Source: Planctomycetaceae bacterium
Lineage (GTDB): Bacteria > Planctomycetota > Planctomycetia > Planctomycetales > Planctomycetaceae
DNA length: 64,000 bases
Reading direction: 5' to 3'
NCBI GenBank assembly: GCA_021732785.1
Contig: JAKFUG010000017.1
Span: forward strand, 177,352 to 241,351
Each line of letters begins with the position of its first letter. Position 1 is the stretch's first letter. This document shows positions 1 through 64,000 of the stretch, piece after piece. The position numbers and the translations under genes were made by a program. The notes beneath the pieces are model-generated. The model was not told where the DNA came from. It ran no database searches and saw only the letters and a list, made by a program, of their open reading frames with translations.

Positions 1-33
1 GAAGCAGCCGGGGTGCTTTCCACGCGGTCGGCC
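1..33. repeat. Truncated copy of hairpin family F at window edge
   Basis: The first 33 bases, read on the minus strand, match 39563-39595 at 32 of 33 positions. That second locus is the left half of a hairpin with 15-bp arms (AGCACCCCGGCTGCT). The window therefore starts inside another copy of the same element, in the opposite orientation. The rest of the hairpin should lie just outside the window. Confidence 0.75.
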
Positions 34-75
34 ATCAAATGCGGACACCACCCAAATCCGCAAGTGGAGATCATC

Positions 76-957
76 ATGATGCGTTCCCTGTTCCTTCTCG
101 GCAGCATGGGCGTCTGCACGGCGTCTTTATCGGCCGCGCCGCCCGCCAAGGCGCTCGCGAAGCTGCATGCCGACGAAGCCGCGGCGTATCGGATCTTCCA
201 GGACGAGGCTCACAAACAGCCGCTGACGCTAAGACCACAACCGATCTTCAGTTGGACGAACGTGCTCCGCGAAGATGGCCAGACCGGACAGGTGTATGTC
301 TGGATGAAAGACGGCCGCCCGGAAGCTGTGGGGACGATGTTCTCCACACTGGCCACCTGGATGAAGCCGCCGCGTCGCGCCGTCGTCCACGAGTTTCACA
401 CGCTCTCGGCCCACAAGCTGTTTCCCGTCAAACCGGCATCGAGCCAATACGAATGGCAACCGCAGGCCGGTTTGAAGCGGCAACCCGTTCCGGACGCCCC
501 CGCCGTTGCCGAGACCCCGGCGTTGCGACTCGTGCAGATGCGGGACATTGCCCGCGGGTTCTCCGGGGAGACTCACGCCATGGATCAACAACGCTGGGAA
601 CTGCGACTGTTGCCACAACCCGCGCTCCGCTACCAGCCCGAGCAAAAGGATGTACTCGACGGAGCGCTGTTTCTGTATGTGTCCACCGCAGGGACCGACC
701 CCGAGGTGATCATCCCGGTCGAAGCGCGTCGGGATGGAGAGGGACCCTGGACGTGGCATTACGGGATTGCCCGCTTCACCGATCGCGATCTCGTCGTCCG
801 TCATGCCGATAAGGTCGTGTGGTCCTCGATCGACAATCCCAATCTGAAAGCCGCCATCGAGGACTCGTACGCGCTGATTCGCAATCCGCAGCGGACTTAC
901 ACCTGCTATCGCTCACACTTCGTCGACGAGTTGCCCGACGCCGCCCCGGCACCGTGA
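76..957 (+). CDS. Putative secreted protein of unknown function
   Basis: The product is 293 aa. An in-frame upstream start exists at 13, but the ATG at 76 follows a GGAG about 8 bases upstream and begins a clean signal peptide (Met-Met-Arg-Ser, a hydrophobic stretch, then Ala-rich AAPPAKA), so I chose it. The next codon, at 79, is also ATG. The mature part is mixed alpha/beta with many Trp and His and no motif I recognise; there is no lipobox or membrane anchor. It is followed 40 bp downstream by the ceramidase-like gene on the same strand, so the two may be co-transcribed. Function is unknown; I infer export only from the N-terminus. Confidence 0.7.
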   Translation: MMRSLFLLGSMGVCTASLSAAPPAKALAKLHADEAAAYRIFQDEAHKQPLTLRPQPIFSWTNVLREDGQTGQVYVWMKDGRPEAVGTMFSTLATWMKPPRRAVVHEFHTLSAHKLFPVKPASSQYEWQPQAGLKRQPVPDAPAVAETPALRLVQMRDIARGFSGETHAMDQQRWELRLLPQPALRYQPEQKDVLDGALFLYVSTAGTDPEVIIPVEARRDGEGPWTWHYGIARFTDRDLVVRHADKVVWSSIDNPNLKAAIEDSYALIRNPQRTYTCYRSHFVDELPDAAPAP

Positions 958-997
958 TCAAATTTCTCCGCCCCGTTTGCATCGGAAATGAAGCCTC

Positions 998-2437
998 ATG
1001 CAGCCACGAATCACGACGCCGACGGGGTGTTGCCGGGTGGCGGTCCAGCGGGCCGACATCACGCCGTCGGTGGGGTTTTACCACCGCATGTGGGGCGCGG
1101 CGACGCACGAGCAGGCGACCGGCGTGCATCGTCCGTTATTCGCGACTGTTCTGGCGCTGGGATCGATGGAGGCTGCGTCATCACCGGTGGTGATTGCGGC
1201 CCTCGATCATTGTCTGATGTGGGCGCGTGAATGTTTCGAGTTTCGCCGAGCCGTGTGCGAAATCGCCGGGTTATCGGACGAACAACTGCTCGTCACGTTC
1301 TCGCATACCCATGCCGCGGGGTTGTTGGACCCGAGCCGTCATGATCGACCGGGCGGGGAATGGATCGCACCGTACCTGCAACAATTGGCTGACACCGTCG
1401 GGCCATTGGCGCGGGATGCGGTTCAGTCCATGGTGCCCGCGACGCTGACTTACGGCATGGGTTCGTGTGCCATGGCCGCCCATCGTGATGCGTGGGATGA
1501 AGCCTCGCACCAGTGGGTTTGCGGGTTGAATGTTGACGGGGCGGTCGACCAATCCGTCGTTGTCATCCGCATCGACGATGAACAGCACCGATCGCTTGCC
1601 ACGGTGGTCAATTATGGTTGCCATCCGACGACGCTTGCGTGGGCAAACACGCTGATCAGCCCGGATTACCCCGGTGCGATGCGGGACGTCGTCGAAACCG
1701 CCACCAACGCTCCGTGCCTGTTCCTGCTGGGAGCCTGCGGCGATGTCGGCCCGCGCGTTGGTTTCGTTGGCGATGTTGCGGTGGCCGATCAGAACGGTCG
1801 CCAACTCGGTTATGCCGCGCTGGCAACACGGTCGGGAATGCCGCCGAGCCGCAGCGATTATGTTTACCGCGGGCCGGTGATTTCCGGGGCCACGCTCGGC
1901 GAATGGGAGTATGCCGCTTCGCAATCCGATCGTGTCACGGCATGGAACCAATTCAGTCTGCGGCGATTTTCGGTCCCGCTGGCCTATCGTGCCGATCGCC
2001 CCGTGATGGCGGATTTGCTCGCCGAACGCGAGGCTTGTGAACGGACCAAACTACAGGCCATCGCGAAGGGAGATGAAGTCGGAGCACGCGATCAGCACGC
2101 GCTCATCGAACGGTTATCACGCGCGGTCACCCGTTGGGGCGGTTGTCCGCCGGGCGAGACGTTTCCCTATCAGGTCGCGCTGTTACGAATCGGCGAAGCC
2201 GTGTGGGTCTTCGTCGAAAGTGAACCGTACCAGTGGTTGCAGACCGAGCTTCGCCGGCGGTTTCCGCAATTCGTGCTGGTGATTGTGGTGCTCTTTGACG
2301 GCTGGCGCTGTTCGTATCTGCCGCGGGCCGAAGATTACGGGACCGGTGTCTATCCCGATGTGATTGCCATGCTCGCGCGGGGATGTCTGGAACAACTCGT
2401 CGAGGCGATCGCGAAGGAACTCGTAAGCCTGCCGTAA
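998..2437 (+). CDS. Neutral/alkaline ceramidase-like protein
   Basis: The product is 479 aa. The N-terminal half carries features of the neutral non-lysosomal ceramidase N-terminal fold: a G-V-A-x-x-D-I-T-P-like opening (VQRADITPSVG), then FSHTHAAG around residue 103, and NYGCHPTTL plus FLLGACGDVGPR near residues 200-245. In this family His residues of such motifs bind the active-site metal. There is no obvious signal peptide, although true ceramidases are usually secreted, so the substrate may not be ceramide. Planctomycetes often encode several proteins of this fold annotated only as hypothetical. The gene ends 70 bp before a convergent gene, with a small hairpin and a heptad repeat between them. 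Confidence 0.65.
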   Translation: MQPRITTPTGCCRVAVQRADITPSVGFYHRMWGAATHEQATGVHRPLFATVLALGSMEAASSPVVIAALDHCLMWARECFEFRRAVCEIAGLSDEQLLVTFSHTHAAGLLDPSRHDRPGGEWIAPYLQQLADTVGPLARDAVQSMVPATLTYGMGSCAMAAHRDAWDEASHQWVCGLNVDGAVDQSVVVIRIDDEQHRSLATVVNYGCHPTTLAWANTLISPDYPGAMRDVVETATNAPCLFLLGACGDVGPRVGFVGDVAVADQNGRQLGYAALATRSGMPPSRSDYVYRGPVISGATLGEWEYAASQSDRVTAWNQFSLRRFSVPLAYRADRPVMADLLAEREACERTKLQAIAKGDEVGARDQHALIERLSRAVTRWGGCPPGETFPYQVALLRIGEAVWVFVESEPYQWLQTELRRRFPQFVLVIVVLFDGWRCSYLPRAEDYGTGVYPDVIAMLARGCLEQLVEAIAKELVSLP

Positions 2438-2447
2438 AAAAGGAAGA

Positions 2448-2480
2448 CCCAGGGAAAGCATTCCCTGGGCTTCTCTGACT
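2448..2480. terminator. CCCAGGG hairpin between convergent genes
   Basis: Two inverted arms, centred on CCCAGGGAA and TTCCCTGGG, are separated by about 3 bases and lie just after the stop at 2437. Similar hairpins with the same core occur at 5566-5589 and 49711-49737, also just after genes, so this looks like a re-used terminator sequence. Confidence 0.55.
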
Positions 2481-2512
2481 CTCAACTCTCGACCATCAAC
2501 TCTCAACTTACT
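2472..2512. repeat. Heptad tandem repeat (STRR-like), locus 1
   Basis: Five consecutive 7-bp units of the type ACTCTCA run from 2478 to 2512 with single-base variants (ACTCTCG, ACCATCA), and the last unit overlaps the stop codon of the minus-strand gene at 2508. The period is exactly seven. No inverted partner is seen here. Confidence 0.7.
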
Positions 2513-4229
2513 TCGCGGCGTCCCACCACCAGCGACCGGCGGGCAACTTGGGGGCATCGGCCTGCTTGGCGACGGCGGTCAGTTGCGGGGCTTCTTTTGC
2601 GAGTTCCGGGTCCTTCACGATCGAGACCACATCGGCTCGCACGCCACCGGCAACCTGCACCACCACATCGCGGCCATTGTAAACCTTGTGGTTCACAACC
2701 GATTCGACTTCCGTCGGCACGGCATACGTCGCCGGGCGGTATTCGCCATTGTTGGCGAACGCACCCATGTCCCACGCGGCCCGATCGTTCAACCGTTCGT
2801 GACGAATCATCGCGGCGACCAATGCCAGATCGAACACGTTCTGCATATCGGCGAACACCAGATCACGCTGAGCCAAACCACTGTAGTTCTGCGTGAAGTT
2901 CTCCGCGAACTGCCGATTGATCGGTTCCGATTGACCCGTGGGCAAATGCTTGCCGTCGGCCGTCAGCACCTGGTTTTCCGACTGGCACAGGACCGAAGAA
3001 CCGACGATTTCAAACGCCGTGCGATCCGGGCTGTGCGTGACGGAGTCGTACTTCATCGACAACCACCACCGCAGGGCTTCCGTTGCGGGGGGATTCTTCT
3101 GCATCGCTTTCGGCAACAGATCGAAGTAGCTCGGAATGGCTTTCCCGCCATCGAGCTTGTCGATCCCGATGAGCTTCATGCGGTAATCGGCTTCGACAAT
3201 CACGCGGGCCACGCGGCTATCGGCCGGGACACCCCACACGACGACATCCTGCAAACCGAGCTTCTTTTGCAGTTGATTCACAAAGCTCCGCACGCCGCCA
3301 CCGGCGCTCAACGGGCCGCGAGCCATCGATTGGGCCGCGAACGCCTGCAATGATTGAACGTTTTCTTCGCGAGTATTGATCGAGCAGCCAAAGTCGGCTT
3401 CGTTGCGAGTGAACGTCCGCAGGACGGTGACCAGATCGTCGAGTTGCAGCGTCGGCCGCTTCGTGGTCACGCCGATCGGTTGTCCCTGGGCGTTGTACTG
3501 CCACGCTTCCGCCGGGCCGCCCACAACAATGTCCCCTTCCTCTTTGTCGAGGAAGACGTATTGGATTTTCGACAGTCCGGCAAGCTGCATCATGGATTCA
3601 GGAACGGTCTGCCCGTCCGCAATCCGCCGGGCGACTTCCCGTTCCAACCGTGTCAGCGAGACCAGCCGCATGGAACTCGACTGTGCCATGTCCGTATTGA
3701 GTTCGGCCTGACGGATCTCGGTGCTCAGCGTCGCGAGTTTCCCCGTGCTGTCGGCGGAGGTAATCCGGTTCAACATCGCCAGGGGCGAAACTCGGACCCC
3801 GGTTTGGAAGGGGGACATCGTGCCGCCGACGCCGTCGATCTGTTCCCATTGACCGGATGTATTTTCCTGAATGAGGTTCATCAGCGAGGTGAAGTCGGCC
3901 ACGACGCCGCCGCCGGCCAGCGATTGTTCCTGATTCGCGCGGCCTTGCGCCTGAGCCCGTTCATTCGGCTCGGCGATCCGTTGTCGTGTGGCCCGCGCGG
4001 CGAGAATCGCACCGGCATGTTGCTGAAGACCGGCAATCTGCTTGAGCAGCTTTGCCTGTTCAGCCGGATCTTTCACCGCCGCGGCCTGTTCGGTCGCCGG
4101 TCCGAATTCGCCCGAAGCCAGATGCTCCGCGACCTTGGCGGCCGCGGGGTCGGCGGCAAAAACGCTCGTCGTGCTTGCCAGAACGAGCATTGAACTGCAA
4201 ACACGTAGCCAACGGTGACCGCGAACCAT
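2508..4229 (-). CDS. Secreted planctomycete protein, possibly DUF1598-like
   Basis: The product is 573 aa. I start at the ATG at 4229: it is preceded by a purine-rich GGGAGAG and opens a signal peptide ending near SVFA-AD; the open frame continues upstream but without signal-like sequence. After the leader comes an Ala/Gln-rich helical region (about residues 25-95), then a mixed domain with a regular GGGV...GGP pattern and PTLQLDDLVTVLRTF. The middle and C-terminal parts resemble the planctomycete-restricted DUF1598 family as I remember it, with no known activity. It is monocistronic and convergent with the ceramidase-like gene. Confidence 0.65.
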   Translation of the reverse strand: MVRGHRWLRVCSSMLVLASTTSVFAADPAAAKVAEHLASGEFGPATEQAAAVKDPAEQAKLLKQIAGLQQHAGAILAARATRQRIAEPNERAQAQGRANQEQSLAGGGVVADFTSLMNLIQENTSGQWEQIDGVGGTMSPFQTGVRVSPLAMLNRITSADSTGKLATLSTEIRQAELNTDMAQSSSMRLVSLTRLEREVARRIADGQTVPESMMQLAGLSKIQYVFLDKEEGDIVVGGPAEAWQYNAQGQPIGVTTKRPTLQLDDLVTVLRTFTRNEADFGCSINTREENVQSLQAFAAQSMARGPLSAGGGVRSFVNQLQKKLGLQDVVVWGVPADSRVARVIVEADYRMKLIGIDKLDGGKAIPSYFDLLPKAMQKNPPATEALRWWLSMKYDSVTHSPDRTAFEIVGSSVLCQSENQVLTADGKHLPTGQSEPINRQFAENFTQNYSGLAQRDLVFADMQNVFDLALVAAMIRHERLNDRAAWDMGAFANNGEYRPATYAVPTEVESVVNHKVYNGRDVVVQVAGGVRADVVSIVKDPELAKEAPQLTAVAKQADAPKLPAGRWWWDAAK

Positions 4230-4713
4230 GTTTCTCTCCCACGCGACTGGCTGGAATGTCATCGAACGAAACGGACCGCGATAACGGTCGACCGTCTGCC
4301 GAGGTTGAACGTAAAACCGAACGGTGAATCCACAAAAAATCTTCTGCGGATCGGCGAATTCTCTGTTGTTCCATAGCATCGTCCGCTGGCGAAGCAACGT
4401 CAAGAAGTTTCCGGGAAAAGCGGACACCCGCGGGCACGTTGCCGGACGGACGGCATCCCACAAGCAAACCCGCTAGAATGCAGGCAGGAAGTCCGCACGG
4501 TCGTGTTCAGACTGCCAGTTGCAACGGGACGAGTTTGCGCGGCCGGGAAAGTCGACGAAGACGGGAGAGTCAAGTGCTGAGGGTCAAGTGTCAAGTGCCG
4601 GACGAAGACACCGAACTCCAGCGTCGATTCAACCCCCGCTTCACAAAGAGCATCCCATTTCAGAGTAACATCTTCCGGCACTTGACACTTGACCCTCAGC
4701 ACTTGGCCTCCCC
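4230..4713. other. 484-bp intergenic region between divergent genes
   Basis: This region separates the divergent DUF1598-like gene and mutM. The left 340 bases hold no credible ORF; overlapping frames there are upstream extensions of the minus-strand gene. The right part is the heptad inverted repeat described separately. Confidence 0.6.
4571..4705. repeat. Heptad inverted repeat (STRR-like), locus 2, upstream of mutM
   Basis: The left arm 4571-4602 and right arm 4674-4705 are perfectly complementary over 32 bases, with a 71-base loop. Each arm is a tandem run of 7-mers of the type CAAGTGC / TGAGGGT / CAAGTGT. The right arm, with a further unit, ends only a few bases before the mutM ATG at 4714 and takes the place of a Shine-Dalgarno sequence. 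A nearly identical right arm lies before rmlA at 54787-54820. Confidence 0.9.
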
Positions 4714-5553
4714 ATGCCCGAGCTTCCTGAAGTCGAAACGATGGTTCGCCAGATTCGGCCGCACGTGGCCGGGCGACGGATCAGGGCGTTGCGGGCGTGT
4801 CGGACGAAATGCCGACCGATTAGCATTACGCCGGCGTTGAAGACGATTGCCGCGCGGGTGAAAGACCAGTCGGTGACCGCCGTGCGACGATTGGGCAAGC
4901 GGGTTGTGCTAGATTTAGCGGATGGCGCGAATCTGGTGATTGAACCGCGCATGACGGGTTTGATGCTCCTTGCCGATCCGCCGGACGTACACCATCTCCG
5001 GCTGGAATGGGAACTCGACGGACCCGGCGAGTATTCGCGGCTGTGGTTCTGGGATCAGCGCGGCCTGGGAACGCTGCGGCTGTATCAACCGGGCGAACTG
5101 GCGGAGTTACTCGGCAGTCACCGTCTGGGACCGGATGCCCTGTCATTGACGGTCGCCGATTACCGCCGGGTGTGTGGGAAGACGGCGCGGCCGATCAAAG
5201 TCGCGCTGCTCGATCAGAAACTGATCGCGGGGATCGGCAATCTCTACGCCAGTGAAATCCTGCACCTCGCGAAGATTCACCCGGAACTGCCCGCGAAAAC
5301 GCTCACGGCCCGGCAACTCGAACGGTTGCACGCCGCGACGTACGCCATCCTCGAAGAAGCGATTCGTTACGAAGGGAGCACGCTCGGCGACGGCACCTAT
5401 CGCAACGCCCTCAACAAAGCCGGCGGCTACCAGAACGCCCACCGCGTGTATGCCCGCGCCGATGAATCGTGCCCCACCTGTGGCAAAGCGATCATCGTGC
5501 GCATCGTTCAGGCCCAGCGGAGCACTTTCTTCTGCGGCCGCTGCCAGAAGTGA
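4714..5553 (+). CDS. mutM: Formamidopyrimidine-DNA glycosylase (MutM/Fpg)
   Basis: The product is 279 aa, normal for the family. It removes oxidised purines such as 8-oxoguanine from DNA and cuts the abasic site. The start is fixed by the diagnostic MPELPEVE: Pro2 is the catalytic nucleophile and Glu3 the proton donor. The helix-two-turn-helix ([20 protein letters not shown]) lies near residues 165-185, and the C-terminus carries the zinc finger with CPTC and CGRC, preceded by the QRSTFF loop. The spacing between the Cys pairs is 17 rather than the common 16. Expression may be unusual because a heptad repeat fills the ribosome-binding position. Confidence 0.97.
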
Positions 5554-5565
5554 TCCCGCGCGGAA

Positions 5566-5589
5566 GCCCAGGGAAGGCCTTCCCTGGGC
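5566..5589. terminator. Perfect 24-bp palindrome followed by TTTT
   Basis: The half-site is GCCCAGGGAAGG, followed directly by its complement and then by AGTTTTC. It sits 13 bp after mutM and 8 bp before the end of the convergent rbsD/fucU gene, so it can serve as a bidirectional terminator. Confidence 0.7.
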
Positions 5590-5596
5590 AGTTTTC

Positions 5597-6040
5597 TCAC
5601 ACCCGGCACCCGAGCGTCAACAACACATTCGCCCACAGCGCCTGATCCGCGGTTTGAATCGTCAGCACATGATCGGGCGACTGGACTGCCTTGTAGAAGT
5701 CCCACTTGCTGATCGGTTCCATCGCCACCGATGACCCCGCGGCGGTGATGATGCGGCGGTAATCGGCCCACACCGGCGGATCCCCCTGTTGTGCGTACGG
5801 ATCATCCGCGGGGATGCCCATCGTGTTGATCGCATCGACGGGGATCGCGGTCAGCAGCGTTTCCAGCACCTGGCTGACGGTGACCACGCCCGGCCGCAGG
5901 TTCAGACTGACAAGCGTCGCATTCGGCCCCAGTGTGGTCGATGCGGGATAATTTCCATCGGCGATGAGCACCTTCGCATGGTGCCCGGCGCGGGCAAGAA
6001 TGGCCGAAATTTCCGGATGGAGCAGCGTATGTTTGAGCAT
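5597..6040 (-). CDS. RbsD/FucU family sugar mutarotase
   Basis: The product is 147 aa. RbsD and FucU speed the interconversion of sugar anomers (pyranase or mutarotase for ribose, L-fucose mutarotase). The N-terminus MLKHTLLHPEISAILARAGH places His20 exactly where the catalytic His of the family sits, followed by VLIADGNYPAS, the family's I-x-D-x-N-x-P signature. The start at 6040 fits the family N-terminus. It is the last gene of a minus-strand run after an isomerase and a dehydrogenase, so it probably acts on a 6-deoxy or related sugar; fucose is likelier than ribose because no ribose genes are near. A heptad repeat lies directly before the ATG and no strong ribosome-binding site is visible. 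Confidence 0.85.
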   Translation of the reverse strand: MLKHTLLHPEISAILARAGHHAKVLIADGNYPASTTLGPNATLVSLNLRPGVVTVSQVLETLLTAIPVDAINTMGIPADDPYAQQGDPPVWADYRRIITAAGSSVAMEPISKWDFYKAVQSPDHVLTIQTADQALWANVLLTLGCRV

Positions 6041-6042
6041 GG

Positions 6043-6077
6043 GGCAGGTGGCCGGTGATGGGTGGTCGGTGATGGGA
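6043..6077. repeat. Heptad tandem repeat (STRR-like), locus 3
   Basis: Five 7-bp units alternate between GGCAGGT/GGCCGGT and GATGGGT types, starting two bases upstream of the fucU/rbsD start codon at 6040 (minus strand). No inverted partner was found within 200 bp. Confidence 0.7.
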
Positions 6078-6154
6078 AGAGGAATAGCGAGTCGTTGTTC
6101 CGTCCTTTGGAGCCAAGCGGTCTGGTAAGAACAGGGGTCGGCAATCTGCCTTTC

Positions 6155-6204
6155 GGCCCAACGGGCCGGCCATTCGTTTCTGCAAACGGCTGGCCCGTTG
6201 GGCC
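6155..6204. repeat. Nested hairpin, family E copy 1
   Basis: The left arm begins GGCCCAACGGGCC and the right arm ends with its complement, with GTTT/AAAC extending the stem around a small bulge. Each 13-base arm is itself a palindrome (GGCCC-aac-GGGCC). Related copies are at 50954-51001 and 59136-59210. It lies between the isomerase and fucU/rbsD genes. Confidence 0.8.
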
Positions 6205-6265
6205 TCAACACATCGTCACCATGTTCCTTGCGAGCCAGAGAAATCTCTGCTCCGTCCCTTCGCTC

Positions 6266-7090
6266 TTAGCCCTCAGCCCCGAACCAATACTGGTACGCCC
6301 GCATCGTCTGTGCGGCGGCGGCGTCACTGTTTGGCCACGGGAAGGCTTCCGCGGAGACGAAGCCGTCGTAGCCGATGTCGTGCAAGGCAGACACAATCGA
6401 ACCATATTGCATGTGACCATTGCCGACGGGACGACGGTTGGAATCGACGAAATGGACATGCCCGATGAACCGCCCGCCGGCGAGAATCCCCGCGGCAATA
6501 TCTGTCTCTTCGATGTTCATGTGGAACAAATCCGCCAGCAACCGCACATTGTCGGTTTGCAGCGACTGCAACAGTTCCACTCCCGCGGCCATCGTGTTGA
6601 CGAGGTTCGTTTCATACCGGTTGAGCGGTTCATAAATCAGCGGGACATTGTGCCGACGAGCATGCTCCCCGAGGACGTCCAAGGCGGCTCGCAGCCAATC
6701 ACGCGCCTGTTGTGGAGTGACGCCCTCACCGTGACGGCCCTGCATCGAGCCGATAATCGCCGGGGCTTGACAGCGACCGCCGAAATCGATCATTCCCTGA
6801 ATGAATTCGATGGCTCCGCGTCGCACCGATTCGTCCGCACTGGTCAGCGACAGGCGATGTTTCACCCAGCCTGCGCCGGTTCCCACCGCGGCGACTTCCA
6901 GCTCATTCTCGAAGAAAATGGGCTGCAACATCGCCATCGGCAGGGCATCAGCACTCGGGGCGAAAATTTCCACCGCGTGATAACCGAGCGCTGCGGCTTT
7001 GCGACATGACCCCGCGAAGTCGTCCCAATAGACGAACGGGCCACCGCGGGCTTCATTGACGAGACTGATGGTGACGGCGCTGCGAATCAT
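6266..7090 (-). CDS. Sugar-phosphate isomerase/epimerase-like TIM-barrel protein
   Basis: The product is 274 aa. I chose the ATG at 7090 (MIRSAVTISLVNE); an in-frame start at 7114 adds eight residues without family resemblance. The protein matches the xylose isomerase-like/AP endonuclease-2 superfamily: LGYHAVEIFA near residue 33, PLIYEPLNRYE with the first metal Glu near residue 150, LLADLFHMNIEE, IGHVHFVDSNRRPVGNGHMQYG, and a final GFVSAEAFPWP Glu. These supply the Glu, Asp, His and Glu metal ligands of the fold. It resembles hydroxypyruvate isomerase-type members, but the substrate cannot be read. It lies between a dehydrogenase and a mutarotase on the same strand, so it likely takes part in one sugar pathway. 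Confidence 0.85.
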   Translation of the reverse strand: MIRSAVTISLVNEARGGPFVYWDDFAGSCRKAAALGYHAVEIFAPSADALPMAMLQPIFFENELEVAAVGTGAGWVKHRLSLTSADESVRRGAIEFIQGMIDFGGRCQAPAIIGSMQGRHGEGVTPQQARDWLRAALDVLGEHARRHNVPLIYEPLNRYETNLVNTMAAGVELLQSLQTDNVRLLADLFHMNIEETDIAAGILAGGRFIGHVHFVDSNRRPVGNGHMQYGSIVSALHDIGYDGFVSAEAFPWPNSDAAAAQTMRAYQYWFGAEG

Positions 7091-7168
7091 TTCATCGACT
7101 CTTGAAGTTGGCAATCACTGGGAAGTGAACGACGCGGGGCGCGAAACCGCAAAGCGGTGATCGTGATC

Positions 7169-7203
7169 CCACTGACAACTGACTACGGACCACTGACAAA
7201 TCA
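7169..7203. repeat. Heptad tandem repeat (STRR-like), locus 4
   Basis: Units of the type CCACTGA, CAACTGA, CTACGGA repeat with exact 7-base period from 7169 to 7203, running into the stop codon of the dehydrogenase gene at 7201-7203. It separates two genes of the sugar operon. No inverted partner is seen. Confidence 0.65.
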
Positions 7204-8226
7204 TTCCACCGCCACAATCGCCTTGATCACCCCGGTCTCCGGTTTCGTATACGACGGAAACTGTCCCGGGAGATCATCGAAACCGACACGGTGCGTAATC
7301 CACGGTTGCGTATCGATCTTGCCCGTCTGGATCAGGTCGATGATGCGGTCGAAATCGTCCGGCAGTGCATTGCGGGAGGCGAGCAAGGTCATCTCGCGGC
7401 GGTGCATGAGCGGATGCGGGAATGTCACGTTGTCGGTCGTGATGCCGACAAAGACGAGCTTGCCTGTGTGGCCAACATAGTTGAGCGCGTTCGACATCGA
7501 CTTCGCGTTGCCGGTGGCGTCGATCACGATCGTCGGCAGATTGCCGCCGGTCAGTTCGCGCAAGGTTTTTTCTTCGCTGCCGTCACCAACGAACGTGACC
7601 GTATGCGTGACACCCATGGTTTCCCGGCAGAATTGGAGTCGCGATTCCACCATGTCCATCACGATGAGATTCGCGCCGCTGAGTTTCACGAACTCAATCA
7701 CCGACAACCCGATCGGCCCGGCCCCGATGACGAGGACGTTTTCCCCCGGCTGCGGAGCACTGCGGTAGACCGCGTGGCAACCGATGGCGAGCGTTTCCAC
7801 CAGCGCGAGTTGCTCCATCGACAGCGACGACGCCTTATGCAGTTTCCGTGCGGGAAGCGTAAATAACTTCCGCATGCCGCCGTCGGTATGCACGCCGAGG
7901 ACCTGCAAATCTTCGCAGCAGTTCGGGCGGCCGCGCTGGCTGGCAAAGCTGTTGGGATTGTTGATGTACGGTTCGACGGAGCACGTGTCGCCCACCGCGA
8001 CATTCGTCACGCCGTCTCCGATGGCGACGACTTCCACACCGAGTTCATGGCCGGGAATCCGCGGGTACGAATAGAACGGCATTTTTCCGAGGTAGCCGCT
8101 GATATCGGTCCCGCAGATGCCGATACGATGCACGCGGACGATTGCCTCACCGGGGCCGGGGTCGGTCGGTTCGGGGATGTCGATGAGACGGAAACTCTTG
8201 GGCTGTTCGAGCTGGATCGCACGCAT
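7201..8226 (-). CDS. Zinc-binding medium-chain alcohol/sugar dehydrogenase
   Basis: The product is 341 aa. Members oxidise a sugar or polyol hydroxyl with NAD(P). The sequence shows the catalytic zinc site GICGTDISG (about residue 43), the GHE motif in RIPGHELGVEVVAIGDGV, and the Rossmann motif VIGAGPIGLSVIE near residue 165. The structural zinc Cys cluster is only partly present (PNCCEDL). The ATG at 8226 is preferred over an in-frame one at 8241 because it starts the conserved MRAIQLEQP. It heads the minus-strand run dehydrogenase-isomerase-mutarotase. Relatives include sorbitol and L-galactonate/L-fuconate-type dehydrogenases; I cannot choose among them. Confidence 0.88.
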   Translation of the reverse strand: MRAIQLEQPKSFRLIDIPEPTDPGPGEAIVRVHRIGICGTDISGYLGKMPFYSYPRIPGHELGVEVVAIGDGVTNVAVGDTCSVEPYINNPNSFASQRGRPNCCEDLQVLGVHTDGGMRKLFTLPARKLHKASSLSMEQLALVETLAIGCHAVYRSAPQPGENVLVIGAGPIGLSVIEFVKLSGANLIVMDMVESRLQFCRETMGVTHTVTFVGDGSEEKTLRELTGGNLPTIVIDATGNAKSMSNALNYVGHTGKLVFVGITTDNVTFPHPLMHRREMTLLASRNALPDDFDRIIDLIQTGKIDTQPWITHRVGFDDLPGQFPSYTKPETGVIKAIVAVE

Positions 8227-8301
8227 GGAGGGCTCTTTCACGGATGATGGTTCACCGTGAAGAGGATATCGATGCGAGGGATAAGATCAAAGCCCGCAAC
8301 G

Positions 8302-8363
8302 AGCCCGAAGCGCGAGCGCCGGGTGCATTCGAGTGGAAGAACCCGGCGCTGGCGCTTCGGGCT
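8302..8363. repeat. Hairpin family B copy 1
   Basis: The arms are 8302-8324 and 8341-8363, complementary at 22 of 23 positions (core AGCCCGAAGCGC / GCGCCGGGT), with a 16-base loop starting GCATTC. A second copy with the same arms and the same GCATT loop start is at 37804-37871. It lies just after the DUF1501 gene, a likely transcript end. Confidence 0.88.
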
Positions 8364-8375
8364 TGTTGATCGCTA

Positions 8376-9821
8376 TTATGCAGACGGCGCAGGTTGTTCA
8401 AGGATATCCCACACGACACGGGCATCCTGCCCATCAATCAGACTGCCGACTCCCGTTGGCCGCGTGAAACTCATTTGCGTGGACGTCAGACCGAGTAGAT
8501 GCAGCAGCGTCGCGTGGTAGTCGTAATGATTGACCACATTGCTGACCGCCTTGTGACCGAGTTCGTCGGTTTCTCCGTAGATGAGACCGCGCCTCACGCC
8601 GCCGCCGGCCAGCCAACTGCTGAAGCCGTACGTGTTGTGATCGCGGCCGATACTCTTTTCATTCTGGATGACGGGCAACCGGCCCATCTCGCCGCCCCAG
8701 TGGACCAGCGTCGTGTCGAGTAGGCCGAGTTGCTTGAGGTCGGCAACGAGTGCCGCGGCGGGTTGATCGGTCCGCTTGCACACGGCGGGCAGCGATTTTT
8801 CGATGTTGCCGTGATGATCCCACGTCTGGTTGCCGGTGTGGAGTTGCACGAACCGCACGCCGCGTTCGACTAACCGCCGGGCGATGAGACACCGTGAACC
8901 GTAATCTTTGGTGACGGGATCATCCAGGCCGTAGAGTTTGTGAACCGCTTCGCTTTCCTGCGTGAGATCGAGCGCCTCTTTCGCCGAGAGTTGCATCCGC
9001 GCGGCGAGTTCATAGCTTTGAATGCGAGCCGAAAGATCATTCTCGCGCGGGTGTTGTTCGAGGTGATCGCGATTGATCTGCTGCAAATACGACAGGTACC
9101 GTTCCTGCGCCGCGCCGCGGAGATGTGGCGGCGGATCGAGATTCAGAATCCGTGGTTCGACGGGGCGGATCACCGTTCCCTGATACAGCGACGGCAGCCA
9201 CCCGTTCTGCCAGTTTTCGACACCGAGGACCGGCAACCCACCCGGATCGGTGAGGACCACGAACGCCGGGAGATTCTGGTTCTCGCTTCCAAGGGCATAC
9301 GTCACCCACGATCCGAGCGCCGGTCGCCCCGCGGTGCTGCGGCCGGTGTTGAGGGCATTGATCGACTGGCCGTGATTATTCACCCCGGTGTGCATCGAAC
9401 GGATGAGGCAGATGTCGTCCGCGACGCCGCCCAGGTGGGGCAGCAGTTCGCTCAAATCCATGCCGCACTGGCCGTACTTCGTGAACTTCCACGGGCTGCC
9501 GAAGAGCTTCGCGCTGGCTTCGGCGGCGTTGTCGTACTTGATGTCGCCGGTGTAAGTTTGCAGGTGTCGTTTGTTGAGTTCGGGTTTGGGATCGCACAGG
9601 TCGATGTGACTGGGCCCGCCCTGCATGAAGAGCGAAATCATCGCCCGCGCCTGCGGTGGTTTCACCGGCTGCCGCGGCTTGAGATCGAACGTCTGCGGCT
9701 CCAGCAACGGTTTCGCCGGCGCCCCCCGCGCGACGTCTTCTTGCATCAGCCACGCGAGTGCCAACCCGCCGATGCCGAAGGCTTGCTGTTCCAGAAAATG
9801 CCTGCGGGAGAAGTGGCTCAT
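8376..9821 (-). CDS. DUF1501 family protein, Tat-exported
   Basis: The product is 481 aa. DUF1501 proteins are abundant in planctomycetes, belong to the alkaline-phosphatase/sulfatase-like fold and have no settled reaction. The leader contains SRRHFL followed by a hydrophobic stretch, a twin-arginine signal, so export in folded form is likely. Family landmarks are ISLFMQGGPSHIDLCDPKP, MHTGVNNHGQSINALNTGR, and VHWGGEMGRLP...GRDHNTYGFSSWLAGGGVRRG. The start at 9821 has GAGGCTG upstream. These genes usually pair with a DUF1549/DUF1553 cytochrome-type gene, which is absent here; the upstream neighbour (9988-11952) is instead a redox fusion. Confidence 0.93.
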   Translation of the reverse strand: MSHFSRRHFLEQQAFGIGGLALAWLMQEDVARGAPAKPLLEPQTFDLKPRQPVKPPQARAMISLFMQGGPSHIDLCDPKPELNKRHLQTYTGDIKYDNAAEASAKLFGSPWKFTKYGQCGMDLSELLPHLGGVADDICLIRSMHTGVNNHGQSINALNTGRSTAGRPALGSWVTYALGSENQNLPAFVVLTDPGGLPVLGVENWQNGWLPSLYQGTVIRPVEPRILNLDPPPHLRGAAQERYLSYLQQINRDHLEQHPRENDLSARIQSYELAARMQLSAKEALDLTQESEAVHKLYGLDDPVTKDYGSRCLIARRLVERGVRFVQLHTGNQTWDHHGNIEKSLPAVCKRTDQPAAALVADLKQLGLLDTTLVHWGGEMGRLPVIQNEKSIGRDHNTYGFSSWLAGGGVRRGLIYGETDELGHKAVSNVVNHYDYHATLLHLLGLTSTQMSFTRPTGVGSLIDGQDARVVWDILEQPAPSA

Positions 9822-9920
9822 CGATTTCAGCCTCGACGCGAATCGTTACGGACTCTCACCGCCAATATAACCGACCGCTGATGCGAGCGGCGAGAGCGCA
9901 TCCCGAGGATTGTGAACCCG

Positions 9921-9965
9921 CAAACAAAAAACACCGCGTCCGTTCGGTCTGAACGGGCGCGGTGT
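9921..9965 (-). terminator. Rho-independent terminator
   Basis: Read on the minus strand, a GC-rich stem of 15 bp (arms 9931-9945 and 9951-9965, one mismatch) is followed by a run of Ts (complement of 9921-9930). It stands just after the stop at 9988 and before the DUF1501 gene, so the two genes have separate transcripts or strong attenuation between them. Confidence 0.85.
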
Positions 9966-9987
9966 CGCTGAAATTGATGGTCGTCGC

Positions 9988-11952
9988 TCAGTTTCGACGC
10001 AGCTTGGGCAAACCCGCTTCCAGTTCGACCGGTGTCACGACGCCGTCTTTGTCTTCGTCGATCTTTTCGAAGGAATCGAGGAGTCGCGGCTCGACTTCAC
10101 TCCGCTCGATTTTGCCATCGCCGTTCTTGTCGAGGCGTTTGAACAGCGGAGCGGCAAGCGCGCGGGCCACTTCTTCGCGGGCACTGTTGACCTGCACTTT
10201 TCCGGCACCCGTCAGACTCCGATCGACGGCGATATCGCAGTAGCCGATGAGCATCTCCTCCCACGATTGATCGCCCCACTTCACCGTCGCGGAGGGATCG
10301 GGATTCGCGAGGTTTTTCGTCGAATTATCGAAGCTCGCGAACGCCGTCAGTTTCGATCCGGCGGGGACGATCATCGGTTCCGAGAGTCGGTAGGCCGTTT
10401 GCCAGTTGAAGTCGTAATGCGGCACGTCGAGCAGCGTCTCGGTCTTGCCGTTCGGCCACGTCATGTCATAGCGGAACGATTGCCCGCGCAGGTGCATGTG
10501 CGGCGACAGCGACAACATCAGCACGTCGACGGGCGTCGTCAGCGCCGGGGCGGAGAACTTCTGGTCGGCCTTGTAGGGCTCAATGCGGAAGCTGCGGCTG
10601 CGTGTGGAAACGGTCTGCACTTCGTACTTCACGTCTTCGTCCTTGGCGAAGACCAGCCCGATTTTCGTGAGATCTTCCTGCGGCGTGCCGATGGGCGTGT
10701 AGTGCAATTGGAAAATCAGCTTGGAACCGGCGGAGACCTTTTTCGCCATGCCGGGGGCATACGGCACCACTCGCAGGCCGGGAACGTAGGCACACAGAAG
10801 CTGGCGGTCTTCGTCCTTCACCTTGCCGTCTTTTGCCGCGAAAACGATCACATGGTGAACCACGGCGCGGTTGCCGGGAACGACTTCCGCACCCGCAATC
10901 CACTTGTCTTCCTTCAAACCGGCGTCGGCCATGAAGTATTGGTAACGGACTTCACCGTTGGCGGGGACCGCGAACGGCTTGTCCCGCATCGCCACCACAA
11001 GGTCCGGCTTTTTCGGCAATTGCCAACCGGTGGTGAACGTGGGCAACGGCGGTTTGGCTTGCGGGTCGCCTTGCGGCGCGCCGGCTTTCACCCAGGCTTG
11101 AATCGTCGCGAGTTCGTCGTCGGTCAGCCGATTCTCATTCCCGAAGTGGCCGAATTTCGGATCGGCGTGCCAAGGCGGCATCCGACGTTCCTGCGTCACT
11201 TCGGCGATCATGTCGGCCCAGCCGGCAACTTCGTCGTACTCCGTGAGGCTGAACGGCGCGATCTCGCCGGGGCGATGACATTCCACGCAGCGGTCGTTCA
11301 AAATTTTTGCGATGTGTGATGTGTAGGTGACCGTCGCGTCGGCCGCGGGAGTCCGCACGCGACCGATGAGACAACCAACCGCGGGGGTCGACGCCACCGC
11401 CACCGCGCGGTCCGCAAGGACGTCATCAATGGCCGACTTCAGTTCCTCCTGTGTCGGCGTCGGCTTGTTGCGGCCGCCCACGGCGTACTGATCGTCGATC
11501 CGGCCGTGATAACGGATCACGCGTTTTGCATCGAGCACAAAGACTTCCGGTGTCCGCTCGGCACCGAGTTGATCGGCGATGATGTTGTTCAGGTCTTTGA
11601 GCAGCGGGAACTTCACTCCCTGCCGGCGAACATACGCCGCCAGTTCAGTGATCGAATCCTGCCGATTCGGAGCGATCCCGATGAAGGCGACGTTTTTCGT
11701 ATCGTATTCATCCGAGAGGGACTGCAGTCGCGGAGCATACAACTGCGCGAGGGGACATTCCGTGCCGAGCACGGCGATCACCAGCACCTTCGAGGACGCG
11801 AAATCCGTCGAATGCCATTCTTTTCCGAGCGAATCTTTGGCGGCGAAATCGCCCACCGTCTGCCCGAGGACAGGTTGTTTTGCCTCTACCGTTGCCGCTG
11901 TCCACACCAGCGAAGTCACGACCGCGGCCCGAATTCCCAACCAAAATTGCAT
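9988..11952 (-). CDS. Redoxin / cytochrome c-like / copper monooxygenase-like / EF-hand fusion protein
   Basis: The product is 654 aa. Four modules are visible. Residues 1-24 are a signal peptide. Residues 28-180 are a thioredoxin-like redoxin domain (LGTECPLAQLYAPRL, Cys66). Around 205-300 a planctomycete-type cytochrome c-like segment carries one haem-binding CVECH (222-226). Residues 355-580 resemble the copper type II monooxygenase C-domain: His-His at 366-367, His417, and HMH at 485-487 are the expected copper ligands. The C-terminus holds two EF-hands (DKNGDGKIE, DEDKDGVVT) likely to bind calcium. AAAGGATG precedes the ATG. It is presumably periplasmic or surface bound, coupling electron transfer to an oxidation; the substrate is unknown. 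Confidence 0.85.
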   Translation of the reverse strand: MQFWLGIRAAVVTSLVWTAATVEAKQPVLGQTVGDFAAKDSLGKEWHSTDFASSKVLVIAVLGTECPLAQLYAPRLQSLSDEYDTKNVAFIGIAPNRQDSITELAAYVRRQGVKFPLLKDLNNIIADQLGAERTPEVFVLDAKRVIRYHGRIDDQYAVGGRNKPTPTQEELKSAIDDVLADRAVAVASTPAVGCLIGRVRTPAADATVTYTSHIAKILNDRCVECHRPGEIAPFSLTEYDEVAGWADMIAEVTQERRMPPWHADPKFGHFGNENRLTDDELATIQAWVKAGAPQGDPQAKPPLPTFTTGWQLPKKPDLVVAMRDKPFAVPANGEVRYQYFMADAGLKEDKWIAGAEVVPGNRAVVHHVIVFAAKDGKVKDEDRQLLCAYVPGLRVVPYAPGMAKKVSAGSKLIFQLHYTPIGTPQEDLTKIGLVFAKDEDVKYEVQTVSTRSRSFRIEPYKADQKFSAPALTTPVDVLMLSLSPHMHLRGQSFRYDMTWPNGKTETLLDVPHYDFNWQTAYRLSEPMIVPAGSKLTAFASFDNSTKNLANPDPSATVKWGDQSWEEMLIGYCDIAVDRSLTGAGKVQVNSAREEVARALAAPLFKRLDKNGDGKIERSEVEPRLLDSFEKIDEDKDGVVTPVELEAGLPKLRRN

Positions 11953-12078
11953 GACCCATCCTTTATGCGATCGCCTTCATCGTTCTGAAATCGGGGGCGA
12001 GCTACCCTCACTACCTTCGGCGGTACCCTATCGGTTTCGGTCACCAGCGCGAAGATGAGTGATTCCGCTCCAGCCGCT

Positions 12079-12148
12079 GTGTGCCACTGGCTCTGCCAGT
12101 GCTGTCTTTGTTCAAATCAGAAAGACACTGGCAGAACCAGTGGCACAC
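12079..12148. repeat. Nested hairpin, family A copy 1
   Basis: The left arm 12079-12109 and right arm 12121-12148 pair with one mismatch and a three-base bulge around an 11-base loop. Inside each arm the core CACTGGC-tct-GCCAGTG is itself a palindrome. Other copies are at 34251-34327 and 45201-45256. Confidence 0.9.
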
Positions 12149-12216
12149 AAATGCACAAAGAAATCGACCAACTCACGGAGAAACACTGGTGAACGCGTTC
12201 CCGGCTGGTGCTGAAT

Positions 12217-12252
12217 AAAAGACGCCCGGCATTTTCGGAAATGCCGGGCGTC
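12217..12252 (-). terminator. Rho-independent terminator with tetraloop
   Basis: A perfect 14-bp stem (arms 12221-12234 and 12239-12252, GACGCCCGGCATTT) encloses a four-base loop; on the minus strand it is followed by TTTTATT. It ends the transcript of the 858-aa repeat protein. Confidence 0.88.
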
Positions 12253-12288
12253 ACGGAGGTTCATTCTGTCAATGTTCAGATCGTCGGT

Positions 12289-14865
12289 TTATGGTGCCGG
12301 GGGCAACGCCGGGCCGTTGGCTCCGGGGACGGGTGCGGGAGGCAATTGGGCTTCCTGCAACCAACCCTGCGGAGCGAGGTCCAACTCGACCGGGTTGCTG
12401 ACCGCGGAATCGCCACGCACGACGATAATCTGCGCGTCGGTCGATTGCGCCAGATTGAAGTCTGGTACTTTGAAGTAGATGCCGAGGTCGTACCAGCCGG
12501 CGACTTCCGCCGCCTGCGTTTGACCGTTCACCGTCACGAGCAGTTGACCCGGTTCCGGACCGAAGCCTTCACCGGCGAGACTGACCATCGCTCCGGGCGA
12601 CGCGGCGGTCACATCCGTCGAGAATCCAGCCGGGTCGACCGGATAAATCGTCCCGCGCTCGAGAACGGCACCATTATTCGCTTCGTTGTTCTCGGCGAGA
12701 TCGCGATGGCTATCCACCAGGATATGCAGGTGCGAGAAGGGAACCACGGTCCCGTCCGAGTTGCGTCCCAAACGGTTCGCCGCGAGTGGCAGCCGGATAT
12801 CAACGGGGATGGTGGAATTGGCGTCCATCGAAGGGACGGTTGTTCCTGCTTGGGGCAATTCACCGGCCAATTGCGGTCCGTTCGCCGCGACCAGGGCGAC
12901 ATTAAACGGAGCCCCAATCGCCGCCGGGCTGTTGTTGCGGATCCACACGCGATATCGCGGTCCGAGGTTTTCTTCCTGATGGCCGGGGTCGACGAACCTC
13001 ACGGCCAGCAATTCCAGGTCGAAACCGGTATCGATCACCACCGGCGGGACATCCACCCAGGTACCACACGTCACGACGGGCAACGGTTGCCAGACCGGGT
13101 ATTGGTAAATCACGATCGGCGGGCAGGGATCGTAAATAATCGGGCGGCAAATGAACGGCCGGGGATCGTAAACCGGGACGCACCAGTTCCAGAACGACCA
13201 ACTGACCCACGGCGACCACTGCGGCGTCCAGCAGTATTGCGGACACCACGACGGACCGGGATACCACGAACTGAAGTGGTTATGCGTGTAATTCACGAAG
13301 ACCGGGCCAATGGGACGCGCCCGCCAGCCGCCGCCGTTGATCAGATTCAGGTTGAGATTCAACTGCCGGGCGACGTCACCCCGTTGATAGAGCGCGAACT
13401 GCGAATCGATCGCGAAGTGCTTTTGCGCCTGCGGATTCACGAAGTGATTGAAGTTTGCCTGCTGGAAATCGCCGCGGTGCAAGCGATGCTGGAACTGTCC
13501 CGAAACGCGGTCCAGATCGACACCGGCGAGTTTATCGTCGCGATGGAACTGCGGGTTATCCTTCAGCTTGGCGAACATCTGCTGCAAGTCTTGATCGTTG
13601 CGCGGGCCTTTGTGCTTCTGCAGATCCATCAGGACGTTCGGCGTGTCCCCTTTGCCTTGTTGTTGCTTGAGTGACTCCAGCAAGTTGTTGCGGTCGATCT
13701 TGACCGGCACCGCTCCCTTGTGGAGATCCACCTTCGGCATGATCGCTCCGGCCAGCGGATTGGTCTTGTCTCCGGGCTTGAATCCGGGATTACCGAGGAT
13801 GTTCTTGCCATCCGGGCCGGGCAGATTCCCCTTGTTCCCCTGGATTGATTCCAGCCGCTCGCGGAGTTTCGGGTTCTTATCCATCTCGGTCTTGAGGTGG
13901 TTGCTGAGATCAAACCCTTTGCCGAGATTCGGCGCGGTGTTGCCCTTGTTGACGAGACCGGTGCCCGGTGGGTTGCCGGGAAGGATCGGCTTGTTGCCAA
14001 GTTGCGGCTGGCCATCTTTCGGCTTCAATCCTTCGAGCCGGTTTTTCAGATCGGGGTTATCGAACGGGTTTTTCCCGGGTGGGTTGCCCGGCAGAATCGG
14101 TTTGTTGCCAATCTGCGGTGGCCCGTCCTTCGGCTTCAAACCTTCCAGCCGATTCTTGAAGTCGGGATTATTGAGCGAGTTATTATTCCCTGGTTGATTC
14201 CCCGGAAGGACGGGCTTGTTGCCGAACTGTGGCTGACCGTCTTTCGGTTTCAGTCCTTCCAATCGGTTCTTCAGATCGGGATTGATTCCCGGTTGATTCA
14301 GCGGGTTATTCCCACCCGGATTGCCGAGTTGCGGGCGGTTCTCTTTCGGCTTGAGCGCTTCCAGCTTTTGCTTCAATTCGTTGTTGTTACCGGGCTGGTT
14401 GAAGGGGTTGTTGCCCGGTTGCAGGCCCTGTTTGTTGCCCAACGGAGGTTGGTTCCGCGGAATGGAGTCCCCTTTCGGCTGGTTGTTTCCACCACCGAAA
14501 GGCCCGCCCTGTGGAGGTTGCAGCTTGGGTTGTTCCATTTTGGGCGGATTCTGCTGCAGGTTTTCCAACCGCTGCCGCAGCGGATTGTCTTTCGGGGCCG
14601 AGAAATTCGGAATGTTCTGCGGCTGTTCTTTCACACGCGGCTGCGGTTGCGGCTGCTGGATCGGCTGAAACTTCCGGCCGGCGTCGTTGTTGCCGGGATT
14701 CGCGATGGCGGGCTTGTTCTCCCGCTTCGGCTGGTTTTGTTGCAGCTTCTGTTGGAATTCCTGCAGCTTTTCCTTGGCCTTGTCGTCTTTGGAGTAGCCC
14801 GGAACGACCGCACACAGGAACACAACACTCGCGCAGGTCACCGCTCGAAACAGTAAGTTTTTCAT
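12289..14865 (-). CDS. Large secreted Asn/Pro/Gln-rich repeat protein with CARDB-like and IPT/TIG-like domains
   Basis: The product is 858 aa. Residues 1-25 form a signal peptide; a GAGGA ribosome-binding site precedes the ATG. Residues 30-330 are low-complexity (Asn, Pro, Gln, Gly) and contain repeated units built on the core LKNRLEGLKPKDG at about residues 163, 198, 236 and 273 (spacing 34-38), with weaker copies near 95 and 332. Residues 525-600 are extraordinarily rich in Trp, Tyr, Pro and Cys. Residues 610-730 look like a CARDB beta-sandwich (RYRVWIRNNSPAAIGAPF, NNEANNGA), and 745-830 like an IPT/TIG fold (SPGAMVSLAGEGFGP). I infer an extracellular structural or adhesion role; no catalytic motif is visible. 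Confidence 0.75.
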   Translation of the reverse strand: MKNLLFRAVTCASVVFLCAVVPGYSKDDKAKEKLQEFQQKLQQNQPKRENKPAIANPGNNDAGRKFQPIQQPQPQPRVKEQPQNIPNFSAPKDNPLRQRLENLQQNPPKMEQPKLQPPQGGPFGGGNNQPKGDSIPRNQPPLGNKQGLQPGNNPFNQPGNNNELKQKLEALKPKENRPQLGNPGGNNPLNQPGINPDLKNRLEGLKPKDGQPQFGNKPVLPGNQPGNNNSLNNPDFKNRLEGLKPKDGPPQIGNKPILPGNPPGKNPFDNPDLKNRLEGLKPKDGQPQLGNKPILPGNPPGTGLVNKGNTAPNLGKGFDLSNHLKTEMDKNPKLRERLESIQGNKGNLPGPDGKNILGNPGFKPGDKTNPLAGAIMPKVDLHKGAVPVKIDRNNLLESLKQQQGKGDTPNVLMDLQKHKGPRNDQDLQQMFAKLKDNPQFHRDDKLAGVDLDRVSGQFQHRLHRGDFQQANFNHFVNPQAQKHFAIDSQFALYQRGDVARQLNLNLNLINGGGWRARPIGPVFVNYTHNHFSSWYPGPSWCPQYCWTPQWSPWVSWSFWNWCVPVYDPRPFICRPIIYDPCPPIVIYQYPVWQPLPVVTCGTWVDVPPVVIDTGFDLELLAVRFVDPGHQEENLGPRYRVWIRNNSPAAIGAPFNVALVAANGPQLAGELPQAGTTVPSMDANSTIPVDIRLPLAANRLGRNSDGTVVPFSHLHILVDSHRDLAENNEANNGAVLERGTIYPVDPAGFSTDVTAASPGAMVSLAGEGFGPEPGQLLVTVNGQTQAAEVAGWYDLGIYFKVPDFNLAQSTDAQIIVVRGDSAVSNPVELDLAPQGWLQEAQLPPAPVPGANGPALPPAP

Positions 14866-15278
14866 CGCTCAGTCCTCAGATAACAACCCGCTGGACACTT
14901 CCCATGCTCGATCAAGTGTTCATAAGCAGCGGAATTCGTGCCGCGGTGCGGTTTTGCAGTCGCAATTGTCATAAGTAGATGACGTAATTGCAAGAAAAAT
15001 AGAGAGTTACAGAGAATCGATTTGCTTGACGGGAGCCGGTCAGGAACATTCATCAATCCATTTTCTGTCGTCGTTTTGATGGCGCGTGTCCTCATTTTTT
15101 CTTACGAATCGGTAAAAAATGCCGCTCGTGGGTTTCAAATCGCTCAATTCCTCTAGCGTCGATGTTCGGTCGCTGATATCGTCCCCGCGCTCGTTTGTAT
15201 GGGGGAGAAGCCTCCTCGTGTGCCTCGGCCGCGAGACTGGCTTTCGTGAATCGGCACGCGCAGTCGGGGTAATGCGGT
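14866..15278. promoter_or_regulatory. 413-bp divergent promoter region
   Basis: It lies between the divergent starts at 14865 (minus) and 15279 (plus), so both promoters must be within it or just beside it. It is more AT-rich than its surroundings between about 14980 and 15120. Frames in it do not look coding, and I could not pick a convincing -35/-10 pair. Confidence 0.45.
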
Positions 15279-16418
15279 ATGACAGGCCATTGGTTCCCAC
15301 GGCTGCTATTGCTGGTGCTGGCAACGGGCATTGCTCCCGGCTGTGAGTATCTGCCGTTCGGACAATCCAAAGCCACCACGGCCGATCTCGGCGATTTCGA
15401 CGATCTCGATGGAGAATCCGCCGACCCCGACAGCCTGACGGCAACCGACAGCAACGAAGAACTTCCGACCAGTGAATTCTCGCTGAAACTCGAAAAGGGA
15501 CGGCGGTTCCCGTTGTTGAAAACGGTCGAACAACGCATCACGCAATCGCAACCCTCGGGCACCACGGTCGGTTATTCAAAACTGGAATTGATGCTCAGTC
15601 TCGTCGTGGAAGAGGCGCGGGCGAATGACCATCGTCTCCGCGTGCAGTACCACCGGGTGCGTTTCGCGCAAGATCTCGGCGGGCATCTGGTCGAGTACAA
15701 CTCGGAAGCACCGGGAGCGGTCATCCCCACCGAAGCGTTGGCGTATGCCGGACTGAAAGACAACGGCTTTTCGTTCTGGATCGGTTCCGACAACCGCGTG
15801 AAGGATCTGGTGGGCTTTTCGGAATTTCTTGAGCGCTGTCTGCAAGCCGTGCCTGTCGACCAACGGATGGCGGTCTCGAAGCAATTGCAGGCGATGCGTT
15901 CGGAAGACGGGCTGGCTAATTTTGTCGACGACAGCATCGGCCTGCTCCCCCATCCCGCGGGCAAAGCGGAAGCCGAAAAACTGATGCAAATCGGCAGCAC
16001 GTGGGATATCACCCAACGGGGTGGGGCGACGATGCCCGCTTCGACCACGCGCTGCCGCCTGACGAATCTGGACCGGAAATCGGCGGAGATCGCCCTCGCG
16101 GGAAGCATTGGCCCCACGAGTTATCTCGACGAATTGAATCGCGTGCGGCTGCAAGTCCGCGGCGGCGGCTGTTCGGGCAATTGCACCGTCGATCGGGAAA
16201 GCGGCATGCCAACGAAGTCCCGCGTCGAACGCTATCTCGACATGGTTTGCGAGATGCAGGACGGCAGCACCATCAATCAGCGCAAAGAGGTGGTGACCAC
16301 CATCGTGGCCTTCCTCGAACAAGGTGCCCATCCGCCGATGGTCCATCGCGCAGAAGCAGATCAGGGCGGGCGACAAGCCGCCGAGGAAACCAAGCCCCGC
16401 CGTCCGCGCCATTTCTAA
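15279..16418 (+). CDS. Putative lipoprotein, possibly DUF6263-like
   Basis: The product is 379 aa. The N-terminus ends in LATGIAPGC, a lipobox-like site with Cys22, so membrane anchoring by lipid is likely. An acidic linker follows (residues 30-65, Asp-rich), then a domain with FSLKLEKGRRFPLLKTVEQRITQ, a long mixed middle and a C-terminal SRVERYLDMVCEMQDGSTINQRKEVVTTIVAF. The pattern of a lipoprotein with a beta-rich body and the final repeat-like strand resembles DUF6263 as I recall it; I hold this loosely. It is divergent from the 858-aa secreted protein and followed by a hairpin. Function is unknown. Confidence 0.65.
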   Translation: MTGHWFPRLLLLVLATGIAPGCEYLPFGQSKATTADLGDFDDLDGESADPDSLTATDSNEELPTSEFSLKLEKGRRFPLLKTVEQRITQSQPSGTTVGYSKLELMLSLVVEEARANDHRLRVQYHRVRFAQDLGGHLVEYNSEAPGAVIPTEALAYAGLKDNGFSFWIGSDNRVKDLVGFSEFLERCLQAVPVDQRMAVSKQLQAMRSEDGLANFVDDSIGLLPHPAGKAEAEKLMQIGSTWDITQRGGATMPASTTRCRLTNLDRKSAEIALAGSIGPTSYLDELNRVRLQVRGGGCSGNCTVDRESGMPTKSRVERYLDMVCEMQDGSTINQRKEVVTTIVAFLEQGAHPPMVHRAEADQGGRQAAEETKPRRPRHF

Positions 16419-16423
16419 GAGGG

Positions 16424-16540
16424 TGTTTTTCAAATTCGACCGAGTGACTGCGGAAAGCGGAAAGCCAGAATAGGCACTTTTTCCGGTGACTGGCTTTCCG
16501 CTTTCCGCTCTCTGCTGTGGGATTTTGAAAACAGGTTCTA
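16424..16540. repeat. Repeat family G copy 1 with internal hairpin
   Basis: About 115 bp. Perfect 18-bp arms (CGGAAAGCGGAAAGCCAG at 16451-16468; complement at 16490-16507) are flanked by CAAATTCGACCG on the left and TTTGAAAACAGGTTC on the right. A second copy with the same flanks is at 39640-39766. The outer ends are themselves weakly inverted (TTTTTCAAA / TTTTGAAAA). It lies between convergent genes. Confidence 0.88.
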
Positions 16541-16585
16541 ACGAATCAAAGCGTCGGCATCAGGCCGATGAACTGCGTCGGACGA

Positions 16586-19003
16586 TCAAGACGCGACCGG
16601 ACTGCACAGCGGCTGGCAAGCGGTCGGCAGCTTTCCGGCAATGGTGCGCAGCAGGGCTTCGCGGTTGATGGGTTTCGTGGCGTAGTCGGAGCAACCGGCG
16701 GCCAGACACTTTTCCCGATCGCCGCTCATCGCGTGCGCCGTTAAGGCGATAATCGGCAACGTGTGGCCGCGATCGCGCAAGGCCCGCGCCGCACCGTAAC
16801 CGTCCAGGACCGGCATCGACATATCCATCAAGATCACGTCGTACGGTTGCTGGTCTTGAATGGCCGCTTCAACGGCGTCCACGGCCAGTTGCCCGTTCTC
16901 GACGAGCGTGACCTTTGCCCCCGCTTTCTTCAGGATGAATTGCAGCAACCGCTGATTGTCGGGACCATCTTCGGCCACAAGAATTCGGCAGGCAAGGTTT
17001 ACGTTTTTCACATCGATGGCAGGCACCGTCATCGCCGCGGCGGACATCATCATCCCCGTCGCTGGTGGTGGAGCAACGTCCGCGGCTTTCGCGATCGAGC
17101 CCTCTGCCGCCCGGACCGGCACCACAATCGTGAACGTGCTGCCGCTTCCAGGCGTGCTGGCGACCAGAATGTCGCCTCCCATCATCTCGGCGAAGCGTTT
17201 GCAGATCGTCAGCCCCAAACCGGTGCCACCAAATTGGCGTGCCGTCGAGGCTTCGGCCTGCGTGAACGGGAGGAACAGCCTGGCCCGCTGCGCGTCCGTC
17301 ATGCCGATGCCCGTATCGCGAACGGCAAGTTCGATTTTGCCGTTCTTCTCGCCGCGGGAGTCCGCCGGCGCTTCGTACTTCATGCTGACGTGGATGCTGC
17401 CGTCTTGCGTGAACTTGACGGCATTGCTGACGAGGTTCAGCAGGATTTGGCGCAGCCGTGTCGGATCGGATTCCACCGACTGCGGGAAGGGGTGCTGGAT
17501 GTCGAGCTGGAGAGCGACCCGGCGTTCGCGGGCGCGGATCTGCATCAGCGAAACGACTTCGGTGACGATTTGATCGGGGGAACAACGGACCTGCTCGATT
17601 TCCAGTTTGCCCGCTTCGATCTTGGAAAGATCGAGAATGTCATTGATGATTTCCAGCAGGAATTCGCCGTTGCGTTTGATCGTTCGCAACGGCTCCTGAA
17701 GCGTGGGAGCACCGACGGTCTGCTCGATGAGCAAATCGGCATAGCCCAGCACGGCGGTCATGGGCGTGCGGATTTCGTGGCTCATGTTCGCCAGGAATTC
17801 GCTCTTGGCTCGCGTTCCCTCTTCCGCACACGTGCGGGCTTCTTCCAGTTCTCTGACGAGCAGCTTCAACTGCTCCGCGTCGCGAATTTCTTTCTCCCGG
17901 GCTTCCTGCAAGAACGCGGAATGCCGCAGCAGTTCCTCCTTGGCTCGCTTGCGCTGCGTGATTTCTTCAACTATCCCGACATACGTCGTCCCGGAATCCG
18001 AATGGTTGGGACACGAACGGAGATGCAGCCAGCGTTCGTGTCCGGGCTCGGAAACGAGTCGGCATTCGCGATCAAAATCGTCACCATCCTGCATGGCCGC
18101 GCGCCACGCATTTCGGAGTTCGTCCCGTTCCTCGGCGTGGATGTAATGCGTCCAATCCTTGTCGGCCGAATCGCGAAAACTGGTCCCCGTGATACGCCGC
18201 CAGGCGGTGTTCGTAAAGATGACCACGCCATCTTCATCCGTCTGGAACACGCCCATCGGCACATTTTCGCTCAACAAACGGAAACGCTCTTCGTTGGACT
18301 GAATGGTCGCCACCATCTCTTTCAACGCGCGGCAGGTTTCCACATTTTGCTGATGGAGTTTGTCCCAGTTAGTCGCCGTCCAAATCCGATATCGCAGCAA
18401 TCGCCAGCCGAAGAGCACTCCCAGCGGCATGGCCCAGTACAATTCATGCTGCCGGCGAAAGTCGTCCACGGCAAAACCAATTCCAAGCACCGCCGCGAAG
18501 GCAAGACCCATTGTCAGCCAGAACTCGCGCTGCGAATGGACGCACCATCCTGCCGCCGCCAGTACGGTCACCAGAAAGGTGGCCTGCCCCGCCGCTGGCA
18601 CAAAGCCGACCCGGGCAATCATGTTCAGCCACAGGACCAGCCAGCAGCCCATCAGCAGCGATGACGCCGTTTGAGAGGTGAGCCGTTGTCGGGCCATCGC
18701 GACACTGCAACCCAGCCCCAGCGCCCCTTGTAACGCCGTGGTCAGCAGGATCGACGTGGAAATCGACGTCTGACCGAGCGCGTCATAGGCCGCCACACCC
18801 AGCATCGCCAGCGACAGACCAAAAATCGTTGTGGAAGCGTTATCGGTGTTATCCAGCCACTGCAATTCAACGGAAGTCCTCGCTCCCCTGGCGGGCGAGA
18901 CACTTGCATCGAATTGGAATGCTTTCGATAACACGAAACGTGTCCCCCGAAATCCAAGTCGTGAAGAAGGAGCGATATTTTCACTGATGTGTAAACGAAA
19001 CAT
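16586..19003 (-). CDS. Membrane hybrid sensor histidine kinase with receiver domain
   Basis: The product is 805 aa. The order is: about five hydrophobic segments (residues 58-205), a PAS sensor (about 235-350), a short coiled linker, HisKA with SEFLANMSHEIRTP (phosphoacceptor His409), HATPase_c with LLNLVSNAVKF (N box), RDTGIGM and GGTGLGLTI, and a C-terminal receiver (672-790) with Asp727 as phosphoacceptor and the KP pair near 777. Such kinases phosphorylate themselves and relay phosphate through the receiver; a histidine phosphotransfer partner is not in the window. No ribosome-binding site is strong at 19003, so the first 20-30 residues are uncertain. The input signal is unknown. Confidence 0.92.
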   Translation of the reverse strand: MFRLHISENIAPSSRLGFRGTRFVLSKAFQFDASVSPARGARTSVELQWLDNTDNASTTIFGLSLAMLGVAAYDALGQTSISTSILLTTALQGALGLGCSVAMARQRLTSQTASSLLMGCWLVLWLNMIARVGFVPAAGQATFLVTVLAAAGWCVHSQREFWLTMGLAFAAVLGIGFAVDDFRRQHELYWAMPLGVLFGWRLLRYRIWTATNWDKLHQQNVETCRALKEMVATIQSNEERFRLLSENVPMGVFQTDEDGVVIFTNTAWRRITGTSFRDSADKDWTHYIHAEERDELRNAWRAAMQDGDDFDRECRLVSEPGHERWLHLRSCPNHSDSGTTYVGIVEEITQRKRAKEELLRHSAFLQEAREKEIRDAEQLKLLVRELEEARTCAEEGTRAKSEFLANMSHEIRTPMTAVLGYADLLIEQTVGAPTLQEPLRTIKRNGEFLLEIINDILDLSKIEAGKLEIEQVRCSPDQIVTEVVSLMQIRARERRVALQLDIQHPFPQSVESDPTRLRQILLNLVSNAVKFTQDGSIHVSMKYEAPADSRGEKNGKIELAVRDTGIGMTDAQRARLFLPFTQAEASTARQFGGTGLGLTICKRFAEMMGGDILVASTPGSGSTFTIVVPVRAAEGSIAKAADVAPPPATGMMMSAAAMTVPAIDVKNVNLACRILVAEDGPDNQRLLQFILKKAGAKVTLVENGQLAVDAVEAAIQDQQPYDVILMDMSMPVLDGYGAARALRDRGHTLPIIALTAHAMSGDREKCLAAGCSDYATKPINREALLRTIAGKLPTACQPLCSPVAS

Positions 19004-19140
19004 AGTGCGTGGAGAAAAGCATCCACGAGGATTTAACCGAATTGCGGCGAGAATCGTTGAATTCCCTGCCGGACTGAGCCGTCAATTTCGATTCAAAGCG
19101 CACAACCGCTGCCAGCGGAGGAATGGAGAAACGCCTGCGC

Positions 19141-19485
19141 TCAGGACCCCGGTTGCACGTAGGCCCAAGCCTGGAGCGGGCCTTCGGCGGTGGTGATGCG
19201 GACCAATCGGCGTTCGTACTCGTGACCGACGAGCATTCCCGGGGGAAGCTCTTCGAGTTCATCGCACCCGGCGAGCGTTTGGTTGTATCGCGATTCGGTG
19301 AGAAAGAAGACTTCGCCGACGACTTCCGCTCCGTCCCGAGCCGCAATCATCAATGGAGCGACGCGTTCATACCCCGGCAGCACTGCCGAAACGACGCGTT
19401 CATAGAAACCGGCGAGATAGTGATGATTGGGTTCGCCGCGGCGGAGCGTGCCGAAGACGAAGAGCGGTCGATATTTTCCACTCAC
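19141..19485 (-). CDS. Gamma-glutamylcyclotransferase (GGCT/AIG2-like) fold protein
   Basis: The product is 114 aa if it starts at the GTG at 19485, which has GAGGG about 7 bases upstream. The longer frame to 19620 would overlap the lipoprotein gene by over 100 bases and adds nothing family-like. The opening RPLFVFGTLRRGEPNHHYL is the substrate-cradle motif of the family, and GEVFFLTESRYNQTLAGCDELE carries the equivalent of the catalytic Glu and the conserved D-x-x-E region. Relatives make 5-oxoproline from gamma-glutamyl compounds or act on gamma-glutamylamines. It lies 29 bp after the lipoprotein gene, so the two are likely co-transcribed. Confidence 0.8.
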   Translation of the reverse strand: MSGKYRPLFVFGTLRRGEPNHHYLAGFYERVVSAVLPGYERVAPLMIAARDGAEVVGEVFFLTESRYNQTLAGCDELEELPPGMLVGHEYERRLVRITTAEGPLQAWAYVQPGS

Positions 19486-19514
19486 GAAAAAACCCTCATG
19501 CCAATCCCGTATCG

Positions 19515-19829
19515 TCACTTCGATACGTTCGGGACGGTGAAATCCGGAATCGGCACTAACGGTGCCGTCGCGGTGCGAAGGCCACTCGTCAAGCAGGAGA
19601 GCTCGAATTCCTCGGTGCAATCAGGGTGAAGGAAGGGATCTCCATTCTGGTCTGTGCATTGCTTTACCACATATGCTTGTACTTCCGAACACGCTGCGCA
19701 GGAAGTGTGAACAAAGGTGGTGGTTGGCTTGTTCGGTATGGTGCATTCACAAGTCGCCGTCGAACGGAAACAACCCGTCGCCGTGACTGCAAAAATCAGG
19801 ATCATCAGACGCAGTCCGAATGTTGTCAT
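19515..19829 (-). CDS. Small putative lipoprotein
   Basis: The product is 104 aa from the ATG at 19829 (MTTFGLRLMILIF); the frame extends 12 codons further but the hydrophobic leader starts here. The lipobox is TATGC (Cys20). The mature part is small and Cys-rich (CECTIP, CAAC, CTD, CTEE, CL), suggesting disulfides outside the cytoplasm. I do not recognise a family. The downstream GGCT-like gene follows after 29 bp. Confidence 0.65.
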   Translation of the reverse strand: MTTFGLRLMILIFAVTATGCFRSTATCECTIPNKPTTTFVHTSCAACSEVQAYVVKQCTDQNGDPFLHPDCTEEFELSCLTSGLRTATAPLVPIPDFTVPNVSK

Positions 19830-19950
19830 TTCAACCTTCCCGAGCGGGTTTCGGAGACGAGGCACTGGAAGGCGATTTTACGGACCTGTACACGTTGTTT
19901 ACAAAAGAATTCCCTCGAAGCCGATGTCTTCTTCGCAAACATTCGCAAAC

Positions 19951-21027
19951 TTACAAAACCTTCAGCACTGCCTCGCCCATCGCTGCGGTCTTGAGCCAAG
20001 GGGCGTCCTTCGCCGCGAGATCTTTCGTGCGATATCCTTCTTGCAGTACCTTGTGAACGGCCTGCTCGACGGCCACCGCTTCGGCTTCCAGTTTCAATGA
20101 ATGCCGCAACAACATCGCGGAAGCCAGAATCGTTGCCAGCGGATTCGCGATCCCTTGCCCGGCGATATCCGGCGCGGAGCCGTGAATGGGTTCGTACAGT
20201 CCCGGTCCCGATGATCCGATCGATGCTGACGGCAGCATGCCCATCGACCCCGGCAACATCGAACCTTCATCAGTCAGAATGTCGCCGAACATGTTTTCCG
20301 TCACGACGACATCAAAGCTGCGCGGCTTCGAGATGAGATACATCGCCGCGGCATCGACGAGAATATTCTCGTACTGCACATCGGGGAATTCGGTCTGCAT
20401 GACGCGCTCGAAGGTTCGCCTCCACAGCCGGGAGACTTCGAGCACGTTCGCCTTATCGACCGAGGTGACTTTCTTCTTCCGGCCGCGCGCCGCTTGAGCC
20501 GCGAGGCGGACGATCCGTTCAACTTCGCCGGTGCTGTAGATCATCGTGCTGAACGATTCTTCGCCGGAGCCGTCTTTCGCCGGTCGCGTGCCCGATTCAC
20601 CGAAGTACAGCCCGCCGGTGAGTTCGCGGAAGAAGAGAATATCGACGCCGCTGACGATCTCGGGTTTCAATGGAGACGCGGCCACCAACTCCGGCAGCAC
20701 AGAAATCGGCCGCAGATTGGCGAACAGGCCGAGCTCCTTCCGGATCTTCAACAGCCCTTGTTCCGGCCGGACTTTCGCTGTCGGGTTATCCCATTTGGGA
20801 CCACCGACCGCACCGAGCAGAATGGCGTGCGAATCCCGCGCAGCGGTGAGCGTCGCATCCGGGAGTGCCGTGCCGAATTCATCAATCGCGATGCCGCCGA
20901 TAGGGTGCGAGGACATCGTGAAGCGGTGGCCGAACTTCGCGGCGACCGCATTCAGAACCTTCTGGCCCTCGGCGACCACTTCCGGACCAATCCCATCTCC
21001 CGGCAGCAAAACAATCTTCGCATCCAC
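19951..21027 (-). CDS. leuB: 3-isopropylmalate dehydrogenase
   Basis: The product is 358 aa from a GTG at 21027, preceded by GAGGG; this gives the normal family N-terminus ([16 protein letters not shown]). The open frame runs on to 21681 but that part is not family-like. The enzyme oxidises and decarboxylates 3-isopropylmalate with NAD in leucine synthesis. Motifs: [39 protein letters not shown], and [20 protein letters not shown] with the Mg-binding Asp residues. No other leu genes are in the window, so the pathway is scattered. Confidence 0.96.
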
Positions 21028-21333
21028 GACGCAGGCACCCTCGGTTGAAACGGCTCGGTTCGACGAATAACTCGATGTTACGCCACACCGCGTTCCAGTG
21101 AAAGCAACCCACAGAAATCTGAGCGGCACGGCGCTAACCGCCGGTGTCTTCGGGGGTGACGCACCGGCGGCTAGCGCCGTGCCGCTCAGTGAGAAAGACC
21201 GATCCTGTTCAGGCCGTGCGTAACGATGATGCGGGCCATCGGCCTGCGGATGAAGATCGCTTGGCATTCCGTCGATAGATGCGAAACGAACGTCGGCATC
21301 TTTTGCCGATAGACGGAGATCGAGGAACAGAGC
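21028..21333. other. 306-bp divergent intergenic region with hairpin C1
   Basis: It separates leuB (minus) from the small membrane protein (plus) and contains the 26-bp-arm hairpin at 21120-21188. Upstream extensions of leuB cover it on the minus strand but lack protein-like features. No further feature was recognised. Confidence 0.5.
21120..21188. repeat. Nested hairpin, family C copy 1
   Basis: The arms 21120-21145 and 21163-21188 pair at 25 of 26 positions (core GGCACGGCGCTA / CGCCGGT). Each arm holds a CGGCGCTA-GCCG-type half palindrome. Copy 2 is at 22341-22413. Confidence 0.9.
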
Positions 21334-21591
21334 ATGTTGCGCGCGTCGGCGTTTGCGGCGGGATTGTTTATCTGCCTGTGGGGCGGCATTTTCCTTGTCG
21401 TCGACAAAATCGTGCTTCACAGCCCCCCGGCAAACGAACCCGGCATTCGCGGGATGCTGAAAAAACAGGCCATCGGCGAAGAAACCCGCCCGATCATCGA
21501 CCCCGCCGACTGGGCCGCGTTCACACTGATGTCGATCGGCTCCGTGACGATGCTGTACTCCGTCGCGCTGCCGAAGAAGTCGAGCGGCTGA
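21334..21591 (+). CDS. Small two-span membrane protein
   Basis: The product is 85 aa. It has hydrophobic segments at about residues 5-25 and 60-78, joined by a charged loop with a short [14 protein letters not shown] motif. A GAGGAAC ribosome-binding site lies 6 bases upstream of the ATG, which makes the gene credible despite its size. It stands alone on the plus strand between two minus-strand genes and 20 bp before the convergent kinase gene. I recognise no family and propose no function. Confidence 0.65.
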
Positions 21592-21611
21592 ACGAGAATC
21601 CAGGATCGACA

Positions 21612-22328
21612 TTAGGGCATCGCGATCGGCAGCGTGAAACAAACCACCACGCCGGGGCCGCTGGGCGGGGATTCCATCCACACGCGGCCGCCGTGGCGTT
21701 CGATCGTTCGTTTCACGATGCTCAACCCCAAACCGGTGCCGGGTTGTTTCGCTTTGAGCCGGATGAACGGTTCGAACACGCGTTCGCGATCGGCTTCTGG
21801 AATGCCCTTCCCGTGATCGCGGACGCGCACGAGGACCTGCTCGCCCTCGTGACGGTAATTCACATCCACGTCGACGAACTGATGTGCGTCGGTGCGGAAC
21901 TTCACGGAGTTCGCGAACAGGTTCTGAAAGACGGCGATCAGTTGCGGCTCCTGTCCCAGCACCAGCGGTCCGTCAGGATTCGTTTTGACCATGAGATGCT
22001 GAGGTTCGATCAGCACGCGGGCATCGCGGACCAGTTGCGGAATCGACAACGCCTGCGGCGGACCGGCCGGTTGATTCAATTTCGCCAGTTGCAACAGATC
22101 ATCGAGCTGCCGCTCCATGTGGGCGATGGCATGGGAAATGTGTGCCAGATCCGTATCGAATTCCGTCCATCGGCCGGTTTTCGCGCTGGCCGTCAGCCCC
22201 TTGAGAAACCCCGCGATGGTCACGAGCGGACCTTTTAAGTCGTGAGCGCTGCGATAGGTGAGTTGCTCCAGATCGGCAATGCGACGCTGGAATTGTTCGA
22301 TGAATGGGGATGGATCGTGCATGAACAA
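21612..22328 (-). CDS. Soluble sensor histidine kinase
   Basis: The product is 238 aa. It has only the kinase core: a HisKA-like helix with SAHDLKGPL (His29; this H-D-L-K-x-P form is typical of kinases related to bacteriophytochrome types) and a HATPase_c domain with [11 protein letters not shown] (N box), VRDHGKGIP and [11 protein letters not shown]. There is no sensor or membrane domain, so it must receive input from another protein or lie in a multi-protein relay. No response regulator is adjacent. A long perfect hairpin ends close upstream of the start (22341-22413). Confidence 0.9.
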
Positions 22329-22340
22329 TGTCCACCCGAC

Positions 22341-22413
22341 ATGAGCGGCACGGCGCTAGCCGCCGGTTCTTTGAATGCCGGGAAGAACCGGCGGCTAGCG
22401 CCGTGCCGCTCAT
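22341..22413. repeat. Nested hairpin, family C copy 2
   Basis: Perfect 30-bp arms at 22341-22370 and 22384-22413 around a 13-base loop. It contains the same GGCACGGCGCTA core as copy 1 at 21120-21188, 1.2 kb away, and lies 12 bp before the kinase start and 8 bp after the next gene's stop. Confidence 0.95.
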
Positions 22414-22420
22414 GGAAATG

Positions 22421-24277
22421 TTACGAACCTTCGATCATCAGCAACGGTTCGACGTCGCCCGCTTTGTCGAACCGGGCGATCACGGTTTCGTTGAACGTGT
22501 GATGTCCCAGCACGGCGCGCGACATGCCCGTCGATTGCAGACTGCGATAGAACAGCCATTGCGACGCGCCGACTCGCAACCGATACCCGGCGGCTTGATC
22601 GGGCCGGAGAATTTTGCTTTCTTCGGTCACCGTCAACGGCTTCCAGTCGACCGCGGCATTCCGTCGATTCGGGTGCCAATCCAGAACCAGCGGGGCGAGC
22701 AGCCCGCGTCCTTCGGCGATGTGATTCAAGCGGATGCTCCCATCACCAATCGCGCATTGATGCGGGGTGCTATGCACGCGATTGGCGGGCAATCCCAGCG
22801 GAATCACCCGCACGCGGCTGCGCGGGCTGCGAAGGTGCGCGAGCCGCGTTTCCGTATCGGCCGTCGCCGTGAGACCGCTCACGACCGGGAGTTGCGATGC
22901 GTATTCCATGCGTTCGTTCTTCACGCCGGAGATGCTGTCGGCGAGGAACAGGAACTGGTCGGTCCGTGAAAGGAGAATCATCCGCTCGACGCGCAACTTG
23001 CCCGGGCCGCACATCTGCAATTCGACGTAGTCGGCTTCGGGATCGGTCTCCCAGCAGACGCACGACCATTCCTCGGCAAGTTCAATCTGGGCGTCGCCAA
23101 TCCGGAGTTGCAGGCCCCACGGACCATGAATAATCGGTTCGCCGCCGATGGTGACATCGAGTTGCGGGAGCGCTTCATGATGCGTCACCGCGACGGTATC
23201 GGCCGTGGCGGTCCAATCGGAACGGAGCAGCGCGAAGCGCGCCCAGTCGGATTGATTCGAAGGCATCACCAAGGCGCCGCCCGCGCGCGATGTTCCCGAC
23301 GGTTTCTTTCCCGAGGCGTGACGATGCAGGCTCTTCAGGCAACTCAAAGACGGATTTGCGGCAGGCCACTCGAACAGCTCGGCAGCGGCGGCGAGCACCG
23401 GCAACGGATCGACGGCCAAGCCATTCGTCAGCGCGAGTCGGCCATCCGCGCGGCACAACGCCAGCGTCCGTTCGCAGACGTCGCTCAGCAACGTCCGTTC
23501 GTCCATATCCCACAACTCGGCTTCGAACGCCTCGGCCCAAGCCGTGCAGCGGATCAGTGAGGCCAACCACAACGGCAACCGCGCGGCGAGTTCCGCATGC
23601 ACGGTGCCGTCGTTGTCCGCACGGGCCGGGAGGTCCTTTTTGATGACCTTCTGTCCCCGGCGCAGGAGTTCCGCTGCCCCGTGAAGATCGATGAACAGCA
23701 GCCCGGCACAAAAAGGGATTTCGCCATTCGATTGCAGGGCCACATCGGGAGCTAAGCCCGCGGTGTTCGCCATCGGTCCGTGCTGCAAGACCGCAGTCAA
23801 GACACGACGAAACAGGGGCCACTGAATCTCCGTCGACAACGAAGACGTGGCGAGAATTTCGAGACCGCTCAACAGGGACGCGGAGGGGGTCATGTCCGTG
23901 GCGGGATTACCCAGCAGACGCGCCGCCGGTTCAATTTTCTCGGCCCAACTGGCTCGCGGGTGAATGGCCGCCCGGCGTTTCTTCAGCGCTTTTGCCGGAC
24001 GGAATGGCGCGAGGACGCGATCGAGTTGTTCATCCACACCCGCCGTGATGGACCATGCCGCCTGCAACGTCTTGGGCGAACTTCCGTTCGTTCGCAGGGC
24101 TTTCAGCCGCGTTCGCCAGGCGCGCAGAAATTTTGCCGGTTCGCCGGTTGCCGCCGCAGCGACGAGTTCCGCGGGAGCCGAACGGTTCCACGTCAGACCC
24201 CGCAAGAAGTCGGCATCCGTTGCGGACCCCAGATCGGCGGGCGCAGTGCGGAAGGAAATCGAAGAACCCGTTGCCAT
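22421..24277 (-). CDS. Unknown protein, distantly heparinase II/III-like
   Basis: The product is 618 aa from the ATG at 24277 (MATGSSISF). The frame also opens further upstream at a TTG. The first 350 residues are mostly alpha-helical with repeated Leu-Ala helices, as in an alpha/alpha toroid; the C-terminal part is beta-rich (PSNQSDWARFALLRSDW, then PLLMIEGS at the end). Helical toroid plus beta-sandwich is the plan of heparinase II/III-type lyases, and SDWARFALLRSDW resembles that family's motif, but I see no secure catalytic triad and no signal peptide. It might be a cytoplasmic relative or an unrelated family. It sits downstream of the two-component pair on the same strand. Confidence 0.5.
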   Translation of the reverse strand: MATGSSISFRTAPADLGSATDADFLRGLTWNRSAPAELVAAAATGEPAKFLRAWRTRLKALRTNGSSPKTLQAAWSITAGVDEQLDRVLAPFRPAKALKKRRAAIHPRASWAEKIEPAARLLGNPATDMTPSASLLSGLEILATSSLSTEIQWPLFRRVLTAVLQHGPMANTAGLAPDVALQSNGEIPFCAGLLFIDLHGAAELLRRGQKVIKKDLPARADNDGTVHAELAARLPLWLASLIRCTAWAEAFEAELWDMDERTLLSDVCERTLALCRADGRLALTNGLAVDPLPVLAAAAELFEWPAANPSLSCLKSLHRHASGKKPSGTSRAGGALVMPSNQSDWARFALLRSDWTATADTVAVTHHEALPQLDVTIGGEPIIHGPWGLQLRIGDAQIELAEEWSCVCWETDPEADYVELQMCGPGKLRVERMILLSRTDQFLFLADSISGVKNERMEYASQLPVVSGLTATADTETRLAHLRSPRSRVRVIPLGLPANRVHSTPHQCAIGDGSIRLNHIAEGRGLLAPLVLDWHPNRRNAAVDWKPLTVTEESKILRPDQAAGYRLRVGASQWLFYRSLQSTGMSRAVLGHHTFNETVIARFDKAGDVEPLLMIEGS

Positions 24278-24427
24278 ACCGAAAAATCGCGTTGAGACCG
24301 AGAGCTGCGGCCGTCCTTGAATTCGCCGTGCCGGCTCCGCCTGACAACGAAACAGCAGCGTAATCGGACGGCGAAGCAATTGCCAATCGCCGGGTGGCTG
24401 TCCCAGGCGGAATGTTCGTTCGGCGCT

Positions 24428-25846
24428 TTACTCTTTTGGTAGCGGAAAGGTCATTGTGAACGTGGTTCCCTGCTCCGGCGTGCTGGAAACGTCGATCGTT
24501 CCCTGATGTTGATCGACGATAGCCTGACATATGCTCAATCCGAGTCCATTGCCACGCGATTCCGTCCCGCGGTCACGGGACTTGCTCACCTGATAGAACC
24601 GCTCAAAAATTCGGGGCAGATTTTCTTCCGGAATGCCGATGCCGGTGTCGCGGACGGTCATGCGTCCGCGGTGCTGCGCTGCATCGAATTCCACCTGGAC
24701 TTCCACGCGGCCGCCGGGAGGCGTAAATTTCACCGCGTTATCGACCAGGTTTGTAATCAGTTGCCGAAGCTGTTGCCGGTTCCCGAGAATCGAGACCGGT
24801 TGGTCTGCCCGTCCCACGAGGGCGACCCCGCGCTCTTCGGCCACCGGGGCAAACATTTCCACGGTTCGCTGCACAATTTCATCCAGGCGAACCGGTGCGA
24901 ACGAAACTCGTAGCACTTCGCTCTGGGCTTCCGCCAGTTGCAGCAATTGACTGACCAATTGCCCGAGATGCCGGCATTCATCGGAAATCAAAATCAGCAG
25001 GTCTTCGTATTCCGCGGTCGTGCGTTCGTGCTGTAATGCGACTTCGACAGAACTTTGAATGGCGGTCACAGGGGAGCGCAATTCGTGGGCGGCATTGGCG
25101 ACGAAATCCCGCTTGCGGCGCAGATGATCGGCGATTTCGTCGAGAAAATGGTTGATCTTGATCGCCAACTGATCGAGTTCATCGCCGACACCTCGAACTT
25201 CGAGACGCTCTTCCAGTTGACTGGGACGCAGCCGTTCGGTGGTCGCAATGATCTGCTGCACGGGGGCAATCGCCCTGTCGGCCAGCAGAAAGCCACCCAG
25301 CGGAGCCAGAAGCAGCAGGGCGAACCCGACGGGAGCCAGCAATTCGGTGAGCCGCGAAACGTCCTGCGCGATGAACGCGGTCTTGGTTCCCACCCGCAGA
25401 TAATACCGGGGAATCCCCGGGATTTTGACCTCGCGCTCCACCGCGCGGAAATGATCCGAAGCCCAAATCGAAGCGCCGTCCAAGGCACCGACTTCTTGCG
25501 CTAACGGTTCCGGGGGCGCGTGTTCCGGGGGTCCCACCCACAGGGTCTCGCGGCTCGCATTCAACCAGCGAACATGCCAGCCCCGATCGCGATGACTGTT
25601 CGCCTTTTGAACGAGTTCCACCCGAATCTGATCGAGATCGGGATAACAGCGCCCCACCGCGAGAATTAACTCTTTTACTTCGTCGTTGAGAACGTGGTCC
25701 GTTTCGGTGAGCAGCGAATACCGTAACCGCTCCCGGACCGCGATCAAGGCGATCAGCACGGCCAGGAAGACCACCACCGAGTTCCAGATGGTCAACCGCA
25801 CACGAATCGTGCGAACGGACCGACTAAACCTCTGCAGCCACGGCAT
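24428..25846 (-). CDS. Transmembrane sensor histidine kinase
   Basis: The product is 472 aa from the ATG at 25846, which overlaps the end of the response regulator by 23 bases, a sign of translational coupling; the open frame to 25930 lies inside that gene. TM1 is at about 20-38, a periplasmic domain of about 130 residues follows, TM2 at 170-190, then HAMP (190-243), HisKA with FVANAAHELRSPV (His254) and HATPase_c with TNLVDNAVKFTPPGG, RDTGIGIPEENL and GNGLGLSICQ. It should phosphorylate the adjacent OmpR-type regulator. The layout resembles copper or envelope-stress sensors; the signal is unknown. Confidence 0.95.
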   Translation of the reverse strand: MPWLQRFSRSVRTIRVRLTIWNSVVVFLAVLIALIAVRERLRYSLLTETDHVLNDEVKELILAVGRCYPDLDQIRVELVQKANSHRDRGWHVRWLNASRETLWVGPPEHAPPEPLAQEVGALDGASIWASDHFRAVEREVKIPGIPRYYLRVGTKTAFIAQDVSRLTELLAPVGFALLLLAPLGGFLLADRAIAPVQQIIATTERLRPSQLEERLEVRGVGDELDQLAIKINHFLDEIADHLRRKRDFVANAAHELRSPVTAIQSSVEVALQHERTTAEYEDLLILISDECRHLGQLVSQLLQLAEAQSEVLRVSFAPVRLDEIVQRTVEMFAPVAEERGVALVGRADQPVSILGNRQQLRQLITNLVDNAVKFTPPGGRVEVQVEFDAAQHRGRMTVRDTGIGIPEENLPRIFERFYQVSKSRDRGTESRGNGLGLSICQAIVDQHQGTIDVSSTPEQGTTFTMTFPLPKE

Positions 25847-26498
25847 AACCTCGACCCCGAATCGTTTTAATGAGCGAATCGTCACGACCCCGGTCGAGCT
25901 TGCCGCGCAGGCGGTTGATATGCACCTCAATCACATTGGTGGTGCCGTCCCAGTTGAACCCCCAGACGTGTTCGCACAGCATCTTTCGCGTCACCACCTG
26001 GCCGGCATACCGCATCAGGAGTTCGAGGAGGCTGAATTCGATGGGCGTCAGGTCGACATCCTGACCGTCCCGCGTCACCCGGCGCGTGGTCAGATCGAGC
26101 GTCAGCTCGCCGGCTTTCAGGATGGGCGTCGGCCGCGTTTGTGTCCGGCGGACCACGGCGTGAATGCGGGCCATCAGTTCGGCAAATTCGAATGGCTTGA
26201 CGATGTAATCATCGGCACCGGTGTTTAATCCAGAAACGCGGTCTTCCACACCGCCGAGCGCCGTGAGAAGAACCACGGGGCACATCACGCCCGAGCGGCG
26301 GATCTCGCGCAGCACTTCCTGACCGCTCCGTTTGGGCAGCATCTGATCGAGAACAATCGCATCCGCCTGCTGGCGCAGCGCCGCATTGGTCCCTTCTTCA
26401 CCGTCCTGAACCCACTCGCAGGCATGTCCGGCTTCGGTAAAGCCTTTGACGAGCGCGCGGCCGACAGCGACATCATCTTCCACGACCAGAATCTGCAT
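25824..26498 (-). CDS. OmpR/PhoB-family response regulator
   Basis: The product is 224 aa. The receiver domain spans 1-115 with acidic pocket residues at VVEDD, the phosphoacceptor Asp51 in AIVLDQMLP, Thr in VLLTALGG and the Lys in DYIVKPF. The winged-helix DNA-binding domain spans 125-222, with LTPIEFSLLELLMRYAGQVVTRKML and VIEVHINRLRGKLD. It is encoded just upstream of its kinase with overlapping ends. The divergent neighbour across a 624-bp gap is a SulP transporter, which could be a target, but no binding site is evident. Confidence 0.95.
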   Translation of the reverse strand: MQILVVEDDVAVGRALVKGFTEAGHACEWVQDGEEGTNAALRQQADAIVLDQMLPKRSGQEVLREIRRSGVMCPVVLLTALGGVEDRVSGLNTGADDYIVKPFEFAELMARIHAVVRRTQTRPTPILKAGELTLDLTTRRVTRDGQDVDLTPIEFSLLELLMRYAGQVVTRKMLCEHVWGFNWDGTTNVIEVHINRLRGKLDRGRDDSLIKTIRGRGYAVAAEV

Positions 26499-27122
26499 CT
26501 CGAATCTCCTGCGAATCGTTCACAGCAAGGGACTATTCTCGCACTTACACCATCAAAAGGCTACGCCTCAGAGCCTTCGCTGCCGGGGTGAACCACGATC
26601 GGGAAGCGGTTTTCGCTGTGGGAATTCGTTTCATTTCCCGCATTCCCGGTCGGCGGATTCTATTGCGAGCGGATCTCCAGCGTGGCGCGAGGGCTATGAC
26701 GAATCAGCAAGAAACCTCGAAATCGACTGCGAAATGACGGTGGTCATGTAACAGGCATCCGGCTTCACGGTGTGACGGGCATGTCTTGCCAGAATGTCAT
26801 GACCGGTGGAATTCAGGGCCCGCAATTTTGGCCGGATTGCTGTTTTGTGAAGCCAGCAGAGAAATTTCTTCTAACCTTACGACAACTTGATCTCACGCTC
26901 TTGTTCGCAGACAAGGCTTCGCCGATGGTGTTAGCGTAAGTGTATGGAGAAACTGACCTCTGAATGATAACGATTTTGTAAATTCAGATCTGCGAAAGCC
27001 TTGGGTTTCAGAATTCCCCCCCTGACAAGTCCTGCCGTAATCACTTGTGTGGCATGGACTTGATCACATCACTGCCTGGGCTTTCTCGACGCCCAACGGC
27101 GCTCCGTTGAGAGATAATTCGC
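26499..27122. other. 624-bp divergent intergenic region
   Basis: It separates the response regulator (minus) and the SulP transporter (plus) and should hold both promoters. It is clearly richer in A and T between about 26840 and 27010 than the flanking genes. I see no hairpin of the repeat families, no heptad repeats and no reliable ORF. Confidence 0.5.
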
Positions 27123-28793
27123 ATGAATGAGACCATCAAGCCGGCTCCGGCCTTTTCGGGGTTCGCCCAGAATTTTCGCGCGGACGTGACCTCCGGATTT
27201 CTCGTCTTCCTGATCGCGTTGCCTCTCTGTCTGGCGATTTCACTCGCTTGTGGAGTGAGCGCGACCGCAGGGGTCTTCACGGCCATTATCGGGGGTTTGA
27301 TCTCTCCCTGGATCAGCAACTCCGAGCTGACGATTAAAGGGCCCGCCGCCGGGATGATCGCCATCGTCCTCGGCTGCGTGGTGGAATTCGGCGGCGGACC
27401 GGACGCGACACCGGAAGCCAAGCTGCTGGCCTACAAACTGATGATTGGCGTTGGCGTCGTCTCCGGCGTGCTTCAGATCGTTTTTGCCTTGTTGCGGACC
27501 GGTTTTGTCAGCGAGCTTTTCCCGACGGCCGCCGTTCACGGCATGCTCGCCGCGATCGGGGTGATCATCATCTCGAAACAATCACACATGATGCTCGGAG
27601 TGAAGCCGCATGCGAAAGAACCGCTGGAACTGCTCGCCGAAATTCCGAAGTCGATCGGCCTGGCGAATCCGGAAATTGCGTTCATCGGCATCGTTAGCCT
27701 GATCATTCTCTTCGCCTGGCCGCTGATTAAAATCGACGCCATCCGCAAGATTCCCGGCCAATTGGTCGTCGCGATTCTGGGGGTCATCCTCGGCTATGCC
27801 ATGGACCTGGAACACACCCATACGTTTTCCATGTTCCGTCATGATTATTCCGTCGGCCCCAACTTTCTGGTGGCCGTCCCCTCCAGCATTGTTTCCGCAG
27901 TCGTTACGCCGGACTTTTCCGGTGTCATGACGGGCATCGGCCTCAAGTGGATCGTGATGTTCGTCCTCATCGGCTCGCTGGAATCGCTGTTGAGTGCGAA
28001 AGCCGTCGATGTGCTCGATCCCGCCCGGCGGAAGACGGACTTCAATCGCGATCTTCTTGCCGTCGGTGTGGGCAATACGCTCGCGGCCCTTATCGGCGGC
28101 TTGCCGATGATTTCCGAAATCGTGCGGTCCAAAGCGAACATCGATAACGGGGCGAAATCGCGGTTCGCGAACATGTTCCACGGTGTCTTCCTGCTGACGT
28201 TCGTGGCGTTGCTGCCCGGATTGATTCACCGGATTCCGCTGGCATCGCTGGCCGCGATGCTGGTCTTCACCGGGTTCCGTCTGGCCCATCCGCGCGAATT
28301 CGCCCACATGTATCACATCGGCCGCGAGCAACTGCTGATCTTCGTCGGAACCCTGCTGGGCGTGCTCATGTCGGACCTGCTCATCGGCGTGTTTATCGGT
28401 CTCGGTCTGAAAATCGCCGTGCATCTTTTCAGCGGCGTGTCGTTTGGCTCATTCTTCCACGCCGCAATTGAAACCGATGAACCGGACGAGAACACCCTCC
28501 GTGTGAAAGTGAATAACTCCGCGGTCTTCTCCACCTGGCTGGCGATACGCAAAGCAGTCATGGCCGCTCCGGCAGAAAAGACCGTAATTCTCGATCTATC
28601 CATGGCCCCGCTGGTCGATCACAGCACGATGGAGAAGTTGCACCATCTTCAGGACGACTTCTTCCATGAAGGTCGCCATCTGCTGGTGGTGGGTTTGCGT
28701 GAGCACGCACCGGTTTCCCATCACCCGCTCGCCACCCGTAAGAAGGGCAACGTTCCACCGGATCCCGAAAAAAAACCGGTGACGTCGGTTTAA
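27123..28793 (+). CDS. SulP family anion transporter with STAS domain
   Basis: The product is 556 aa. About 10-12 membrane segments are visible, opening with FRADVTSGFLVFLIALPLCLAISLACGVSATAG, the conserved start of SulP carriers, and ELTIKGPAAGMIAIV. The final 110 residues form a STAS-like domain (VKVNNSAVFSTWLA, VILDLSMAPLVDHSTM). SulP proteins carry sulfate, bicarbonate or other anions; BicA-type bicarbonate uptake is possible, but the substrate cannot be read. GAGAG stands upstream of the ATG. It is alone on its strand, divergent from a two-component system. Confidence 0.93.
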   Translation: MNETIKPAPAFSGFAQNFRADVTSGFLVFLIALPLCLAISLACGVSATAGVFTAIIGGLISPWISNSELTIKGPAAGMIAIVLGCVVEFGGGPDATPEAKLLAYKLMIGVGVVSGVLQIVFALLRTGFVSELFPTAAVHGMLAAIGVIIISKQSHMMLGVKPHAKEPLELLAEIPKSIGLANPEIAFIGIVSLIILFAWPLIKIDAIRKIPGQLVVAILGVILGYAMDLEHTHTFSMFRHDYSVGPNFLVAVPSSIVSAVVTPDFSGVMTGIGLKWIVMFVLIGSLESLLSAKAVDVLDPARRKTDFNRDLLAVGVGNTLAALIGGLPMISEIVRSKANIDNGAKSRFANMFHGVFLLTFVALLPGLIHRIPLASLAAMLVFTGFRLAHPREFAHMYHIGREQLLIFVGTLLGVLMSDLLIGVFIGLGLKIAVHLFSGVSFGSFFHAAIETDEPDENTLRVKVNNSAVFSTWLAIRKAVMAAPAEKTVILDLSMAPLVDHSTMEKLHHLQDDFFHEGRHLLVVGLREHAPVSHHPLATRKKGNVPPDPEKKPVTSV

Positions 28794-28869
28794 CCGACGA
28801 GAATTGACGATTTCGACGTCACCCCCGGCGGGCCCTCACGGCTGCCGGGATGGTTTGCTTTCTGGAACT

Positions 28870-30141
28870 TTAGAATGACGAACCCAACTGTCCACTCTTG
28901 ACGATGCCGCCTTGCATGACCGCAATGAACCGGTCGCGGCGCTCCAGTAACGAGATGTCCGCCAGAACGTCGCCGTCGACGATCAGCACATCGGCGAGTT
29001 TGCCGGCGGCGAGGGTGCCGATTTCGTGCGCGCGGCCGAGGATTTCCGCCCCGGTTTTCGTCGCACACTTCAGGACTTCACTCGGAGTGAAGCCGACGTA
29101 GTTGACGAAGAATGTCAGTTCGCGGGCATAGTCGCCGTGGGGATTCCAGCCGAACCCGTAGTCGCCCCCCATGCCGAGCCGTCCGCCCGCTTTCAGAATG
29201 CGACGCGCACTTTCGGCACCGCCGTCGAGCGTTTCCTGATGCCCGTCAATCACGCGCTGCGAGAGCCCAAACTCCGGCCCGCGGACAATGCTGGCGTGCT
29301 CGAAGTACAACGCCGGGACGACCGGAACATCGCGCTTCAGCAAGAGTTCCAGCCCTTCGTCATCGATGAACGTCGCGTGTTCCACGGCGTCATAACCCGC
29401 CTTCAAGGCATTCTTGATCCCGTCCGTTGCGCGGCAATGCCCCGTCACTTTCAGTCCATGATTATGAGCCGTCGCGACGACCGCGTGCATTTCCTCGAAC
29501 GTCATGCACAGCGTGTGATGATCGTTGATGTCCGGCGAGGCCGCATCGCCCGTGGGATAGGTTTTCACCCATTCGATGCCGTCCTTCACCAGTTTGCGGA
29601 CCGCGGCACGGGCTTCATCGGGGCCATTGACGAGCAGCACCAAACCGTCCATGCCGATCTTGCGGTAGTCGGGATTCCAGTCCATCAACCCGCCGACGCC
29701 GCAGATTTCACGACCGCTCGCCGCCATCCGCGGGCCGGGAATGAGGTCGCTTTCGATGGCTTTTTTCAGCCAGACATCGACGTTGAACAGGCTGCCGCCG
29801 CTGCGGGCCGCGGTGTAACCGCATTCGAGGGCCAGCTTCGCATTGACCGCCGCGAGGAGCGTGACGTATTCGACGGGGTATTTGATGTCGAGGTCTTCGA
29901 GGGCTTCGACATTGAAGTAGGTCGCATGGAAATGCGCTTCGATCAGGCCGGGCAGGATGGTGCCGCCGCGGGCATCGATCACCGTGGCATCCGGCGGGGT
30001 TATGGGTGCTCCCGTGGATGGTCCGGCGTAAGTGATCTTGCCGTCCACGCACACGACAACGGCGTCGCGCACCGGCGGGGAACCGGTCCCATCGAACATC
30101 TGCCCGTGACGAATGGCTGTGGTTCCGACCGCAGTGCGCAT
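28870..30141 (-). CDS. Amidohydrolase (imidazolonepropionase-like metal-dependent hydrolase)
   Basis: The product is 423 aa from the ATG at 30141, which follows AAAGG; the frame continues to 30213 across hairpin sequence. The amidohydrolase fold is clear: LPGLIEAHFHATYF (H-x-H metal pair), WVKTYPTGD with a Lys that may be carboxylated, KVTGHCRATDG and VEHATFIDDEG (metal His residues), and LGMGGDYGFGWNPHGDYAREL (catalytic Asp). The C-terminal composite sheet ends LAAGKLADVLIVDGDVLADI. Relatives hydrolyse C-N bonds in ring compounds or dipeptides; this one's substrate is unknown. It has no signal peptide. It lies downstream of a DUF1501 gene with a hairpin between. Confidence 0.9.
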   Translation of the reverse strand: MRTAVGTTAIRHGQMFDGTGSPPVRDAVVVCVDGKITYAGPSTGAPITPPDATVIDARGGTILPGLIEAHFHATYFNVEALEDLDIKYPVEYVTLLAAVNAKLALECGYTAARSGGSLFNVDVWLKKAIESDLIPGPRMAASGREICGVGGLMDWNPDYRKIGMDGLVLLVNGPDEARAAVRKLVKDGIEWVKTYPTGDAASPDINDHHTLCMTFEEMHAVVATAHNHGLKVTGHCRATDGIKNALKAGYDAVEHATFIDDEGLELLLKRDVPVVPALYFEHASIVRGPEFGLSQRVIDGHQETLDGGAESARRILKAGGRLGMGGDYGFGWNPHGDYARELTFFVNYVGFTPSEVLKCATKTGAEILGRAHEIGTLAAGKLADVLIVDGDVLADISLLERRDRFIAVMQGGIVKSGQLGSSF

Positions 30142-30181
30142 GCGCGGACCTTTGATGGGTAAGGATGAATCGAGACGCGTT

Positions 30182-30245
30182 CGCTTGCGCTTCGCAGACG
30201 GAAACGCGAACAATGTTGTTTCTGGGATTCTGCAAAGCGCAAGCG
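30182..30245. repeat. Hairpin family I copy 1
   Basis: The arms 30182-30198 and 30229-30245 pair at 16 of 17 positions (CGCTTGCGCTT / complement) with a 30-base loop. The second copy is at 31726-31789; the two copies flank the DUF1501 gene on both sides. Confidence 0.8.
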
Positions 30246-30255
30246 AGTGGAAATA

Positions 30256-31638
30256 TCACACTAACAGATCGGGCACGATCTCGCCTGCGGGAACCACACG
30301 ATGCGGGCGATGCAATTGATCGTAGATTTCCGCCTGCGGTTCGATGCCCAGCGCGTGATACATCGTTGACAGGATATCCCCCGGCACGAGCGGGTTGCTC
30401 GCGGGGAACGCGCCGGTGGCGTCGCTGGTGCCGTAAATCAGGCCCGGTTTGAAGCCGCCGCCGATCATCATGAGGCTGTAGCAGTAATTCCAGTGATCGC
30501 GTCCGGCGTTGTTGGCGTTGATCCGCGGGGTGCGACCGAAGTCGCCGAAGACTGCCACGATCGTCCGTTCCAGCATCCCGCGGGCGGCCAGATCGGTGAC
30601 CAGACTGCCGCACGCCGCGTCGAGTTGCGGCAACAGTTTCGTCTTCAAGTTGACGAAGTTGCTGCCGTGGGTGTCCCAGGTCGCATTGGCATCGGGTGCC
30701 CACGAAACGGTGACGATCCGCGTGCCGGCTTCGATCAACCGCCGGGCGAGCAATGTACTTTGACCGTAGATATTGCGGCCGTAGCGTTCGCGGTCGGCGT
30801 CGGTTTCGTCGGTGAGGCGGAAGGCACGCTGGGCGCGTTCGGACGACAGCAAATCCATCGCGCGGGATTGCATGACCGTCATTTCGCTCGCGGCGGATCG
30901 GTTCGCCTGCTTTGGTAATTTCGCGCCGATCATGTCGAACAGTTCGCGCCGTTGCGTCAATCGACCGGCGGAGATGTCCGCTTCCAGTGAGAGTTCCGGA
31001 ACACGGAAATCAACCGCGTTCGGATCTTTCAACACGAACAACGGATCGTAAGAGCGACCCATGAAACCGCCGAAGAAGCCCGGTTGCGGCGGATTGCCCG
31101 CCCCTTCCTGCGTGATGTACGGCAGATGAACGTGCGACAACACTTCGGGCGGCGACGGCCGCAGTTTGGCCAGCACGGCCCCCATGTGCGGATGATCCGA
31201 CGGATTCGCCAGCCCGCCCGCTTCACCCCGGTCGAGCCCCGTGAGCGCCGTGTAAACCGCGGCTCCATGCGAGTTGTTCACGGTGTGGTGCATCGACCGC
31301 ACCACCATTGCGCGGTGCATGTGCTGCGACAGCTTCGGCATGTGTTCGCTGATTTGATAACCCGGCAGCGACGTACTGATCGGATTGAACTCGCCGCGGA
31401 TGCCGTCCGGCGCGCTCGGCTTCATGTCCCACATATCGAGGTGGCTGGGGCCGCCGTCGAGAAACAGCATGATGCAATTATCGGCGAGGACTTTACCGCC
31501 CGGTCGTATCGTGGATTCGCTCGCCAGCAGTTGCGGCAGCGACAACCCCACTCCTGCAGTCCCCAGCATGCCGCACTTCAGCAACCCGCGGCGTGTGAGC
31601 GGTGAGCGGTAGATCGGCAGGGAATCGAGCGCGGTCAT
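30256..31638 (-). CDS. DUF1501 family protein with Tat-type leader
   Basis: The product is 460 aa. The leader has LTRRGLLKCGMLGTAGVGLSL, a twin-arginine type signal, then the family body: NCIMLFLDGGPSHLDMWDMKP, VRSMHHTVNNSHGAAVYTALTG, VSWAPDANATWDTHGSN, FGDFGRTPRINANNAGRDHW. The pattern His/Asp...GRDHW corresponds to the phosphatase/sulfatase-like metal site. No paired DUF1549/1553 gene is near. It differs clearly from the DUF1501 proteins at 8376 and 59290, so these are separate paralogues. Hairpins of one family lie on both sides of the gene. Confidence 0.93.
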   Translation of the reverse strand: MTALDSLPIYRSPLTRRGLLKCGMLGTAGVGLSLPQLLASESTIRPGGKVLADNCIMLFLDGGPSHLDMWDMKPSAPDGIRGEFNPISTSLPGYQISEHMPKLSQHMHRAMVVRSMHHTVNNSHGAAVYTALTGLDRGEAGGLANPSDHPHMGAVLAKLRPSPPEVLSHVHLPYITQEGAGNPPQPGFFGGFMGRSYDPLFVLKDPNAVDFRVPELSLEADISAGRLTQRRELFDMIGAKLPKQANRSAASEMTVMQSRAMDLLSSERAQRAFRLTDETDADRERYGRNIYGQSTLLARRLIEAGTRIVTVSWAPDANATWDTHGSNFVNLKTKLLPQLDAACGSLVTDLAARGMLERTIVAVFGDFGRTPRINANNAGRDHWNYCYSLMMIGGGFKPGLIYGTSDATGAFPASNPLVPGDILSTMYHALGIEPQAEIYDQLHRPHRVVPAGEIVPDLLV

Positions 31639-31725
31639 GGAATCTCGCCGTCGAGCGGTCGAATGTCAGACAATCGCATCAAAGTCTACCACGCGATCAT
31701 CACCTGCGGAAAGGGATGGTCCGTC

Positions 31726-31789
31726 CGCTTGCGCTTTGCGGAATGCCAGAGTCAGCGCCGTTGCCGGTGTGTTCCGCAAAGCGCAAGCG
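31726..31789. repeat. Hairpin family I copy 2
   Basis: Perfect 18-bp arms (CGCTTGCGCTTTGCGGAA at 31726-31743; complement at 31772-31789), 28-base loop. It lies in the 242-bp divergent gap between the DUF1501 and DUF2760-like genes. Confidence 0.9.
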
Positions 31790-31880
31790 ATTTCGTCGTG
31801 GTTGACTTTTCATCGTCAAACCGCGCTACTGCGGTGAACATCCGGCGGACGGATGCGAAAACCTCTCAGGACTGGCAGGC

Positions 31881-32438
31881 ATGGGGCGGGTGACAACGGC
31901 GTTTCGAGCTTTCTTCGGTGCGCTTTTTAACGCAGAAAAAGCGGAGCGCATTGAAGCGGCGCTGAACGGGGCGACTCCGCCGGTTGCCTCTCCGATTCCG
32001 GCCGCAATCGCGGCACCGAAGGCTCCGGTCGCACCACCGAAACCAAGGCAAAGTGAAGCCTTAACACTGCTCGCCACGTTGCAGCGCGAGGCCCGGCTGG
32101 TCGATTTCCTGAAGGAAGATTTGACCGGTTACGCCGACGACCAAATCGGTGCCGCCGTGCGCGAAATTCAGCGGGATGCGGGCAAGGTGCTGGAGCGTCT
32201 CTTCGAGTTGCGACCGATTGTGTCCGATCCCGAGGGGGCGTCCATTGAAGTCGCCACCGGGTTTGACGCCGGGCGGTATCGGTTAACGGGCAACATCGGC
32301 AGCAGCGGACCGTATCGCGGCGCGTTGCGGCATCACGGCTGGGAAGCCACTTCGTGCAACCTGCCCACCTACACCGGCAGCGACGCCGCGGCGAAAGCGA
32401 TCGCCCCCGCGGAAGTGGAAGTCGGCGCGCGGTCCTGA
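31881..32438 (+). CDS. DUF2760 domain protein
   Basis: The product is 185 aa. After a short helical start and an Ala/Pro linker (about residues 30-58) comes the family signature LLATLQREARLVDFLKEDLTGYADDQIGAAVREI, followed by GASIEVATGFDAGRYRLTGNIG and the final RHHGWEATSCNLPTYTGSDAA. In other bacteria DUF2760 genes are often near an Hsp70 or DnaK-like gene; none is visible here. It is followed 27 bp downstream by the zinc-ribbon-like gene on the same strand. No enzymatic role is known to me. Confidence 0.85.
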   Translation: MGRVTTAFRAFFGALFNAEKAERIEAALNGATPPVASPIPAAIAAPKAPVAPPKPRQSEALTLLATLQREARLVDFLKEDLTGYADDQIGAAVREIQRDAGKVLERLFELRPIVSDPEGASIEVATGFDAGRYRLTGNIGSSGPYRGALRHHGWEATSCNLPTYTGSDAAAKAIAPAEVEVGARS

Positions 32439-32465
32439 AACACACTAGTGGAAAGAACAGTCACC

Positions 32466-33038
32466 ATGCGCGGCCCAGGAGTTCGACTCGATCTGGATGT
32501 GCGACGTGTCTGGCGCTGCCCGCAGTGCCAGCGCGAACGGCGTCTCGCAGGGGACATCACGGCGGTGCGATGCCCGTGTGGAACAGGCGCGTGGATGCAG
32601 ATCGTCGCCGAGCGCGTGGCGGTTCAGCGGCCGACAACGTCGATGGAAGCTCGCGAACTGACGGTGGCATCGTTCAATTTGACCGAAGAAGAGATGGCGA
32701 CGCCGTTGCCCGGCCGGATTCGCCGCCGTGGTCCCGGGCCGCGGACGGATGCCCCGGCTGTCGACGCCCCGCCGGAAAGTGGTCCCACTCCCCCCGAGCG
32801 GGGAGGCAAAGAGGCCCGCGGGCGCGGTGGAAATCAACCGAATGCAGAACGACCGGGCAGCAAACCCAGGCCGCCTCGCCCGCCGCGTGCTGCGAAACGG
32901 CCGCTGTCGGACATTGCCTCGCTTCCCGACGAACCCGGCACGTCCTCGGCAGCGCCGCCGGATTCCCTGCCCCCCGAACCGAGTGCCGGCGGGGATGATT
33001 TCTCGGCCGGAATCGACGTCCCGTCACAGGACGGCTGA
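32466..33038 (+). CDS. Protein with N-terminal zinc-ribbon-like Cys pairs and disordered tail
   Basis: The product is 190 aa from the ATG at 32466; a GTG at 32448 is also open, but GGAAAG stands about 11 bases before the ATG. The N-terminus has WRCPQCQRERR and VRCPCGTGAW, two Cys pairs that could bind zinc. From about residue 80 to the end the chain is rich in Pro, Arg, Gly and acidic residues and looks disordered (PPRPPRAAK). I know no family. The close spacing suggests co-transcription with the DUF2760 gene, so it may be its partner. Confidence 0.6.
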   Translation: MRGPGVRLDLDVRRVWRCPQCQRERRLAGDITAVRCPCGTGAWMQIVAERVAVQRPTTSMEARELTVASFNLTEEEMATPLPGRIRRRGPGPRTDAPAVDAPPESGPTPPERGGKEARGRGGNQPNAERPGSKPRPPRPPRAAKRPLSDIASLPDEPGTSSAAPPDSLPPEPSAGGDDFSAGIDVPSQDG

Positions 33039-33060
33039 AGCCGGGCGGCTCACGGTGAAC

Positions 33061-33984
33061 TCATTTCTTCGGCGGCATCACCGGAGGATCGGGCGGTGCT
33101 ATCCCGTCGGGATTCGTAAGCGAGAGATTCGATTTGATCGACGGGGAATTCTCCATCGTTCCGGTGTTGGCGGCATTGAATAAGTCGATAGGCATCGTGC
33201 GCTCTTCCAGAATCGCCTCCGAACAACGCAGGCAGGCATGGATCATTCGCATGGCGACCTCGGACTGCGGATTGCGACGGTCGAGAGCGGGTGGCCAATG
33301 ATCGCGGGCCGCATACAAGAGAAAGCGTTCCGATTCTTTCCAGGTGCTGGACAGCGCCCGCTTATTAATGTGGTCGATAATCGGCTTCAGTTTCTTCTTC
33401 GATGAAATGGCAAAGCGGTCCCATTCTTCTTCACCGGCTTTGTCGTGTTTCTCCTGAAATTCCCGCCACTGCGCAGCCACCTGTTCGTAATAGATCTTTC
33501 CATAATTGGGGCGGGGATAAAATACGTACGCCAGAATCAGCACGGCGATCGCCGCTGCCCAGGCTCCCACCTTCCGCCACGCCCAGACCTGCAGCTTGAA
33601 CGGAATTTTGGCAATCCGCCGCAGGGCCACGTTCCGGTCGGGGAAGACTTCCCACAGCGTATCCAGCTTCATGATCCGCAGGATGTCCTGCATATCTTGT
33701 GAAGCCCCGCAGATGGCAATCCGGCCGCCCCGATTCCGGACCGCCTGCGAGAGCTGGACCAGCCCGCCGAGCACCACCGAACCAAAATAATTGGCGGCAC
33801 TCAGATCGATCACGAGATGCCGAATCTCCGGCGACTGCGCCAATTCCGTCACGGTCGCCATTTCGCGATTCACCGTGGTCGGATTGAACCCGGCGGCATC
33901 GCCGCGCGGAATCACCACCAGCGTGTCGCCCCACTCTTCGACCGGATAAAGCGCGTGCCGATCGAGCTGTATAAAACGTGCCAT
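33061..33984 (-). CDS. STAS domain protein with one membrane anchor
   Basis: The product is 307 aa from the ATG at 33984 (MARFIQLDRHA); the frame extends 210 codons upstream only because it runs through repeat DNA. Residues 1-115 match a STAS fold of the anti-sigma-factor-antagonist kind: LVIDLSAANYFGSVVLGGLVQLSQAVRNRGGRIAICG, with the conserved Ser/Gly loop. A membrane helix follows (WAAAIAVLILAYVFY, about 143-160), then a polar alpha-helical domain rich in Lys and Trp and a Pro-rich end. It may link an envelope domain to partner switching. It is convergent with the preceding zinc-ribbon-like gene. Compare the unrelated membrane STAS protein at 47673. Confidence 0.75.
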   Translation of the reverse strand: MARFIQLDRHALYPVEEWGDTLVVIPRGDAAGFNPTTVNREMATVTELAQSPEIRHLVIDLSAANYFGSVVLGGLVQLSQAVRNRGGRIAICGASQDMQDILRIMKLDTLWEVFPDRNVALRRIAKIPFKLQVWAWRKVGAWAAAIAVLILAYVFYPRPNYGKIYYEQVAAQWREFQEKHDKAGEEEWDRFAISSKKKLKPIIDHINKRALSSTWKESERFLLYAARDHWPPALDRRNPQSEVAMRMIHACLRCSEAILEERTMPIDLFNAANTGTMENSPSIKSNLSLTNPDGIAPPDPPVMPPKK

Positions 33985-34177
33985 GACGCTCTCATCGGAG
34001 TCGTGTTTCTGGATTCGGCACGAAGCGTTTGGCTTCGTCCCGCGAATCGCCCTCGAAATCTTACCGAATTGGCACTTTGATTGGCAGTTGATCGGACTAG
34101 GGGCACGTTTATTCCGGCAGTTCTGCCAAGCTGCCGAGGCGACGCAATTTGAGGCGGTCCACCCCTCGAAGTCGCAT

Positions 34178-34389
34178 TTCCCTCGTCGCGCAACGTTTTG
34201 CATGGGGGCACTCAAAGTCATAAATAAAAGCATCTTACGAGTTGATCGAGGTGTGCCACTGGCTCTGCCAGTGCCTTCTCTTCGCAAATCCTTGTGGTAT
34301 ATCGCACTGGCAGAGCCAGTGGCACACAGGAAAGCCCCCTTGCAATTGAACTGACGTGCTCCCATGCAAAACGTCGCGCGACGAGGGAA
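34178..34389. repeat. Composite inverted-repeat element with hairpin inside
   Basis: The outer arms 34178-34209 and 34358-34389 pair at 30 of 32 positions (containing CGTTTTGCATGGG). Between them lies the family A hairpin at 34251-34327. The total of 212 bp with long terminal inverted repeats resembles a MITE, but no clear target-site duplication is visible. Confidence 0.8.
34251..34327. repeat. Nested hairpin, family A copy 2
   Basis: Perfect 24-bp arms at 34251-34274 and 34304-34327 (GTGTGCCACTGGCTCTGCCA then GTG; complement on the right). The core CACTGGC-tct-GCCAGTG in each arm is palindromic. It is the best-preserved of the three copies. Confidence 0.95.
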
Positions 34390-34471
34390 CTCGCTCTTGA
34401 CCCATCGCGGAATGCGTGACACAACGCCCCGTTCGAAACGGGATTGCACGTTCGACAGGGCCTCCATCGCA

Positions 34472-35236
34472 ATGTCTGCCACCGATCTCCCTGATGATTT
34501 CCTCGGCGGTGCTCCGCTCGGTGAAGAACCGCAGTGGTCCGGCGAGCAACTGGAAGCGGCGTATCTGCGCGCGCTGGAAGCGCTCGATGCGGTCGAGTCG
34601 GAAATTGCCGCCACGGCGGAGGAAGTCCGGCCGGGTGCGATGGCCGACGTTGATGAAGATCCATCCCTTCCGAGCCCGGCACCGATCGTCGAGGATGTGG
34701 TAGAGCCCGCGCCGCTGCTCAGCCCCCGTCAGGTGTTGGAAGCCTGTCTCTTCGTCGGCGGGACAACCCTCACCGCGGCGAAACTGGCGTCATTGCTCCG
34801 CGGCGATTACACCGCTTCTTTCGTCGAAGAAACGATTGACGCGCTCAATCGGCAATACGCCACGGAAAACCGCCCTTACACGGTTCAGCTCGGTGAAGGG
34901 GGCTACCGGCTGGCGTTGCGGGACGAATTCGAACGCCTCAGGCATAAGGTGTACGGGTTGGGCCCCCGCGAAGTCCGATTGTCGCAGGAGGTCCTCGAAA
35001 TCCTGGCGGTGATTGCCTATCAGCAACCGGTGACCGACGCCCATCTGGACGAGCTGGAACGGGGCAGCGCCAGTGGATCTCTACGGCAATTGCTGCGACG
35101 CGACCTGATCGCCGTGGAACGTTCCAAAGACGACCCCAAACAGGTCAACTATCGCACGACTCCCCGGTTTCTGTCGCTGTTCGGACTGAGTTCGCTGCAC
35201 GACCTTCCCCGGCCGGAAGATTTGTCGTTCAAATAA
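34472..35236 (+). CDS. scpB: SMC-ScpB condensin subunit
   Basis: The product is 254 aa. ScpB dimers bind ScpA and help the SMC complex compact and separate chromosomes. From about residue 80, LLSPRQVLEACLFVGGTTLTAAKLASLL opens the first winged-helix; VRLSQEVLEILAVIAYQQPVTDAHLDELERG is the family signature, and LLRRDLIAVERSKDDPKQVNYRTTPRFLSLFGL ends the second. The first 75 residues are an acidic extension not typical of ScpB, which is usually under 220 aa. The ATG at 34472 begins this acidic tail; a later start is possible. scpA is not next to it. Confidence 0.92.
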   Translation: MSATDLPDDFLGGAPLGEEPQWSGEQLEAAYLRALEALDAVESEIAATAEEVRPGAMADVDEDPSLPSPAPIVEDVVEPAPLLSPRQVLEACLFVGGTTLTAAKLASLLRGDYTASFVEETIDALNRQYATENRPYTVQLGEGGYRLALRDEFERLRHKVYGLGPREVRLSQEVLEILAVIAYQQPVTDAHLDELERGSASGSLRQLLRRDLIAVERSKDDPKQVNYRTTPRFLSLFGLSSLHDLPRPEDLSFK

Positions 35237-35548
35237 CAGGTCGTGGGTCAGTTTGAAGAGTCGGGGCAGGGGCCCCGACCTACGGATGTAAAATCAAATT
35301 GGAAATCATAGGTCGGGGCCCCTGCCCCGAAGCCTTTAATTTCTACCCAATAACCCGTGTGCGGCGGCTGATTCGCCACGATCGGTGACGTGTTCGGATG
35401 AACAATGCTCACCGCTGCCTTTTGTGCCGATAATAGGGGACGAACAATTGCAGGGCCGCGGCGTACCAGCCTCAGGGTCGCCCGACCGAAATAGCAACGT
35501 AAACGTAGACTACGGAATACGTTGAGTCTCGGAAGGCGGGAATTGATT
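35237..35548. other. 312-bp intergenic region with hairpin J
   Basis: It lies between scpB and glgX on the same strand. The left part holds the perfect hairpin at 35261-35330; the rest shows no gene. Confidence 0.55.
35261..35330. repeat. Nested hairpin J (single copy here)
   Basis: Perfect 22-bp arms (35261-35282 and 35309-35330), 26-base loop. Each arm contains TCGGGGC-agg-GGCCCCGA and is itself a palindrome. It could serve as terminator for scpB. Confidence 0.9.
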
Positions 35549-37792
35549 ATGCAGGTTTGGCCGGGCCATCCGTCGCCATTGGGGGCAACTTGGGACGGAC
35601 GAGGAGTGAACTTCGCCGTCTTTTCCGAAAATGCAACGTGCATTCAGGTCTGCTTCTTCGACCACGCCGACGACACCGAACCGTCCCACACCATCGATCT
35701 TCCCGAGCAGACGGACTTCGTCTGGCACGGTTATTTCCCGCGTTTGAAACCCGGCCAGCTTTACGGATTTCGGGCCGACGGTCCCTACGAACCCGCCCGC
35801 GGACTCCGGTTCAATCGACACAAGCTGCTGCTCGATCCCTATGCGAAAGCCATCGGACGCGATGTCGCCTGGGATGATTCCCTGTTCGGATATCACGTCG
35901 GCGACTCCAAACTCGATCTCAGTCTCGACCGTCGCGACAGCGCGCCGTTCGCGCCGCTGGCCACCGTCGTGGATACGCGCTTCTCCTGGCGCGGCGACAA
36001 ACCCCTGCGGACGCCCTGGCACAAAACGCTGATCTATGAAACGCACGTCAAAGGCTTCAGCCGGCTCAGCCCCTTCGTGCCAATGGAACTCCGCGGAACG
36101 TATGCGGGACTCGCCAGCCCCGGGGCCATGCGGCATCTGCGCGAACTCGGCGTCACCGCGATCGAGTTGCTGCCCGTCCATTACCACATCAACGACCGTT
36201 TCCTGGTCGACAAGGGGAAAGCCAACTACTGGGGCTACAACACGCTCGGCTACTTCGCGCCGAACCGGTGTTATGCGGCGGATCAATCACCGCAAGGTTC
36301 GGTGAACGAATTCAAGCGGATGGTGCGCACATTGCACCGCAACGGCTTCGAGGTCATTCTCGATGTCGTCTACAACCACACCGCCGAGGGGAATCATCTC
36401 GGCCCGACTTTATCGATGCGCGGCCTCGATAACACGGCGTATTACCGCACTGTTGCGAGCACTCCCCGTTTCTATATGGATTATACGGGTTGTGGCAATA
36501 CATTAAACATGTTAACGCCGCGCGTGCTCCAACTGATTATGGACAGCCTGCGCTATTGGGTGCAGGAGATGCACGTCGATGGTTTCCGGTTCGATCTGGC
36601 GAGTGCGCTCGCGCGGGAACTGCATGCCGTCGACAAGCTCGGAGCCTTCTTCGACATCATTCATCAAGACCCGGTCCTCTCGCAGGTCAAGCTGATTGCC
36701 GAGCCGTGGGATCTCGGCGAGGGGGGCTATCAGGTCGGCAATTTCCCGGTGTTATGGACCGAATGGAACGGCAAGTATCGCGATTGCGTTCGCAAATTCT
36801 GGAAGGGCGATGGCAACACCGTCTCCGAGTTCGCCACCCGGCTTTGCGGCAGCAGCGATCTCTATGAACACAACGGCCGCCGGCCTTATGCCAGCATCAA
36901 CTTCGTCACCTGTCATGACGGTTTCGCACTCCATGATCTCGTTAGTTATAACAATAAGCGCAACGAAGACAACGGCCAAAATAATGAAGATGGCGATTCA
37001 CACAATAATAGCTGGAACTGCGGCGTCGAAGGACCGACGGAAACGCTCGCCGTTCGGACACTGCGGGAACGGCAAAAGCGGAATTTCATGGCCACGTTGA
37101 TGCTGTCGCAGGGCGTCGCGATGATTCGCAGCGGCGACGAACTGAGCCAGACGCAACTCGGCAACAACAACGCCTACTGCCAGGACACGCCGCTGGCATG
37201 GCTCGATTGGCGTCTCACCGAAGAACAAGCCGATTTTCTCGCCTTCACCAAACAATGCGTGAAGCTTTGGAAGTCGCAACCGGTGCTGCAACGGCGGCAG
37301 TTTTTTCAGGGACGCGAGATTCGCGGGCGGGAAGTTCGCGATGTGTTGTGGCTGACGCCGCAAGGCCGGGAGATGACCGATTACGACTGGCACGCGGGCT
37401 ATGTCCGCTGCCTGGGAATGCGGCTCGAAGGCCACATGCACGACGAAATCGACGATCGCGGCGGCCTCATCACCGGCGACACGCTGCTGGTGTTGATGAA
37501 CTCGCATCATGAAGCGATTCCGTTCCGCCTGCCCGACCATGAAGACGATGAATTCTGGCAACCGTTGCTCGATACCGCCCAACAGCCCCTGTACCGCCGG
37601 CTGTGGTCGCAGGATCTGTATCCCCTGCAGGGACGTTCCATCGCGGTGATGAAACTTTCCCACAGTTGGACGCGGATGTTTCGCGGCTGGTGGTCGACCC
37701 TGTGGCCCGGAAAAGACGCCGCGGTGAAATCCGAGGTCTCCCCGTCACAGAAGTCGCAGATGGCTGCCCGGCAAATGCCCCAGACGGTGTGA
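35549..37792 (+). CDS. glgX: Glycogen debranching enzyme (isoamylase/GlgX type)
   Basis: The product is 747 aa from the ATG at 35549; upstream GGCGGGAA fits a ribosome-binding site, and a TTG further up is unlikely. The enzyme cleaves alpha-1,6 branches of glycogen or limit dextrins. The N-terminal carbohydrate-binding module starts PSPLGATWDGRGVNFAVFSENAT. The GH13 core follows: DVVYNHTAEG (region I), VDGFRFDLAS (catalytic Asp nucleophile), LIAEPWDLGEG (Glu acid/base) and NFVTCHDGFALHDLVSYN (region IV Asp). No glg neighbours are present. It converges on the GTPase gene with a family B hairpin between. Confidence 0.96.
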   Translation: MQVWPGHPSPLGATWDGRGVNFAVFSENATCIQVCFFDHADDTEPSHTIDLPEQTDFVWHGYFPRLKPGQLYGFRADGPYEPARGLRFNRHKLLLDPYAKAIGRDVAWDDSLFGYHVGDSKLDLSLDRRDSAPFAPLATVVDTRFSWRGDKPLRTPWHKTLIYETHVKGFSRLSPFVPMELRGTYAGLASPGAMRHLRELGVTAIELLPVHYHINDRFLVDKGKANYWGYNTLGYFAPNRCYAADQSPQGSVNEFKRMVRTLHRNGFEVILDVVYNHTAEGNHLGPTLSMRGLDNTAYYRTVASTPRFYMDYTGCGNTLNMLTPRVLQLIMDSLRYWVQEMHVDGFRFDLASALARELHAVDKLGAFFDIIHQDPVLSQVKLIAEPWDLGEGGYQVGNFPVLWTEWNGKYRDCVRKFWKGDGNTVSEFATRLCGSSDLYEHNGRRPYASINFVTCHDGFALHDLVSYNNKRNEDNGQNNEDGDSHNNSWNCGVEGPTETLAVRTLRERQKRNFMATLMLSQGVAMIRSGDELSQTQLGNNNAYCQDTPLAWLDWRLTEEQADFLAFTKQCVKLWKSQPVLQRRQFFQGREIRGREVRDVLWLTPQGREMTDYDWHAGYVRCLGMRLEGHMHDEIDDRGGLITGDTLLVLMNSHHEAIPFRLPDHEDDEFWQPLLDTAQQPLYRRLWSQDLYPLQGRSIAVMKLSHSWTRMFRGWWSTLWPGKDAAVKSEVSPSQKSQMAARQMPQTV

Positions 37793-37803
37793 GTTTTCCC
37801 ACA

Positions 37804-37871
37804 AGCCCGAAGCGCAAGCGCCGGGTGCATTTTCCGGCGAAAGAAGAGACCCGGCGCTCGCGCTTCGGGCT
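37804..37871. repeat. Hairpin family B copy 2
   Basis: The arms 37804-37826 and 37849-37871 pair at 22 of 23 positions; the loop starts GCATT as in copy 1 (8302-8363). It lies between the ends of convergent genes, so it probably doubles as a terminator. Confidence 0.9.
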
Positions 37872-37880
37872 CGTGAAATG

Positions 37881-39431
37881 TTACTGCGGCCACTCGGCGA
37901 CGATGCCTTTGATTTTCTTGCCGATCTCCCACACCTGCCCGGCGACTTGCGAGAACTTGCCCTGGTCGATGGTGCGGCGCAGTTCCCGTAAGAGAGCGGC
38001 CGAGCGGGCGTGATCGAGATGCTCGGCCATCGCGGGGACAAGATCGGTGCCGATGCCGAACACGCGGTCATGCTCCCCATCGCAGCACGTCGGAATCACG
38101 GCCTTGATTTTCGAGCCGAACACTTCGCGAACATAGGCGATGGCCCCGGCGATGTTCTTTTCCTTGGGACGGACCGGCGTTTTCCAGTCGTACGGCGGTG
38201 CCCATTCCATCACCGGGCTGAGGCCATCAATCTTGTTGAGTACCGCAATCAACGGCGGCGGTTTCAATTGGGGATGGGCCGTGTACCAAGCGGCCAACCC
38301 GGCGAGTGTTTTCACATCGGCGTCGCGCGACGGGGACCGGGCGTCGAGCACCAGCAGCACGAGGTCCGATTGCTGCACGGCTTCGCGCGTTTCGGCTTGC
38401 TGTTCCGGTGTCGCCCCGGCATCGCTGTAACCGGTCGTGTCCAGTAGCACGAACTGGTCGCCGTGGCCGGGTGGCGAATACGCATAGCGATGCACTTTTT
38501 TCGTCGCCGGTAAGACATCGGTCACCGCCGCGCCGCGACCGACCAGCGCGTTGATCAAACTCGACTTGCCCGCCTTGACCTGTCCGATGAGTGCCATTGT
38601 AATTTTGACCGGCGCTTCGATCGGTTCCACATCAGCGGGCCCGACACCGGGCGGCATCAACGGTGTCGGCGTCTGCACCTGCTTCATCCAGCGGCGATAG
38701 CGTTCCGATCCTCCCTGTAACCTGCCGCTGTTGAGTTCAATCAGGTAATAGCCCGCCTGTCGGATGTACGCGGTGTAAAACAGCCCCAACAGATTCTGCT
38801 GCACCTGCCCGCTGAGGGGATCCACCGCGAGTTTCGAGGCAAAGAAGCGGCCGAGATTCAACGGGTTCATGAAAATGGACGCCACCCAGCCCGCATTGCT
38901 GGCCGCTTGCCACCACCCCGGTGCGTGCGACAACAACTTCCAGTGCGACACCGTCACGAGGTGGCCGCCGGGGACGTAGCGCAGAAACCAGTCTTCGACA
39001 TCCGCCGAGATGAGTTGCACCGCCGCGAGAATCTCCACAACCGTGCGTTTCCCCAGCGGATCGTTCGCCTTGGGGTGATAGTGCTGGGCGATTTTCAGCG
39101 CGAGTTCTTGCGTGACCTGAGTGTAGAACTGCGGGTCGGAAAGTTGCTCTTTGGTGTACTCGGCCACACGGCCCTGCTCGGCTTCCACAATTGCCGTCGC
39201 GGCCTGATCCTGCGGCGTCCAATGCGTGCGATCGAGCGGGGCCTGCGGAAGATCTACCCGACCGCCCCAGCGTCGCCACAGCAGCGACGCTGCCCCCCAG
39301 CACACCGGCATCGTCCACCAGAGCCAGAACCACTGTCCCGACTGGTACAAGCTCCAGCCCCCGAACCCCGCCAGTAACACCATCGGCAACAGCGAGAGAA
39401 TCGAGAGCGTCATCAACTGCCAGCGTGACAT
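37881..39431 (-). CDS. Membrane-anchored GTPase of unknown role
   Basis: The product is 516 aa. Two hydrophobic segments stand at the N-terminus (about 7-24 and 34-52). A helical region of about 200 residues with a YLI-rich centre follows, then a Ras-like G domain: GQVKAGKSS (P-loop, 283-291), DTTGYSD (331-337) and NKID (399-402). The G3 motif has T-T-G rather than the common x-x-G, which is seen in dynamin-, septin- and YcjX-like groups. No neighbour suggests a pathway. Membrane attachment and a long N-terminal domain suggest work at the inner membrane, perhaps in remodelling, but this is inference. Confidence 0.8.
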   Translation of the reverse strand: MSRWQLMTLSILSLLPMVLLAGFGGWSLYQSGQWFWLWWTMPVCWGAASLLWRRWGGRVDLPQAPLDRTHWTPQDQAATAIVEAEQGRVAEYTKEQLSDPQFYTQVTQELALKIAQHYHPKANDPLGKRTVVEILAAVQLISADVEDWFLRYVPGGHLVTVSHWKLLSHAPGWWQAASNAGWVASIFMNPLNLGRFFASKLAVDPLSGQVQQNLLGLFYTAYIRQAGYYLIELNSGRLQGGSERYRRWMKQVQTPTPLMPPGVGPADVEPIEAPVKITMALIGQVKAGKSSLINALVGRGAAVTDVLPATKKVHRYAYSPPGHGDQFVLLDTTGYSDAGATPEQQAETREAVQQSDLVLLVLDARSPSRDADVKTLAGLAAWYTAHPQLKPPPLIAVLNKIDGLSPVMEWAPPYDWKTPVRPKEKNIAGAIAYVREVFGSKIKAVIPTCCDGEHDRVFGIGTDLVPAMAEHLDHARSAALLRELRRTIDQGKFSQVAGQVWEIGKKIKGIVAEWPQ

Positions 39432-39562
39432 CGTGTACTATGCCTGTCGTGTTGCGTGACATCGCGTCACGGTCGATAAGAATCATCAAGCCTAACGATT
39501 TTCGCCGGGCCGGACTATCGCCAAATCCTCTCAGAAGGTCGATGGTCCTGTCCGAATTTAAT

Positions 39563-39612
39563 GGCTGACCGCGTGGAAAGCACCCCGGCTGCTTCGGAGC
39601 AGCCGGGGTGCT
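39563..39612. repeat. Hairpin family F copy 2
   Basis: Stem arms AGCACCCCGGCTGCT (39579-39593) and its complement (39598-39612), four-base loop TCGG inside a c-UUCG-g context. The 16 bases to its left (39563-39578) are shared with the copy cut by the left window edge, so the repeat is longer than the hairpin. Confidence 0.9.
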
Positions 39613-39639
39613 GGCTTCAACTGAGAACACGACCGGGTC

Positions 39640-39766
39640 GATTCAAATTCGACCGCGTGACTGCGGAAGGCGAAAAGCGGAAAGCCAGTAAAGACACTTT
39701 TCCGGTGACTGGCTTTCCGCCTTTCGCTTTCTGCTCTTCGCTCTGAGCTTTTGAAAGCAGGTTCTC
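39640..39766. repeat. Repeat family G copy 2
   Basis: It shares CAAATTCGACCG, the GTGACTGCGGAA segment, the hairpin and the final TTTTGAAA-CAGGTTC with the copy at 16424-16540. Arms 39663-39689 and 39708-39734 pair at 24 of 27 positions. It lies 9 bases before the PBP2 gene's stop. Confidence 0.88.
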
Positions 39767-39775
39767 GGACGAACC

Positions 39776-42031
39776 TCAACGATCGGCGAGTGGGGCCGAG
39801 GGTGTGATCAGGCCCGTGTCGAGCAACGATTTCACGAACTCGCGGGCGATGGGACCGGCGACTTTGCCGCCGCTGCCGCCGTGTTCGATGACCACGGCGA
39901 ACGCCACGCGCGGGTTATCGGCGGGGGCATAACCGGCGAACCACGCATGATCGGGCCGATTGCCGCCGACTTCCGCGGTCCCGGTTTTCCCGGCGATCGC
40001 GACGTCTTTCAACCGCACCGTCTTGTAACCGGTGCCGTGCGAATCGTTCACGACGTTGTACAACCCTTCCCGAATCGCGGCGAGTGTGGCCGGATGCAAG
40101 CCGGGGATCGGTTGCGGTTCGGGATGGGCAAACACCGGACGAACGGGCGTGCTGCCGTCGGTTTCAATGCTCGTCGGACCAGACGTGGTGGCCAGATGCG
40201 GCGTGACGAGAAATCCGCCGTTCGCGATCGCCGCCATCAATCGCGCCATCTGCAACGGCGTGACTTTCAACGACGATTGTCCGATCGCCAGTCCGAGCGT
40301 GTCGCCCGGATACCATCGCGGACCGGCTTCCCCCGGACGTGACGGCGAGGGCAACGCCCCGCCGGTTTCCCCCGCGAGGTCCAGTCCCGTGGGTTGACCG
40401 ATTCCCAACCGCTGCGACCAATCGACGAGCGCTTGCGGACCGGCACGACGGGCACCCGTGAAGAAGTAGACGTTGCATGATCGCGAGAGCGCGGCGGATA
40501 AATCGGTTTCACCGTGACCGACACCGTAGTGTCGGAAAACAAGACACCGATGCTGTCCGGGATGGTCGAGATAACCCTGACATGGAATGTGATCGTGCGG
40601 TTGAAACACACCGGTTTCCAACAGGGCGATCGCCGTCAGCGCTTTGAAGACCGAACCCGGCGGCAATGCCATTTGCGTGACCCGCGGGTAGAGCGGCTTG
40701 CGAGGATCGGCGATGAGTTTTTTCCATACCGCATCGTTTGGATTCACGAGCAGATTCGCATCGTAGCGGGGGGCACACGCCGCGGTAAGGAGCGCCCCCG
40801 TCTGCACATCGATCGCAATCAGGCACCCTCCGGGCGGCGGGGCGCTCGGCGCATTCACGGGTGCGGCTTCATCGTCGGTCACCGCGGGGGGAGGCGTAAC
40901 GAGGGCCGCATCCAGCAGAGCTTCCGCCTTTTGTTGCAGGGGAAGATCGAGCGTTAATACGAGATCGTGGCCGTGCTCCGCCGGACGTTCGATGTGAGAC
41001 GCGAGTTCTTCGCCGTGCCGATCGTAGGTGATGCGTCGTTCGCCGCGCGTGCCGTGCAGGACCGATTCATATTGCCGTTCGAGCCCGCTGCGACCGTAGG
41101 GATCGCCGGGACGGTAATCGTCCGGCAAGGGGGCGATGTGCTGTTCGGCGGTCGGATCCAATTCTTCCGGTCGCAACGGCGTGCGACTGCCGAGAATGTG
41201 CGGCGCGACCGTCTTCAGCGGATAGACCCGCCGCGGCCGGATGGCGATCGTCACGCCGGGGTAACGGTCGGGATGGGCTTCCACTTCATGTGCGATTTCG
41301 CGTGACACATTGGTCAACAGGACGTGTGTCGTTTCCTGCTCGGCAATGACGAGGGGTTCGTGCCGATTGCGGACCGGCGGGGCGGTGAGTTCGTGCTGCA
41401 CGCGGTGCCAGATCGCTTCCCACCAGGCCGTTTCTTGAGTGGATTCGACGGGAGTGGCGACGGTGGCCAATTCCGCGGTGCGTCGTCGTTCATCGACACT
41501 CGCCCAGATCGTTTCGATGCGGGCCTGGATCGCTCGCGCGGTCTGTCGCAATTCGGGTTCGGCATGTCCAGTGAGGCGTTGCAGTTCGCGCCACCACGCC
41601 TGGCGTTCCTGTCGCAGCAGACTTTCCTGAGCGGCGACGCGGGCCGACTGACGGCGTTCGCTGCGATTGAGCCGTTCCCATGCCTTGCGTCGCAGCCACC
41701 GCGGATCGGGTGGTTCTTCCATTCGACGGTAATGGACGAGCAGATCATACTGCAACACGTCATCGGCGAGAACCGTACCGTCCGCGGCGAGCAATCGGCC
41801 TTCGCGCGCGGGGAGTTCGACGAGTTCCGTGTGCGTTCGCGAGAAGACTTCCGTGAACGCTGGTTGCAGCCGGCATTGCAGATCGGCGATCCGCACGGCG
41901 ATCGCGATGAGCGGCACAATGAACAACGCCGCGAGCACTATCAGCCGATGAGCAGGCGTAGCATCCCAGTCCCACGCCGCGGAAGAGGTGGGTGGCTGCG
42001 ATAACCCGTCAATGGACGGCCGGTTCAACAT
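39776..42031 (-). CDS. mrdA: Class B penicillin-binding protein (PBP2-type transpeptidase)
   Basis: The product is 751 aa. It cross-links peptidoglycan outside the inner membrane. One membrane anchor lies at about 29-47. The dimerisation region carries an inserted Arg/Gln-rich helical stretch (about 105-220), making it longer than the usual 600-650 aa. Catalytic motifs are intact: SVFK (Ser460-Lys463), SCN (518-520) and KTGT in IAGKTGTAEVG. It is the last gene of the mre operon, but a 321-bp gap holding a composite repeat separates it from mreD. Its intact active site implies that this planctomycete makes peptidoglycan. Confidence 0.93.
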   Translation of the reverse strand: MLNRPSIDGLSQPPTSSAAWDWDATPAHRLIVLAALFIVPLIAIAVRIADLQCRLQPAFTEVFSRTHTELVELPAREGRLLAADGTVLADDVLQYDLLVHYRRMEEPPDPRWLRRKAWERLNRSERRQSARVAAQESLLRQERQAWWRELQRLTGHAEPELRQTARAIQARIETIWASVDERRRTAELATVATPVESTQETAWWEAIWHRVQHELTAPPVRNRHEPLVIAEQETTHVLLTNVSREIAHEVEAHPDRYPGVTIAIRPRRVYPLKTVAPHILGSRTPLRPEELDPTAEQHIAPLPDDYRPGDPYGRSGLERQYESVLHGTRGERRITYDRHGEELASHIERPAEHGHDLVLTLDLPLQQKAEALLDAALVTPPPAVTDDEAAPVNAPSAPPPGGCLIAIDVQTGALLTAACAPRYDANLLVNPNDAVWKKLIADPRKPLYPRVTQMALPPGSVFKALTAIALLETGVFQPHDHIPCQGYLDHPGQHRCLVFRHYGVGHGETDLSAALSRSCNVYFFTGARRAGPQALVDWSQRLGIGQPTGLDLAGETGGALPSPSRPGEAGPRWYPGDTLGLAIGQSSLKVTPLQMARLMAAIANGGFLVTPHLATTSGPTSIETDGSTPVRPVFAHPEPQPIPGLHPATLAAIREGLYNVVNDSHGTGYKTVRLKDVAIAGKTGTAEVGGNRPDHAWFAGYAPADNPRVAFAVVIEHGGSGGKVAGPIAREFVKSLLDTGLITPSAPLADR

Positions 42032-42086
42032 CGTACGGTCTCATTTTCATTTGACCGGAACGACAAACAGGAGAGGCGGATTGCCG

Positions 42087-42309
42087 TTGATCCCGGAGGG
42101 ATCACAGACGGTAGCCGGGGGTTGAGCGTCAGCGATACCCCCGGAAAAAGCCACGCGGAATTGCACCCCGGAGGGGTGCCAGAGGCAGATGACTGGTGAT
42201 TCATCGTTTCTGGCATCCCTTCAGGATGCGTGATGGGTTGTGCCGTTGTCCGGTGGTCTGCGCTGCGCTCCGACCACCGGCTACCGTTTGTGACCCCTCT
42301 TGGGGTCAA
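42087..42309. repeat. Composite four-palindrome repeat between mreD and mrdA
   Basis: The outer arms 42087-42144 and 42250-42309 are imperfect inverses (shared CGGTAGCCGG; GATCCC/GGATC and GACCCC/GGGTC termini). The inner arms 42163-42183 (GCACCCCGGAGGGGTGCCAG) and 42209-42230 are again inverse to each other and each is internally palindromic. It fills most of the 321-bp gap (42032-42352); I see no gene in it. Confidence 0.75.
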
Positions 42310-42352
42310 TGCACTCACACGAACGCTCTGCATGATAACGGTCATTGGAAAA

Positions 42353-42901
42353 TCACTCCGACAACATTTTCCAGCGATTCGAGAGCGGCATTGGTTCTCG
42401 TGACAATGCTGGTGCGAGCAAGCGTTGCGTGATGGCGGACAGCATCGCACACACCGTGGCCGCTAAGGCGGTCGTACATCCCCGCACAAATGCCGTTCGT
42501 AGGATCGAGTTGAAATCCACGGCACCGGCTCCATCGAACTGCAATAGGAGCGACTGTGCGACGGGATGGATCGCGGCGAGTGCGAAAGCCACGGCGGGGG
42601 CGAACCACCACGTTCGTCGCTCCATCGGAACCAAGGCGACGAATCCACTGGCGAGCAAGCCGTACACCATGAGGAACGGGCCGATGGGTCCCCGTGAGGT
42701 GGCATCGATGACGAATCCCCCCGCGGCTGCGCAGAAGACACCGGTCGACGATCCGCTGACGGACACCGCCAGCGTCACCGCCAGCGCAATCCATGACGGC
42801 GTGAAGTCACCCAAGGGCCACGAGAGTTCCATCACCGTTGCAGCATACAGCACGGCGAACAATCCCGCGGTGCGCGTTCCGAAGCGAAGCCATTCCATCA
42901 T
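42353..42901 (-). CDS. mreD: Rod shape-determining protein MreD
   Basis: The product is 182 aa, typical for MreD. It is almost wholly hydrophobic with about five membrane spans (residues 10-28, 38-60, 72-92, 98-118, 135-155). MreD proteins share little sequence; the call rests on topology, length and position right after mreC (8 bp apart, GAGGA within the mreC end). In the elongasome it joins MreC and the RodA-PBP2 pair at the membrane. No rodA is present in the window. Confidence 0.85.
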   Translation of the reverse strand: MMEWLRFGTRTAGLFAVLYAATVMELSWPLGDFTPSWIALAVTLAVSVSGSSTGVFCAAAGGFVIDATSRGPIGPFLMVYGLLASGFVALVPMERRTWWFAPAVAFALAAIHPVAQSLLLQFDGAGAVDFNSILRTAFVRGCTTALAATVCAMLSAITQRLLAPALSREPMPLSNRWKMLSE

Positions 42902-42909
42902 TCATGTCC

Positions 42910-43860
42910 TCAGTTCGTCCACAACCGCGCGGGGTTCAAAGCGGCGCGTAACACCTGCACGGTTCCCAGCGTGGTGGGTGTGGGAGCGGGGCGGATGGTG
43001 ATGGTCCATTCGCGACCATCGGAGTCGAGTTCGGCGTGAGTCACCGTGCCATACGTCAGTGGTGCGGAGAGGATGCCGTCCCGTTCGGCGGTGTAGACGA
43101 GGTCGCCAATCCGCACGGTTTCTTCCGCCGGGATTCCTTCCAGCACGCAGCCGTCACCTGTGCCGCGAATTAACCCCTGCGCACCCCACGCAGGACCATC
43201 CTCGGTCTGCCTGATGAGCTGCGCCCGGCCGCGAAAATCGCTGTCGGTCAGCGGAATGAACGTGCTCGTCCACTGCCCGACGTCTTCAATTTTTCCCAGC
43301 ACCGTTCGACCCGTGAGGAGCGTATCTTCCGGCGAGAGTTGTTGTGGCTGTCCGATGTCGATCAGTGGGCGACGGCTGGAGAGGACCAGTGCCGATTCCC
43401 GCAGGCCGCTCTTCCATCCGCGATCCAGCACCCGGCCTTCCCGCCACGACTTCGAAAGCGTTTCGGCCAGAATCGCGGCATCCACGAGCGCCGGCGTGAA
43501 CAACCGCGCGGTCGCTTCATCATCGGTGCTGGCAATCCGTACCGCTGCGGTTTCATTGGCATCGGCGAGTTGAGCGGTCAAGCGCTGCAGGCGTTCCTCG
43601 TGTTGGGCCGTGAGATGTTCCAGGCGTTTGAGTTGTGTCTGCAGGCTCGCCACATGGGCGTCTTGCCGGGCTTTGGACCATTCCGCCCCGCGTTGTTGTG
43701 CCGTTGTGGAAACCATCAGCCCGGGACGAAGTGCATCCATGGTGATGGTCCGAATTCGCGTCACGGCCGATGCAGGAGCGAACCACAGCGCGAGCCCGAT
43801 CAGCACCACCCAGAAGGCAGCGACGGTCGGCGATTCTCGCATGGGGGTCGGTCGAGGCAT
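42910..43860 (-). CDS. mreC: Rod shape-determining protein MreC
   Basis: The product is 316 aa. One membrane span at about 13-32 is followed by a coiled coil (about 58-105, heptad-like Leu/Gln-rich, LQTQLKRLEHLTAQHEERLQ) and a beta-rich periplasmic domain with VLGKIEDVGQWTSTFIPLTDSDFRGRAQL, the strand pattern of MreC where the second beta-barrel starts. It bridges the cytoplasmic filament and PBP2. Between it and mreB lies a small CCCCTCTCCCCC hairpin that may trim the transcript. Confidence 0.88.
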   Translation of the reverse strand: MPRPTPMRESPTVAAFWVVLIGLALWFAPASAVTRIRTITMDALRPGLMVSTTAQQRGAEWSKARQDAHVASLQTQLKRLEHLTAQHEERLQRLTAQLADANETAAVRIASTDDEATARLFTPALVDAAILAETLSKSWREGRVLDRGWKSGLRESALVLSSRRPLIDIGQPQQLSPEDTLLTGRTVLGKIEDVGQWTSTFIPLTDSDFRGRAQLIRQTEDGPAWGAQGLIRGTGDGCVLEGIPAEETVRIGDLVYTAERDGILSAPLTYGTVTHAELDSDGREWTITIRPAPTPTTLGTVQVLRAALNPARLWTN

Positions 43861-43908
43861 TCCGGAGTTCCGTCACGATTTCATGAATTTCAAACCCGCA
43901 TGAGTGAT

Positions 43909-43942
43909 GTCCCCTCTCCCCCGCAGACGGGGGCGAGGGGAC
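43909..43942. terminator. GC-rich hairpin between mreB and mreC
   Basis: Arms GTCCCCTCTCCCCC (43909-43922) and complement (43929-43942) pair at 13 of 14 positions around six bases. No T-run follows, so it may be an RNA-processing or stability element rather than a full terminator. Confidence 0.55.
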
Positions 43943-43982
43943 CGGAGAAGAGGCTCGTTGATCGTTGAGGGTTCCTGAAAAA

Positions 43983-45029
43983 TCACGCGGCGATATCGCT
44001 TTCGAAACTGTCCCGCCAACGATCGAGGTGTTCGGTGCAGATCATCGCACCGCGGATGACGGTCCGTTGAGGATCGCTCGAAACTCGGACGGGAATTCCT
44101 AATCGTTCCTGAAAGAGCACATCGAGTCCCGGCAGCATGGCCCCGCCACCACAGAGCACGATGCCGGTATCCGCGAGATCGGCGATGAGTTCCGACGGAC
44201 ATTGTTCAATGACGGTTTGAATCCCGCGCAGCATGACTTCGAGCGGTTCGGATAACGCCGCGCGAACTTCTTCGCTCGTCATGATCGCTTTCCGTGGGAC
44301 ACCGCTGACGAGATCCAACCCGCGGACTTCGGCCGTCAGTTCGTGATCGCGCGGGGCCGCACAACCGACTTGCAGCTTCAATTGTTCCGCGGTCTGGATG
44401 CCGATCCGCAGGGCCATGCGACGGCGGACATATTCCACGATGGCCTCATCGAGTTCATCGCCGCCAAGGCGGAATGACCGGGCGGCGACAATCTGCCCGA
44501 GACTCAGCACCGCGATTTCCGTTGTGCCGCCGCCGATGGAACACACCATGCTCGCCAGCGGTTCGGCTATCGGCAGCCCGGCCCCAATCGCCGCGGCTTT
44601 GGTCTTCGGCAACAAGAAGATCCGCCCGGCTCCGGCCCGTTCGGCGCTATTGAGCAACGCTCGCCGTTCCACCGGGGTGATGCTGCCGGGGACGGGCATG
44701 ACGATGCGCGGTCGCATGCCCGGTGATGAGGGGCGACATTTGCGCAGAAAGTAGCGGAGCATCGCCTCGCAGAGTTCGAAATCGGTGATCACGCCGTCCT
44801 GAATGGGGCGGACAGCCGTGATGGCATCGGGGGTGCGACCGAGCATTTGCCGGGCAAGCTTGCCGACGGCAGTTCCCTGACCGAGGATTCGTCGGCTTCC
44901 TTTCTGAAGCGCGACGACGGAGGGTTCGTCCAAAACGACACCCTGTCCCGGCAGCCCCACCAAGGTGTTGGCGGTGCCCAGGTCCATGGCGATGTCGGGA
45001 CAAAACCAGTGTCTCAGCCGGTGAAACAT
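43983..45029 (-). CDS. mreB: MreB-like actin homologue with altered nucleotide site
   Basis: The product is 348 aa, normal for MreB. The fold is clear: MDLGTANTLVGLPGQGVVLDEPSVVAL (phosphate 1), SIGGGTTEIAVLSLG (phosphate 2), LCGGGAMLPGLD (adenosine). Two changes stand out. Where MreB normally has ...IEEPMAAAIG, this protein has LLPKTKAAAIG (residues 139-149), so the Glu-Glu including the ATPase Glu is Pro-Lys. Where the family has V-D-I-G-G-G-T, this has C-S-I-G-G-G-T (Ser164 for Asp). ATP hydrolysis is therefore doubtful. It leads mreC, mreD and mrdA on the same strand. Confidence 0.92.
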   Translation of the reverse strand: MFHRLRHWFCPDIAMDLGTANTLVGLPGQGVVLDEPSVVALQKGSRRILGQGTAVGKLARQMLGRTPDAITAVRPIQDGVITDFELCEAMLRYFLRKCRPSSPGMRPRIVMPVPGSITPVERRALLNSAERAGAGRIFLLPKTKAAAIGAGLPIAEPLASMVCSIGGGTTEIAVLSLGQIVAARSFRLGGDELDEAIVEYVRRRMALRIGIQTAEQLKLQVGCAAPRDHELTAEVRGLDLVSGVPRKAIMTSEEVRAALSEPLEVMLRGIQTVIEQCPSELIADLADTGIVLCGGGAMLPGLDVLFQERLGIPVRVSSDPQRTVIRGAMICTEHLDRWRDSFESDIAA

Positions 45030-45200
45030 CCGTGTAACCGGTCCGTCCGCCCGGACCTTGCCCGTTCCTCCGCAACGACGGAGGTCGACCAGGCCCGGAT
45101 CGGCGGACCGGAGTTGTAGCGGGGACGGGAAAATCCGGCAAGATGCGATCGGCAGAAGTTGCCGGTGTCGGAGAAGTGATAGGGCACGGCGTGGGCGTTG

Positions 45201-45256
45201 TGTGCCAGTGCGGTCTTCTCTGCCATCGCGAAGACACTGGCGGAGCCAGTGGCACA
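45201..45256. repeat. Family A hairpin copy 3, partly deleted
   Basis: The right arm (GAAGACACTGGCGGAGCCAG then TGGCACA, up to 45256) is full-length, but the left arm (45201-45219) lacks 12 bases between two GCCA words. A deletion between these short direct repeats explains the difference. It stands between mreB and the 45-aa gene. Confidence 0.8.
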
Positions 45257-45287
45257 GAGCGAAGGATACGGTCGGTTCGTCAAGCGG

Positions 45288-45425
45288 TTACGGGGCGAGT
45301 TTGCCGCCGTATTTGCCGAGTTCGAGCACCAGGAAAATGATGCCGGTGATCAGCGAAGCCAGCGAGACGAACAGCAGGCCGACGTAAATGTCAGGGGCCG
45401 GGGAATCGGTACCGCGTGGCGCCAT
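45288..45425 (-). CDS. 45-aa single-span membrane protein
   Basis: The product is 45 aa (MAPRGTDSPAPDIYVG at the start). It has a polar Pro/Asp N-terminus, then one membrane helix (LLFVSLASLITGIIFLVLEL), then a short basic end (GKYGGKLAP). The ATG at 45425 has GGAAT upstream. It lies in the same minus-strand run, 78 bp after the coiled-coil membrane protein gene and about 260 bp before mreB. The pattern Asp-Ile-Tyr-Val before the helix and Glu-Leu-Gly-x-Tyr after it looks conserved-like, but I have no family name. It may be a small regulator or subunit of the envelope complex. Confidence 0.65.
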   Translation of the reverse strand: MAPRGTDSPAPDIYVGLLFVSLASLITGIIFLVLELGKYGGKLAP

Positions 45426-45503
45426 GATCGTAATTCCGAAAACGGACTGCGAAACGAGTTTGTAGGATTTGCCGGGCCGATGTCGGTTGTCCGGAACCGC
45501 GAA

Positions 45504-46352
45504 TCAGAACCGGGTGGTGACGTGATCGTCCTTCTGAATCGTGCTGTTCGGGGCCGTTTCAATCACCACCGCGACGGAAACATCCGGTCGAACGTCTTCG
45601 AGGCGGACGCGACCGAGGTACTTATCGCCGCGGTAGACGGTCAGGGTGTGACCAACAACCAGGCCGTCATCGCTCCCCACGCTGATTTCCACGAAGACAC
45701 GGTTCCCCTTGGTTTCTTTCCGCGCTTCGAGCACTTCACCATCCAATTCCGGCGGGGGTGACGCCGAAACGGTCATCCGCCGGATATCGGTCGGCAGGTT
45801 GTTCGAGGCGAGGAATGCCCGCATCGTGGCGTTATCACGGAGCATCTGGTCGTACTTCGTCTTCGCCTGTGCGAGTTGCAGTTCAATCCCGAAGAGCTTG
45901 TCCCGCAAGACGTTCAGGTCTGTGACGGTGTCGTCGCGGGATTTGTTCAATTCGACATTGCGGGCCCGTTGAATCTGGGCTTCCTTGACCCGTTCTTCGG
46001 CTTCCTGGCTGTTCAGTTCGGCGACCGTCCGCTGGGTGTCGAAGTTGGTTTTGAGCCCCTTGTTGTCACTGTCGAGGCGGGCGTTGTCGGCGGTTAGCGC
46101 GGCGACCTGGCCTTGCAGGGCGGTATTCGTGTTCTTGACTTCGTCCCGTTCCTTCACGGCGTCGTCAATTTGCGATTGCAGCGCGGTTTGCGCGGCCTGA
46201 GCCGCGGAGGCCGCTGCTTTCAATTTGTCGTTGGCCCCGATGTAGGCCTTTTGATAGTTCGTCTGTGCGGTGAAGACGGCCCCGGCGAAGGCCATAAACA
46301 TGACGCTCAACACCAGGTGGACCACCACCAGCACTTTGCCGAGAAACGTCAT
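45504..46352 (-). CDS. Membrane coiled-coil protein with C-terminal beta domain
   Basis: The product is 282 aa. An N-terminal membrane helix (about 6-28) is followed by a long coiled coil (about 38-185, Ala/Gln/Leu heptads) and a C-terminal compact domain: VFVEISVGSDDGLVVGHTLTVYRGDKYLGRVRLEDVRPDVSVAVV. That last pattern (G-S-x-x-G-L-x-x-G, Y-R-G, Y-L-G-x-V) is the beta-barrel signature also seen in MreC-like and related envelope proteins. AAGGGA precedes the ATG. The layout (TM, coiled coil, beta domain) copies that of MreC, so it may be a second scaffold for the elongasome. No name is known to me. Confidence 0.75.
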   Translation of the reverse strand: MTFLGKVLVVVHLVLSVMFMAFAGAVFTAQTNYQKAYIGANDKLKAAASAAQAAQTALQSQIDDAVKERDEVKNTNTALQGQVAALTADNARLDSDNKGLKTNFDTQRTVAELNSQEAEERVKEAQIQRARNVELNKSRDDTVTDLNVLRDKLFGIELQLAQAKTKYDQMLRDNATMRAFLASNNLPTDIRRMTVSASPPPELDGEVLEARKETKGNRVFVEISVGSDDGLVVGHTLTVYRGDKYLGRVRLEDVRPDVSVAVVIETAPNSTIQKDDHVTTRF

Positions 46353-46419
46353 GTCATTAGTCCCTTGTCATCGCACAAATTGAACACGGGCAGGTCAACC
46401 GCGCACCGGGCAACCAGCA

Positions 46420-47127
46420 TCACTGAACGTCCGACCGCCCCTCGACCGCGACTTCACCGGCACCGAGTTGCCGCTTCAATTGCTGCTGCCGGGCATTCAA
46501 ACGCTGTTGGCTTTCTTTCAGTTGCAACAGCTCGTCCTGCAACGCATCGCGCTGGCGCAGCGATGCAAACAAGTCGTCCCGCAACAATTCCAGTTGGGTT
46601 TGCAACCGGAAGACTTCAAACCGGCGTTCTTCAAACTGCTTTTGGACAGCCGTTAAATCGACGCCCTTTTGAGCCAGGCTTTCGGTGGCCGTTGCCACTT
46701 CGGCGGCCAATTTCTTCAATTGTTCATCATACGCCGTAGCGCGGGCTTTGATGCCGACATGATCGGCGGCAATCGTCTGATTGGCCAGATCCCGCGCCGC
46801 GGTCTCGGCTAAAATCTTTTCCTTGAGATCGGTGAGTTCATCCCGCAGATCCTTGAGTACGCGATCCTGAGCTTTAAGGATCACGGCGGCCAGCAGCGGA
46901 TCGGTCCCAATCGAAGTGTTTGAACGCGTGTGAGTGACCGTCCAGCTTCCCTTCGGGACGTCGGGCGCTTTGAAGGTGACCTGGCGTCCGTATTCCCCGG
47001 TGTTCTGCATCTGGTCCGCCAATGCCGACCAGTTAGGACCACCCAGAATCAATGCACCCACGAAGGCAAAATAGGCCAGGCTTGCCGCGGCAACGAAAAC
47101 CACCAGGACTTTGCTGAAGCGAGTCAT
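46420..47127 (-). CDS. Membrane coiled-coil protein
   Basis: The product is 235 aa. One membrane segment (about 6-29) is followed by a short beta-like stretch (GEYGRQVTFKAPDVPKGSWTV) and then a coiled coil from about residue 85 to 220 (many Leu, Gln, Lys, Glu; ends in QLKRQLGAGEV). It lies 67 bp upstream of the similar 282-aa protein, so the pair probably forms one unit. They are not close homologues by eye but share the plan. It is likely the first gene of the mre operon. Function is unknown; envelope scaffolding is the natural guess. Confidence 0.7.
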   Translation of the reverse strand: MTRFSKVLVVFVAAASLAYFAFVGALILGGPNWSALADQMQNTGEYGRQVTFKAPDVPKGSWTVTHTRSNTSIGTDPLLAAVILKAQDRVLKDLRDELTDLKEKILAETAARDLANQTIAADHVGIKARATAYDEQLKKLAAEVATATESLAQKGVDLTAVQKQFEERRFEVFRLQTQLELLRDDLFASLRQRDALQDELLQLKESQQRLNARQQQLKRQLGAGEVAVEGRSDVQ

Positions 47128-47672
47128 GCCGTCTCACAGCCCCGAGGTGGTAAAACTTGGAAAATTCGCCGATCTGGTGCGGTGCTCGAAAAACCAGTGG
47201 CGGAAGGTCGTTCCATTCAGTCTAACGACGAAACCAGAGCGGCCTCGCGTTTTTTGCGAAAGATTTCGGATCACAAGCATCGTAGCAGCGTTAAAAAATC
47301 CCTGTCAACGAGAAACTCTTCGTAATTCACCGAGTTTCCGCGGCCTGACACGTTCGTCCTGCCGATCTCAAACCCGTCCGTGTGAATTCGCCTGGCTGAC
47401 AGTCTCTCGCTTCCTTGGTTCGGCATCCCCTTTGGCGACATGCACGAATCCTGCCGTTGCCGACATGACCTGAGTTTTCGGTAAAGCTCCACCCGGAACC
47501 CTTGCTGTTCGCATCACTTCCGTTAAAGATACGCTGAGAGGAATCGTTGCTGTCGCTGTAATCCACAGCATCGTTGCCACCCCGTCTTTCGTTCCCTTCT
47601 GAAATCTGTTGCTTTCATCGTTGGGTTCCGACTGGCCGTGGCATCACTTCTCTAAATAGAGCGGGCCCGCTT
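47128..47672. promoter_or_regulatory. 545-bp divergent control region of mre operon and STAS gene
   Basis: It lies between the divergent coiled-coil gene (start 47127) and the STAS membrane gene (start 47673). It has to hold the promoters of both units. Minor ORFs in it lack protein-like composition, and I see no repeat-family hairpin. I did not find a convincing promoter pair by eye. Confidence 0.45.
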
Positions 47673-48368
47673 ATGACTTCCGTACCCACGTTTCAGATTG
47701 ATTCCATTCAGGGACGAACCGTCGTTTCGTTCCTGCCCCAATTGAACGAGATTCCCTGGTCCGAAATTGAAAAAGTCGGCGGGGCGATCTTGCCACGATT
47801 GCAGGAGGCGGCCTCGCCGGGCGTGCTCGTGGATCTGTGCGCGCTGAAGTACATGGGGAGTGCCTCGCTGGCGCTGATTGTGCGCATCTACAAAACGGTG
47901 ACCGAAAAACGAGGCCGGATGATCGTCGCCAATAGCGACCCGATGGTGGGTGAAGTTCTCGCCAAAGCCGGGCTGGAGAAAATCTGGGAAATTGCTCCCA
48001 ACCGGGCCGACGGGTTACGCCGCCTGGGCTTGCCCACGAGTGAAGCCGTCCGTCGGGCCGGGGGCTGGCAAAATCTGGTGGCAATTCTGGGGTTGCTCGT
48101 TTCGGCGATCGGCTTCGCGGTCCACTTCAGCCCCGCGATCGATCTCGGTGCCCACATGGTCATCGGCATGCAAATTGGCGGGGGGTTGATCGGCTTCGGG
48201 TTCGCCTTGTGGGCGATTCTCGAAGGCGCAGGTTCGGCCCGCACGATCGGGGCGATGGTCCTGGTTGCCAGCGTTGCCTTGCTGTTGTCGGGGGTCTTTA
48301 ATTTCGCCCAGCCGACGCGCGATCAACCCGTGACCTTCGCCGCCGGGCCGTTTCTGCGGTCCGTTTGA
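47673..48368 (+). CDS. STAS domain protein with membrane helices
   Basis: The product is 231 aa from the ATG at 47673. Residues 1-110 form a STAS-type domain: GVLVDLCALKYMGSASLALIVRIYKTVTEKRGRMIVAN, with the Gly-Ser-Ala-Ser turn where anti-sigma antagonists carry their phosphorylated Ser. Three to four membrane helices follow (about 130-215). An N-terminal STAS domain fused to membrane segments is unusual; SulP carriers have the reverse order. It stands 85 bp before the PilB/GspE-like gene on the same strand. Whether the Ser is phosphorylated is unknown. Confidence 0.75.
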   Translation: MTSVPTFQIDSIQGRTVVSFLPQLNEIPWSEIEKVGGAILPRLQEAASPGVLVDLCALKYMGSASLALIVRIYKTVTEKRGRMIVANSDPMVGEVLAKAGLEKIWEIAPNRADGLRRLGLPTSEAVRRAGGWQNLVAILGLLVSAIGFAVHFSPAIDLGAHMVIGMQIGGGLIGFGFALWAILEGAGSARTIGAMVLVASVALLLSGVFNFAQPTRDQPVTFAAGPFLRSV

Positions 48369-48453
48369 ACCAGTAAACCTTCCGCGATCCTCGGCCGTTT
48401 CCGATCGAATTTTTCCCGCCTTCCTCCGGTGATTCCCTTCAGGATCTGTAGCA

Positions 48454-49698
48454 ATGACAGACGTCGCCATCATGACCGAGGCTTCGGAAAGCCGGCAGAA
48501 AGCCCTGCAGGAAGAGCTGAAAGAACTGCTCGATCTGGTGGGACCGGCCCCGCTGGTGGATCTGCTCCTCGAACGCGCCTTCCAGTTGCGGGCGACGGAC
48601 ATTCATCTCGATCCGTCCAAGAACGGACTCCGCGTGCGGTTGCGGGTCGACGGCATGTTGCACGACATTCTGCAATTGCCCGCGGAAATGATGAATCAGG
48701 TGACCTCCCGCGTGAAACTCATGGCGGGGATGGACATCACCGAACGGCGGCTGGCCCAGGACGGACACATCGCCAACACCGCCTTCAAAGATCACCGCGA
48801 CGTCCGCGTCGGCAGCGGCCCCACCATTCATGGCGAACGGCTGGTCCTGCGGTTGATGCCCGACAGCAAGACGTACACGCACCTCGAAGAACTCGGCCTC
48901 GAAGACGAGCAAGCCACGGCCATCCAGCGCGCGTTGCGACTGCCGTACGGACTCGTGCTCAGCGTTGGTCCGGTCGGCAGCGGCAAAAGCACGACGATGT
49001 ATAGCTGCCTGGAACTGCTCAACAAACCGGGGCGCAGCCTGGTCACGATTGAAGACCCGGTGGAGCGCCGGATGGATAATGTCAATCAGGTGCAGATTGA
49101 ACCGCGAATCGATTTCGGCTTCGTCGAAGCGCTGCGCGGCATCCTGCGGCAAGACCCCGACGTGGTGATGGTCGGGGAAATCCGCGATCCCGAAACCGCA
49201 CACATTGCCATTCGCGCGGGATTGACCGGCGTCCGCGTCCTCAGCACGCTGCATGCCAATGACACGGCGGCCACCATCGATGTCTTCCGCGACTTCAATA
49301 TCCCGCCGATTTTTATCGCCGACAGTGTGAACTGCATCCTGTCGCAGCGATTGGTGCGCAAAGTGTGTGAATCTTCGTTTCAGGAATACGTTCCGGACGT
49401 CACCGACTGCGCGATCCTCGGCATCGATCCTTCCACGGCGGACCTCGTGCGTTTACGCCGGGGGGTTCCCTCCGAGGCAAACTTCCATACGGGTTACCTT
49501 GGTCGGACCGGCGTGTTTGAAGTGCTGATGATTGATCCGGAATTGCGAGCCGCGATTTTGTCGGGCCGGGGAGCGACGGAAATCCGCGAGATGGCGATCC
49601 GCAACGGCTTACAGACGCTGGAACATTCCGCGAAGAAAAAAGTCCGCACGGGCCTCACCACGCTGGAAGAAATGCACCGCGTTCTCGTCGTCGATTGA
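48454..49698 (+). CDS. PilB/GspE-type secretion ATPase, zinc motif missing
   Basis: The product is 414 aa, shorter than typical GspE/PilB (about 500-560) because the N-terminal N1/N2 domains are missing. The core is complete: [19 protein letters not shown], Walker [11 protein letters not shown], the Asp box [18 protein letters not shown], the His box [13 protein letters not shown] and the [12 protein letters not shown] element. The tetra-Cys zinc site normally between His box and GRTG is broken: only single Cys residues remain ([15 protein letters not shown]). It powers assembly of a pilus or secretion system, but no pilin or membrane partner is near, so it may act with a distant locus. Confidence 0.92.
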
Positions 49699-49710
49699 AA
49701 TTTCCCTTGG

Positions 49711-49745
49711 AAGCCCAGGGATGCTGATCCCTGGGTTGTTTTGAT
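49711..49745 (+). terminator. CCCAGGG hairpin with T-rich tail
   Basis: Arms AAGCCCAGGGAT and complement (about 49727-49737) with a loop of about four bases, then TTGTTTTG. It stands 12 bp after the ATPase gene. Confidence 0.75.
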
Positions 49746-49871
49746 CTCCGGCGGGTTCATCGGGCGAAGAGCTTTACACCACGGGAGCCGTTGTGCTATT
49801 CCAAGAGGTCGCGAAACGCGGATAAATCAGCAGGAGTCGATTGGTTTCGCGAGTTTTGTCAGGAATGGTCG

Positions 49872-50819
49872 ATGCGCGTCTTAATCACGGGGGGAGCCGG
49901 TTTCATCGGCAGCCACATTGTAGACGCGTGTCTGGCCGCCGGGCAGGAACCCTTCGTCGTCGATAATCTGTCGAGCGGGTCGCCCAAGAATCTTCCGTCA
50001 ACCGTGCGGCTGTTTCAGGTCGACATCCGCGATCAAGCCGGTTTGCAGCGCGCGTTTTCTGAAGCCCGCCCGGAGGTTGTGATCCATCAGGCGGCGCAGA
50101 TGTCGGTCAGCCGTTCGGTGCGCGAACCCGCGTTTGATGCGAGCGTGAATGTCCTCGGGTTGCTGAACGTCTTCGATCAAGCCGTGCGCGTGAAAGCCCA
50201 GCGGATTGTGTTCGCGTCGTCCGGCGGAGTGCTGTACGGCGACGTCTTCACACCGGCTCCGGAAGAGACACCGGCGAATCCGATCTCGCCGTACGGCATC
50301 AGCAAATGGGTCGGCGAACGGTATCTCGAATTCTATGCCCGCGAGTTCGGTTTGACCGGCGTCGCGCTGCGGTATGCCAACGTGTACGGCCCGCGGCAAA
50401 ACCCCCACGGGGAAGCGGGAGTGGTGGCGATCTTCTGCCAGAGAATGCTCGCCGGTGAATCGGTCCGCATCAACGGCGATGGCAAATATGATCGCGACTA
50501 TGTGTTCGGACCAGACGTCGCTCGCGCCAATCAACTGGCACTGACCGCGAACATTCCCGGCGGCTTTGTGGCCTTGAATATCGGAACCGGCATGGCGGTG
50601 GATGTGAACACACTTGAGGGCAACGTCCGTGCGGCGATCCAAGCCCTGCCAGGCGATTCGAATCCACCGCCGCCGGAATATGGACCGGCCCGTGCGGGCG
50701 ATCTCCGTTCGAGTCTCGTCGATGCCTCCCGCGCCAAAAACGTTCTCGGATGGTCCCCCACCGTGACGTTGCAGGAAGGCCTGCAGCGCACGGCTCAATG
50801 GTTTGCTCAACAGGGATGA
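49872..50819 (+). CDS. NAD-dependent nucleotide-sugar epimerase (GalE-like SDR)
   Basis: The product is 315 aa from the ATG at 49872, which follows AGGAA. The NAD loop is ITGGAGFIGSHIVD; the catalytic Tyr-Lys pair is YGISK (about residue 144). The Ser/Thr before it is in FASSGGVLYG. UDP-glucose 4-epimerase activity is the best guess for such sequences, but the length (315 against about 340 for GalE) and the region after the Tyr differ, so related activities such as 4,6-reductase precursors are possible. It opens the nucleotide-sugar block, followed on the same strand by the UDP-glucuronate epimerase after a 337-bp repeat-filled gap. Confidence 0.85.
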   Translation: MRVLITGGAGFIGSHIVDACLAAGQEPFVVDNLSSGSPKNLPSTVRLFQVDIRDQAGLQRAFSEARPEVVIHQAAQMSVSRSVREPAFDASVNVLGLLNVFDQAVRVKAQRIVFASSGGVLYGDVFTPAPEETPANPISPYGISKWVGERYLEFYAREFGLTGVALRYANVYGPRQNPHGEAGVVAIFCQRMLAGESVRINGDGKYDRDYVFGPDVARANQLALTANIPGGFVALNIGTGMAVDVNTLEGNVRAAIQALPGDSNPPPPEYGPARAGDLRSSLVDASRAKNVLGWSPTVTLQEGLQRTAQWFAQQG

Positions 50820-51156
50820 GGCCAACCATGAGAAGTCTGCGGTTACAATTTGAGATGGGTAATGTCGATTCGCTCGAGGCATTACGCCCCGAAGGGGTTC
50901 GATTCGATAGCCCAGGGCGACAGCCCCGGGTCAATGTCACCCCACAGAACCTAAGGCCCAACGGGCCGCAACTCTGTGAAGAGTCACGGCCCGTTGGGCC
51001 TGGCGGGATTGTTTTCCGATCGTCCCCAGGGCTAACGCCCTGGGCTATCGAATCCTGCCCCGTTGGGGCGAACACATCTCACCGAATACGGACGCTTTCT
51101 CGATGTTGCCATCACCACGAGTGGCTCATCGCTCTGCGTGAAGGATCACACACAAC
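50820..51156. other. 337-bp gap filled by a composite repeat
   Basis: Between two plus-strand sugar genes. Nearly all of it from about 50882 to 51070 is the composite repeat; the last 85 bases are ordinary and hold the leader of the next gene. Confidence 0.6.
50882..51070. repeat. Composite nested repeat with family E copy 2 in its centre
   Basis: The outer arms 50901-50930 and about 51024-51054 pair at 27 of 30 positions (GATTCGATAGCCCAGGGCG / complement), each with a GCCCAGGGC-type palindrome. The inner pair 50954-50968 and 50987-51001 (AGGCCCAACGGGCCG) is perfect. Short CCCC-GAA-GGGG hairpins mark the far ends. Confidence 0.85.
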
Positions 51157-52167
51157 ATGACCCACTACCTCGTGACCGGAGTGGCGGGCTTCATCGGCAG
51201 TCACACCGTCCGGCGGTTGCTCGATCGGGGCGACACCGTCTACGGCATCGATAACCTTAACGATTATTATTCCGTCCAGTTGAAGCGAGATCGGTTGGCG
51301 CTGCTGGAAGGCCGTCCCGGATTTGAGTTCCAACAACTCGATCTCGCCGATCGACCGGGCATGAGCGAGCTGTTTGCGAATCATCAATTCGACGTCGTGA
51401 TTCACCTCGGTGCCCAGGCCGGCGTACGGTACTCGCTGACGAATCCGCATGCGTATGTCGACAGCAATCTCGTGGGGTTCGTGAATATCCTCGAAGGCTG
51501 CCGGCATCATGGCGTGAAACACCTGGCGTATGCGTCATCGAGTTCCGTCTACGGCGCGAACACCGAGATGCCGTTCTCGATCCATCACAACGTCGATCAC
51601 CCCGTCAGCCTGTACGCGGCGACGAAAAAAGCCAACGAGTTAATGGCCCACACCTACAGCCATCTTTACAAGTTGCCGACGACGGGGCTGCGGTTCTTCA
51701 CCGTCTATGGACCGTGGGGCCGCCCGGATATGGCCCTGTGGCTGTTCACGCAGGCGATTCTCGCGGGCCAGCCGATTGATGTCTTCAACGAAGGCAAGAT
51801 GCGGCGGGATTTCACCTATGTGGATGACATCGTCGAAGGCGTGATTCGCGTCGCCGACCATACCGCGGCACCGAATCCGCAGTGGTCGAGCAGTCACCCC
51901 GATCCCGCCACGAGTTTCGCCCCCTACCGCGTGTACAACATCGGTAACAACCAGCCGGTGGAACTGATGTATTTGATCGAAGTGCTGGAAGGCCATCTCG
52001 GCACGAAAGCCGTCAAACGGATGTTGCCCATGCAGCCGGGCGACGTCCCCGCCACCTTCGCCGATGTCGACGACCTGATCGCCGACGTCGGTTTCCGCCC
52101 CGCCACCACCATCGAAGACGGCGTCGGCCGCTTCGTGAAGTGGTATCGGGAATACCACAACAGGTGA
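51157..52167 (+). CDS. UDP-glucuronate 4-epimerase
   Basis: The product is 336 aa. It converts UDP-glucuronate to UDP-galacturonate. The NAD loop is [17 protein letters not shown]; the opening continues [18 protein letters not shown], a stretch typical of the UDP-glucuronate epimerase group (LpsL/CapI/GAE), followed by [31 protein letters not shown]. The catalytic triad is in [14 protein letters not shown] and [28 protein letters not shown] is the family's substrate loop. It sits between a GalE-like gene and UDP-glucose dehydrogenase, which supplies its substrate, so the functional link is strong. Confidence 0.93.
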
Positions 52168-52245
52168 TCGGTGGCAGGTGGTGGGTGGCAGGCAGAAAAT
52201 CTCCTTTCTCTGCCTACCACCTGCCACCCACCACCGACCACCCGA
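52163..52245. repeat. Heptad repeat pair (STRR-like), locus 5
   Basis: Five units of the type GGTGGCA/GGTGGTG run 52163-52197, starting inside the stop-codon area of the epimerase gene; opposite-sense units (CACCTGC, CACCCAC, CACCGAC) run 52211-52245, 12 bases before the dehydrogenase ATG. The two runs form an imperfect hairpin. Confidence 0.85.
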
Positions 52246-52257
52246 ACGGACCACTCC

Positions 52258-53565
52258 ATGCGTATCGTGATGATCGGCACCGGCTATGTCGGTTTGGTGA
52301 CCGGAACGTGTCTCGCCGACAGTGGCAATGAAGTCACCTGTGTGGATATCAATCAGGCCAAAATCGATGGTCTGAAAAAGGGCGTGATTCCGATCTATGA
52401 ACCGGGTCTGGAAGAACTCGTCCGTCGTAATTTTCACGCGAAGCGGCTGCAGTTCACGACTGATCTGGCGACGGTGACGAAGACGGCACAGCTCGTGTTT
52501 ATTGCCGTGGGGACGCCGCAGGGCGACGACGGCAACGCCGATCTCTCCGCGCTGTGGGCCGTGGTGGACACGCTCGCGCCGCATCTGCCGACGACGGCGA
52601 TTGTCGTGACGAAAAGCACGGTCCCCGTCGGTACCAACCGCATGGTCTATGACCGGTTGCGGGAGAAAACCGGCCGCGATGTCAGCGTCTGTTCGAACCC
52701 CGAATTCCTCAAAGAAGGCTGTGCGATCGATGACTTCACCAAGCCCGACCGCGTGGTGGTCGGTGTGTTGAAGCCGGACGTCGGCCAGGTGATGCACGAG
52801 TTGTACAAGCCGTTCCTGCGTACCGAACGCCCGTTTCTGACGATGGGTCTCGAAAGCGCCGAGATGACGAAGTACGTTGCCAACTGCATGCTGGCGACGA
52901 AAATCAGTTTCATCAATGAAATGGCGAACTTGTGCGAAGCCGTCGGCGCGGATGTGAACGAAGTCCGCCGCGGAATTGGTCACGATCAACGGATCGGCTT
53001 TCAGTTCCTGTTTCCCGGCGTCGGTTATGGCGGGTCGTGTTTCCCGAAGGATGTGCGGGCGCTGGTTGCCAAGTCGCAATCTCACGGGCTGGTTCCGCGC
53101 ATCCTGCAAGCCGTTGACGATGTGAACAATCAGCAGAAGCACGTGCTTTTCCGTAAGCTGATCGCGCATTTTGGGGAATCGCTCACCGGCCGGAAGTTCG
53201 CAGTGTGGGGCCTGTCGTTCAAACCGCGGACCGACGATATCCGGGAGGCCCCGGCCCTCGTGCTGATCGAGGAACTACTCGCAGCCGGAGCGCAGGTCAT
53301 CGTGCATGATCCCGTCGCGATGGACAATGTCCGTGCGATCTATGGTGATCGCGTGACATTCTGCCCGCATCATTACGATACGCTCGAAGCCGCCGATGCT
53401 TTGGTGATCTGCACCGAATGGCCGGAGTTCCGCAATCCCGATTTCGATTATCTCAAGCACAAATTGAAACAACCGCTGATCTTCGACGGCCGCAATCTCT
53501 GGGAAGCCGCGGCGATGGCGGACCGCGGATTCGAATACTTCGGGATTGGTCTGAAGGGGAAGTGA
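52258..53565 (+). CDS. ugd: UDP-glucose 6-dehydrogenase
   Basis: The product is 435 aa from the ATG at 52258. It makes UDP-glucuronate from UDP-glucose with two NAD. Rossmann start [21 protein letters not shown], then [17 protein letters not shown] and KSTVPVGTN; the central helix is [23 protein letters not shown], and the catalytic Cys lies in [16 protein letters not shown]. The C-terminal half [18 protein letters not shown] is also standard. Its product is used by the epimerase upstream and the decarboxylase downstream. A heptad repeat directly before the ATG leaves little room for a ribosome-binding site. Confidence 0.97.
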
Positions 53566-53675
53566 TGAGACATAAGTGATGATTGATGAGGCGGACGGTG
53601 GCCTCTCGATCAAACATCCGTATCGCTTGAGATTGTTTTACTCATCACTCAGCATTCATCACTTAGCACTCGGAT
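53562..53675. repeat. Heptad repeat pair (STRR-like), locus 6
   Basis: Left units (GTGATGA, GACATAA, TTGATGA) start within the ugd stop codon at 53562; right units (CTCATCA, CTCAGCA, TTCATCA, CTTAGCA) run 53641-53675 and end at the base before the next ATG. The two runs are imperfect inverses of each other. Confidence 0.88.
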
Positions 53676-54653
53676 ATGTTCATGCGTAACATTCTCGTCA
53701 CCGGCGGTGCAGGTTTTCTCGGCAGCCATTTGTGTGAGCGGTTGCTCGATCGCGGTGATAATGTCATTTGCGTTGATAATTTCTTCACCGGGCGGAAGGA
53801 CAATATCCTGCCGCTGATCGGCAATCCGCGGTTTGAAGTGGTCCGGCACGACATCGTCCATCCGTTCTTTCTTGAAGTGGACCAGATCTACAATCTCGCG
53901 TGCCCGGCGTCCCCGATTGCGTATCAGTACAACCCGATCAAGACGATCAAGACGTCGACGGTCGGCGTGGTGAACGTCCTCGGTCTCGCGAAGCGGTGTC
54001 GGGCACGGGTGTTACAGGCGTCGACATCGGAGGTGTATGGCGATCCGGAAGTCCATCCGCAGACGGAAGATTACTGGGGGCACGTCAATCCGCTGGGGCC
54101 GCGGAGTTGTTACGACGAAGGCAAGCGCGTCGCCGAATCGCTGTGCATGAATTATCACCACGCCCACGGTCTGGAAGTCCGCATCATCCGCATCTTCAAC
54201 ACGTATGGCCCGCGGATGGACCCCAACGACGGTCGTGTGATTTCCAATTTCCTCACGCAATCGATGCAGGGCGAACCCCTCACCGTGTACGGTGACGGCA
54301 CCCAAACGCGGTCGTTCTGTTATGTCGACGACCTCATCCGGGGCATGATCGCGCTGATGGATCAGGACGAAGAAACCGGCCCGATCAACATCGGCAATCC
54401 GGGCGAATACACGATGCTGGAACTCGCCGAGCAGGTGCTCAACCTCACGGGTTCGAAGTCCGAGATCCAGTTTGTCCCGTTGCCGAAAGACGATCCGAAG
54501 CAGCGTTGTCCGGACATCACCCGCGCGAAGAATCTGCTGGGCTGGACGCCGGAAGTCGATCTCGTTACCGGGCTGACCAAGACCGTCGCCTACTATCGCG
54601 ACTGGCAGGCCCGCGGCGGTGTGCGACAGTCGAAGTATCGGCGTGAAGGATGA
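53676..54653 (+). CDS. UDP-glucuronate decarboxylase (UDP-xylose synthase)
   Basis: The product is 325 aa. It converts UDP-glucuronate to UDP-xylose. The NAD loop is [18 protein letters not shown], followed by [18 protein letters not shown], both diagnostic of the UXS/decarboxylase group. The catalytic residues appear in [14 protein letters not shown] and YDEGKRVAE, with [22 protein letters not shown] after. Start choice: 53676 or the ATG two codons later at 53682. Together with ugd and the 4-epimerase, this gives UDP-xylose and UDP-galacturonate from one precursor. It likely supplies surface polysaccharide; no glycosyltransferases are in the window. Confidence 0.95.
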
Positions 54654-54661
54654 AGATGCGT

Positions 54662-54825
54662 CAAGTGCCAAGTGCCAAGCGTCAAGTGCTAAGAGTCAAG
54701 TGTCTAGTGCCGGAGGAACGCTCCCACGCAGACCGTGGGCCACGGGCTTGATGCTCGTCTCTGAATGGTGACTGTGATTGATCTTCCCTCCGGCACTTGA
54801 CACTTGACCCTCAGCACTTGGCCTT
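54662..54825. repeat. Heptad inverted repeat (STRR-like), locus 7, upstream of rmlA
   Basis: The left side has seven consecutive 7-mers of the type CAAGTGC (54662-54710); the right side (54787-54825) is almost identical to the arm before mutM (4674-4711). Arms 54683-54716 and 54787-54820 pair at 31 of 34 positions. Two loci 50 kb apart thus share the same repeat word, here 13-20 bases before the rmlA ATG. Confidence 0.92.
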
Positions 54826-54837
54826 TGAGACCCCAAC

Positions 54838-55719
<882 letters not shown>

Positions 55720-55731
55720 GCACGCGGTGCG

Positions 55732-56175
55732 TTAGCAGGGGATGAGTTCGCGAGTCGTGACGTGATGCGGGGCGATGTTCGAAGCACTCGCATCGACGCG
55801 ATGGGTCACCATCCATTGCACCAACGAGCGCCGGTGGACGACGCCCAACAGTCGGCCGTCGCGCAACACCGGGACGCGGGAAAGGCTGGCATCGCGGCAC
55901 AGTTTCACGGCGTCGCCAATGGTATCTTCCGTGGTGAGCGTTTCCGGGCGGCGGCTCATCCACTCTTCGACCGTGGATTCCGTGGCCCGACCGGTGAGTT
56001 CCGCCTTCAGCAGGCTGTGATCGGTGACGATGCCGAGGAACTGATCATCGGCGTTCACCACGAAGAGGTGATCGATTTCTCGATCGGCCATTGCTTGCAT
56101 GGCTTCCGCGACGGTCATTTCCGGGCGGACGGTCAGCGTGGTCCACGAGATCACAGGATACAGCGACGTCTGCAT
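55732..56175 (-). CDS. Tandem CBS domain protein
   Basis: The product is 147 aa. It has two CBS domains: the first (about residues 12-62) with MTVAEAMQAMADREIDHLFVVNADDQFLGIVTDHSLL, the second (about 70-122) with TIGDAVKLCRDASLSRVPVLRDGRLLGVVHRRSLV. CBS pairs bind adenine nucleotides (AMP, ATP, S-adenosyl-methionine) and act as sensors; free-standing ones often regulate a partner enzyme. A Cys-ended tail follows. The partner is not evident; it is convergent with rmlA. The gene is preceded by AGAGAAG. Confidence 0.9.
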   Translation of the reverse strand: MQTSLYPVISWTTLTVRPEMTVAEAMQAMADREIDHLFVVNADDQFLGIVTDHSLLKAELTGRATESTVEEWMSRRPETLTTEDTIGDAVKLCRDASLSRVPVLRDGRLLGVVHRRSLVQWMVTHRVDASASNIAPHHVTTRELIPC

Positions 56176-56329
56176 GGCAACCGCTTCTCTACGGAATCAA
56201 CGGGTTCGCCCCGTGAAGCGTAGGTTGCGTTTTCGCATCGCGATGGAGAAATCCGATGGATTGAGTGGGATCGGCGCGGGGCGCGTAACCGCACAGCGAG
56301 AATCCACGCGGAAAGTCCATTTGCCGTCG

Positions 56330-57508
56330 TTACGGTTTGTGGCCGTTGGTCGCCGGGACGATCAGAATTCCGGGGACTTCGACCGGCGTCCCTTTGACGG
56401 TGATGGGAACTTTCGGCCAATCGGTACACGGCGTGATCCATTCCGCTCCGCGATCGGTGGCGAGCACGGTTTCGCCCATCCCCACCATGTCGACCGACGG
56501 GTGCCAGTAAATCGGCACTCCCGGAAAGAGACGGAACTCGCTCGTCGGCATCAGCGGCACGGCACCGTATTCAAATTCGACAATGTCGGCCTGTTCCGCA
56601 AGCCGCCATTCCTCGCCCGCACCGCACTTCTCATAAATCCGTTTCACCCGCTGCCAGACTTCAAACAATTCCCAGCCGGACTGCGAGAAAAACATCCCCG
56701 TCGCGGTGACGAGCGCGGCTTTTTCGTAGGCTTCGAGAATGTCCGACGAAGGATCGCCGATGGTGACCGTTCGCGCGGCTCCGACGTACAGGCCCTGGGA
56801 ACGCGCCACCGCCGAAATCGTGCAGTATTTCTGCACCGGCGTATCGGAATACGTCCACTGACGGAAGCGGCGACCGCGGCCGTCACCCCAGATTTGCAAC
56901 CGTTCCGGCGTCACACCGTGGCGAATCAGCCGGTGCGACAATTCCCCGGCAATGTCCGCTTCGGTTCGCCCCGCGATCAATCCGCGGCCGGTCGCCTCGA
57001 CGGCATGCGCCACCAGTCGTCCCGCCTGGCGAACCCGGCTGATATCGAATTCGCTGAGCGGCAGTCGCATCCCCTGCACATGCAGGCCAACATCCACCGT
57101 CCCGGCGAGACAGCCGTCACTGGCCACTTTGCGGCCCCGGCACAAATCCGCCAGCATCGACGTCCGCGGTTCGGTCCACGACCGTTCTTTCAACTGGAAA
57201 CCGAGCCCCGCGGCCAGGTGTTCGCAGTATTGGGTCGTTTCCGCATTGTTGCAGACGATGACGCGTGCGTCGGGCGTCACGAACAACGAGGCGGTGGTAC
57301 TCGCGCCGCAACGGACGGGGTGTTCGCTGGCGGTTAACCAGGCAATATTTGCCGGGTTCTGCAGCAGCAGCGCGGAATAACCTTCATCGCGAAGAAACGT
57401 CCCGATGGCCTGATGCCGGCGGGCGACTTCCGTCATGCGTTCCAGGTCGATGGTGGCAAATTCGGCCGACGACAGCGGGGCGGAATGTTCCAACGTCACC
57501 AAGGCCAT
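56330..57508 (-). CDS. M24 (aminopeptidase P) homologue lacking metal ligands
   Basis: The product is 392 aa; the ATG at 57508 has GAGGAA upstream and is preferred to the one at 57556. It shares the M24 creatinase/prolidase plan: an N-terminal domain (LERMTEVARRHQAIGTFLRDEGYSALLLQNPANIAWLTAS) and a pita-bread C-domain starting near VRQAGRLVAHAVEATGRGLIAGRTE. But the residues where the two metal ions bind are changed: the first Asp position reads TISAVA and the second reads YVGAART, where the active family has D-x-G and S-D-x-T-R. Only a Glu near GMGETVL remains obvious. It may have lost catalysis and act as a binding or scaffold protein. Confidence 0.8.
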   Translation of the reverse strand: MALVTLEHSAPLSSAEFATIDLERMTEVARRHQAIGTFLRDEGYSALLLQNPANIAWLTASEHPVRCGASTTASLFVTPDARVIVCNNAETTQYCEHLAAGLGFQLKERSWTEPRTSMLADLCRGRKVASDGCLAGTVDVGLHVQGMRLPLSEFDISRVRQAGRLVAHAVEATGRGLIAGRTEADIAGELSHRLIRHGVTPERLQIWGDGRGRRFRQWTYSDTPVQKYCTISAVARSQGLYVGAARTVTIGDPSSDILEAYEKAALVTATGMFFSQSGWELFEVWQRVKRIYEKCGAGEEWRLAEQADIVEFEYGAVPLMPTSEFRLFPGVPIYWHPSVDMVGMGETVLATDRGAEWITPCTDWPKVPITVKGTPVEVPGILIVPATNGHKP

Positions 57509-57756
57509 CCGGAATTTCCTCGGACAGAACACTGGGGAGTCCCGTTCATCGTCCATGCGACGAACCGGACTCTAGTTAATGGAACGGCAGAAATTGGGAA
57601 AAACAACGACAGGCAAGACGGAAATGAAAGAGTACCATTACACTATAACTCGTTGATGACGACAATTCGCCCCGCATTTGCACAATTTCGCCGCACATTC
57701 GGAAGAATTCGTGGCAATGCGGTCGGTCATCCAGAACACCTGCCGAGTATTCCCTG

Positions 57757-58248
57757 ATGGCGCGGAACGAATCGGATCGCGAAGACCTGTTCGCCGAAGC
57801 GGTGACGCTCGTCCGGCGTGCGGAAGCCGTCCTCGCCAATTCCGTGCCGATTCTTGCGGGAATCAAAACGAACGGCGACGTCTCATTCTACTTCGGGCCC
57901 GATTGTGTTTATCACGTTGACGCTGCGGGCCGTTTCCGGCGGGCGTTCGTCGATGGCTTTTTGTACCGTTCGCGGGGGGATGGTTTGAGCCGTCTGCGTC
58001 GCGACCGAACGGAAACCGAGACGGCGCTGCTGCGAACCGATCTGCCCGATGACGAAGCGATGAGGTTTCTGACCGCGATGCACGATTCGCTGCGCACGTT
58101 GCGCACCGCGATCACTACCGGAACGTGGACCGTGCTCCGTCAACAACCGGCCGATGATCCCCTGCTGGGAGCCGAGATCACCACCATGATCGATACGATT
58201 CTGTCCGCGACGCCGTGGTTGGCCCCCGCATTGGTGGTGCGTCGATGA
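57757..58248 (+). CDS. Unknown protein linked to SDR gene
   Basis: The product is 163 aa. It is rich in Leu, Ala, Arg and Thr, with helices predicted from composition (residues 5-30, 100-140) and a central beta-like stretch (VSFYFGPDCVYHVDAAGRFRRAFVDGFLYRS). No signal or membrane segment. Its stop overlaps the start of the SDR gene by four bases (ATGA), strong evidence of co-translation and shared function. I know no family. The 248-bp gap upstream divides it from the M24 homologue gene in the opposite direction. Confidence 0.65.
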   Translation: MARNESDREDLFAEAVTLVRRAEAVLANSVPILAGIKTNGDVSFYFGPDCVYHVDAAGRFRRAFVDGFLYRSRGDGLSRLRRDRTETETALLRTDLPDDEAMRFLTAMHDSLRTLRTAITTGTWTVLRQQPADDPLLGAEITTMIDTILSATPWLAPALVVRR

Positions 58249-59126
58249 GCCACCGCCTGTTGATTCTCGGTTGCGGTTACCTCGGCGAACGGGTGGCCCA
58301 TGCCTGGCAGGCGCTGGGGCGATCGGTGACTGCCGTCACGCGTTCTGCCGACCGTGCTGCGACATGGCAAGCCCGCGGGTGGACACCGTACCGCGGCGAT
58401 GTTTGCGATCCGATCTCCTTGGCCAACCTCCCGGAAGTCGACACCGTTCTGTTCGCAATCGGTTACGACCGCCAAAGTCCGCACAGTCAGCGCGCGGTGT
58501 ATGTGGACGGTCTTGCCGCGGTGTTAGCCGTGATGAAACCGCGCTGCCGACGATTTTTGTACGTTTCCAGCAGCAGTGTGTACGGTCAACCGGATGGCGA
58601 ATGGGTCGATGAAGATTCACTCTGCGAACCGACACAACCGGGCGGACAACTCTGCCTCGAAGCGGAAGGGCTCGTCCATGCGGCGTTCCCCAATCCCGGT
58701 GCCGCGGTGGTGTTGCGGTTCGCCGGGATTTACGGACCGGGGCGGTTGTTGTCGCGCATCGAAACGCTTCGTGCGGGGCAACCCCTCACCGGGCGACCCG
58801 ATGCGTGGTTGAATCTGATTCATGTCGAGGACGGTGCCGCCGCCGTGATCGCCGCCGCGGATGCCGTCACTCCCTCGGCATGTTATCTCGTGGGCGATGA
58901 CGAACCCGTCCCCCGCGGTGATTACTACCGCCACCTCGCGGCACTCGTCGGTGCCCCCGTTCCCACCTTCGACGAAACCACGCCCGCCAAACGAGGCAGC
59001 GGCGGCCTCAACAAACGCTGCCGCAACACACGTTTGCACGCCGAGTTGTCGTCGACGTTGCGGTTTCCGACGTATCACGACGGACTGGCAAACGCGGTGC
59101 AAGTCCCACCCGAGCCGCGACGGTGA
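58245..59126 (+). CDS. SDR-fold NAD-binding epimerase-like protein
   Basis: The product is 293 aa from the ATG at 58245, which overlaps the previous stop (ATGA). The Rossmann loop is LILGCGYLGERVAHAW (G-x-G-x-x-G). The middle holds YVSSSSVYGQPDGEWVDEDS, the Ser/Tyr motif of extended SDRs, but a plain Y-x-x-x-K does not follow; the helix reads CLEAEGLVH. Such members (YeeZ-type) bind NAD(P) but often lack the usual activity. FAGIYGPGRLLSRIETL gives the substrate-loop equivalent. Possibly a nucleotide-sugar or steroid-like reductase; not resolved. Confidence 0.8.
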   Translation: MSHRLLILGCGYLGERVAHAWQALGRSVTAVTRSADRAATWQARGWTPYRGDVCDPISLANLPEVDTVLFAIGYDRQSPHSQRAVYVDGLAAVLAVMKPRCRRFLYVSSSSVYGQPDGEWVDEDSLCEPTQPGGQLCLEAEGLVHAAFPNPGAAVVLRFAGIYGPGRLLSRIETLRAGQPLTGRPDAWLNLIHVEDGAAAVIAAADAVTPSACYLVGDDEPVPRGDYYRHLAALVGAPVPTFDETTPAKRGSGGLNKRCRNTRLHAELSSTLRFPTYHDGLANAVQVPPEPRR

Positions 59127-59135
59127 CCCCCTCTT

Positions 59136-59210
59136 CCGGCCCGAGGGGCCATTCGTTTGTTGACGTTTTTTTCATCGTCGAAAATGCGAACGGCCGGCCC
59201 GTTGGGCCGG
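59136..59210. repeat. Nested hairpin, family E copy 3 (divergent)
   Basis: Left side CCGGCCCGAGGGGCC-ATTCG (59136-59155) and right side ending GGCCCGTTGGGCCGG (59187-59210) pair imperfectly; the words GGCCATTCGTTT and the GGGCC/GGCCC core link it to the copy at 6155-6204. It lies just after the SDR gene. Confidence 0.65.
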
Positions 59211-59289
59211 AATGCGTTTCACTCTCGTGATGTACCCTGACTCGGCGGTATCATTGACGATGATGATCTCCATCACACAGGAATCCACC

Positions 59290-60765
59290 ATGACATCACC
59301 CCATCCCGCACTTCCGCGTCGTGAGTTCCTTTCGACGCTCGGCCAGGGTTTCGGTGGCCTCGCTCTCGCGGGGATGCTGCAGCGGGATGGGTTGCTCGCG
59401 GCGCAGACGCCGGGCGTGCTCGGCGGGGTATTGCATCATCCGCCGAAAGCGACGCGGGTGGTCCAACTCTTCATGGCGGGGGCGGCGAGCCATGTCGACC
59501 TGTTCGACTACAAACCCGAACTCGAAAAACGGAACGGGCAGCCGTGGGATCCGGGCGAAAAGGTCGAACTCTTTCAGAACGGCCACGGGGCGACGTTTGC
59601 CCCGGCGTGGAAGTTTCAGCCGTATGGGGATTGCGGCAAGCCGCTTAGTGAAGTCGTCGCGCCGCTCGGCCGCGTGGCGGATGACATGGCGTTCATTCAC
59701 AACCTCGTCGGCAAGACCGGCGTGCATAGTTCCGCCACGCTGTTGCAGTCGACCGGGTTTCAACTCCCCGGTTTCCCCGGCATGGGTGCGTGGGTGAGTT
59801 ACGCCCTCGGCAGCCTGAACGACAATCTGCCGACATTCGTTGTGCTGCCCGATCACCGCGGCTTTCCGTCGAACGGCCAGAAGAACTGGGACACGGCGTT
59901 TCTCCCCGCCCAACATCAGGGGACCATCATCCGCCCCGGCAGCGACACTCCGATTGCGGACCTGTTCGCTTACAAGAACGATTACGTCACCGCGGAGAGC
60001 GAACGGGCCGGTCGCAATGTGCTGCAACGGCTCAATGAAAAGTACGTGGCCGAACGGCCCGGTGATAGCCGTCTGGAAGCCCGCATCCGCAGCTATGAAC
60101 TCGCCGCACGGATGCAGCTCGCGGCTCCGGAAGCCCTCGCGATTGATGGCGAACCGGCACACATTCTGAAGATGTATGGTCTCGACAACATCCCCGCCGC
60201 GTGGCCGACGGAAATCAATGCCCCGGAGGAAATCGCCCACTTCGGATTGAAGTGTCTGGTCGCCCGGCGGTTACTCGAACGGGGCGTGCGGTTCATTCAG
60301 ATCTGGTCGGGGAACGATAACAGCTTCCCGCGCCGTAACTGGGATTCCCACGAAGACGTGCCGCGTGATCACGGCCCGCTCGCGCTCGGCATGGCGACCG
60401 GTGCGGCGGCATTGATCGAAGACCTGAAGCAGCGCGGCATGCTCGACGACACGCTGATTCTCTGGACCACCGAGTTCGGCCGCATGCCGTGCGCCCAAGG
60501 GGGAAAAGGCCGCGATCACAACCCGTTCGTCTTCACGAACTGGCTGGCCGGCGGCGGGATCAAAGGGGGCACGACCTTCGGCCCCAGCGACGAATGGGGC
60601 TACAAACCCCTCGACCGCGAGCACCCCACGCAGGTGTATGACATCCACGCGACGATCCTGCATCTCCTCGGCATCGATCACACCCGCGTGACCTTCCGCA
60701 ACAACGGCATCGACCGGCGTCTGACCGATGTGCATGGGCATGTCATTCACGACCTGATGGCGTGA
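59290..60765 (+). CDS. DUF1501 family protein, Tat-exported
   Basis: The product is 491 aa from the ATG at 59290, with AGGAAT as ribosome-binding site; an upstream start at 59212 is in the repeat zone. The leader reads LPRREFLSTLGQGFGGLALAGML, a twin-arginine signal. Family landmarks: RVVQLFMAGAASHVDLFDYKPELEKRNG, FIHNLVGKTGVHSSATLL, FIQIWSGNDN...NWDSHEDVPRDHG, LWTTEFGRMPC and GRDHNPFVFTNWLAGGGIKGG. A Ser-to-Ala change in AGAAS, compared with GGPS in the other two paralogues, marks a difference in the pocket region. Again no DUF1549/1553 partner is present. Confidence 0.93.
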   Translation: MTSPHPALPRREFLSTLGQGFGGLALAGMLQRDGLLAAQTPGVLGGVLHHPPKATRVVQLFMAGAASHVDLFDYKPELEKRNGQPWDPGEKVELFQNGHGATFAPAWKFQPYGDCGKPLSEVVAPLGRVADDMAFIHNLVGKTGVHSSATLLQSTGFQLPGFPGMGAWVSYALGSLNDNLPTFVVLPDHRGFPSNGQKNWDTAFLPAQHQGTIIRPGSDTPIADLFAYKNDYVTAESERAGRNVLQRLNEKYVAERPGDSRLEARIRSYELAARMQLAAPEALAIDGEPAHILKMYGLDNIPAAWPTEINAPEEIAHFGLKCLVARRLLERGVRFIQIWSGNDNSFPRRNWDSHEDVPRDHGPLALGMATGAAALIEDLKQRGMLDDTLILWTTEFGRMPCAQGGKGRDHNPFVFTNWLAGGGIKGGTTFGPSDEWGYKPLDREHPTQVYDIHATILHLLGIDHTRVTFRNNGIDRRLTDVHGHVIHDLMA

Positions 60766-60768
60766 TAT

Positions 60769-60846
60769 GTAGGGTTTGCCGAGGCCGCGAGGCGAACCAG
60801 TCTGCACGACGGAATTGGTTCGCCTCGAAGACTCGGCAAACCCTAC
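60769..60846. terminator. Long hairpin between convergent genes
   Basis: Arms 60769-60799 and 60816-60846 pair at 28 of 31 positions (start GTAGGGTTTGCCGAG), 16-base loop. It fills the 87-bp gap between two convergent genes and may be a member of the hairpin families, with no second copy seen in this window. Confidence 0.85.
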
Positions 60847-60852
60847 TGGAAT

Positions 60853-61254
60853 TCAAGACCGGGTCGCACTGGTTTGCCGTTCCCACCATTCGGGCAAGCG
60901 CGGGTTGATCGTTCGCCAACCGATGCCGTGATACGACGGTTTGCGTATCTCCAGTTGGATGATCAGGCATGTCACGACGAACGACATTCCCGCGGTACTC
61001 GGCCACGGTGGCCGTCCCCATTGGAATGACGCATAGCACAATGTGACGAAAACGGCCGCCCACGCAAGTTCCAGCGGTCGGGCCATACGGAACACATTGC
61101 AGAACAGAAAAAAGTGCGCGACCGTGAAGCCGATGATGAAGGCAATACGGCCGTCAATGGGAATCATCGCGCCACAGCCGATCGCGCCGGCAAGCAGCAC
61201 GACAATATCAATCGCTGAACAACGAAAACCGGGCGAAAATGCGCTGGCAGACAT
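60853..61254 (-). CDS. Small multi-span membrane protein
   Basis: The product is 133 aa from the ATG at 61254. It has at least three hydrophobic stretches (about residues 15-32, 38-58, 62-82) and a basic C-terminus with YHGIGWRTINPRLPEWWERQ. The start lies 8 bp after the stop of the M20 gene, so the two are likely translated together; open sequence upstream of 61254 is overlap with that gene. I know no family. Confidence 0.65.
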   Translation of the reverse strand: MSASAFSPGFRCSAIDIVVLLAGAIGCGAMIPIDGRIAFIIGFTVAHFFLFCNVFRMARPLELAWAAVFVTLCYASFQWGRPPWPSTAGMSFVVTCLIIQLEIRKPSYHGIGWRTINPRLPEWWERQTSATRS

Positions 61255-61262
61255 GATTGGTC

Positions 61263-62723
61263 TCACGGCACCGGGCTGTTGCGGTAATCCAGCGGTGGCG
61301 GTTGATTGGGCAACAGCAACGAATCGTACGGGCGGTTCGCGCGGCGGCTGGCGTGCTCTTTCTTGGCGGCGGCGATGGTGTCCGGGTGTTCGATCAGTTC
61401 CCATGCCGATGTGGCCATCGTCTTCGCGGCGAGCAGCATCCCCTTGCGGCCGAGTGTTGTTCCCCCGGCGGCGACCGCTTGCCAGCAATGGGCGGGCGTG
61501 CCGGGAACCCAGCAGGTCGTGCTGAACCCGGCCGTCGGCACGACCCACGAGACATCGCCGACGTCGGTCGACCCTTTCGTCACCTCGCCGCTGCTGTCGA
61601 AGACTTTTCCCAACTGATCAAGCGCGACGGGTTTGGCAAGCGTCTCCTGAATCCGCACCGCGAACGCCGTTTCTTCCGGCGTGTATTCCAGCTTCGGCAG
61701 CGATTGCAATTGATTGAGGACGACTTGAGCCAGCGTTTCGTTCGGCAGGATTTCCATCGTGCCGCCGAGGTAATGGATTTCGAGTTTCGTTTCCGTGGCG
61801 ATGGCGGCCCCTTCGGCACATTTCACGAGTCGCGGGTATAACTTCTTCACGACTTCGGATTGCGGATGGCGGACGTAGAAATAGATTTCGGCGAAGTCGG
61901 GAACGACGTTCGGTGCTCCGCCGCCGCCGGTGATCGTGTGATGGATGCGGGTGAAATCCGGCGTGTGCTCGCGCAAGAGTTCGCTGGCATGCGCGGTCAG
62001 TTCCACGGCGTCGACCGATGAACGGCCTTGCTCGGGTGCCCCGGCGGCATGGGCGCTGGTTCCTTTGAAACGGAACTTCACCGCGGCTCGGGACAGACAA
62101 CTCGCATCGCCCGCCGAGTTGCGTGACGACGGATGCCAGTGCAACACGACATCGCAGTCATCAAATAACTTGTCTCGCACCATGAACGCTTTGGCCGCGC
62201 CCCCTTCTTCCGCCGGGCAACCATAGACACGCACCGTTCCACTTTTCCCGGCCGCTTTCAGTTGTTCAGCGACTGCGATCCCCGCCGCGGTCGACGCGGT
62301 TCCGAAGAGATGATGTCCGCAGGCATGGCCGTAACCGTTGGTACTCGGCCGTGCGAGCCGTTCGGGTTGGGCTTCCTGCGCGAGTCCCGGCAGCGCGTCA
62401 TATTCTGCGAGGATGCCAATCACCGGCTTTCCCGATCCGGCCGTCGCCGTGAACGCCGTGGGAATCGCCGCCACGCCGCGTTTGACGTCGAAGCCCGCTT
62501 TTTCCAGCGTTTCCGCCAACAGTGCCGACGATTTCGTTTCCTGATACCCCGGCTCGGCGTACTCCCAAATCTTGTGAGCGATGTTCCAATACTCGTCCGC
62601 CCGTTGATCCATCGCCGCGGTCATCGCCACTTTCGGTTCGGCAGCGCTCAGCGGGACGGTGCTCAACCACGAACAAGCGAGCATCACCCCGTAGAAACTA
62701 CTTTGACGAGCAACGGACATCAT
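61263..62723 (-). CDS. Secreted M20-family amidohydrolase
   Basis: The product is 486 aa. The leader (about 1-28, ending LSAAE) is a signal peptide, so the enzyme works outside the cytoplasm. The M20 metal site is visible in ILAEYDALPGLAQ (Asp/Glu), NGYGHACGHHLFGTASTAAG (His and Cys ligands) and CPAEEGGAAKAF. The dimerisation domain (about 215-330) holds SAHAAGAPEQGRSSVDAVELT. AbgB/HipO-type enzymes cleave N-acyl amino acids such as p-aminobenzoyl-glutamate or hippurate. Substrate not determined. ATGATG start with GAGATCA upstream. It is followed in operon by the 133-aa membrane protein. Confidence 0.93.
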   Translation of the reverse strand: MMSVARQSSFYGVMLACSWLSTVPLSAAEPKVAMTAAMDQRADEYWNIAHKIWEYAEPGYQETKSSALLAETLEKAGFDVKRGVAAIPTAFTATAGSGKPVIGILAEYDALPGLAQEAQPERLARPSTNGYGHACGHHLFGTASTAAGIAVAEQLKAAGKSGTVRVYGCPAEEGGAAKAFMVRDKLFDDCDVVLHWHPSSRNSAGDASCLSRAAVKFRFKGTSAHAAGAPEQGRSSVDAVELTAHASELLREHTPDFTRIHHTITGGGGAPNVVPDFAEIYFYVRHPQSEVVKKLYPRLVKCAEGAAIATETKLEIHYLGGTMEILPNETLAQVVLNQLQSLPKLEYTPEETAFAVRIQETLAKPVALDQLGKVFDSSGEVTKGSTDVGDVSWVVPTAGFSTTCWVPGTPAHCWQAVAAGGTTLGRKGMLLAAKTMATSAWELIEHPDTIAAAKKEHASRRANRPYDSLLLPNQPPPLDYRNSPVP

Positions 62724-62818
62724 TGATCTCGGCTGGGGAACATCATCTTCATCAAATCACTCTGCAAGAATGCCGAGCAGGAGGATGGTGGTCAAGCGGC
62801 AGATGCACTTGGAAACGA

Positions 62819-62856
62819 CCGCGGCCCGATTGACCGCTTGTGTCAACCGGGCCGCG
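62819..62856 (-). terminator. GC-rich hairpin after DUF4394 gene
   Basis: Arms CGCGGCCCGATTGA (62820-62833) and complement (62843-62856), one mismatch, nine-base loop. On the minus strand it lies just past the stop at 62898. Confidence 0.7.
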
Positions 62857-62897
62857 AGAATAAAGCTTCGAGGCGACGTGATGCCAGGTTCACGTCG

Positions 62898-63800
62898 TTA
62901 TTGGGGTGGCGGAGCGGGAACTTCGAGCACGGTCAGGCCGGAAAACTGCACCAGTCCGAAGATCGGAATCGACACGACCGTCGCCTTGCCGGTGGCATGA
63001 TCGATCTTGAAGAAGCGTTGAAAAGAACTGCCCGATACGCTCATGATCGCGAACGATTGCGAGTTATCGGTACTGGAAACGTCGTAGCCCCCGACAGATG
63101 TGACATTCACCCCGAGGCTGCCGATGGTTCGCAGTCGGCCTAAGCTGTTGGCCACGGTCACCAGAATGTCGAGGTTGGTGTCGATGCCCCGCAATTGCGT
63201 CGGCGTGGTGGGATCGAGATCGTTATTGTCATAGGCAATATTCACGACGTTCGGGTTTTTGCCCACGTTCGTATCCGGCGTCAGAATCGGGTCCGGATCG
63301 AGCCCGGTGGCATAGTACAAATTGATCGCCTGTGTGACTTCGCCTGTATCAGGATTGAACACAATGTTCGTGTCGTTATCGGCCACCAGCCGCGCCCGAT
63401 CGATCGTGGGGTTGAAATCGAAACCGTATGCGGTCGGAGCGGCGAGCGCAGGCGGCGGGTCGAAAGCACTGCCCACCGGTGACGCCGTGGCGATCAAAAA
63501 GCTCAGGGTGAACTGGTAGAGCTGCAACGTTCCCGATTCGGAATTCCGCGCGACACCATAGATGGTGCCCGTCGCTGGCCGCAGATCGATGCCGACGAGT
63601 TGTTCATCCTCGGCAAGCCCGGTGATGAAATGAATGGACGTCGGAAACAGCGGAGCGTCGGAATTCATGCCAATGAACAACGGCGTGGAATTCACTTCGG
63701 TCACGCCAACGACATTGTCTGCGCGCAGCGGAGCACTCGCCGCAAAGAACAGGAGCGCCGCCGGAATTGTGCCCCAGAGTTTGATGGTCATCAGTCGCAT
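62898..63800 (-). CDS. Secreted DUF4394-like protein
   Basis: The product is 300 aa from the ATG at 63800, with AAGG upstream; a start ten codons earlier is weaker. A signal peptide ends at ASAPLRADN. The body shows the family pattern ELVGIDLRPATGTIYGVARNSESGTLQLYQFT, then YGFDFNPTIDRARLVADNDTNIVFNPDTGEV and SLGRLRTIGSLGV. DUF4394 is thought to form a beta-propeller-like repeat fold; function is unknown. It is the last complete gene of the window; 63801-64000 shows no gene. Confidence 0.88.
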   Translation of the reverse strand: MRLMTIKLWGTIPAALLFFAASAPLRADNVVGVTEVNSTPLFIGMNSDAPLFPTSIHFITGLAEDEQLVGIDLRPATGTIYGVARNSESGTLQLYQFTLSFLIATASPVGSAFDPPPALAAPTAYGFDFNPTIDRARLVADNDTNIVFNPDTGEVTQAINLYYATGLDPDPILTPDTNVGKNPNVVNIAYDNNDLDPTTPTQLRGIDTNLDILVTVANSLGRLRTIGSLGVNVTSVGGYDVSSTDNSQSFAIMSVSGSSFQRFFKIDHATGKATVVSIPIFGLVQFSGLTVLEVPAPPPQ

Positions 63801-64000
63801 GTTTGTGCCTTGGGCAAAAGGAAGAGACATTCAACGGGATCGAACCGTGCGGTCGACCCGTCGCACGAACCGTGCCAATGCCGGGACCGTTGCGTCAACC
63901 GGGGAAGAAGCTTGATTCCGGACGCAGGGAAATGATCGCGCATCAACCGGCCTGGCCGATGAGCGAGCAATCCTTTCGACGCGCCGGATGCGCGGAATCA

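Follow-up and report, generated by a model that had tools for sequence, protein, structure and literature searches.

Replaced active-site residues in the sole MreB of a Planctomycetaceae bacterium, one case of a recurrent trend in the family

The mreB locus and the active site of its product

The window, i.e., the whole analyzed stretch of 64,000 nucleotides from a Planctomycetaceae bacterium, carries mreB in an ordinary mreB-mreC-mreD-pbp2 operon, all on the minus strand with the other genes downstream of mreB (Table 1). The preliminary description of this DNA had given the coordinates of the mreB reading frame correctly; its strand is minus. It had also called the partners MreC, MreD and PBP2 intact, which holds for MreC and PBP2, while MreD yielded only a weak match below the cut-off. 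Of the 87 family loci examined, some of which end too early to show these genes, 78 have an mreC homologue downstream of mreB in the same orientation and 63 have a pbp2 homologue in its vicinity.

Table 1. Features of the mreB locus, in window positions.
Feature	Position	Strand	Basis
mreB, sole MreB of the genome, 348 aa	43983..45029	minus	PF06723, TIGR00904, AlphaFold model
Lys142 codon AAG, catalytic Glu position (Caulobacter Glu140)	44604..44606	minus	alignment
Lys144 codon	44598..44600	minus	
Ser164 codon TCC, phosphate-2 Asp position (Caulobacter Asp162)	44538..44540	minus	alignment
Cys163 codon	44541..44543	minus	
Thr169-Thr170-Glu171, retained Thr-X-Glu pair (Caulobacter Thr167/Glu169)	44517..44525	minus	alignment
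mreC	42910..43860	minus	PF04085, 65.5 bits
mreD (divergent)	42353..42901	minus	TIGR03426, 29 bits, under cut-off 34.85; operon position
pbp2, class B penicillin-binding protein	39776..42031	minus	PF00905 and PF03717; SVFK, SCN and KTGT intact
Upstream short ORF	45504..46352	minus	
Upstream short ORF	46420..47127	minus	
GTPase after pbp2	37881..39431	minus	MMR_HSR1, dynamin-like P-loop

Read by eye, the two short ORFs upstream of mreB seem to encode a membrane segment at the N-terminus and a coiled coil after it; no Pfam family scored over its cut-off for them, and homologues adjoin mreB in 10–11 of the 87 family loci. For the GTPase gene that follows pbp2, no homologue was found near mreB in other family loci. 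A search of the genome for a RodZ-type HTH_25 domain gave nothing above the curated cut-off and one sub-threshold match, in agreement with the reported lack of RodZ in planctomycetes (PMC5147048).

The genome is 99.6% complete and contains five matches to PF06723, i.e., mreB and four Hsp70-family proteins. Thus, a second canonical MreB elsewhere in the genome, which had been named as a possible refutation, was rejected: this profile search found no second MreB. No FtsZ was found in the genome, which encodes two FtsW/RodA proteins.

The window protein is an MreB orthologue by profile, fold and operon. It scored 391 bits with PF06723 (cut-off 27), 378 with TIGR00904 (cut-off 365.75) and 388 with NF010539 (cut-off 293). 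The AlphaFold model, built from 53 family sequences, reached a pLDDT of 90.3 and a pTM of 0.88, and its top 25 PDB matches were all MreB or Mbl, including AMPPNP-bound Caulobacter MreB; the Spiroplasma MreB5 and MreB3 structures came next. The model contains no nucleotide and is silent on ATP binding. An N-terminal helix was predicted at residues 2–9 (local pLDDT 63), and the sequence MFHRLRHWF fits a membrane-binding amphipathic helix.

The active-site stretches of the window MreB are FLLPKTKAAAIG and MVCSIGGGTTEIAV. In the alignment to Caulobacter MreB, which has no gaps across the active site, the canonical motif FLIEEPMAAAIG pairs with FLLPKTKAAAIG; residues were numbered by what we take to be the Caulobacter sequence, which agrees with the PDB alignment. 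Lys142 stands at the position of Glu140 and Pro141 at that of Asp139, i.e., the acidic neighbor of the catalytic Glu is also gone, and Thr143 and Lys144 correspond to Caulobacter Pro141 and Met142 (PKTK; codons CCG AAG ACC AAA). The loss of the Glu had been noticed earlier in a motif comparison whose register was off by one residue, and the replacement of the phosphate-2 Asp by Ser164 was borne out. A Glu shifted to a neighboring position was rejected, since residues 131–155 contain no Glu and the alignment is ungapped.

The rest of the site is largely in place. In Caulobacter numbering, Asp16, Thr19, Asn21, the three glycines 164–166, Thr167, Glu169, Asp189, Asp192, Glu213 and Lys216 are kept, and the adenosine pocket is retained. 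Among the features of a canonical ATP-hydrolysing MreB, the catalytic Glu and the phosphate-2 Asp are missing, while Asp16 and the Thr-X-[D/E] pair (Thr169 and Glu171) are present. The Thr-X-Glu pair is the proposed proton-abstraction pair. Judged by its sequence, the protein is not a canonical ATP-hydrolysing MreB.

A sequencing error was rejected because an independent genome of the same genus (G002) encodes the same PKTK and Ser, with its mreB (L022/L035) 84% identical to that of the window in DNA and 95% in protein. The MreB of a third genome of the genus (L023/L036) has Asp at position 140 and retains Asp162. In addition, all 137 family MreBs compared have Cys immediately ahead of the phosphate-2 residue, where 27 of 30 other Planctomycetota MreBs have Val, and most family MreBs carry Lys or Arg at the Caulobacter Met142 position (Lys144 in the window). 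These two marks predate the residue losses and could have made them tolerable.

Recurrence in the family and selection on the gene

An mreB gene was present in 156 of 170 family genomes and in 125 of the 130 good ones. The sample used for comparison comprised 140 distinct MreBs, two of which, L029 and L030, each represent another family of the class. Glu140 was absent in 45 and Asp162 in 18 of them. Position 140 was occupied by Glu (95), Lys (21), Asp (9), Ser (4) or Gln (3), and in the remaining eight sequences by Ala, Val, Arg, Leu, His or Thr; at position 162, 122 sequences had Asp and the other 18 had Glu, Asn, Ser, His, Gln or Thr. Thr167 was kept in 135 and Glu or Asp at position 169 in 138 of the 140.

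On an MreB tree built without columns 140 and 162, at least eight changes at position 140 and at least seven at position 162 were required, the exact number of losses being uncertain given long branches (L026–L030, L149 and L150) and many open forks. Placing all MreBs without the Glu in one clade was rejected by the AU test (p-AU 2e-49), and with it a single ancestral loss. The alignment proposed earlier to reveal a clade feature thus uncovered a recurrent trend, not a single loss. The window MreB is one case of this family-wide trend, which arose in several separate lineages. Joint loss at both positions gave a raw Fisher p of 0.003; too few pairs were available for a kinship-aware test, and a correlation is not claimed.

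For comparison, 58 MreBs of other Planctomycetota were used, comprising 30 best-scoring outgroup sequences and 28 low-scoring ones from other classes (L263–L290). Asp162 was kept in all 58. Both residues were kept in the 30 best-scoring sequences, which are biased towards canonical sites because they were chosen as top scorers. Glu140 was missing in 13 of the 28 low-scoring ones, replaced by Gln in 11, by Lys in one (L285) and by Arg in one (L290, in which the phosphate-2 loop is also disrupted). Gln at this position is the actin residue. Since these 13 lack the Glu, the change at position 140 is not confined to the family, and its exclusivity was rejected; among the sequences sampled, the change at position 162 occurred only in the family and its close neighbors in the class.

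In most other families of the class (sample G025–G039), matches to the MreB profile lay only in the Hsp70 range, and MreB seems to have been lost there. The exceptions, L029 and L030, are very divergent MreBs in which both residues are missing. Within the family, one MreB match (L155 in G050) was flagged with an internal TGA, i.e., as a possible pseudogene, frameshift or assembly error.

Selection on the gene was strong in lineages with and without the residues. Omega was 0.03–0.06 in clades that had lost them, with values of 0.05 for the window genus and 0.03 for Planctopirus, versus 0.02–0.04 in clades that had kept them. Between the window mreB (L001) and L022, which share both changes, 145 of 171 nucleotide differences fell on third positions, with a dN of 0.030 and a dS of 0.96. 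At similar dS, dN was 0.18 for mreC, 0.27 for mreD and 0.10 for pbp2, so that mreB was the slowest gene of the operon. A pseudogene or decaying gene was disfavored by omega, third-position bias and operon comparison alike.

The changes were also localized. With the functions of positions assigned from the Caulobacter literature (PMC3137890, PMC4051119), 17 of the 91 columns invariant in keepers and outgroup were released in losers, and those released around the gamma-phosphate include 140, 165, 163, 324, 123 and 19. The adenosine pocket, Asp16, Thr167, Glu213, Lys216, Gly294/295 and the double-filament helix residues Val118 and Glu119 were kept. By this pattern, the catalytic pocket seems to have been eroded in a targeted way, and the gene as a whole does not seem to be decaying. 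The losers are, however, somewhat more divergent overall (72 versus 103 columns conserved at 97%), and therefore part of the signal may reflect general relaxation.

A putative scaffold with reduced ATP hydrolysis and its alternatives

The repeated loss of the two residues with retention of the rest suggests a shape filament independent of ATP turnover. Residue changes, sole copy, family recurrence, purifying selection, predicted MreB fold and conserved operon were computed or observed; from these we infer reduced ATPase activity, retained ATP binding and polymerization, and a scaffold role. It appears probable, with room for considerable doubt, that the window protein acts as an MreB scaffold that binds ATP, is attached to the membrane and hydrolyses ATP at a strongly reduced rate, filament turnover having become dispensable in a lineage without FtsZ. 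Such a protein would fold, bind ATP and attach to the membrane as other MreBs do, and it would hydrolyse ATP far more slowly because the water-positioning residue (Glu140 to Lys) and a Mg-site residue (Asp162 to Ser) are gone. Reduced turnover would be tolerated since budding cells without FtsZ would no longer need dynamic elongation; with the demand for filament turnover relaxed, the gamma-phosphate/Mg site could therefore have eroded repeatedly, while fold, adenosine pocket, double-filament helix and operon partners would stay under strong selection. Only tentatively do we go further and propose that the family repeatedly turned its sole MreB into a pseudo-ATPase, i.e., an ATP-bound, non-cycling, membrane-anchored actin scaffold that still serves cell-wall synthesis by MreC/PBP2 during FtsZ-less budding.

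Laboratory mutants bear on how far hydrolysis may be reduced. In S. citri MreB5, an ATPase rate of 0.15 per min was lowered to 0.01 in the Glu mutant and to 0.08 in the Asp mutant (PMC9195046). The non-hydrolysing polymer suggested initially goes beyond what the sequence shows, and a weakly hydrolysing scaffold has the best support: Thr169-X-Glu171 is intact and may allow residual hydrolysis, and a change of the Asp by itself leaves MreB5 with roughly half of its ATPase activity. Nor would stable filaments be a necessary consequence; with the Glu mutated, MreB5 continues to form filaments, but bundling and liposome binding are weaker (PMC9195046). SpeMreB3, in which the catalytic motif is replaced, assembles into filaments and releases Pi at a barely measurable rate (PMC9597168), and Caulobacter strains with E140A/G or D162G are viable and grow (PMC3137890). 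On the other side, membrane binding of Geobacillus MreB requires a hydrolysable nucleotide (PMC10718530), so that an MreB without hydrolysis could be impaired in its function instead of working in a simpler way.

The main alternative is that hydrolysis persists in a rearranged site, with Thr169-X-Glu171 activating the water and other residues replacing Glu and Asp, perhaps with slow cycling. This would fit the near-constant Thr167 and Glu/Asp169 of the family, the actin-like Gln at position 140 of several other Planctomycetota MreBs and the activity left in S. citri MreB5 D156A (PMC9195046), as well as SpeMreB3, in which restoring the Thr and Asp pair alone, without a Glu at 140, increased Pi release to 1.2 nM/s at 3 µM (PMC9597168). 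It nevertheless appears unlikely, as Glu to Lys flips the charge beside the gamma-phosphate, the window genus also lacks the acidic neighbor (PK), and the residues that replace the Glu in relatives (K, D, S, Q, A, V, R, L, H, T) vary too much in their chemistry to look like one new catalytic solution. An artefact from a wrong alignment, an error in sequencing or another canonical MreB in the genome has a negligible chance of explaining the data given the same replacements in an independent genome, the ungapped alignment and the Hsp70 nature of the other four profile matches; nothing was found in its favor.

We regard it as improbable that mreB is a relic heading for loss, with MreB dispensable and its active site simply decaying. 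A deletion without laboratory phenotype in P. limnophila (PMC6952346), the lack of full-length MreB in most other families of the class and the greater overall divergence of the losers would agree with a relic; the low omega of loser clades, the third-position share between L001 and L022, the slow evolution of mreB within its operon and its retention in nearly all good family genomes argue against it. Natural A22-like inhibitors could likewise have selected changes in the pocket, the loss of hydrolysis being a by-product of resistance. The loser-variable positions 21, 110, 140, 162, 165 and 324 do overlap A22-resistance positions of Caulobacter (PMC3137890), and the A22 analogue MP265 contacts Glu140 there (PMC4051119). 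Such overlap is, however, expected for any change at the gamma-phosphate site, no inhibitor source is known, and relaxed constraint explains recurrence across many habitats more simply, which makes this explanation improbable as well.

The debate on whether MreB requires ATP hydrolysis has drawn mostly on laboratory mutants, and we know of no biochemistry for any planctomycete MreB. The repeated natural loss of the two residues with the rest kept provides a set of mutants made by evolution, which can be set against close relatives still carrying the residues, e.g., Gimesia L071, L075 and L077. If the pseudo-ATPase scaffold were true, actin-family turnover would be dispensable for a wall-associated function of MreB in nature.

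Comparison with Planctopirus limnophila and other known systems

The MreB of genome G111 (L145/L254) has 348 aa and is 47% identical to what we presume to be the E. coli MreB sequence, with mreC 73 bases downstream. These values match the description of P. limnophila D5SQI2 (348 aa, 47%, 74 nt; PMC6952346), so the identification of the two is strong, if not formal. At positions 140, 162 and 165 it carries Ser, Asn and Ala, respectively. A described planctomycete thus has an MreB of this kind, whereas the preliminary description knew of none. In the openly available literature that was searched, no account of these residues in a planctomycete MreB was found. The full catalytic motif is present in 95.8% of 4832 non-Spiroplasma MreBs (PMC9597168), and natural exceptions are therefore already known in number.

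P. limnophila, a laboratory model, belongs to the same family, and its MreB has the same two positions replaced, with mreC and mreD downstream as in the window; it differs by Ser140/Asn162, by the additional change of Gly165 to Ala and by the lack of a pbp2 found beside mreB. Deleting its mreB had no effect on growth or shape under laboratory conditions (PMC6952346), and rodA and pbp2 are dispensable in this species as well (PMC10632474). Wild type and deletion strain responded alike to A22 (PMC6952346, in whose text the word ATPase is absent). Since this MreB lacks the Glu contacted by MP265, poor A22 binding would be expected. The tests showing MreB to be dispensable and unrelated to A22 sensitivity were thus made with an MreB without that Glu, and their outcome need not hold for planctomycetes in which the site is conserved.

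Caulobacter crescentus MreB (PDB 4cze–4czm) is 48% identical to the window MreB over the fold and has the same Thr-X-Glu pair and, bar the changes, the same pocket. Its wild type carries Glu140 and Asp162; the A22-resistant laboratory mutants E140A/G and D162G show changes in shape or localization (PMC3137890). The laboratory equivalents of the two changes in S. citri MreB5, E134A and D156A, each show a measured loss of ATPase (PMC9195046); they are single Ala swaps in an active ATPase, whereas the window MreB carries natural Lys and Ser together.

The nearest precedent is Spiroplasma MreB3. SpeMreB3 of Spiroplasma eriocheiris (PDB 7e1c/7e1g) also has replaced catalytic residues, and the window MreB matches its fold with a TMq of 0.82–0.85. 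The replacements themselves differ. SpeMreB3 has Glu140 to Asp, Thr167 to Lys and Glu169 to Ser; the window MreB has Lys142 and Ser164 with the equivalents of Thr167 and Glu169 intact, and it is not of the MreB3 type (Asp, Lys and Ser/Thr at Caulobacter positions 140, 167 and 169). Moreover, SpeMreB3 comes from a wall-less swimmer that has five MreBs, whereas the window MreB is the sole copy and lies in a cell-wall operon. By analogy, the window MreB may thus resemble Spiroplasma MreB3 in expected behavior only.
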